Shown here: piece after piece, positions 1-35,405 of the stretch
Numbering within the stretch: the first letter of the stretch is position 1
Layout: each line of letters starts with the position of its first letter
Made by a program: the position numbers and the translations under genes
Source: Gemmatimonadota bacterium
Lineage (GTDB): Bacteria; Gemmatimonadota; Gemmatimonadetes; Longimicrobiales; Gaopeijiaceae
DNA length: 35,405 nt
Assembly: GCA_022561145.1 (NCBI GenBank)
Contig: JADFRS010000021.1
Coordinates: forward strand, 1 to 35,405
Direction: 5' to 3'
The notes under the pieces: generated by a model
The model's database searches: none
What the model saw: only the letters and a program-made list of their open reading frames with translations
Told to the model about the DNA's origin: nothing

Positions 1-82
1 GCACACCGTGCTCGTGCGAATCCATGGGCGAGGATGCCGCAGCGCAGGGGGCACCGCGCGAAGCGTGGTCCCGGAAGTCGCG

Positions 83-203
83 CTCGACCCATGAGGGGAC
101 GCCGCCCCCCATGGGATCTGCCTCGGACGGGTTTCGTGGCATGGCGGACAGCCACACTGCCGCCCCGATCACGAGCGTGGCGTCCCCATGCCTCTTTCGT
201 ATA
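83..203. repeat. 121-bp direct repeat, copy 1 (structured, with internal inverted repeats GGGGACGCC/GGCGTCCCC and GTGGC/GCCAC)
   Basis: Near-identical (about 5 mismatches, no indels) to 1207..1327; inverted arms at 95-103 and 179-187. Confidence 0.9.
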
Positions 204-218
204 GAAATGAGTGCCACT

Positions 219-259
219 GCCCCCGTAGCTCAGTTGGATAGAGCGACTGCCTCCTAAGC
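219..259 (+). pseudogene. 5' half of a tRNA-Arg(CCT): GCCCCCGTAGCTCAGTTGGATAGAGCGACTGCCTCCTAAGC
   Basis: Acceptor 5' strand, complete D-arm (GCTC AGTTGGATA GAGC), anticodon 5' stem ACTGC and loop CTCCTAA (anticodon CCT). Cloverleaf homology stops after two bases of the 3' anticodon stem. Confidence 0.8.
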
Positions 260-383
260 CCAGAGTTTAGCTCCAAGCCACCTACGTAATCTCACTCTGC
301 ATCTACGTCATTCGGCGTATTAGATCAGCATCTAGTTGGGCGCATCCTTCAGGTGGTTAATCACACTGGCCCTGGAGGATTTC

Positions 384-1156
384 ATGAAGAACATAAGTGC
401 AACCCCTCGTCGCCTCGTTCTCTTAAGCACCTGTCTCTACTGTGTCGCGCTGGTCGGGTGCGCCCATTTGCAACCATCATCCGTATCACCACATAGCCTT
501 GGTTCCCAGGCGGATACGGCGACCATGACCGGCTATATCGTAGACGCTCGTTTCGGTCGCCCTCTGGAGGGGGTCGCCGTAGACATTGACGGTTCGCGAG
601 GTGAGGTCATCACGAATGCGCGTGGCGTTTTCGTCATCCATGGTCTCGAGACGGGGCCCAGACAGTTGACGGCAAGCCAACTCGCTTATCTCACGGTGAC
701 CTTGGGCGTAGAGCATCAGGGCACCCAACTGCTCATCCGTCTCGCTCCCGACCCCTTCGTCTTGGACGGGCTCGCGGCCACCTCGATCGACTCGAACGCC
801 GCCGGCAGTCGCTCCCCTATTCCGTCGAGGTTCTGGATGCAGGAGACTTGGCTACGTCCCCCACCCCCGATGTGCGCGACTTCGTAGTTCGTCGCACGGG
901 ACAGTCGATCAAGCAATGTGAAGACGGGTTCGACCTCTGCACGGTGGTGAGAGGGAGACAGCGCCCCGTCGTGCTGTACATCGACGATGCTCTGGAGCGC
1001 GGAGGGCTCGATCAACTTGCGATCTTCCGACCGCAAGACCTCCAGCCCATGGAGATCATTCGCGGGTGCGGCACGGTCCGCGCCTACACCCGGCGCTTCG
1101 TCGAAGACTTGGCCAGGGGGAAAGTACGGCTCATCCCATCCCTTCGGTGCTAGAAT
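384..1156 (+). pseudogene. Lipoprotein with carboxypeptidase regulatory-like domain followed by TonB plug-like region; disrupted by a frameshift near 775-790
   Basis: Frame 336..887 gives a lipoprotein signal (MKNISATPRRLVLLSTCLYCVALVGC) and TGYIVDARFGRPLEGVAVDIDGSRGEVITNARGVFVIHGL. After about 782 the homologous-looking reading moves to the frame of 848..1153 (LDRLERRRQSLPYSVEVLDAGDLATSPTPDVRDFVVRRTG...VLYIDDALERGGLDQLAIFRPQDLQPMEIIRG). Confidence 0.65.
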
Positions 1157-1206
1157 GAGGGAAACGCTGCGCGGGAGGAGGAGATCATGAAGCGCATCCT
1201 TAGGTT

Positions 1207-1327
1207 CTCGACCCATGAGGGGACGCCGCCCCCCATGGGATCTGCCCCGGACGGGTTTCGTGGCATGGCGGACAGCCACACTGCCTCACCGATCACGAGT
1301 GTGGCGTCCCCATTCCTCTTTCGTATA
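1207..1327. repeat. 121-bp direct repeat, copy 2
   Basis: See 83..203; same length, about 96% identical by eye. Confidence 0.9.
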
Positions 1328-1369
1328 CGTATAAATCATTTCACTTCATACGTACGGTTGATTCGAGAG

Positions 1370-1403
1370 GCAGACACCCCCGGTTCGACTCCGAGCGGGG
1401 TCA
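1370..1403 (+). pseudogene. 3' tRNA half-like sequence (anticodon 3' stem, variable loop, T-arm GGTTCGACTCC, acceptor CGGGGTC, A discriminator)
   Basis: Exact B-box consensus GGTTCGANTCC. The acceptor pairs 6/7 with the half at 219-225. Joined with the 5' half (2-nt GC overlap) it gives a 73-nt cloverleaf. Confidence 0.55.
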
Positions 1404-2711
1404 CCTCGACACCTCTCCGGACAATGCGCGCTTGAGGAGGACGGGTCCCACCAGGATGTTGGCGATGACCACCGCGGTCCCAAGGGCCACCACGCCTTCA
1501 CCCACGCTTGGTAGGGCTGCCTCGATGAGTAGTAGCAAGCCAAGGGTCACCCCACCCTGGGAGACCAGCCCAGCGCCCGTGCGTTGTTGGATCGTCTGGC
1601 TGGCTCCGGCGAGGCGGGTGGCAATCCGGGCTCCCCCGATCGTGAGCAACATGCGCACGCCGAAGAAGAGCGAGGCGACCAGCCAGAAGTCGGCGACGGC
1701 ACCGACGTCCAGACTCGCACCCGCGACCGCGAAGAAAAACGCGAAGACGATCACAGACACTGAGGCGATGCCCCGGATCATACGGTCCCCGGCGGGGCTG
1801 AGGTTCTCGATCACGAACCCGGAGGAGGCCGCGAGGATGAGCAGCTCGAGATGCAGGGCCTCGGCGATCACCACGAGGATGTAGGTGAACAGGAAGGTGG
1901 CCAGCGGGGAGCGCTGCTCCTCGGAGGCCTTGAGGTAAAGCGAGAACAGCCAGCCCAACAGCGCCCCTGCCACCACCGCGCCACCCACCTCGATCCCGAC
2001 TTCCAGGAAGGGGTTGTGTCCACCGGCGCTGGACGGGTCGACCACGGGACCCACGAAGGCCAGGACGATCGTGAAGAGCACGATCACGATGATGTCCTTG
2101 ACGATCGTCACGCCCAGGATGACGTCCGTGAGAGGCCCCTCGGCTCCCACGTCCTCGATCACCGCGACCGTGAGATCGGGGGACGAGTTCGCAGCCCATA
2201 CGCCGAGCAAAAGAGCCAGACCGCCTGCTCCGGCGAGCCCCAGGCCAGTCATGAAGGGCAGCAGAGGCCGTACCACCAGCAGGAAGCCGGTCACACCGAT
2301 GGCGACCATGACCGTGACGATGAGCGTCGTGCTGATAATGGCGGCCCTGGCCTCGCCGAGGCGCCGCACCTGGAGTTCGCCTCCCGCAAGGAGTCCGATC
2401 AGCGCCAGGGCGAATTTGTCGATGAGGCGGAGGTCGGCGATCACCTCGGGGCTCATGAGCCCAAAGACCGAGGGTCCCAGCACGAAGCCGATCACCAGGA
2501 ACCCTGTGAGGCGCGGCAGACCCATTCCGAGCGCCCATCGTCCGGCCACGCTCGCGGCGAGAAGCGTCAAACCGACGTACATCGTGAGCCGGCCCATGCC
2601 CGTGCCGATTCCCGAGCTCGTGATCACGTAGGTCGCCAGCAGTAGCACGCCGAGCGTGATGGCGTGATCCAGACCTGGGAAGGCTCTCCTGGACTCCTTG
2701 ATGGCGCTCAC
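1401..2711 (-). CDS. Cation:proton antiporter (CPA2/Kef-type) membrane protein
   Basis: Multiple TM segments; GFLVIGFVLGPSVFGLMSPE, LLGVWAANSSPDLTVAVIEDVGAEGPLTDVILGVTIVKDIIVIVLF motifs. Confidence 0.85.
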   Translation of the reverse strand: MSAIKESRRAFPGLDHAITLGVLLLATYVITSSGIGTGMGRLTMYVGLTLLAASVAGRWALGMGLPRLTGFLVIGFVLGPSVFGLMSPEVIADLRLIDKFALALIGLLAGGELQVRRLGEARAAIISTTLIVTVMVAIGVTGFLLVVRPLLPFMTGLGLAGAGGLALLLGVWAANSSPDLTVAVIEDVGAEGPLTDVILGVTIVKDIIVIVLFTIVLAFVGPVVDPSSAGGHNPFLEVGIEVGGAVVAGALLGWLFSLYLKASEEQRSPLATFLFTYILVVIAEALHLELLILAASSGFVIENLSPAGDRMIRGIASVSVIVFAFFFAVAGASLDVGAVADFWLVASLFFGVRMLLTIGGARIATRLAGASQTIQQRTGAGLVSQGGVTLGLLLLIEAALPSVGEGVVALGTAVVIANILVGPVLLKRALSGEVSR

Positions 2712-2871
2712 CCGTCAAGCGGTGGGTACGGCTCCCTGGGATCGCGCGAATCTAATTCTGGGCTGCGGCCAAGGGTAGGCCACGCCGCCGCCGCTACGGC
2801 GAGAGGGGAGAGGTTGCGCAAACCCGAAGAAACACCGAAAATATAGGTCGGACCTGGAACCCGGAGGGAAT

Positions 2872-3927
2872 GTGAAGAGCCTCCCCATCCGAGGGCGCGG
2901 CGCGACCTACAACCCGCACAACCGATTCGAGTCGCTGCATTTCGAGCCCGACACTCCAAGGGGCCCCGACGACCCGGGGCCCCAGACTCGATTTCTGCGC
3001 GACACGAGCCGTTCGATCGTGGCGACCAACAGTAGTCCCGATGTCGGGTTCGACTCGAGCGTCAATCCGTACCGCGGATGCGAGCACGGTTGCGTCTATT
3101 GTTATGCCCGCCCCGGCCACGAATACCTGGGCATGTCGGCCGGACTCGATTTCGAAACCAAGATCGTGGTGAAGGAGCGAGCCCCGGAGCTTCTGAGGGA
3201 GCGGTTGGCGTCGAAGGGTTGGAAGCCCCAGCCGCTGGCCTTCAGCGGCGTCACCGACCCCTATCAGCCCATCGAGCGGCGCTTGCGCATCACCCGACGT
3301 TGCCTAGAGGTACTGGTCGAGTTCCGAAACCCGGCAATGATGGTCACGAAGAGCCACCTCGTGACCCGAGACATCGACCTCCTCGGGGCACTGGCCGAAC
3401 ACAGGGCGGCCCTGGTGCTCGTGTCGCTGACGACGCTCGATGCCCACCTGCACAGGATCATGGAGCCGCGAGCCGCGACGCCCGCCAGGCGGCTGGACGC
3501 GATCCGATTGCTCAGCGCGGCTGGGATTCCCGTCGGCGTGCTTACGGCCCCGATCATTCCGGGACTCAATGACCATGAGATTCCCGCGCTACTGGAGGCC
3601 GCCGCGGAGGCTGGGGCCATCGGCGCGAGCTACGTCCCCCTGAGGCTTCCCTTCGCGGTTGCCCCCCTCTTCGAGAGCTGGCTCGAGGAGCACTTTCCCG
3701 ATCGGAAGGACAAGGTGCTCAACAAGATTCGCGGGATGCGGGGCGGCAGGCTCAACGATCCACGCTTGATGAGCCGCATGCGGGGGAGTGGGGTGTTGGC
3801 TGACCAAATCGACGACCTGTTCAAGGTGTCCAGGAGGAAGATGGGGCTCGACCGGCCGTTCCCCCAGCTATCGGTCGCGGCGTTTCGGAGGCCGTCCGAC
3901 GGAGGTCAATTGGCGCTTTGGGGCTGA
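2872..3927 (+). CDS. PA0069-family radical SAM protein (SplB-like)
   Basis: GRGATYNPHNRFE, SVNPYRGCEHGCVYCYARP (CxxxCxxC), FSGVTDPYQPIE, LLRERL; GTG start. Confidence 0.93.
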   Translation: MKSLPIRGRGATYNPHNRFESLHFEPDTPRGPDDPGPQTRFLRDTSRSIVATNSSPDVGFDSSVNPYRGCEHGCVYCYARPGHEYLGMSAGLDFETKIVVKERAPELLRERLASKGWKPQPLAFSGVTDPYQPIERRLRITRRCLEVLVEFRNPAMMVTKSHLVTRDIDLLGALAEHRAALVLVSLTTLDAHLHRIMEPRAATPARRLDAIRLLSAAGIPVGVLTAPIIPGLNDHEIPALLEAAAEAGAIGASYVPLRLPFAVAPLFESWLEEHFPDRKDKVLNKIRGMRGGRLNDPRLMSRMRGSGVLADQIDDLFKVSRRKMGLDRPFPQLSVAAFRRPSDGGQLALWG

Positions 3928-4505
3928 TCGTCCGGTGCTCGAGGCGCGCCCGCCATCAGCTTGAGCACCCACGCACCCGTGGCGAGGCCGGCAGCCATGG
4001 TCAAGATCCCCACGTCGTGAAACGCCCGGCCGACCTGGGCGTCGAATCGCAACAGGCCCAGGTTCTGTAGCAGGTAGGTCCAGTCGTGCTGAGGAGCGCC
4101 CGGGAACGGTGAAACCAGAGGAAGTAACTGGGTACGGGCGTCCGCCGCGTAGGGCGCGATCCCGATGAAGTTGGTTCCCAACCAGAAGACCGCCACGGTC
4201 ACCGCGAAGAAGTCCCGCTGCCAGTAGAACATGATGCCGGCGAAGATCGGGCATGCGCACTGGAGGAGCGTTCCCGCCGCGACAGTGAGGAAGTCCACCC
4301 CGAACCACATGAAGAACAGGTGTCCGCCCTCGTGAATCGTGAGATTGAGACCACTGAAGACGCTGCGGTAGTCAGGGTCGAGCACGTGCTGAAGGAGGAT
4401 CCACCCGAAGAACACGCCGAGTGGCGCTCGGTACCACCAGATCTTGCCGGCTTCGTGCTTCTCGATCCGGGTTCCGAGCGTGCGCCCGCCGGCGTCGTCG
4501 AGCAT
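3906..4505 (-). CDS. Membrane protein with HExxH motif (M50-like putative metallopeptidase)
   Basis: Hydrophobic ORF containing LTIHEGGHLFFMWFG. Confidence 0.65.
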   Translation of the reverse strand: MLDDAGGRTLGTRIEKHEAGKIWWYRAPLGVFFGWILLQHVLDPDYRSVFSGLNLTIHEGGHLFFMWFGVDFLTVAAGTLLQCACPIFAGIMFYWQRDFFAVTVAVFWLGTNFIGIAPYAADARTQLLPLVSPFPGAPQHDWTYLLQNLGLLRFDAQVGRAFHDVGILTMAAGLATGAWVLKLMAGAPRAPDDQPQSAN

Positions 4506-4600
4506 GTGGAAAGATAGTGAGGAGCCGGACCCGGGGCGGAGTGTCCGTTGCCCGCGTGAACGAGGCGACCTATATGGAAAGGATCTTCAGGGAGGACTCG

Positions 4601-6046
4601 ATGAAGCTCACGATCGCCGCTCGACTCTGGGCGTCCGCGTTCCTCGTGCTGATTGGGACGGCTGCCCCCGCCACCGCCCAGCAGGACCCGGACCGCCTTG
4701 CCACTTCGGCCACCGAGCACGCCATGGCCATGAACGCCAAGCTGCTCTGTTCGGGCATCTTCGTGCAGGGCCGCGACCCCGAGGTCCACATCAGGGAGGA
4801 CCTGCGCAAGTTCCCGCATTTCGGTTGGGCCGAGGATTTCGATTACAGGGTCGACCGCGACGGCCGGACCGTGACGCTCAGTTCCCCCGGCACGTCGCCC
4901 AGGACCGCAGGTTACAACGGTGACCAGGGGTGCGCGATCCTTCCCAAGGGGCGGTGGCGGGTACACTTCACGCCCGAGAAGGTCGTTTCGACCCTGCCCG
5001 ACGGAGATGCGCTCCCCTGGCCGACAGGCGACATCCTGAGCGACGATCCCTTGCCGGCCGAGGTCGACCGCGAGGCCGTCGAATCGGCCCTCGATTTCGC
5101 GTTCGACGACGGTCTCCATGAACCGGACCAGAACACCAGGGCGGTCGTGGTGGTCTACAAGGGCCGCATCATCGGGGAGCGCTACGCGCCCGGCATTCCC
5201 CGAGACATGCCGCACCTGAGTTGGTCGCAGGGCAAGAGCATCACGGCGGCGCTCGTGGGGGTCCTGGTGCAACAGGGGGAATTGGTGGTCGAGAACCCGG
5301 CGCCCATCGCCGAGTGGAGGTCCCAGGGGGATCCCCGGGCGGACATCACGCTGGCGGACCTGCTGCACATGAGCAGCGGGCTCAAATTCAACAACTGGGG
5401 GATCGGCCGGCCACGGTCGCTCAGTTCGGAGAACGACCACTTCTTCATCTATTTCGACGCGCCCAACGTCTTCTCCCACGCGGTGAACCGTGACCTGGAG
5501 CACCCGCCGAACACCGTCTGGCGTTACCTGAACAGCGATCCTCTGAGCGTGGGCAAGATCGTGCGCGAGACCGTAGAGGCTCGTGGCGAGAGCTATTTGC
5601 AGTTCCCGCAGAAGTATCTGTTCGACCGCATCGGCGCTCGGCACTTCGTGCTCGAGACCGACGCCTGGGGCAACTTCATCATGACGGGCTACGACTATGG
5701 CACCGCGCGGGACTGGGCGCGATTCGGCCTCCTACATCTGTGGGACGGGGAATGGCTGGGCGACCGAGTGTTGCCTCGCGGGTGGGCGGATTTCGTGAGC
5801 ACTCCGGCGCCCACGAGCGAAGACCAGAGCTATGGCGGGCTTTTCTGGCTAAACCGGGGAGGGAGGTACGACCGGATTCCCGAGGATGCTTATTGGGCTG
5901 CCGGCTTCATGGGCCAGACCACCATGATCATTCCGTCGCGGGACATGGTGGTGGTACGCCTTGGCCCGAGCCCAGCCCGCTTCGGTCCCTATTTCAACGA
6001 CTTTGTGGGACGGATCCTCGACGCAGTCGCGGCCTCCATTCCCTAG
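4601..6046 (+). CDS. Beta-lactamase-family serine hydrolase (class C / esterase type), secreted
   Basis: Signal peptide MKLTIAARLWASAFLVLIGTAAPATAQ; SQGKS (SxxK) nucleophile, LADLLHMSSGLKF, GLFWLNRGGRY. Confidence 0.88.
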   Translation: MKLTIAARLWASAFLVLIGTAAPATAQQDPDRLATSATEHAMAMNAKLLCSGIFVQGRDPEVHIREDLRKFPHFGWAEDFDYRVDRDGRTVTLSSPGTSPRTAGYNGDQGCAILPKGRWRVHFTPEKVVSTLPDGDALPWPTGDILSDDPLPAEVDREAVESALDFAFDDGLHEPDQNTRAVVVVYKGRIIGERYAPGIPRDMPHLSWSQGKSITAALVGVLVQQGELVVENPAPIAEWRSQGDPRADITLADLLHMSSGLKFNNWGIGRPRSLSSENDHFFIYFDAPNVFSHAVNRDLEHPPNTVWRYLNSDPLSVGKIVRETVEARGESYLQFPQKYLFDRIGARHFVLETDAWGNFIMTGYDYGTARDWARFGLLHLWDGEWLGDRVLPRGWADFVSTPAPTSEDQSYGGLFWLNRGGRYDRIPEDAYWAAGFMGQTTMIIPSRDMVVVRLGPSPARFGPYFNDFVGRILDAVAASIP

Positions 6047-6055
6047 AAACCAAAC

Positions 6056-6083
6056 GCGGGGAAGGGCAATCGCCCTCCCCCGC
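6056..6083. terminator. Hairpin between convergent genes, possible bidirectional terminator
   Basis: GCGGGGAAGGGC-AATC-GCCCTCCCCCGC: 12-bp stem with one mismatch, located between convergent stop codons; no T-run. Confidence 0.55.
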
Positions 6084-6105
6084 CGGCCCACCGTTCGTCC
6101 GATGG

Positions 6106-6840
6106 CTACTTGCCCTGCTTCCGTCGGAAGGGGTGTTTGCCGCTTCGGGCTGAAAGGTCCACCTCGAAGCTCTCACCGTTGACGGTCATCGTCACGAACT
6201 GTGTGCCGTTGAACGTGACGATCGCAGTCCGCTCCACGGTTTGGTCGCCATTCGGGCCATTGACGATCTTTACGGTCATTTCCCGCGTGATCGTCCCGGA
6301 AAGCGGCCAGGGGTTGTCCTCTCTAGGCACGCCGTGCACGAGGTCTTGGATCGTGCTCGTGCCCGACATGTCGTAGGAGCGGGTGCCGCCGTCGTCCAGG
6401 TGGCGGCTCCGCGTCACCTCTCCGGTACCCGATCCGTTGGCCGTGCGGCTGGTCTCTTCGCCTTCGAGCCCAGTGATGATGATATCGCGCGTCCGGACGA
6501 TGGTCGCGCTCCAATTCTCCCGGGTGAACTCGCCCGACATCTCACTCACGATGTGCATGGAGGCGGTGGTCAGCTCGTCGTAGGCCTCCTGGAGGTTCCC
6601 GGCGCCGTCGAAGTACTCCACAACACGCGAGCGCGTGATTTGAGGAGCCAGGCTAGCGCCGGATCCGAAGGAGAACCACTGGCTGATCGTGCTCAGGTCG
6701 TCCAGAAGACCGTCGGCGGCCACCATGGCGACATCGAAGTTGAGCCGGTCGATGAACTCGTCCGGCTCGGTTGCGTCGCTACAGGCCACCAGCACCAGGC
6801 TCACCGTAGACGCCCAAACGATCGTGTTGAAGCGCTTCAT
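6106..6840 (-). CDS. Hypothetical lipoprotein
   Basis: MKRFNTIVWASTVSLVLVACSDATEPDE lipobox; intact ORF. Confidence 0.7.
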   Translation of the reverse strand: MKRFNTIVWASTVSLVLVACSDATEPDEFIDRLNFDVAMVAADGLLDDLSTISQWFSFGSGASLAPQITRSRVVEYFDGAGNLQEAYDELTTASMHIVSEMSGEFTRENWSATIVRTRDIIITGLEGEETSRTANGSGTGEVTRSRHLDDGGTRSYDMSGTSTIQDLVHGVPREDNPWPLSGTITREMTVKIVNGPNGDQTVERTAIVTFNGTQFVTMTVNGESFEVDLSARSGKHPFRRKQGK

Positions 6841-7023
6841 TTCCATTTCTCCGTGCGTTCCGCCGTAGCGGCCGTATACCCCTTCCGCTGAGAGAGACGG
6901 TCCGATGGGCCGGCGCGTTAAAAACTCTCGTTCGGTCCGGATTCTTGGTTGGACATCCAGGACCCTGCAGGAACCACGGGCGAGTGGAATACGTACGGAG
7001 GTAACATCCTAACTGGAGTCACC

Positions 7024-7515
7024 ATGTCCATTCTGCTCGCCATTGCCTTGCTGGCGCTCATGGCCGGAGCCCTGCTCACCGTGCCCTTGGGTCTTCCAGG
7101 CGTCTGGATCATGCTGCTCCTTCTCGCCGCCGCCGTCGTGTTCGGCGGTGTGAGCTGGATGGTCTGGCTGGGCTTGGCGGGCCTCGCCGTTCTCGCGGAA
7201 GTCGCCGAGTTCTACGTGCTCGAGAAGGTAGGGGCTCGGTATGGGGCCTCGAACAAGGCCTTCTGGGGAGCCGTGGTCGGCGGCATCGTGGGATCGATCA
7301 TCGGGGTACCGATACCCATCATCGGCTCCGTGCTCGCGGGCTTTCTCGGAACGTTCGTCGGGGCTGGCCTGGTCTCGTTCGTGGAGACGCGATCGGTGGG
7401 GGATGCATCGCGTGTGGGGGCCGGCGTGCTGCTGGCCAGGGCCTGCGCCGTTGCCCTCAAGGTGGGCACGGGCCTACTCATCATGGTGGTCACGGTGGCG
7501 GCATTGTTCTTATGA
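7024..7515 (+). CDS. DUF456 domain-containing membrane protein
   Basis: LTVPLGLPGVWIMLLLLAA...LEKVGARYGASNKAFWGAVVGGIVGSIIGVPIPIIGSVLAGFLGTFVGA is characteristic of DUF456. Confidence 0.85.
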   Translation: MSILLAIALLALMAGALLTVPLGLPGVWIMLLLLAAAVVFGGVSWMVWLGLAGLAVLAEVAEFYVLEKVGARYGASNKAFWGAVVGGIVGSIIGVPIPIIGSVLAGFLGTFVGAGLVSFVETRSVGDASRVGAGVLLARACAVALKVGTGLLIMVVTVAALFL

Positions 7516-7563
7516 TGTGAGGGCAACACCCCGATCGACCGCTACAAGGCCCTCAACGCGGAG

Positions 7564-10182
7564 TTGCCGGTGAACGGCCGCGATCCGGTTCTCGACAGAC
7601 GCTCGGCTCTCCTGTGCTCCCTGATCGTCGCGGGGTCTCTTCTTTCCGCCTCCCTGACCACTCCGGTCTCAGTGCGCGCCGTACAAGTCGTTTCAGGGAA
7701 GCTCACGCCCGGCTCGACGGTCATCGTGACGCCACGAGGACGATATGATGCCGGCGTGTTCCACCGGTTCTTCATGGGCGGGCTGAACCGAGATCTGTGG
7801 AGCCTGCCGATCGAGGTCGAGGTGCTGGATCTCGACGATTTTGCCGGCGGGCTCACTCCCCTGCGGCGCGGCGGAGGACTTCAGACGACCTCGCTACGCC
7901 TGCGGGGTGCGGACGGCCAGTTGTGGACGTTCCGGTCGGTCGACAAGGACGTGACCAGGTCGCTCGATCCTCAGCTCCGGGAGAGCGTGGCGGCGCGCGT
8001 CCTCCAGGACCAGATCGCCGCGCTCTTTCCGCTGAGCGCCATGGTGGTGGCGCCGCTGATGGACGCGGCCGGCGTCCTGCACTCGGATCCAACGCTCGTG
8101 GTCATGCCGGACGACGAGCGCTTGGGCGAGTTCCTGGAGGGGTTCGGCGGCCTTCTCGGGTGGATCGAGGTCCGGCCGGACGAGGGTCCGGACGGCATGC
8201 CGGGGTTTGCGGGATCGACCAGAATTACGGGGTCCGGGAGGTTTCTCGAACGCCTCGAGGACGAGCAGGACAACCGAGTGAACTCGGAGAGTTATCTGCG
8301 GGCGCGGCTCATGGACTTGTTCGTGGGGGACTGGGACCGCCATCCCGACCAGTGGAGATGGGCGGCGTTCGAGGAAGGCGATTCCGTGCGCTGGGAACCC
8401 ATTCCGCGCGACCGTGACTGGGCCCTCTCCCGGATCGACGGCTTCCTCATCACCTTGGCCCGTACACTGTGGCCTCACTATGTGGGTTTCTCGCACGACT
8501 ATGAATCCGTATTCGGCACCACGTGGAATGGTCGTGCGCTCGATCGGAACTTGCTCTCCCAGTTGGTCCGGGAGGACTTCGAGCGAGTAGCCCAGGACCT
8601 TCAGGTTCGACTGACCGATGACGTGATTGCGGAGGCCGTGGGACGGCTTCCAGCCTCCTATCAGGAGGCGATAGGCATCGAGATGGAGGAAGCTCTCCTC
8701 AACCGTAGGGATCACTTGATGGACGCCGCCATGACGTTCTACAGGCTTCTGAGCGGTTGGGTGGACATCTTCGGCACGGACGAGGAGGACTACGCCAACG
8801 TGGAGCGCCGGGCGGACGGTTCCGTCCATGTCACCATGTTCGAGGCGAGCTCGGCGGGCGTGCCTCTAGGCGACCCCTACTTCGACCGAACCTTCCTCCC
8901 ATCAGAGACTCACGAGGTGCGGATATTCCTGAGGGGAGACGATGATTGGGCGGTGGTCCGAGGGGCCCGGACCGACGCGATCCGTGTGCGCATCGTCGGA
9001 GGGGGCAGCGACGACACGCTGATCGACGTCACGGACGGACACGGTACGTCGTTCTACGACGATCGCGGCGACAACGTCTTTACCGCCGCTCCGGCCACCG
9101 AAGTGGACGAGTCCGACTACGATGAGCCCGACGATACCGAAAGCGCGACGCATCAGGCACGACCGCGTGATTGGGGGTTCAGGTGGACCTCGCTTCCCCT
9201 CATCGGACTCAACTCCGACGTGGGTCTGTTGGTCGGTGCAACCGCGCATCGCTACGGCTTCGGGTTCCGTCACTTTCCGTACAAGAATCGCCTCGATCTC
9301 TCCGCCGTTGTGAACCCGACACACCTGCGCTTCCAGGCCGGAGCAGCCTATGGGTTCCCGCTTGTGGAGGGCACGGTTGGTCTCCTTCGCGCGGAGGTGA
9401 GCAATCGCGAGGTTCGCCGTTTCTTCGGATTCGGCAACGAGACGAAAGACGAACCGTCCATGGATTTCAGGGCCGATCGCACACGGGCGTATCTGGAGGC
9501 CGTCGTCGGCATAAGGCCCGCCCCGACACTATCGATCGACATTGGCCCCGCGTTCTGGTTCTCGTCTCCGACGGACGAGGAGGGCACCTTTGTGGACGTG
9601 GAGGCGCCCTACGGACATGGCGACTTCAAGCAGGTCGGGATGGTCGGGCGGGCCGCTTGGGATACGCGGGACAATCCGGTGGCGCCGAACCTTGGCGTGC
9701 TGTTGGAGGTGGAGGGCCGGTACATTCCACAGGCGCTCGATACCGAGGCGGGATACGGGGGCGTGAGCGGAACACTGTCCGCGAGTGTGCCGCTTGGTGC
9801 GGCCGGTGTTTCCGTGCGCCTATCCGGAGAGAAGGTATGGGGCACGTACCCGTATTTCGACGGTGCGTGGATCGGGGGTGCGGGTACCCTGCGGGGGTTT
9901 TCCGAGTATCGGTTCGTGGGCGAGGGTGCCGTGACGGCGAGCGCGCAGTTGCGCAGTCCGGGTGCCGACTTCTTCCTCTTTCTTCCCGGCCAGGTCGGAG
10001 TGATGGCCCTGACCGATGTCGGGCGGGTGTATGTGGATGGGGCGGCCTCGGACACGTGGCACTCGGCGTTCGGGGGTGGGTTGTGGGCCTACTTCCTGAA
10101 GCCGGATTACACGCTCAGCGTTGCCTGGGCACACAGCGAAGAAGGCAACGGGGTCTACGTGTCACTCGGCTTCGGCTATTGA
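7564..10182 (+). CDS. Secreted/outer-membrane protein: N-terminal kinase-like (CotH/HipA-like by motif) region fused to C-terminal BamA/TamA-like beta-barrel
   Basis: N-terminal LRLRGADGQLWTFRSVDKD, LMDLFVGDWDRHPDQWRWAAF, RWEPIPRDRDWALSRIDG. C-terminal GRAAWDTRDNPVAPNLGVLLEVEGRYIPQ, GGAGTLRGFSEYRFVGEGAVTASAQLR and terminal aromatic YVSLGFGY. Confidence 0.75.
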   Translation: MPVNGRDPVLDRRSALLCSLIVAGSLLSASLTTPVSVRAVQVVSGKLTPGSTVIVTPRGRYDAGVFHRFFMGGLNRDLWSLPIEVEVLDLDDFAGGLTPLRRGGGLQTTSLRLRGADGQLWTFRSVDKDVTRSLDPQLRESVAARVLQDQIAALFPLSAMVVAPLMDAAGVLHSDPTLVVMPDDERLGEFLEGFGGLLGWIEVRPDEGPDGMPGFAGSTRITGSGRFLERLEDEQDNRVNSESYLRARLMDLFVGDWDRHPDQWRWAAFEEGDSVRWEPIPRDRDWALSRIDGFLITLARTLWPHYVGFSHDYESVFGTTWNGRALDRNLLSQLVREDFERVAQDLQVRLTDDVIAEAVGRLPASYQEAIGIEMEEALLNRRDHLMDAAMTFYRLLSGWVDIFGTDEEDYANVERRADGSVHVTMFEASSAGVPLGDPYFDRTFLPSETHEVRIFLRGDDDWAVVRGARTDAIRVRIVGGGSDDTLIDVTDGHGTSFYDDRGDNVFTAAPATEVDESDYDEPDDTESATHQARPRDWGFRWTSLPLIGLNSDVGLLVGATAHRYGFGFRHFPYKNRLDLSAVVNPTHLRFQAGAAYGFPLVEGTVGLLRAEVSNREVRRFFGFGNETKDEPSMDFRADRTRAYLEAVVGIRPAPTLSIDIGPAFWFSSPTDEEGTFVDVEAPYGHGDFKQVGMVGRAAWDTRDNPVAPNLGVLLEVEGRYIPQALDTEAGYGGVSGTLSASVPLGAAGVSVRLSGEKVWGTYPYFDGAWIGGAGTLRGFSEYRFVGEGAVTASAQLRSPGADFFLFLPGQVGVMALTDVGRVYVDGAASDTWHSAFGGGLWAYFLKPDYTLSVAWAHSEEGNGVYVSLGFGY

Positions 10183-10198
10183 GCAAACGCGGCGGCAC

Positions 10199-11104
10199 AT
10201 GCCTGAACTCCCCGAGATCGTCACCTATGTCGAGGCCATCGAGCGCTTCGTGCTCGGTCAAACGCTGGAGGCCGTGCGCATCCGGTCGCCGTCGCTGTTG
10301 CGCACCTATTCGCCAAAGGTCTCGGCCATCGAGGGGCAGCGGGTGTTGGGAGTCCGGCGCCTCGGCAAGAGGGTGGTGTTCGAGTTGGAGGGCGAGCTCT
10401 TCGTGGTGATCCACCTCATGGTTTCGGGGCGCTTCAAGTGGACGAAACGTGGCGCCGCAATTCCCAGAAAGAGGGCGCATGCGGCCTTCGATTTTCCGGA
10501 GGGCACCTTGCTCCTCACCGAGGCGGCCACGCACAAGCGGGCCTCCATGCACGTGGTGAGAGGTGAAGAAGCCCTCCGTGAACTCGACCCGGGCGGCGTG
10601 GAACCCTTGGAGGTGGACGCCCGGGGATTTCGGGAGGCCGTGCTGAAGGAGAACCGGACGCTCAAACGTGTTCTCACCGACCCGACGATCTTCAGCGGGA
10701 TCGGGAACGCGCATTCCGACGAGATCCTCCTGCTGGCAGGCCTCTCACCCGTGAGGCGCAGCCGGCAACTGTCCGACGAAGAGATCGAGCGGCTCCGCGA
10801 AGCGACTGTGCGTTCGCTCGGTGAGTGGGTCGAGCGGCTACGAGCCGAGGTAGGAGACGGCTTTCCCAACAAGATCACCGCTTTCCACCCCGAGATGGGT
10901 GCCCACGGAAAGTTCGGGAAGCCTTGCCCCCGGTGTGGCTCTCCCATTCAACGCATCGTCTACGCGAGCCGTGAGACGAACTACTGCGCGACGTGCCAGA
11001 CCGGCGGCAAGCTTCTCAAGGACCGCGCGCTGTCTAAGCTTCTTCGTGAGGACTGGCCGAAGACCCTCGAGGAACTCGAGGAGCGCCGGGTGGTGCGGGA
11101 GTGA
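10199..11104 (+). CDS. mutM: Fpg/Nei-family DNA glycosylase
   Basis: MPELPEI N-terminus, H2TH region FSGIGNAHSDEILL, C-terminal zinc finger CPRCGSPIQRIVYASRETNYCATCQ. Confidence 0.9.
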   Translation: MPELPEIVTYVEAIERFVLGQTLEAVRIRSPSLLRTYSPKVSAIEGQRVLGVRRLGKRVVFELEGELFVVIHLMVSGRFKWTKRGAAIPRKRAHAAFDFPEGTLLLTEAATHKRASMHVVRGEEALRELDPGGVEPLEVDARGFREAVLKENRTLKRVLTDPTIFSGIGNAHSDEILLLAGLSPVRRSRQLSDEEIERLREATVRSLGEWVERLRAEVGDGFPNKITAFHPEMGAHGKFGKPCPRCGSPIQRIVYASRETNYCATCQTGGKLLKDRALSKLLREDWPKTLEELEERRVVRE

Positions 11105-11113
11105 GCCCACCGC

Positions 11114-11773
11114 TCAGTCGGAATCCGACTCGCCAGCCTCCGAGGTCCCGGAGTCCGTCCGGCTCTTGGTTCGGCCCTTCTTCCTCCGGCGCCGCCCTGG
11201 TCCTCCCGCCTTCTCACGTACGGCCTCCATGTCCTCGACCGCCTTCTCGAGGATCTCGTGCATCTGGGATAGGACCTCCTTGTCCGCCCCCCACCTGAAG
11301 GCCTCGTCGAAGGTCATTTGTGCCAGGCGTGAGAAGGTCTTGGAGAGTCCCCTCATCTCGTCGCTGAAGAACCGATCGGTAAGGTCGTCCACGCGGGCGA
11401 ACACGTCTTCCACCACGTCCGCGTTCTCCTCGAGGTACTCTCTACCCGTGTCGGTAACGCTGTAGACTTTCTTCCCGTCCTTCTCCGCGGACTCGAGGTG
11501 CCCCTCGTCCTCCAGCATTTGGAGGGTCGGATATACCGACCCCGGGCTCGGGTTGTAGTAACCACCCGACTCCTTCTCGAGCGCCTTCATGACTTCGTAG
11601 CCGTGCATCGGATTGTCGGACAGCAACCTCAGAATCACGAACTTCAGGTCGCCGCGCTCGAAGATCCGCCACCTGAAACGCCTGCGCTTACGCTGGTGTC
11701 TTCGCCGTGGGCCTATACCGAACAGGCTTTCGAGGTCGAATTCAAACTCGTCATAGCATCGTCGCATCGTCAA
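11114..11773 (-). CDS. PadR-family transcriptional regulator
   Basis: LKFVILRLLSDNPMHGYEVMKALEKESGGYYNPSPGSVYPTLQMLEDEGHLESAEKDGKKVYSVTDTGREYL. Confidence 0.92.
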   Translation of the reverse strand: MTMRRCYDEFEFDLESLFGIGPRRRHQRKRRRFRWRIFERGDLKFVILRLLSDNPMHGYEVMKALEKESGGYYNPSPGSVYPTLQMLEDEGHLESAEKDGKKVYSVTDTGREYLEENADVVEDVFARVDDLTDRFFSDEMRGLSKTFSRLAQMTFDEAFRWGADKEVLSQMHEILEKAVEDMEAVREKAGGPGRRRRKKGRTKSRTDSGTSEAGESDSD

Positions 11774-11785
11774 ACTCCCCAGTTA

Positions 11786-11846
11786 CGATACACTGAAACG
11801 TAATATCGAAAGATACAACGAAAAGATATAGCAACCGATATATCGG
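11786..11846. promoter_or_regulatory. Cluster of TATC/GATA inverted half-sites, candidate PadR operator region
   Basis: TATC-GAAA-GATA (11804-11815); GATATA-N8-TATATC (11825-11844) overlapping perfect palindrome CCGATATATCGG (11835-11846); additional CGATA at 11786. Confidence 0.55.
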
Positions 11847-11940
11847 CGCAATAGGTCGTGAGGAGACGGACAGGGCCGTCCGGGGTAAGCGCCCGGCGCT
11901 CACCCTACGCGCCGTGACGCATATACAGAGACATCTAAAA

Positions 11941-11980
11941 CACAAAGTACTTGCAGAAAATATGACGAGTCGCTTAACTT
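11941..11980 (+). promoter_or_regulatory. Putative promoter with CACAAAGTACTTGC element overlapping a -35 (TTGCAG), 18-bp spacer, -10 TAACTT
   Basis: Same 14-mer and spacing recur at 16379-16418. Confidence 0.5.
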
Positions 11981-11986
11981 ACTTCC

Positions 11987-12598
11987 ATGAATATCGTTCG
12001 ACCGATCAGAGAATCTCCCGAGCCGGTGGAGCTCCATGCTCAAGCCATGGAGAACCTCCAGTACATCCGGGAAACCATGGAGCGTGCTGCGCACTTCACG
12101 GCCCTGTCGGGCCTTGGCGGCATCCTTCTGGGAATCACCGGGCTCGTAACGTCGATGCTCGCGCCGCGCGCGCCGACCGCTACGGGCTGGTTGCTGACCT
12201 GGGTTGGAGCCGCTGCCGTCGCGCTGCCTCTTGCCGGGTGGGCCGTTGTGGACAAGGCGAGAAGGGCTCGCGTGCCGCTCACCAGCGGCCCGGGCCGGAA
12301 GTTCCTGCTGGGCTTTGTGCCGGCAATGGTCGCTGCGGGCCTCATCACTGCGGTGCTCGTGGGGGAAGGGCTTACCGATCTTCTTCCGGGCACGTGGTTG
12401 ACGCTATATGGCGTTGGCGTTCTCACGGCCGGAACGTTCTCTGCCCGGGTGGTGCCCGTGATGGGATTGACATTCATGGTGATGGGGGCGGCCGCGCTTT
12501 TCGCACCGCCGGCTTATGGGGACCTGTTCATGGGGGCTGGATTCGGTGGTCTCCATCTGATCTTCGGCGTGATCATCCTGAGGAGGTACGGTGGCTGA
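11987..12598 (+). CDS. Membrane protein (paired with downstream winged-helix regulator)
   Basis: AMENLQYIRETMERAAHFTALSGLGGILLGITGL plus multiple TM helices; stop overlaps GTG start of next gene. Confidence 0.8.
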   Translation: MNIVRPIRESPEPVELHAQAMENLQYIRETMERAAHFTALSGLGGILLGITGLVTSMLAPRAPTATGWLLTWVGAAAVALPLAGWAVVDKARRARVPLTSGPGRKFLLGFVPAMVAAGLITAVLVGEGLTDLLPGTWLTLYGVGVLTAGTFSARVVPVMGLTFMVMGAAALFAPPAYGDLFMGAGFGGLHLIFGVIILRRYGG

Positions 12599-12956
12599 GC
12601 CCAGGGCCCGCGCGGGGGAGGTCCGGGTTCTTTCGAGCCTTCCGGGAACAGGTGAGGCTGGCGCCCTGGGACTGGACCAGGTTATCCACGCTCGTGTCCG
12701 CCTGGGCATCGTGAGCGCTCTGGCCGCGAACCAATGCCTGGCGTTCAACGAACTCAAAGCGCTGCTCCACACCTCGGACGGAAACCTCAGCGCTCACGCC
12801 CGCAAACTCGAAGATGCCGGCTACATCGCATGCCGGAAGTCGTTCGTCGACCGCACACCGAGAACAGAATATTCGCTGACCGTTCGGGGCCGGACCGCGC
12901 TCGACGGCTATTTGGCCCACATGGAGGCGTTGATTCAGGCGGCACGCCAGTCCTAG
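12591..12956 (+). CDS. Winged-helix transcriptional regulator (HTH_34/ArsR-MarR-like)
   Basis: VIHARVRLGIVSALAANQCLAFNELKALLHTSDGNLSAHARKLEDAGYIACRKSFVDRTPRTEYSLTVRGRTAL. Confidence 0.88.
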   Translation: MAEPRARAGEVRVLSSLPGTGEAGALGLDQVIHARVRLGIVSALAANQCLAFNELKALLHTSDGNLSAHARKLEDAGYIACRKSFVDRTPRTEYSLTVRGRTALDGYLAHMEALIQAARQS

Positions 12957-12984
12957 GCATCCCTTCTCAGGATACGACGATCAC

Positions 12985-13749
12985 ATGACTCAAAACACGC
13001 TCCGATTCCCTGTGCCAGGCGGAATCCATGTTGGAATCATCATGGATGGAAACGGCCGGTGGGCGCACGAGCGCCAGCGCCCTCGCAGCGTCGGTCACCG
13101 CCGCGGCGCCCGTGCGGTCCGCCAGGTCGTGGAGGCTGCGCCGGATTTCGGCATCGGAACGCTGACTCTGTTCGCGTTCTCTTCGGACAACTGGCGACGC
13201 CCCGGCCCTGAGGTGCGCACGCTTTTCAGACTGTTCAGGACCTATCTGCGGGCGGAAACCGAGAAGTGCGTTCGAGAAGGCGTTCGACTTCGCGTGATCG
13301 GGCGACGCGACCGGCTGCCCGATGATCTTCTCGGGGCCATCGATGAGGCGGAGGCGGCCACACACGCCGGAAGAAAGCTCTTTCTGCGCGTCGCACTCGA
13401 TTACTCGGCCCGTGCCTCCATCCTCGAGGCGGCCTCACGCTCCAACGGCGCATTGAGGGACGAGGATGACTTTGCGGCCATCCTCGGCGACGTGATTCAC
13501 GACGCGGGACCGGCTCCGGATCTGGATCTCCTGATCCGCACGGGAGGCGAGCAGCGCCTCAGCGACTTCCTGCTTTGGGAGGCTGCGTACGCAGAGTTGT
13601 ACTTCAGTCCGCGGCACTGGCCCGACTTCGGACCCGACGGACTCGGGGAGGCCGTGGAGGAGTTCCATCGCCGCGAACGCCGATTCGGGCGCGTGACCGC
13701 CGAAGGGAATCCGGCGGCGGAGGCAATTCGCCGTGAGGCCGCCGGATGA
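12985..13749 (+). CDS. uppS: Isoprenyl (undecaprenyl diphosphate) synthase family cis-prenyltransferase
   Basis: HVGIIMDGNGRWA, LTLFAFSSDNWRRP, DLLIRTGGEQRLSDFLLWEAAYAELYF, RRFG. Confidence 0.95.
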   Translation: MTQNTLRFPVPGGIHVGIIMDGNGRWAHERQRPRSVGHRRGARAVRQVVEAAPDFGIGTLTLFAFSSDNWRRPGPEVRTLFRLFRTYLRAETEKCVREGVRLRVIGRRDRLPDDLLGAIDEAEAATHAGRKLFLRVALDYSARASILEAASRSNGALRDEDDFAAILGDVIHDAGPAPDLDLLIRTGGEQRLSDFLLWEAAYAELYFSPRHWPDFGPDGLGEAVEEFHRRERRFGRVTAEGNPAAEAIRREAAG

Positions 13750-13842
13750 CTTTTTAGTCCCGGGGCAGCTGCACCGCTACGTAGATCAGTCAAGGCGAGA
13801 GTCGCGTTCAGCCCCCATGTAGGGCGCCGCGGAGGACTAGCG

Positions 13843-14004
13843 CTAGACACCCTCGGTGGAGGGCGTGTCAGCCACTTCGACCATCATCGCCGGTGCCACA
13901 GCACTCTCGTCGGGCCATCGTGGGGCAGTGGTCCAGAAATACAAGACGGCCGTCGCTATCAAGAAGGCACCTCCAATGAGGTCCCTGATCGTTTTCTTTT
14001 TCAT
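13843..14004 (-). CDS. Small single-pass membrane protein
   Basis: MKKKTIRDLIGGAFLIATAVLYFWTTAPRWP; short ORF, one TM segment. Confidence 0.4.
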   Translation of the reverse strand: MKKKTIRDLIGGAFLIATAVLYFWTTAPRWPDESAVAPAMMVEVADTPSTEGV

Positions 14005-14117
14005 GGTTCGCTTCCTCACGTCCCGTCCACGACACATCCACACCTGATCGGATGTGTCCTGGGACCTATGCGTTGCACACGCGCTCGCCACGACTACGGT
14101 CGGCGAGGGTGCGGTCT

Positions 14118-14573
14118 TCACTTCGAAAGGGCGCCCCTCCTCTCCCGGATTAGGCCGTCGATGGACCAGCGGTGGCTCTCAGCTGGGATGACCAACAGAA
14201 ATAGGAGCAAGATTGCCCGGGGCAGGATGTGGACGGTGATGTCGAAGAGCGGCTGAAGGAGAAGGTGCCCGTAGGTGACGATCAGGAGGAGGAATCCCAG
14301 TCCCACGAGGGCTCTCCGAACCTGGAAACCGACCAGGAGGAGCGCTCCTCCCGCCAACTCTACGAAGGGAATACTGACGCCGAGAGTCCAGAGGAGCCAA
14401 AGGGGAATCCAGCTTTCAGCGAAGTCTTGGATGAAGAACCGCTGTGCGTGCCCGACTGGACCCAATGTGAACACCTTGAACCAGCCGGCCATGAAAAAAA
14501 GCAGGCCCAGGATCCCTCGAGCGAAGAGGCTCGCCCAGGCGGCCTGGGGCGTGTACGACCACGATCGTTCCAT
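14118..14573 (-). CDS. DoxX-family membrane protein
   Basis: FARGILGLLFFMAGWFKVF...WIPLWLLWTLGVSIPFVELAGGALLLVGFQVRRALVGL. Confidence 0.75.
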   Translation of the reverse strand: MERSWSYTPQAAWASLFARGILGLLFFMAGWFKVFTLGPVGHAQRFFIQDFAESWIPLWLLWTLGVSIPFVELAGGALLLVGFQVRRALVGLGFLLLIVTYGHLLLQPLFDITVHILPRAILLLFLLVIPAESHRWSIDGLIRERRGALSK

Positions 14574-14706
14574 CGTCACTTTTTCCGGTGGCGTTGCGGG
14601 TTTGGCCGGGCCGGGCCACCATTCCCGGCCCGCGCCAGCGGCGCCCGGCGAGTGCCGGGGCGAAAAGCCGCGGCGACACGCACCAGCATAGCACCCGAAA
14701 CTGGGG

Positions 14707-15471
14707 ATGACGATGATCCTGAGTACGCTAGTAGCTCTGTCCGCCACCCTGACGGCCTCGACGGGCCTGACCGAACCACCGGCCCAGCAAGGCGAGCACC
14801 TCTACAGAGTGCTGACGGTGCGTGCCGCGCCTGGCCAGCTCCTGGACCTTATCGAGTTGTACAAGGAACAACGTGGGATTCTCGAGGCGGCGGGAGATGG
14901 CGAGATGTTTTGGATGCGCCACAGCCAGGGCGACCAATGGGACCTCCTGATCATGTTCCCGATGGGCAGCTTTGCAGAATACTACGCCGCGGCTCGGATG
15001 CGGGCTCGCGAACAGACACGCGGTCCCAGCGGGCGGACCGGAGCGGAGATCCGGAAGGCCATCGACGCGGCATCGACGTGGCGGGAGGAGCTATTCGCGC
15101 GCGGGCCCGGCATCGACGTACTGAGGGAGCGTTTCGAGGGTGCCGGTCTGTTCCACGTCGAGATGTTCATCGCACTCCACGACAAACGGGACGAGTTGCT
15201 GAAAGAGCGAAACATGGAGAACGCCTACTACCGGGCTCTGGACCGCGACGAAAATTTGATCTTCGTGAGGGAGGCGGGCGCCGCATGGGATCTATTCACA
15301 TTGGGCTTCTATGACGATCTCAAGGACTTCGCGAGTGCTGGCGACCTGCCAGCTGAGGAGGAAGAGCGAGCAGCCCTTGAGGCCGGCTTCGAGGCCGCCA
15401 ACCGGATCGGCACCTACCTGCGCTCGCTGATGCTCAGGCACAACGACACGCTGGCCGGTCCCGTCGGCTGA
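14707..15471 (+). CDS. Secreted hypothetical protein, possibly two tandem dimeric alpha/beta-barrel-like (ABM/NIPSNAP-like) domains
   Basis: Signal peptide; two similar segments HLYRVLTVRAAPGQ...MFWMRHSQGDQWDLLIMFPMGSF and LFHVEMFIALHDKRDE...LIFVREAGAAWDLFTLGFYDDL. Confidence 0.6.
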   Translation: MTMILSTLVALSATLTASTGLTEPPAQQGEHLYRVLTVRAAPGQLLDLIELYKEQRGILEAAGDGEMFWMRHSQGDQWDLLIMFPMGSFAEYYAAARMRAREQTRGPSGRTGAEIRKAIDAASTWREELFARGPGIDVLRERFEGAGLFHVEMFIALHDKRDELLKERNMENAYYRALDRDENLIFVREAGAAWDLFTLGFYDDLKDFASAGDLPAEEEERAALEAGFEAANRIGTYLRSLMLRHNDTLAGPVG

Positions 15472-15479
15472 CGACGGAC

Positions 15480-15716
15480 CTAGTTGCCACCGCCCAACAG
15501 CGAGTCGAGCCGGTCGGCTCGTTCCTGGGCACGGTCGTTCGAGCGTAGCGCAGCGCCGACACCCTTCGCGCCGGGGAGCGGCAGCGTCGCGATGATGCTG
15601 TCCTTCTGCCGGCGAGTAAGGGTGTCGCGGTCAATCATGGGGCGTGACTCGGTTTCGCTACGGGTGCATCCTAGAATCAGCAGCAAGGCGCTGGCGCACA
15701 GGATTCTCTGCATCAC
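15480..15716 (-). CDS. Small lipoprotein
   Basis: MMQRILCASALLLILGCTRSETESRP lipobox. Confidence 0.5.
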   Translation of the reverse strand: MMQRILCASALLLILGCTRSETESRPMIDRDTLTRRQKDSIIATLPLPGAKGVGAALRSNDRAQERADRLDSLLGGGN

Positions 15717-15787
15717 ACGAGCCCCTCCTTCGGGCTGGAACTTGGATCGGCCTTCGCTTCAAATGTTTAGCCAAGCGGCCGATATCG

Positions 15788-16309
15788 CTACGGTGTCGAC
15801 AGATCTCTCGGTCGAATGAAGCGCTGCAAGGAGCCCGAGGCTCCCGATGTGTCTGACCAGCGTTCGACATCCAGGTCGATGACCGCGAGCGCTCCGGTGG
15901 GGAACTTGGTGAGCGCGCGGTCGAGGTCGGGCTGCTCACCCGAGCCGCTGAGCCCCATCGTTATCGCCTCCATGCCCGGGTTGTGCCCGATGAGCATGAC
16001 CGAGTCCAAATCGTCCGGTTGCTCCTGGATCACGGAGATCAGCTCCCCGGGGCTGGCGAGATATAGTCGCTCATCGATTCGGCTGGGTGGCTCGGAATCG
16101 AGACAGCTTCCGATCAGGTCCCAAGTCTCACGCGTGCGCTGCGCGGGGGAGCAGATCACCAGCTCTGGCAGCAATCCTTCGGCCTGCATGACTTCTGCCA
16201 CCTTGGGTGCCGCCGCGACCCCGCGCGGGGAGAGCGGGCGTTCGATGTCGGAGAGGGAAGGGTCGTTCCAGTCGGATTTGGCGTGCCGCAACAGGTAGAG
16301 CCGTTTCAA
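15788..16309 (-). CDS. Histidine phosphatase family protein (SixA-like), TTG start
   Basis: KRLYLLRHAKSDWNDPSLSDIERPLSPRG, SPAQRTRETW, VMLIGHNPGMEAI. Confidence 0.9.
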   Translation of the reverse strand: MKRLYLLRHAKSDWNDPSLSDIERPLSPRGVAAAPKVAEVMQAEGLLPELVICSPAQRTRETWDLIGSCLDSEPPSRIDERLYLASPGELISVIQEQPDDLDSVMLIGHNPGMEAITMGLSGSGEQPDLDRALTKFPTGALAVIDLDVERWSDTSGASGSLQRFIRPRDLSTP

Positions 16310-16378
16310 AGGGCCTCCAAACGTGTATGCAGGGGAGCCTTTGGTGATATTATTCCGCGATGTCGCCGTGAAGTCCAG

Positions 16379-16418
16379 CACAAAGTACTTGCTTTAGACC
16401 GATCCGAAATCCTGTATT
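16379..16418 (+). promoter_or_regulatory. Putative promoter with CACAAAGTACTTGC element overlapping -35 (TTGCTT), 18-bp spacer, -10 TGTATT
   Basis: Identical 14-mer and spacer length as at 11941-11980. Confidence 0.5.
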
Positions 16419-16462
16419 TCCTTAAATACCCCTCTCGACCGACTCTCTAACAGGGAAAGCCG

Positions 16463-18466
16463 ATGAGCGAAGGCGACGCTTCGACGCCTGAGGCGCCAAA
16501 GCCCAATCCGTCCTCCCCACAGGCGCGCAGTGGTGGGCCTCCGCCACTTTCCTGGCCTCCGCCTGGCATGGAGTGGATCCAGGGAAGACTCTGGCAAGTG
16601 ACCGTCGTGGCGATGCTGGGGAGTCTGGTCACCGTGCTGCCACTCATCTGGTCGTTGGCGGTGTCGCAGGATTTCTGGAGTCTAGGACCACTCGGGGAGC
16701 ACTGGGAGCTCGGCCTCACGATCACGATGGTGGGGCTGACCGTCTTGTTCGCGGCCTTTTTCCTGCTTTTCAGCCTGATGCGCGCTGCGGGGAGGGCGGC
16801 CGATCTCGGTTACGGCTTCCTGACCATCCTCGAGGTGACCACCGACCTGAGCCGTGACACCGGCTTCCTGCTCCAAGGCAAGCGCCATTATTCGAGGTTC
16901 AGGAGAGACCAGCGCGGCAATCTGGTGATGGCGCGATTGACCGGGGCGGTCCTCTTGTTGGTGTCCTCGTTGTGGCTTGCCGTAGGCTTCGCGGTTGCGG
17001 TGGCGCTCGCGGCTCGGGGGGTCATCGGACCGCGCGATGTCTGGTTTTTCACTGTGGGACCGAGCGTGGTGTTTTTCGTGACCGGTGGAGGCCTTTACGT
17101 CGCTCAGGCGATTCGGGTCCGGATGGCGAGGCTCGCGTGGTTGTCCGACGACGGGGTGGGTGGCTGGTCGGTCCGCGAGGATGCCACCCGCTGGTCTAAG
17201 TCTCTTGACGACGCACGGAGCATGATCGCTCTGGACGCCGGCGCGAAAAGCCAGGGGAGGCTGTTCCGGAATGCGGCGCTCCTGAGCGTCCTTCTCTTCG
17301 TGATCACTGCCGTGCCGATCGTCACGATCTCCATCACCGGCACCGTCGGCCCCATCCTTGCGGAGATTGCGATCCCCCAATTCCTGCGGGTTCAGGAGAT
17401 GGCTGGTGCGATCGAGCCGCTGCGCCGGTTCCGCGTCGCGCCGAACCCTTCCATAACTCCTGTGCAAGCGGGGCTGGCCTTGAACAACGTCGCTTTCGTG
17501 GGCTTGGTTCCGGACGAGGGCCAGCTCGAGTTGGCTCCGACCCGGCCTTTTGCAGAGCACTGGTTCCCGAACCCCGGGATATTCCCCAACATCTTCCAAG
17601 AGGATGTAGCCAGGGACCTCATGCTTCGGACAGATGGTGGATTCGACTCCGATGAGTTGGCTGCGCTTCGGCAAGCCGCCGCCCATCCGGGACAGGCTGA
17701 GCTCGAAATCCTGGCACACGCCGCGGAAGCCGACCTTGTGAGCACTCGGTGGCAGGTGCCGTTCCCGGACACGCTGTCCATGTTCACAATACCGCTCCCC
17801 CACTTCACGGAGATCCGGTACGCCGCGTTGGCGAACGTCAGCAGGGCGGCAGTGGAGGTCATGGACGGAGACCCGGAGCAAGCGGAGCGGACGCTTCATC
17901 AGATGATTTCGGCGGGATTCCTTCTGGTCGATCACGGGCCGACGCTCATCGACAACCTGATGGGTGTGGTTATCGTGGGACTCGGCGGAGACGCCCTGGA
18001 AGGGTTATACGAGGTCCGTGGCCGCACCGAGGACCTGAGCACGCTCAAATGGGCTCGTGAGTCGGCTGCGGCCGCCGCGCACGCCTCCAGACTAGGGGTG
18101 AACGAGGACGACATCCATACCGTGCTGAAGGGCATTCCCAATATCGTCGAGGATGAAACCGCACTACGAGGTCTGCGTTGGGAGTACCTCGCGACGTTCA
18201 ACATGCTGGCGCCGTGTATAAACCTTCACAAGATGGTATTCGGCCCGGATGAGACCTACGATGAATGGCTTCTAAGGAGTAAGGCTGCGCTCGTTCGCTT
18301 CCCGGGAGAGGCTCCGCTGTTCGAGTTGGCCAGTTCGGGCGTGACCAACCTCGTGCAGGAAGTCGGGACTCTCTCACGGATCCTGACCATCGTGCTCGGC
18401 AGGCAGACCAAATCCGGAAGCTGTGCGACCTTCATCTCAGCGTTCGAAACCTACGGGAGTTTCTGA
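16463..18466 (+). CDS. Large membrane protein of unknown function
   Basis: 667-aa ORF; multiple TM segments in N-terminal half, soluble C-terminal half. Confidence 0.75.
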   Translation: MSEGDASTPEAPKPNPSSPQARSGGPPPLSWPPPGMEWIQGRLWQVTVVAMLGSLVTVLPLIWSLAVSQDFWSLGPLGEHWELGLTITMVGLTVLFAAFFLLFSLMRAAGRAADLGYGFLTILEVTTDLSRDTGFLLQGKRHYSRFRRDQRGNLVMARLTGAVLLLVSSLWLAVGFAVAVALAARGVIGPRDVWFFTVGPSVVFFVTGGGLYVAQAIRVRMARLAWLSDDGVGGWSVREDATRWSKSLDDARSMIALDAGAKSQGRLFRNAALLSVLLFVITAVPIVTISITGTVGPILAEIAIPQFLRVQEMAGAIEPLRRFRVAPNPSITPVQAGLALNNVAFVGLVPDEGQLELAPTRPFAEHWFPNPGIFPNIFQEDVARDLMLRTDGGFDSDELAALRQAAAHPGQAELEILAHAAEADLVSTRWQVPFPDTLSMFTIPLPHFTEIRYAALANVSRAAVEVMDGDPEQAERTLHQMISAGFLLVDHGPTLIDNLMGVVIVGLGGDALEGLYEVRGRTEDLSTLKWARESAAAAAHASRLGVNEDDIHTVLKGIPNIVEDETALRGLRWEYLATFNMLAPCINLHKMVFGPDETYDEWLLRSKAALVRFPGEAPLFELASSGVTNLVQEVGTLSRILTIVLGRQTKSGSCATFISAFETYGSF

Positions 18467-18503
18467 CGAGTCACCCTCCCCACGGCGCCACCTGCTAGAC
18501 AAG

Positions 18504-18540
18504 GCGGGCCAGACCTTCTAGATCGGGGGGTCCGGCCCGC
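18504..18540. terminator. Strong GC hairpin in intergenic region (terminator or 5' leader structure)
   Basis: GCGGGCCAGACC...GGTCCGGCCCGC: 12-bp stem with one mismatch, followed by AACTTTCTTG. Confidence 0.5.
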
Positions 18541-18562
18541 AACTTTCTTGGGGAGGTAAGTA

Positions 18563-19936
18563 GTGTCGAGATCCAGTCTTAGTGTATTCGTAGTACTCTT
18601 CGTCGCGTTGGCCCTCGCTCAGTCCGCGTCTGCCCAGACCGACATCGAGCGAGCCTACCGGGGTGACGCCGACCGTCTCATCGAGGCGGCACTGGCGGAC
18701 AGTGCTGCGTATGACCGCCTGGCCGAGCTGGTCGACCGCTTCGGGCATCGCCACAGCGGGTCTGCCAGCCTGGAACTCGCGATCGACTGGATCCTCGACC
18801 AGATGGAGGCTGACGGCCTCGAAAACGTCCACGGCGAGCCGGTCTTGGTGCCTCACTGGGTTCGTGGCCAAGAGTCCATCCACATGCTTCAACCTCGCCG
18901 GAAGGAGCTCCCGATGCTTGGCCTCGGAGGTAGCGTCGGAACTCCACCGGGCGGTATCCGGAGTGAGGTCATGGTCGTGGGGAGCTTCGCCGAACTCGAG
19001 GCACGGGCGGATGAGGCGCCCGGACGCATCGTGCTCTTCAATGTCCCGTTCACCTCGTACGGCGAAACCGTGCGATACCGCGGCGACGGCGCGGTGGCGG
19101 CAGCCCGTGTGGGAGCGGTCGCCAGCATCATCCGGTCCGTGACGAACTACTCGCAGCAGACACCGCACACCGGGGCGATGGGCTACGCGGAGGGGGTGAC
19201 CAGGATCCCGCACGCCGCCATCACCGTGGAGGACGCCGAGATGATCCAGCGCATGGTGGATCGCGGCGAACGCGTCGAACTGCTGATCGAGATGGAAGCG
19301 AAGACTCTTCCCGACGTCATGTCGCGCAACGTGGTTGCGGAGATCGTTGGCCGTGAGAAGCCGGAAGAGGTCGTTGTTCTCGGTGGACACATCGACTCAT
19401 GGGACGTCGGGCAGGGTGCCATGGATGACGCGGGGGGTAGCGTCGCGGCATGGGAGGCGGTCCGGCTCATGAAGGAACTGGGCATGAGACCTCGCAGGAC
19501 GGTGCGCGTGGTGCTTTGGACCAACGAGGAGAACGGCTTGGCGGGTGGTAACGCTTACCGCGAAGCCCATTTGGACGAGGTCGGCGACCACGTGCTTGGC
19601 ATTGAGTCCGATAGCGGCGTGTTTCGCCCGCTCGGATTCGGTTTTACCGGGTCTGACGACGCGTTTGAGATCATGCAGCGCATCGGGCGTTTGCTGGACC
19701 GGATTGATGCCGGCAGAATCAGTCGTGGCGGCGGCGGGGCCGATATAAGGCCCCTCCAGCGGGACGGAGTGCCGGTAATGGGACTTCAGGTGGACGGCGC
19801 GCGCTATTTCTGGTATCACCACACTCATGCGGACACGATCGACAAGCTCGATCCCCGTGAGGTGGGACTCAGCGTCGCCGCCATGGCCGTGATAGCCTAT
19901 GTGGTCGCGGATCTGCCCGAGCGATTGCCACGGTAA
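18563..19936 (+). CDS. M28-family metallopeptidase, secreted
   Basis: Signal peptide; VVLGGHIDSWDVGQGAMDDAGGSVAAWEAVRLM, LWTNEENGLAGGNAY, YHHTHADTIDKLDPREV. Confidence 0.93.
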   Translation: MSRSSLSVFVVLFVALALAQSASAQTDIERAYRGDADRLIEAALADSAAYDRLAELVDRFGHRHSGSASLELAIDWILDQMEADGLENVHGEPVLVPHWVRGQESIHMLQPRRKELPMLGLGGSVGTPPGGIRSEVMVVGSFAELEARADEAPGRIVLFNVPFTSYGETVRYRGDGAVAAARVGAVASIIRSVTNYSQQTPHTGAMGYAEGVTRIPHAAITVEDAEMIQRMVDRGERVELLIEMEAKTLPDVMSRNVVAEIVGREKPEEVVVLGGHIDSWDVGQGAMDDAGGSVAAWEAVRLMKELGMRPRRTVRVVLWTNEENGLAGGNAYREAHLDEVGDHVLGIESDSGVFRPLGFGFTGSDDAFEIMQRIGRLLDRIDAGRISRGGGGADIRPLQRDGVPVMGLQVDGARYFWYHHTHADTIDKLDPREVGLSVAAMAVIAYVVADLPERLPR

Positions 19937-20217
19937 GAGCCTGTCTACGCCATGCCTCGGGTTCCATTACCTAGGGCGCGAGGTGCACTAGGCCGAGACT
20001 GACTCCGGCACTTGGTCGGTCGACTCGAGCAGGTCGCTTATCGCAGGAGGGCTCCGCCCACGTCGTTCAGCAGTACCATACCACGTTCGCCTCGCTCAAG
20101 GAGTGTTAGGAATTGGCGGCTCCCGCGCAGTACTCCGGGGGCGATACGTTAATGAGAATCGGCTATGAGGCCGCCATTCTTTAGCACCTTAAGAGATCTT
20201 CACGACCCCCTCGTAGC

Positions 20218-21096
20218 TTAGGGGCGAACGCCGGGCCAGGGGTTCCGCTCCTGGGGCCCCACCGGCTGCGTCGAGCGCGTCGGCCGCGTTCCTTCACGGG
20301 TAACCAGGTCGAAGCGATCGCCCGGAGCCAGGAAATAGAATCTGCCACTGCCGTTGACCGTCTTTTGACTGTCATAGATGAGCACGTAGCTCTCACCAAT
20401 CACCTCGAACCGATCTCCCGTGACCACAATGGCCGTGTTCTCGTCGATGCCAATTCCCAAGAGTTCGGGTCTCGCCTCGACGATCTCGATCAGGTCGAAC
20501 TGTCGGTTGCGCCTCAACACGTGCTGATCGATGGCGGTGTTCTTGAGGTAGCCGAAGCCGACCTCGTGGTCCCCCATCATGATCGTGTTGGTTTGCGAGT
20601 CGCCGCGCGCGAGATAGGAACCCTGAATCGAGGCGCCCGCGGAAGATCCCCCGATGACACCGCCTCGACCGAGGACGTTGTGGATTTCCACTTCAGTGAG
20701 GGTTCCGCCGTAAGCGTCGACGAGCCGCCACTGCCGGCCTCCTGGAAACCAGATACCGGTGGCCTCCGTGATCGGCTTCACGAACTCAGGCGAGTCGGCT
20801 TTGGCACGGTCGTTGGTGTGCAAGACCGTCAGGTTGGTCGCACCTTGCGCTCGGAAGGCGCTGAGCCCGCCAAAAAACTGATCGTAATCGTCGCCGCCAC
20901 CTGCTGTCGGGATGACGACTATGGCTGCTTGCGGGCCTCCTGCGAGCTCGATGAACCGCTGCATTATCGCCGGGTCGCGCATGGCGCCGCCGACGATGAC
21001 CAGCGAGCCTCGAGCTGGGCCCACCTTTTGTGCGTTACCGAGGGCGGGGAGGGCCAAGAAGCCCATGACCGCAAGAATGCTCAATCTCTTCATCAT
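20218..21096 (-). CDS. Cyanophycinase (peptidase S51 family), secreted
   Basis: Signal peptide MMKRLSILAVMGFLALPALGNAQ; GSLVIVGGAMRDP, GVIGGSSAGASIQGSYL, LGIGIDENTAIVV. Confidence 0.9.
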   Translation of the reverse strand: MMKRLSILAVMGFLALPALGNAQKVGPARGSLVIVGGAMRDPAIMQRFIELAGGPQAAIVVIPTAGGGDDYDQFFGGLSAFRAQGATNLTVLHTNDRAKADSPEFVKPITEATGIWFPGGRQWRLVDAYGGTLTEVEIHNVLGRGGVIGGSSAGASIQGSYLARGDSQTNTIMMGDHEVGFGYLKNTAIDQHVLRRNRQFDLIEIVEARPELLGIGIDENTAIVVTGDRFEVIGESYVLIYDSQKTVNGSGRFYFLAPGDRFDLVTREGTRPTRSTQPVGPQERNPWPGVRP

Positions 21097-21242
21097 ACGT
21101 ATTTCCCTCCAAGGGCAGAGGCCGAGTGAAGGAGCACAGCGGATGGCGCTACGAGTGCCCCGGTGGATGGCGAGGGGCCAAGGTGAGGGAAGAGATCGCC
21201 ACGCGATAGGGTGACGCCGGGCCGAGTTCGCTGACCGATGGT

Positions 21243-21830
21243 CTAGTGGCCACCCTCGCGTTCGAGGTCGAGCAGGTGCCGCTTCCGCCAGAGACCACCG
21301 CTATAACCTCTGAGCTGTCCGTCGCTCCCCACTACCCGGTGGCACGGGATGATGAGAGCGATTCGGTTGTCCCCGTTGGCCCTTCCGACCGCGCGCTGCG
21401 CGCCAGGGTGGTTCGCCAGGCGTGCGAGTTCCTCATAGGTGCTGGTCGAGCCGTACGGAATCTCGATCAGGCGCTGCCAGACCTCCAGCTGGAAGGCGGT
21501 GCCGGCGAGGTTTAAGGCGACGTCGAAGGAGGTGCGCCGGCCATCGAAATATTCGGTAACCTCGTGCTCGGCCTGCTCGAGGTGGACGTTGCTGCCGGGT
21601 GTTACCGAGCACTTTAGCCGGCGCCTCACCCGTTTGAGCTGAGTCTCGAGCAGGGGCCGGTCCGCGAACTCGAGAAGGCAGAGTCCCTCCTCGGAGGCGA
21701 GTGCCACCATGGGGCCGAGCGGTGTAAGGATCCGGCGGGCTAGCACGACGTCGAGAGCAGTGGCGCGTCCCGGCGTCGCTCCAAAGAACCCTCCAAAGGC
21801 CTCGGTAGCCGGCAGCGTAAGTGTCGTCAC
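21243..21830 (-). CDS. ogt: Methylated-DNA--[protein]-cysteine S-methyltransferase with residual AraC-type HTH tail at N-terminus
   Basis: IALIIPCHRVVGSDGQLRGYSGGLWRKRHLLDLE; TPLGPMVALASEEGLCLLEFADRPLLETQLKRVRRRL; N-terminal AFGGFFGATPGRA resembles the end of an AraC HTH. Confidence 0.9.
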   Translation of the reverse strand: MTTLTLPATEAFGGFFGATPGRATALDVVLARRILTPLGPMVALASEEGLCLLEFADRPLLETQLKRVRRRLKCSVTPGSNVHLEQAEHEVTEYFDGRRTSFDVALNLAGTAFQLEVWQRLIEIPYGSTSTYEELARLANHPGAQRAVGRANGDNRIALIIPCHRVVGSDGQLRGYSGGLWRKRHLLDLEREGGH

Positions 21831-21911
21831 GGATCAAATGTGGCGAACGGGATCCGATCGTTCCACCGAAACGCTTACATGGAATTCAGATGTGGGTGGG
21901 AGCCACCCTGC

Positions 21912-21939
21912 CACCCCCGGGGGACTTCCCCCGGGGGTG
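21912..21939. terminator. Perfect 13-bp GC inverted repeat downstream of susD-like gene
   Basis: CACCCCCGGGGGA-CT-TCCCCCGGGGGTG. Confidence 0.6.
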
Positions 21940-21959
21940 CAGAACAACGTGCGGAGAAA

Positions 21960-23303
21960 TCAGCCGCCTCGGGCCAGCGTTTCAGCCTCCGGAATGGGGA
22001 ACATGGCATTCACCTGGTGCGACGGAACCGCGAGCGGAAGCTCACTGAGCTTTCCATACCGCCGCATGTCGATCCACCGATGCCCGCCCTCGAACAGGAG
22101 CGAGAACCACTTCTGGTTCAGGAGCTCGTCGAGGATGTTGGCCGCAGTGAGGTCGGCCCGGGCATCCAACCCGCCCGAAGTCGTACGGATGAGGTTGATG
22201 TCGTCCGCTGCGTCGGCAATGTTGCCGAGCCCGACGTTGGCTTCGGCGCGGAGCAGGATGAGCTCCTCGTTCCGAATGAACGGGACCGTGGCACCAGTGC
22301 TCAGGTAGATGTTGAACGCCTTGTCGGACGTCACACCCAACTGAGTCTGGGGTGGTATGTCGCGGATTTTCGCAGCGATCCGGTCGTCGACGTCGCCGTT
22401 CTCCTTGAGCTCAGCCGCCGCTGCGGCCGCCGGGTGCGCCAGAATGTCCGGGGTCTGGGTAGGATCGAACAGGTTGTTTCTGGTATCTCCGGAAGCCGAT
22501 CCAAACGTGTGATACACGCCCAAGGTCAGGTCGGCGCCCGTGTCGAGGAAGGAGGCGTCCAGCGAGGCCAAAGCACCGCTGAAGTTGCCCATGTATACGT
22601 CCACGCGTGCCTTGAGAGCCCGGTTGAACATCACGAATGTCCCGGGAATGTCGAACCCGTCGAACCCGGAGGTGAGCAGGAACGGAAAGCTCTCTCCGCC
22701 GGCTTGAAGGTGCCCGCGAGCCTCGTCGAGCAACGCAGCGATCGCAGTGAGCACCTGATCCCTGCCCACGATCGGGGCCGGCTCCGCATCGAGCGGGCGG
22801 TCGGTGTCGATCACCGCACCGTTCGTGTCGCGCGTGTTGATGACCATCAGGAGGTCATACGCCTGGATGGTCTTGGCGAAGCCACGAATCGCTTCGAGCT
22901 CTGCGCCGGAGAATCCCTGCGCCTCCGCGAGAGAGTTTAGCAGGATATTGGCGTTCCGGATATTTCTGTACCGGAGCGTCCACAGGTTCGCGCCGAACGC
23001 CGGGCTACCCGGGTCCAACGCACCATCCAGCATCTCGGTGATGAACCGAGGATCCGAACCGTCGAAGTTGTAGGATTCTCGGCCCAGGATGCCCAGCAAC
23101 GATGTGTATCCGTTGCGGGTGGCTATCTGCGCGCGGGTTCCCACTAGCAGGCCTTGGGCCGAAGTGTTCACCAGCACACGCGTTGGGTTGTTCTGGAGCT
23201 CTTCCAGGCTCGGATTGTTGAAGTCGGGGATCAGGAGATCGTCGCTGCAACCTGCCAGCACGACAGCTCCGACCAGCACCGACAGCAAAGGTAGTTTACG
23301 CAT
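21960..23303 (-). CDS. SusD/RagB-like outer-membrane lipoprotein
   Basis: MRKLPLLSVLVGAVVLAGCSDDLLIPDFNNPS; RNEELILLRAEANVGLGN, LLFEGGHRWIDMRRYG, FPIPEAE near the C-terminus. Confidence 0.93.
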   Translation of the reverse strand: MRKLPLLSVLVGAVVLAGCSDDLLIPDFNNPSLEELQNNPTRVLVNTSAQGLLVGTRAQIATRNGYTSLLGILGRESYNFDGSDPRFITEMLDGALDPGSPAFGANLWTLRYRNIRNANILLNSLAEAQGFSGAELEAIRGFAKTIQAYDLLMVINTRDTNGAVIDTDRPLDAEPAPIVGRDQVLTAIAALLDEARGHLQAGGESFPFLLTSGFDGFDIPGTFVMFNRALKARVDVYMGNFSGALASLDASFLDTGADLTLGVYHTFGSASGDTRNNLFDPTQTPDILAHPAAAAAAELKENGDVDDRIAAKIRDIPPQTQLGVTSDKAFNIYLSTGATVPFIRNEELILLRAEANVGLGNIADAADDINLIRTTSGGLDARADLTAANILDELLNQKWFSLLFEGGHRWIDMRRYGKLSELPLAVPSHQVNAMFPIPEAETLARGG

Positions 23304-23359
23304 TTTGGTATATCCTTCGCTGAGAATCGAAAGACGATTCAGTCGCATAGCAATCATGA

Positions 23360-26300
23360 TCAGAAGCTCACGTTGAGCGAGAACCAGAAGCTCCGGCTCG
23401 GCGGGAACGGCGCAACGTCCACGTTACGCGAGATCGCCTGGTTGCCGAAGTTGCTCACCTCGGGATCGAGGCCGCTGTATTCCGAGAACGTGAGCAGGTT
23501 CCGCCCGCTCAGTGTGGCCGTAAGGCTGTTGACGGCGTTGCCGAAGAAACTCGCAACCACGCTCGCCGGGAAGTCGTACGACACGGACAGCTCACGAAGC
23601 TTGAGGTATGTGGCGCTTTCCATATAACCATGGCTGTCCCCGCCAAACCAGGCATTGAGCCGTTGCTCGCCCAGCGTACCGCCGATCATGGTTCCGTCAC
23701 CCAGGTCGACCGGGTCGACGACCTGCTCGTGATCGACGTAGTTCTGACCGAAGTCGTACAGCAGTTTCGTCAGGTTGATTATGGTACCGCCGTCCTGCCA
23801 GGTCCACAGCCCGTACAACGAGAAGTTGCCGAACTGGAAATCGTTGCCCCAGGAGACCGTGAAGTCCGGGTTGGCGTCGCCGACTTTGCCGACGATCTGG
23901 CTCCCGTCGGGGTTCAACCCGAGGTTCGTCACGATCTGCGTGGCAGACGCGCCTACCTCCATCCGGAACGCCCCAAGCGAGGTTCCGAATCCACCACCGG
24001 TGTTGAACGCCGGCACCGGAAGGCTGAGGATCTCGCTGCGATCCCTGTAAAACGTAGCCCTGGAAACCCACGAGAAGCTTCCCGTGGTGATCGGTGTCGC
24101 CGCCACCGCGACCTCGAGACCCCTGACGCGGAGCTCGCCACCGTTGAAGATCTGCGAGGTGAAGCCCGAGGAGGGCGCCAGCGTACGCCGGAGAAGCAGA
24201 TCCGTGATGTTCTTCTGGAAGCCGGTGACCTCCAAACTCGCCTTACCGTCGAAGAAGGAGACGTCGACACCGGCCTCGATCTCCGACTGGCGCTCCGGCT
24301 TGAGGCCAGGATCGCCTGCGGAGCCCTGCACGACGATCGTCGGGATTCCCTCGATGTTGTTGGTCCCGGTGAGGGCGGTGAACTTCTGGCCGAAGAGGGG
24401 ACGGTTGCCCGCCTGGCCCCAAGCCGCACGAAGTTTCAACTCGTCGATTCCAGCCGCCACGTCCGGGAACCGGAAGGACGCCGACGCCTTCGGATAATAG
24501 AAGAACTTGTCGGACTCACCGTTCGCGCTGGCCCTGTCCGCGCGTATTCCTCCGGACAGCATGAGCCGCTCGTCGAGCAGCAGGACTTCTTCCTGGATGT
24601 ACACACCGAAGTCCCGCACCTTCTGACGTAATTCATTCACTCCCACCACCGTCCCGGCGTTCACGTTGGGCTGCCCGGCAATGAGGTTCTGGCTGGTGAT
24701 ACGGGAGACGTTGAGATCCTGGTCTGAATACTGCACACCCGCCGACGTGAGCGCCGTGTAGGCGCCCGAAGAGGGTGTGTAGCTATGAACCAGATTCGCG
24801 TTGATGTTGAGGTTCAAGTTGTCGCTGCGACTGAGCAGCGACGTGCCCGCGAGCCCGTCGAGGGGCTCGAACTGAAGCTCGGGTGGCGAGAAGATCTCGT
24901 TCTCTTGAGTGAAGTAATCGAGGCCGCCCGTAAAACGGAACTGGAGCGACTGAGTGGTGCTCTTTATCACGTCGACGTTGAGGTCGGCCGACGCGATCAT
25001 CCGCCACACGTCCTCGTCGTTCTTGAGGAGGGCAGCCGTCTGGAGTGGGTTGCTGCGTTCGAACGGATTCACCGGGAACGTGCCGTCGGCTTGCTGGCTG
25101 AGGTTCACGAAGTTGGGCGTAAACGGGAACACCATGTAGTAGCTGGTGCCACTGTTGTCGTTGTTCGTGATGCCGCGCTGCGCAAGAGTGTGCAGAATGT
25201 TCGTGTTGAACGTGAGCGTAGCCCTGTCGCCGACCCGCTGCTGAAGATTTACCCGCACGGACTGCTTCTCGAAGCCCGTGTTGTCGATGATCCCCTCGTC
25301 GTTCTTCCACAGGCCCGACACGAAGAAGCGCGTGCGGTCGGTCCCGCCGCTGAGGCTGAAGATCGTCTCGGTCGAGAGGTCGTTCCGTCCGCCGAGCAAC
25401 TCCTCGTGGTCGAACGCAACGCCCGGTGTGAACACACTCCTTGCAGTTTCGCCCCATGTCCCGACCGCTTCCTCCACGGTCTCGAACGTGCGGCTGCCCA
25501 GTTTGTTCGAGATTGAGAACATGCCTACGCGCTGGGTCAGTTCGAACCGAGTCTCGCCCGGGCGGCCCTGTTTGGTCGTGATGATGATCACGCCGTTGGC
25601 CGCCTTGGACCCATAGATGGCGGACGCCGCAGCGCCCTTGAGGATCTCGATCTTCTCGATGTCGTTGGGGTTGAGGTCGGAGATGCGGTTCACAAGCGCG
25701 TCCTGGGTCAGCGACGGGTTTGACCCACCGCTCGCTCGGCTGATCGCGTTCTGGTTCGACGGAATCGCGGCGTTCGAAACGATGACGCCGTCCACGACGT
25801 AGAGCGGCTCCGAAGCTCCGATGATCGTAGACGTGCCGCGAAGCCGCACCTGCAGGCCGCCTCCCGGGGCGCCCGAGTTGGTCTCGATCAGTGCGCCGGG
25901 GACTTTGCCCTGAATCGCCTTCTCGAGAGTCTCCGCCGGCACGCGGGCCATCTCCGCGACGGGGATCGTGGCGATGGCGATCGATAGGTTACGGCGTGCT
26001 ACCGCTGTGGCCCGACCCGTCACGACGACACCCTCGATGTTCAGGACGTCGGTTTCGAGCGAGATCGTAACATTGCTCTGCTGCGCGCTCACCACCATCT
26101 CGGCGGTCTTGAAGCCCAGCATGGTGACGCGGATCCGCACCTCACCGGCGGGGGCCGAGAGCAGGAATAGGCCGTTTTGACCGGAGACTGCTCCGATCTG
26201 AGTGCCCACGACGCTTATCAAAGCGCCGGGCAGCTCGAACTGCTCTGTGGAGGAGATGACTCGCCCACGGATCTCGCGCTGCTGCGCATCCGCCGGGAGA

Positions 26301-26362
26301 GCCATTCCTGCCAGAAGCAGTAGGCAAAGTGGAAACAAATGTCTCTTCATGGTTTGCTCCAT
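23360..26362 (-). CDS. SusC/RagA-family TonB-dependent outer-membrane receptor
   Basis: Carboxypeptidase-like N-domain IRGRVISSTEQFELPGALISVVGT; plug LRGTSTIIGASEPLYVVDGVIV, IEILKGAAASAIYGSKAANGVIIITTKQG; barrel terminating SFWFSLNVSF. Confidence 0.95.
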   Translation of the reverse strand: MEQTMKRHLFPLCLLLLAGMALPADAQQREIRGRVISSTEQFELPGALISVVGTQIGAVSGQNGLFLLSAPAGEVRIRVTMLGFKTAEMVVSAQQSNVTISLETDVLNIEGVVVTGRATAVARRNLSIAIATIPVAEMARVPAETLEKAIQGKVPGALIETNSGAPGGGLQVRLRGTSTIIGASEPLYVVDGVIVSNAAIPSNQNAISRASGGSNPSLTQDALVNRISDLNPNDIEKIEILKGAAASAIYGSKAANGVIIITTKQGRPGETRFELTQRVGMFSISNKLGSRTFETVEEAVGTWGETARSVFTPGVAFDHEELLGGRNDLSTETIFSLSGGTDRTRFFVSGLWKNDEGIIDNTGFEKQSVRVNLQQRVGDRATLTFNTNILHTLAQRGITNNDNSGTSYYMVFPFTPNFVNLSQQADGTFPVNPFERSNPLQTAALLKNDEDVWRMIASADLNVDVIKSTTQSLQFRFTGGLDYFTQENEIFSPPELQFEPLDGLAGTSLLSRSDNLNLNINANLVHSYTPSSGAYTALTSAGVQYSDQDLNVSRITSQNLIAGQPNVNAGTVVGVNELRQKVRDFGVYIQEEVLLLDERLMLSGGIRADRASANGESDKFFYYPKASASFRFPDVAAGIDELKLRAAWGQAGNRPLFGQKFTALTGTNNIEGIPTIVVQGSAGDPGLKPERQSEIEAGVDVSFFDGKASLEVTGFQKNITDLLLRRTLAPSSGFTSQIFNGGELRVRGLEVAVAATPITTGSFSWVSRATFYRDRSEILSLPVPAFNTGGGFGTSLGAFRMEVGASATQIVTNLGLNPDGSQIVGKVGDANPDFTVSWGNDFQFGNFSLYGLWTWQDGGTIINLTKLLYDFGQNYVDHEQVVDPVDLGDGTMIGGTLGEQRLNAWFGGDSHGYMESATYLKLRELSVSYDFPASVVASFFGNAVNSLTATLSGRNLLTFSEYSGLDPEVSNFGNQAISRNVDVAPFPPSRSFWFSLNVSF

Positions 26363-26591
26363 ACGTTGAGGGTCATACGGGTCTGGGGGATATCTGAAGG
26401 TGGCGCCTTTGCCGTTGGGGCACTATGAGCAGACCGACCCATTCGGCGCTACGTAACTAGTGCGTGAGACTGCATACTTATGCGGCTCCCATTTGGAAGG
26501 ATGGGGTTATCCACCGGGCATCGCAACCTTACGATGGTACGGGCTCGGTTGGGCATTGAATCCTTGTTCGCGGTCGGCCGGAATCGAGATT

Positions 26592-27503
26592 TCATGCATC
26601 CCCATTCCGCACGATTGTACCGGATTCACCCCTCAGAATCGCCGCCGCATCCTCGATGGCGCCGATCGCGGCGAACCCGAGTCCGGATTCCACGAAACGG
26701 CAAGCGGCATCTACCTTGGGGCCCATGGAGCCCGCGGCTAGTTCCATGCCTCGAAGCCGCGAGGGGCTGGCCGTTCTGATGGGTTCTGCATCCGGAGTGC
26801 CCCAGCGGTCCTGAAGGGCCGTAACATCGGTGAGCAGTAGCAGGGCATCGGCACGGAGTGAGCGGGCCAACAGGTCGGCCGTCCGATCCTTATCTATCAC
26901 GGCCTCCACCCCCGAGATGGTGCCGCTCTCGTCGGAGACCACCGGAATGCCACCACCCCCGCCACAGATGACAAGGACTCCGGCGTCCACGAGCAGGCTG
27001 ATGGTCTCCCACTGGAGCACTCGCACGGGCTCGGGGGATGCCACGACCCGCCGGTAGTGTTCCCCTTCAGGAGCGACCGACCAGCCATGGCGATTCGACA
27101 ACTGCTCTGCCTCGCTCTTCGTGAGGACTGGACCGATTGGCTTGGTGGGGTTCTGGAAAGCGGGGTCGTCGGAGTGAACTTCGACCTGCGTGAGCACCGT
27201 CGCGATCCGCTGCCTGGGAAGTTCGTTCGTGAGCGCCTGCTCGATCAGATACCCGATCATGCCCATCGACTCTGCGCCGAGAACATCGAGAGGCGCCCTG
27301 TCCGTCTCCCTCTGCCCGATCGCTCTCGCGGCCAAGAGGCCGATCTGTGGGCCATTGCCGTGGGTCACGACCACGGTGTGCTCTCGCGCCACCTCCGCCA
27401 CGGCACGGGCCGCGCGTTGAATGTGGGCCCGTTGTACCTCCACCGTGGGTTTCTCGCCTCTCCGGAGCAGGGCGTTACCCCCCAAGGCGATGACGATTCT
27501 CAT
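26592..27503 (-). CDS. arcC: Carbamate kinase
   Basis: MRIVIALGGNALL, VVVTHGNGPQIGLLA, VLTQVEVHSDDPAFQNPTKPIGP, ICGGGGGIPVV, AVIDKDRTADLLA, GSMGPKVDAACRFVE. Confidence 0.95.
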   Translation of the reverse strand: MRIVIALGGNALLRRGEKPTVEVQRAHIQRAARAVAEVAREHTVVVTHGNGPQIGLLAARAIGQRETDRAPLDVLGAESMGMIGYLIEQALTNELPRQRIATVLTQVEVHSDDPAFQNPTKPIGPVLTKSEAEQLSNRHGWSVAPEGEHYRRVVASPEPVRVLQWETISLLVDAGVLVICGGGGGIPVVSDESGTISGVEAVIDKDRTADLLARSLRADALLLLTDVTALQDRWGTPDAEPIRTASPSRLRGMELAAGSMGPKVDAACRFVESGLGFAAIGAIEDAAAILRGESGTIVRNGDA

Positions 27504-27542
27504 CGTGGGCGACTCAGGTGGCTCGGCGGGGGTACATCCGGA

Positions 27543-27620
27543 TCACACCAGCAAGGGGTCGGTGATGATCTCGACCAGCGAGGGACCGCGGTGCGCCAAT
27601 GCCTTGAACCAGGTGCGGGG
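27543..27620 (-). pseudogene. C-terminal remnant resembling a thiamine-pyrophosphate-dependent enzyme
   Basis: WFKALAHRGPSLVEIITDPLLV* matches the typical C-terminal motif; no upstream TPP-enzyme sequence. Confidence 0.4.
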
Positions 27621-27689
27621 GGGTGAGGTGCTGTCGGCCATGGATGCCTCCCGGTGGGATAGAGATCTCGAGAAAGCATGGCCCCACGC

Positions 27690-28087
27690 GAGGCTCGGGC
27701 GCAACCGAGCTCCGGGAATTCGACACCACGGATGAATGGACCGCCCAACGCCAGGAGTACACAAACCGCCAAGCCGAGATGAGGCGGCGCATCGGGGAAG
27801 CACCCGCGGCCGGAGACGACCCACATTTCATTCACTCCGACGCTTACGACGAACGCCAGCGCGCTGAGCTCGACCTCTACGACGAGTTCCAGAACGACCT
27901 GATCGGTCCTGGAGGTTGGACGAACATCAACGAGGCACACTATAGCCTCATCGATCGCGCGATCGAGGAGAACCGTGGACGGCGGATTCTCATCACGTTC
28001 GGTGGCGGCCACAAGTACTGGTTCCTCGACCGCCTGCGAGCCAGGGACGACGTGACCGTGCTCGACCTGGCGCCATACCTGCGGTAA
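27690..28087 (+). pseudogene. C-terminal fragment of a DUF5694/ChaN-like protein
   Basis: NINEAHYSLIDRAIEENRGRRILITFGGGHKYWFLDRLRARDDVTVLDLAPYLR; N-terminal part appears missing. Confidence 0.4.
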
Positions 28088-28095
28088 TCGTCGGC

Positions 28096-28941
28096 TTACT
28101 CGAAGTCGACGAGCACTCCGTCACACACCAGGCGGAAACCCAACTCCCGGTAGATCTTGTTCGGGGTCGGGCTCGCCTTGTCGGTATAGAGGAAGCAGAA
28201 GTCTTTGCCGCCGTCCAGGAGGTGGTGGCCGAGCCTGCCCACCAGCGCTGATGCGTAGCCTTTTCCTCGGTGGGTCGGGGGCGTGTACACCAAGCTGATA
28301 CGAATCCCGTTGGGCGTAGCGCCGGACAGTCCCACGACTGAGACGGGCTGCCCGTCGTCCCACACGAACATCGAGCCCTCCTCGATGCGCTGTTCGGCCG
28401 CGGACCGGGGTTTGGAATGAGGTGGGGGCGCCCCTGTCTGGAAATCTTCGATCCAGGTAGCTATGAGTTCGACGTCGTCCGGCGTGCCGCTGCGGAGGTG
28501 CCCGGGTGCATCAGGAACGGTCAAGTGCTCAGGGTCGAGTCGGTAGATTCCCTGGGCCATGATGACTTTGTGGCCACGACCGGTCGCCGCGCTCCATCGA
28601 GCCGCGAACGCCAAGGTGGAGTCCCGGGGTCCCAGGACACCCGATAGGTCCGGGTCGTTCTCGGCGAATTCGCGGGCGAGTACCTCGAGCGCCTCGTCCG
28701 GTCCGCGCGTGACCACGACGCGGTGTGGCGGCGTCTTGAGTGCGCACGCGACGACGTGCTTGGCGACCGCGACGGTGGCCAGCACCGGAACGGGCTCGCC
28801 GATCTCCGCTCCTTCGGGCAGAGATCCGAGAAGCCCGAGCATCAGCCCGTTTTCCGCCTCCGCTTCGAGCAAGAACGACTCCGCCGCCTCACTGAACGAG
28901 GTGCGTGTTTCGTGACGGGTGAGCTTCACTGCGTCATGCAC
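28096..28941 (-). CDS. GNAT-family N-acetyltransferase
   Basis: ISLVYTPPTHRGKGYASALVGRLGHHLLDGGKDFCFLYTDKASPTPNKIYRELGFRLV. Confidence 0.9.
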   Translation of the reverse strand: MHDAVKLTRHETRTSFSEAAESFLLEAEAENGLMLGLLGSLPEGAEIGEPVPVLATVAVAKHVVACALKTPPHRVVVTRGPDEALEVLAREFAENDPDLSGVLGPRDSTLAFAARWSAATGRGHKVIMAQGIYRLDPEHLTVPDAPGHLRSGTPDDVELIATWIEDFQTGAPPPHSKPRSAAEQRIEEGSMFVWDDGQPVSVVGLSGATPNGIRISLVYTPPTHRGKGYASALVGRLGHHLLDGGKDFCFLYTDKASPTPNKIYRELGFRLVCDGVLVDFE

Positions 28942-29103
28942 GGGCCTGGGGTTGCGGCCATCCGGGCCATGGGTGGGCCTACCGTTGGGAAGCGCACTAT
29001 AGGAAGCTACAATCCACCGTGACACTATGCCGTGTGACCGTCGCGAACCAGCCGCCTACGGCTACGCCATCTCGGTACTTCCGGAGAATCGACTCAGAAC
29101 CTG

Positions 29104-30039
29104 ATGCCCACGCCCGCCTTAGGACTCCGCCGCTCCGAGACGCTCGAGGGTTCCCTACGCCGCGTGGTCATGGAGCGGTTGGATGTCGTCTCCCTCAGGC
29201 TCACTCTCGAAAGCGAGCCTGAGGCCCTGGGCCGGGCGGTGCACCTCGCCCGGCGCACGCTCAAGAAGATCCGCGCTCTGTTACGCCTGATTGCTTCCGG
29301 GGAGGGCGGACCGGCTGTGGCGGCGCCACTCATCGACCTCAGGGATGCCGGGCGTGCCCTCGCTCCGCTACGCGATGCCGACGTGCTCGTAACCATCGTG
29401 AGGGCCTCCGCTGCTGGTCTGCCTGCGTCCCATGACCGGGAGTCGCTCGCCAACCTGGAGGGGATCTTCGTGGCCCGGCGTGAATCCGTGCTCGACGCTA
29501 GGAACGATGTGATGCTGGCCACAGCCGTCCGGCACACCGATGCGGCACGCCGCGCGATCGAGGCGTGGACGCCGTGCGCCACCGACTTCGACCTGATTCG
29601 CGCTGGGATCGGCGACTGGTACGGGCGCGGGCGAATAGCCATGGCGGCCGCGTGCGGTGGCACGAAGGCCGAGGTGTTCCACAGGTGGAGGAAGAGAACC
29701 AAGGACGTCCGCCATCAATTGGAGTTTCTCGCACCCGTCGCCTCGGAGCTGGTAGCCGCCACCGATGACATCCATCGTCTCACCGACCTGCTGGGCGACG
29801 CCAACGATCTAGACCATCTGGAAGCCGCGGCCCGCTCGCTCGACCCGGCCGGTTTCAACGCGGCGGATCCGGCATTCCTGTTCCTGGCCGACCAACGTAG
29901 GTCCCTTTGGGGTGCCGCGTGCTCCCTCGGACAGGAGCTCTTCGCGGAGGAATCCGACGGCTACACATCGCGGCTCGAATGCCACTGGGAGAGTTGGATC
30001 GCTGAGGAGGCGGAGTCGGCGAACGTGGGTCAGGGGTAG
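29104..30039 (+). CDS. CHAD domain-containing protein
   Basis: LARRTLKKIRALLRLI, LRDADVLV, FHRWRKRTKDVRHQLEFL, LTDLLGDANDLDHL. Confidence 0.9.
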   Translation: MPTPALGLRRSETLEGSLRRVVMERLDVVSLRLTLESEPEALGRAVHLARRTLKKIRALLRLIASGEGGPAVAAPLIDLRDAGRALAPLRDADVLVTIVRASAAGLPASHDRESLANLEGIFVARRESVLDARNDVMLATAVRHTDAARRAIEAWTPCATDFDLIRAGIGDWYGRGRIAMAAACGGTKAEVFHRWRKRTKDVRHQLEFLAPVASELVAATDDIHRLTDLLGDANDLDHLEAAARSLDPAGFNAADPAFLFLADQRRSLWGAACSLGQELFAEESDGYTSRLECHWESWIAEEAESANVGQG

Positions 30040-30683
30040 AGCCTGGTGGGCTCCCAACCGGACTCCGTCCGGCAAAAAAGGAGGCGGTCGTGCAGCCGGT
30101 TCAACCGGCCCTGCCAGAATTCGATGCGCTCCGGCTTCAACCGGTAGCCACCCCAGAACGGCGGTAGAGGCACTTCAGAGCCCTCAAACCGCGCATCGTA
30201 GCGCTCGAAGCGCGCACGGAGATCATCGGCCGTTTCCAGTTCCTCGCTCTGCCTCGAGGCCCAGGCGCCGAGTTGGCTCCCGCGCGCCCGGGTCAGGAAG
30301 TAGGTGTTCGCCTCTTCGGGCGAAACGCGCTCGACCGTGCCTTCGATGCGCACTTGTCTCTGGAGGACCGGCCAATACGCCAGTAGCGCGGCCTTGGGAT
30401 TGCGGTCCAACTCCCTGGCTTTCCTGCTGCCGAAGTTCGTATAGAAGTCGAAACCACGATCACTGAATTCCTTGAGGAGCACCATGCGGGCCGAAGGAGT
30501 GCCATCCGGTGTCGCCGTAGCCAGCGTTACTGCTTCAGGCAGGAGGATCCCAGATTTGTTGGCCGCGTCGAACCACTCTGAGAACAGGTCGATCGGGTCT
30601 CGATCAGCCGCCGCCTCAGGCAGTCCTCGGGCCATCCCCTTGCCCATGGTCACTAGAGAACGGATCGAGGACTTCAAGGACAT
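30030..30683 (-). CDS. pdxH: Pyridoxamine 5'-phosphate oxidase
   Basis: RMVLLKEFSDRGFDFYTNFGSRKARELDRNPKAALLAYW, QVRIEGTVERVS, SRQSE, GGYRLKPERIEFWQGRLNRLHDRLLF. Confidence 0.95.
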   Translation of the reverse strand: MSLKSSIRSLVTMGKGMARGLPEAAADRDPIDLFSEWFDAANKSGILLPEAVTLATATPDGTPSARMVLLKEFSDRGFDFYTNFGSRKARELDRNPKAALLAYWPVLQRQVRIEGTVERVSPEEANTYFLTRARGSQLGAWASRQSEELETADDLRARFERYDARFEGSEVPLPPFWGGYRLKPERIEFWQGRLNRLHDRLLFCRTESGWEPTRLYP

Positions 30684-30796
30684 CGTGCTGTCTTACCTCC
30701 TTCGACCACACTCGGCCGGGGCGGACTGTCTCGCGCCGCTGTGATTCGCGGCAGAACATGCCTGAAGGGGTCAGGCGAGGGCAAGAGAAGCGGCCG

Positions 30797-31297
30797 CTAG
30801 CGTCCGCCCGAACCCGATCCCCCAGGCCGTTGGTCGAACCCGGGAGCGATTCGGGCCGCCTCACCGCCCGGGACCCAGATTACCAACGCGCGCACCGGTT
30901 CGTTTCCGGGTATGCGGTGGATCACCTCGTCGCCGGGCCGGACAATACCCACCATTCCAGGGGTGAGCAGGTAGGACTCACCGTTCACGACGTGTTCGAG
31001 TTCGCCCGAAAGCACGTAGAAGATCTCGATGGACGTGTGATTGTGTCCGCGCCTTGGAACTGAGCCGGCGGGGAACGTGATCTCCCCGATCTCCAACTCC
31101 GAGCCGCCGAGGTTTTCCGCCTCGACCAACATCTTGATGGTGAGGGCGCTCCTGCTCGACTCGAACCAGCGGGTCCCTCGTGTCGCTTTCTGGTACTCCT
31201 GTGCGTCTGCGTTCCACGCACCCGCGGCGAGAGGATTGACCAAGCGCGTCAGTCCAGGCGCACGATCGACCCGCCGGCCGTCAGGGCCGCGCCGCAC
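30797..31297 (-). CDS. Cupin domain-containing protein (start uncertain)
   Basis: RRGHNHTSIEIFYVLSGELEHVVNGESYLLTPGMVGIVRPGDEVIHRI. Confidence 0.8.
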   Translation of the reverse strand: MRRGPDGRRVDRAPGLTRLVNPLAAGAWNADAQEYQKATRGTRWFESSRSALTIKMLVEAENLGGSELEIGEITFPAGSVPRRGHNHTSIEIFYVLSGELEHVVNGESYLLTPGMVGIVRPGDEVIHRIPGNEPVRALVIWVPGGEAARIAPGFDQRPGGSGSGGR

Positions 31298-31729
31298 TCG
31301 TTCCGCTCGCGAAAGATGCTGAACGGAGTGGGCGGTTCAGGATGCTCGGGCGGATCCTGGAGTGCGAGTTGCCACCACCCCACGTCGTGCCAACGTCCGA
31401 TCTTGTGGCCTACGGTGCGGTAGACGCCCAACGGCTTGAAGCCGAGAGCCTCATGCAGGCCTACGCTGCCCTCGTTGGGTAGAGTGATCCCGGCATACGC
31501 CTTCACCAGGCCCTGTTGCTTGAGGACCTCGAGGAGCGAGGTATAGAGAGCACGCGACACGCCCGAGCGCCGCTGCGATACGACGCTCCATCTCGCCTGC
31601 CGACGGCGGGCTCTCTTCGAACGAGATGGCGGTATCCGCCACGATCGGCCGGTAGATGTCCGAGATCTGCCCAGCGTCGGGCGGGCGGGCGATGCGAATC
31701 CGGGTCAACTCCATCGACGTCCCCGCCAT
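31249..31729 (-). pseudogene. GNAT (phosphinothricin acetyltransferase-like) gene with internal deletion and frame change
   Basis: N-part IRIARPPDAGQISDIYRPIVADTAISFEESPPSAGEMERRIA and C-part SRALYTSLLEVLKQQGLVKAYAGITLPNEGSVGLHEALGFKPLGVYRTVGHKIGRWHDVGWWQL are in different frames; the central segment is absent. Confidence 0.75.
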
Positions 31730-31744
31730 TCTCCGTGTATGCCG

Positions 31745-32788
31745 TCAGCTGCCCCCGTAGATCTCAGTCCCGGGGAAGGTGAGGGCGTAGCCGTACCAGC
31801 GCGTAAAGACCTGCATGGGCCGCTCGGCGCGTACTTCCGAGTCGCCGTCGAAGAGTCCTCCGGCCCGCACGTGACGGCCATTGTTCAGCCGCAGCACGGT
31901 CCCGTCCCAGCTGGCTCCCGTGGCTTCAGTGTAAAGGGCCGCGACCGTGTTCGCCGTAGGCTCGATGTAAATGAGCACGCCGCGTCCGTCGATACGGTCG
32001 AACACGAATCCACCCTCATCGTTGACCACCTCCATGGGGTAGTACGTCTGGGTGTCGTTGGTCCAGACACCCAGCCCGATGTCCATCTCCGGCCTTCTCG
32101 GATCTTCGCCCCGCATGGTGCGGTGCATCCGGTCGGACAGCATCCGCACCCGGTCGGTCAGCGGCGCCCAACGGCTGCGCTTGCGGATTTCTCGGTCGGA
32201 GATTGCCACCATCAGGTCCGGGTCACCGTCCAGCGCTTGCTCAACCGTGGCAAGCAGCAGGTTGTACATGGGCATCTGGCGTCCCTTCATCGGCCCGTCC
32301 AACGCCTTGCCCGTGATGTGGTGCCAATAGGAGCCCGTCTCGGAGTCCCAAAGCAATGAGACGCCGTTGAACAGACCCCGAAACTCGAAGTGAAGGAGCT
32401 GTCCGTCGATCGTGGGAGTGAAACTCACCCCTGAGTTGCAGACGGGTCAGAACGACACCATCCACGGCTCGCCCATGATCTCACCCTGCGCCGCGTGGTG
32501 GTATGACATCTGGTCCCTCACCAGGGCGAGTCTTTGTTGGGAGTGTTCGATGATCAGGAGGACCGCGTGATCCTGCAGCGTGCCGTCAGAGAGGGCGTCG
32601 CGCAGCGGCCGGATCTCATCGGTCACCTGGAACGGGACGTAGACGGTCGAATCGAAAAGCATCGCCCGGTTGGCGTCGAACTCTTCGCTTCCGGCCGTAA
32701 CGAGTTCCTGGGCCGACAGCGTGAGTACGCCGGCCACAGCCGCCATGGGAAAGGCGAGCAGTGAGGTCGCGAGGCGTGACTTGGTCAT
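31745..32788 (-). CDS. DUF3179 domain-containing exported protein with in-frame TGA (32449..32447) at the first Cys of CPxC; candidate selenoprotein or nonsense-interrupted gene
   Basis: Same-frame ORFs 32447..32845 and 31745..32428 read ...GEIMGEPWMVSF[TGA]PVCNSGVSFTPTIDGQLLHFEFRGLFNGVSLLWDSETGSYWHHITGKALDGPMKGRQM...; signal peptide MTKSRLATSLLAFPMAAVAGVLTLSAQ. Confidence 0.8.
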
Positions 32789-33014
32789 GTCCACTCCCGA
32801 GCAGGGGTTAGGCGGTCTTTGGGAGCCTGGTGCTCCGCATCCCAACTCGCCGCCATGGTACTATCGTTCCGTGGGGTGGGGAAGGGAGCCTCGCCCGATG
32901 GATCATGCATCCCCCCCCGGAGACGCGACGGTCCGACCGCCAGTCCACCGCCTCTAGATCGTGGAGGCGTCCCACATCCACGCTGAGCAGGTCGTGCCGA
33001 TTCCGCTTGGTGAG

Positions 33015-34037
33015 TCAGGAGGCCCTTTGTGCCGCCTTGACCTCTCTGAACCCGACCAGCTTGTGCTTGTCCTCGTCCCAAAGCGCCAGCGACAGGGTCT
33101 TCAGACTGGTCCACGTGGTGATCTTGTTCGCCGTCTGAAGTTCGGGGTTCTCGTCCACGCACTGCTGCAGCTTGTAGTTCGGGATCCGGGCGCTCAGATG
33201 GTGCACGTGATGCAGCCCGATGCTGCCGGTAATCCACTGAAACCAAGCGGGCAGCACCAGATGCGAGCTACCGTGAAGGCCCGCGTCGAAGTAGTCCCAG
33301 TCCTCGTGATCGTGCCAGTACGCATCCTCGAATTGGTGTTGTACGTAAAAGAGCCAGACCCCCAACGAGGTCGTGACCACCATGACCGGAAGTTCCACGA
33401 GCAATAAGGCCTGCCACCCGATCAGGTTCCACATGACGGCGACCACACCCACCAGGGCCAGGTTGGTGAGCCAGACGCTGCGCCAGGCCCCCTTCCACGA
33501 GTGGGGAATATCCCACGGGTAGCGGTGCTTGACGATGAAGTGGAACAGGGCACCGATCCCGAACAGGATGAACGGGTTACGGTGTATCCGGTACCTGAGG
33601 CGCCGGAAGCGGGTCATCGCCAGGTACTCGCGCACCGTGAACGTGTCCACGTCGCCGAACCCACGGAAGTCCAGGTCTCCGCTGTGTGCGTGATGGTGTG
33701 CGTGCGTCTTTCGCCAGTAAGCGTACGGAGTGAGCGTGAGCACGCCGATGACCGACCCGAGGGCGTTCGCCATGCGCTGCGACTTGAAGAACGATCCGTG
33801 ACCACAGTCGTGCTGGATGATGAAAAGCCGAATGAGGAAGCCTCCCGCAGGGATGGCCAGGGCCAGCGTGAGCCAGTAGCTGACTTCCAAGCTGCGATAC
33901 GCGGCGTACCAGAGCACGAAGAAGGGGACCGCGCTGGTGATCACCTGCATGACGCTTCGGCGAGTGTCCCCTCCCCAGTAGGGTGAGAGGACCGTCTTCC
34001 ATTGCTTTGCAACTTTCGGGTCCGGCTGTCTTGTCAC
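33015..34037 (-). CDS. Fatty acid desaturase (start uncertain; ORF open to 34142)
   Basis: Histidine boxes HDCGH, HAHHHAH, HHVHH with TM segments. Confidence 0.92.
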   Translation of the reverse strand: MTRQPDPKVAKQWKTVLSPYWGGDTRRSVMQVITSAVPFFVLWYAAYRSLEVSYWLTLALAIPAGGFLIRLFIIQHDCGHGSFFKSQRMANALGSVIGVLTLTPYAYWRKTHAHHHAHSGDLDFRGFGDVDTFTVREYLAMTRFRRLRYRIHRNPFILFGIGALFHFIVKHRYPWDIPHSWKGAWRSVWLTNLALVGVVAVMWNLIGWQALLLVELPVMVVTTSLGVWLFYVQHQFEDAYWHDHEDWDYFDAGLHGSSHLVLPAWFQWITGSIGLHHVHHLSARIPNYKLQQCVDENPELQTANKITTWTSLKTLSLALWDEDKHKLVGFREVKAAQRAS

Positions 34038-34138
34038 TTTCCCTCCGTCGATTGGGTCGCGAGCCGGGTTTCGAGGCCTGATGAACGCCGCCAATTCTGG
34101 CAGATCAGGCCGTGGGAGGCAACGGGCAGGGGGGTAGG

Positions 34139-34930
34139 TCATCCATGCGGGGCGCCGAGGGCGGCCGGGAGACCGGCCAGCGAGTCGAGGACCAGGTTGG
34201 GCTTGGGCCGCGCGTGTTCCAGGTCGTCCGCACGGAACTTGCCGGTGCGCACCAACACGCCTTTCGCTCCGCAGGCACGGGCGCCCGCGACGTCGGTGGT
34301 GATGTCGTCCCCGACCACCGCCATGGCACTCAGTCCGATCCCCATCGAATCGGCGGCGGCCTGAAAGAAGGTTGGGCTGGGCTTGCCCGCCAGAGTGGCT
34401 TCTTGGCCGGACGCGAACTCCAAGGCTGCCACGAACGCTCCTGCGTCCAGCGTCGGTCCTTCTGAGGTCTCCCAGTAGCGGTTGCGCTGGAGGGCCACGA
34501 ATTCGGCTCCCCCACGGATCTGCCGAAATGCGCGGTTCAGCAGATCGAAGCTCCAGCCACGGCCGAGGTCACCGACGACAATCGCCTGGGGTTCGGTGTC
34601 ATTCAGCGTGAAGTGATCGAAATCCTCGTACGTCGCCTCCGGGAGATAGAGCGAAACGTTCCACAACCCGCGCTTTTCGAGTAGACCGGAGGCCGCGAGG
34701 GGGGCTGTGAAAATCTCGTCGGCCACCACATCCAGGCCTCGGGTTCGCAGGCCCTCGACCACGGCTGAGCGCGGCATGCGCGTCGTGTTGGTGCCGAATC
34801 GGAGCGGGATCCCAGACCGCCGCAGAGATTCGATCGCGTCGGCGGCTCCGGGCAGGAGGCGGTCTCCGAGATAGACCGTGCCATCGAGATCGATCAGGAG
34901 TCCGTCGATCCCGGCGAGTTCATGCTCCAT
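34139..34930 (-). CDS. HAD-IIA family sugar/phospho-phosphatase
   Basis: GLLIDLDGTVYLGDRLLPGA, FGTNTTR, GKPSPTFFQAAADSMGI, VVGDDITTDVAGARACGAKGVLVRTGKF. Confidence 0.93.
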   Translation of the reverse strand: MEHELAGIDGLLIDLDGTVYLGDRLLPGAADAIESLRRSGIPLRFGTNTTRMPRSAVVEGLRTRGLDVVADEIFTAPLAASGLLEKRGLWNVSLYLPEATYEDFDHFTLNDTEPQAIVVGDLGRGWSFDLLNRAFRQIRGGAEFVALQRNRYWETSEGPTLDAGAFVAALEFASGQEATLAGKPSPTFFQAAADSMGIGLSAMAVVGDDITTDVAGARACGAKGVLVRTGKFRADDLEHARPKPNLVLDSLAGLPAALGAPHG

Positions 34931-35033
34931 TGGCGGCAGGCTCCGCGCGCGTTCGTGGATGGGCTAGTGCCTTTTGTGCGTTCGCAGTATCGGACAGGCG
35001 GGATGACGAGACAAGCCAGGTGGCGGAAGAGTC

Positions 35034-35405
35034 TCATACTACGTACCGGGCGGGATTCTTGTTGAATTGCTCGGACCCGCCTCGAGGGATTGAGAGTGAT
35101 GTCCAGTTTTCTCGGGCTCTGCTTCTCGCCAAATGCACGATCTGCCCGACGTGATACGCGTAGTGGCTGAGTTGCCTCTGAATCGCTTGCAGGACCGTGT
35201 GCGCCTCGCCTCGGATCGCGACGGAGCTCATCAGGTCCTCCGCGTCGAGTGAGTCGAGTGTGCCAAGCACCAACTCCCAGCCCAGCTCCCAACTCGCCGT
35301 GAGGGCGGCGGCGGTGTCATCCTCGTCGATGACGAATTCCAGGTCGCGGTGTCTGTCGGGCTTCTCGCCGTCGCTCGTGAGAAAGTCGCGCCACCTCGAG
35401 CGCAT
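35034..35405 (-). CDS. DinB-superfamily / DUF1572-like protein, 5' end truncated by window edge
   Basis: LVLGTLDSLDAEDLMSSVAIRGEAHTVLQAIQRQLSHYAYHVGQIVHLAR. Confidence 0.75.
   Translation of the reverse strand: MRSRWRDFLTSDGEKPDRHRDLEFVIDEDDTAAALTASWELGWELVLGTLDSLDAEDLMSSVAIRGEAHTVLQAIQRQLSHYAYHVGQIVHLARSRARENWTSLSIPRGGSEQFNKNPARYVV

Follow-up and report, generated by a model that had tools for sequence, protein, structure and literature searches.

The gene and its reading frame

A gene for a DUF3179 protein on the contig studied here carries a single in-frame TGA, which raises the question of whether the gene is broken or whether the codon is read as selenocysteine (Sec). The whole stretch analysed (35,405 nucleotides, hereafter the window) lies on contig C59 of a 4.1-Mb draft genome of a Gemmatimonadota bacterium, assembled in 252 contigs and about 89% complete. 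On the minus strand, a single open frame of 347 codons plus stop extends from an ATG at 32788 to a terminal TGA at 31747-31745 (31745-32788), with one internal TGA at 32449-32447. The preliminary description of the locus, which proposed a candidate selenoprotein, had placed the two halves at 32845-32447 and 32428-31745 in a common frame, otherwise intact to 31745. Both the coordinates and the continuity of the frame proved correct, the internal TGA being the only interruption. A possible Shine-Dalgarno sequence (GGGAG, 32794-32798, same strand) was read 5 nt before the ATG. Immediately beyond the 3′ end, an adjoining GNAT-type acetyltransferase gene (31249-31729, minus strand) is split across two frames, seems to have lost an internal segment and is likely a pseudogene.

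The read-through product has 347 residues, with U114 and its partner Cys117 (32438-32440) in the context MVSF-U-PVCNSG. DUF3179 (PF11376) was the sole Pfam family matched by this protein (P0001; E = 1.1e-24, 87.9 bits against a cut-off of 27), and the match spans the TGA (residues 88-317). The N-terminal stretch MTKSRLATSLLAFPMAAVAGVLTLSAQ (32708-32788) reads like a signal peptide and resembles the N termini of relatives, which suggests that the protein is exported. Two adjacent histidines, His97-His98 (32495-32500), occupy invariant columns in the clade described below, as does Cys117, and are candidate active-site or metal residues.

Conservation of the TGA among Gemmatimonadota

Searches of 154 genomes from the order and 395 from the phylum recovered a clade (clade A) of 36 intact genes, including that of the window, from 30 genomes spanning several families. 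The relatives are about 40-53% identical to the window gene and share the motif FUxxCN[ST]G. TGA stands at the codon for residue 114 in 36/36 of these genes and Cys in 0/36, and none contains another internal stop; the preliminary description's reading of the TGA was therefore borne out among homologues, as was its placement of the codon at the first Cys of the CxxC motif of Cys-containing homologues (YCPLC, YCTVC). These Cys proteins (with YCPLC or YCTVCRTG) align with the window protein over the domain and have the conserved His and the CxxC pattern in common with it, but have a Cys codon where the window gene has TGA. A paralogue elsewhere in the host genome (contig C36) also has a single TGA, at the matching codon, in the context VTF-U-AACNTG. 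One further genome (G171) holds a tandem pair of clade-A Sec genes (L068:310-2517).

A second group (clade B) comprises two genes, in genomes G321 and G241, with the motif YUTLCHTG; they lie at L073:964-2097 and L078:2-1060. In the phylogenetic tree, from which one clade-A gene (L042) is absent, clade A forms one group with support of 100/100. Clade B falls apart from it, nearest to Cys genes with YCTVCRTG, at a join of moderate support (90/63) and on long branches. Sec is thus found in two separate DUF3179 branches of the phylum, by two gains or by losses.

The 12-kb neighbourhoods of 20 clade-A genes revealed no conserved neighbour and no operon partner. Searches with the window gene or its protein found no relative on the viral contigs searched and no match among PDB sequences.

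A covarying hairpin downstream of the TGA

Counting the T of the TGA as 1, a 6-bp stem pairs nt 19-24 with nt 30-35 around a 5-nt loop. In the window, this putative SECIS hairpin occupies 32415-32431 on the minus strand, with the stem GGGGUG/CACUCC and the loop AGUUU at 32425-32421. The stem is fully paired in 35/36 clade-A genes, and 99.5% of stem cells are paired among the 35 that were aligned; the 36th (L042) is also perfectly paired. Two-sided (compensatory) changes were seen at 4/6 pairs (21/33, 22/32, 23/31 and 24/30), with pair 21/33 occurring as GU, GC, AU and CG, the last again in L042. None of 500 shuffled controls (0/500) reached the observed percentage paired or the covariation score, and moving the partner strand by 1-3 nt reduced pairing to 34-62%. 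Moreover, RNAalifold recovered the identical stem unprompted. The second loop base is G in all clade-A genes, and loops such as GGUCU are presumably similar to the loop that SelB binds in E. coli fdhF. By these measures, the clade-A hairpin behaves as would be expected of a bacterial SECIS. Since TGA is found in 36/36 intact genes of the clade and is followed by a covarying hairpin, its position goes beyond chance.

A covariance model built from the clade-A sites matched clade A itself, which is the training set, at E<1e-12 (the window copy, a member of that set, at E = 1e-13). Its match to clade B was weak (0.008), and that to one Cys gene was no better than chance (0.36). No equivalent hairpin was found in the Cys DUF3179 homologues examined. 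Clade B has a possible hairpin of its own after the TGA, CCACACC-GGUCU-GGUGUGG, which was folded as such for L078.

Pair 24/30 is G-C in the window copy alone and C-G in the other genes. Of the two changes, that on the 5′ side (GTC to GTG) is synonymous, whilst that on the 3′ side replaces Leu with Phe. It appears that in this copy the stem was maintained at a cost to the protein.

Selection on the protein and a truncated orthologue

For nine pairs of relatives, dN/dS was 0.06-0.32 upstream of the TGA as well as downstream, the values for the deepest pairs (dS >1) being rough. These ratios indicate that purifying selection acts on both sides of the codon. A scan of genome contigs for close relatives returned only a remnant from the same genus; compared with this remnant, the window gene gave a dN/dS of 0.17 downstream of the TGA. 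Only one further genome of the genus was found (G056; contig JACZXQ010000014.1, L061), and it holds the remnant in a rearranged locus. There, at L061:2411-3800, unrelated sequence has taken the place of the 5′ half of the gene, TGA included; from its translation we take that sequence to be a fragment of an inward-rectifier K+ channel gene. The 3′ end of the remnant runs into a GNAT remnant. The same genome retains its other DUF3179 gene (L054) intact, with the TGA. The truncated orthologue implies that the window copy is dispensable rather than essential; in the window it is intact.

These observations bear on the view that the TGA arose by nonsense mutation and that the gene is decaying, a possibility that the preliminary description had raised on the grounds that other genes in the window are decaying. 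The neighbours do look broken, as in the GNAT gene divided between two frames (31729-31249), and the remnant in the same genus adds to the caution. However, TGA at the matching codon in 36/36 intact genes without other stops, purifying selection downstream (dN/dS of 0.17 against the remnant) and a compensatory pair in the window copy itself that keeps the hairpin all argue that the window gene is not a pseudogene, and we regard that explanation as very improbable. Despite its in-frame stop, the gene is almost certainly intact.

A similarly slight chance is given to programmed termination, whereby the short product of 113 residues would be the functional one and readthrough minor. UGA recoding is in general rarely fully efficient, which speaks for it. 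However, selection downstream of the TGA is about as strong as upstream, and a C-terminal motif conserved in the clade alignment, RWYGFALTFP, sits downstream of the TGA.

Selenocysteine machinery and probable decoding of the UGA

The host genome was found to contain the whole set of genes that the preliminary description had named as a check, namely selA (546 bits), selB (323 bits), selD (375 bits) and tRNA-Sec (68 bits; called by ARAGORN as SeC(tca), i.e. with anticodon tca). The selD gene likewise contains one in-frame TGA, located where Sec is known to occur in SelD (HGAG-U-AGK), which is a sign from within the genome that UGA is read as Sec in this organism. Its locus (L030; G000:C228:41365-42285) is thus a selenoprotein gene in its own right. 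Across clade A, tRNA-Sec or SelA was detected in 29/30 genomes; in the other (G054, 76% complete) the Sec gene is present and neither selA nor tRNA-Sec was found. Within the order, co-occurrence with SelA (16/19 against 90/135) was not significant by itself (Fisher p = 0.19), because SelA is common there.

The same data weigh on the idea that UGA is recoded to some other residue, through a genome-wide reading of TGA as Trp or a Cys-inserting tRNA with a UCA anticodon. Reassignments of UGA do exist in some bacteria. However, TGA is also the terminator of the window gene and of many relatives, each gene has only one internal TGA, always at the Cys column, and the complete SelA/SelB/SelD/tRNA-Sec set is present together with the SECIS hairpin, so that such recoding seems highly unlikely. 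Cys may nevertheless be placed at residue 114 under low selenium. A sequencing or assembly error at 32447-32449, raised in the preliminary description and conceivable in a draft of 252 contigs, is practically negligible, since the C36 paralogue and 29 other, independent clade-A assemblies, two of them single-contig (G044 and G270), have TGA at this codon as well.

Taken together, sequence comparisons support the presence and conservation of the decoding signal, the Sec machinery and the action of selection on the protein. We put the probability that the UGA at 32449-32447 is decoded as Sec at about 95%, a figure that refers to the decoding and not to the biochemical role. We infer the actual incorporation of Sec, the export of the protein and its role along the following lines. 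SelA would convert seryl-tRNA-Sec to selenocysteyl-tRNA with selenophosphate supplied by SelD, and SelB, bound to the hairpin just 3′ of the UGA, would deliver the charged tRNA to the ribosome. Sec would then be inserted at residue 114 to give a full-length, exported DUF3179 selenoprotein. In the mature protein, a Rieske-like beta domain would carry the Sec114-x-x-Cys117 pair together with both invariant histidines, and the protein would most likely act as an extracytoplasmic thiol/selenol redox enzyme or hold a metal through its Sec/Cys/His residues.

Relationship to described DUF3179 selenoproteins

The preliminary description did not recall DUF3179 as a described selenoprotein family. It is in fact already listed as a prokaryotic one, with the motif UxxC/T (PMC9312934, and again in a 2026 review, PMC13188914), a listing that PMC9312934 traces to the study of an Olavius algarvensis deltaproteobacterial symbiont by Zhang and Gladyshev (2007). 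Gemmatimonadota go unmentioned in the 2026 review. By description, the published selenoprotein family, with MBW1804167.1 and MDJ0986319.1 as representatives, has the domain PF11376 and Sec in UxxC in common with the window protein. On the same footing, the genes reported here appear to differ in forming a Gemmatimonadota clade with FUxxCN[ST]G and no Cys member seen. The finding is therefore a well-supported new clade in a known selenoprotein family and not a new family. What is new is the large, all-Sec clade A in Gemmatimonadota, the other Sec branch (YUTLC), which among the genes sampled is closest to Cys forms, and the predicted Rieske-like fold.

Because standard gene callers would split clade-A genes at the UGA, mis-annotation of the protein in genomes of Gemmatimonadota is probable. 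That not one of 36 genes has Cys is unusual and suggests a chemistry that depends on the selenol; such a dependence would make DUF3179 function testable by U-to-C replacement.

Predicted fold and possible function

AlphaFold2 modelled the N-terminal domain (residues 36-202; 32183-32683, minus strand) with confidence (pLDDT 94.9). When this domain was compared with PDB folds, the top matches were almost all Rieske proteins, with probabilities of up to 0.98, TM-scores by target of 0.50-0.58 and E values of only about 0.1. The full-length search returned noise and weak Rieske matches. In Rieske [2Fe-2S] ferredoxins the ligands follow the pattern CxH-x(15-17)-CxxH; in the window protein, 16 residues separate His97 from U114 (His97-x16-U114-x-x-C117), and UxxC falls at the position of the Rieske CxxH. 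Beyond the similarity in predicted fold, however, the window protein has neither the Rieske ligand set nor profile similarity. Membership of the Rieske family was rejected: CxH is absent, Pfam returned only DUF3179, and profile comparison with the Rieske sequences of the host genome found nothing (hhalign probability 0.1%). An internal two-domain repeat, hinted at by the order of secondary-structure elements, was likewise discarded for want of sequence support.

The Rieske-like predicted fold offers a structural hint to the role of DUF3179. The odds seem about even that the window protein is exported and uses the UxxC pair and H97/H98 for redox chemistry or as a metal site. More speculatively, and in our judgement doubtful, DUF3179 could be a Rieske-like fold in which the second ligand loop changed first to CxxC and later to UxxC, giving an extracytoplasmic Sec/Cys/His site for a metal or for redox chemistry; one Gemmatimonadota clade would be unable to do without Sec. 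Lastly, a fold search of viral structure predictions with the 32183-32683 domain matched an uncharacterised protein of the giant virus Indivirus ILV1 (A0A1V0SD44, E = 3e-7) and one of Hokovirus (A0A1V0SF28, E = 0.004), which, going by the predicted models, are possibly viral relatives of DUF3179.
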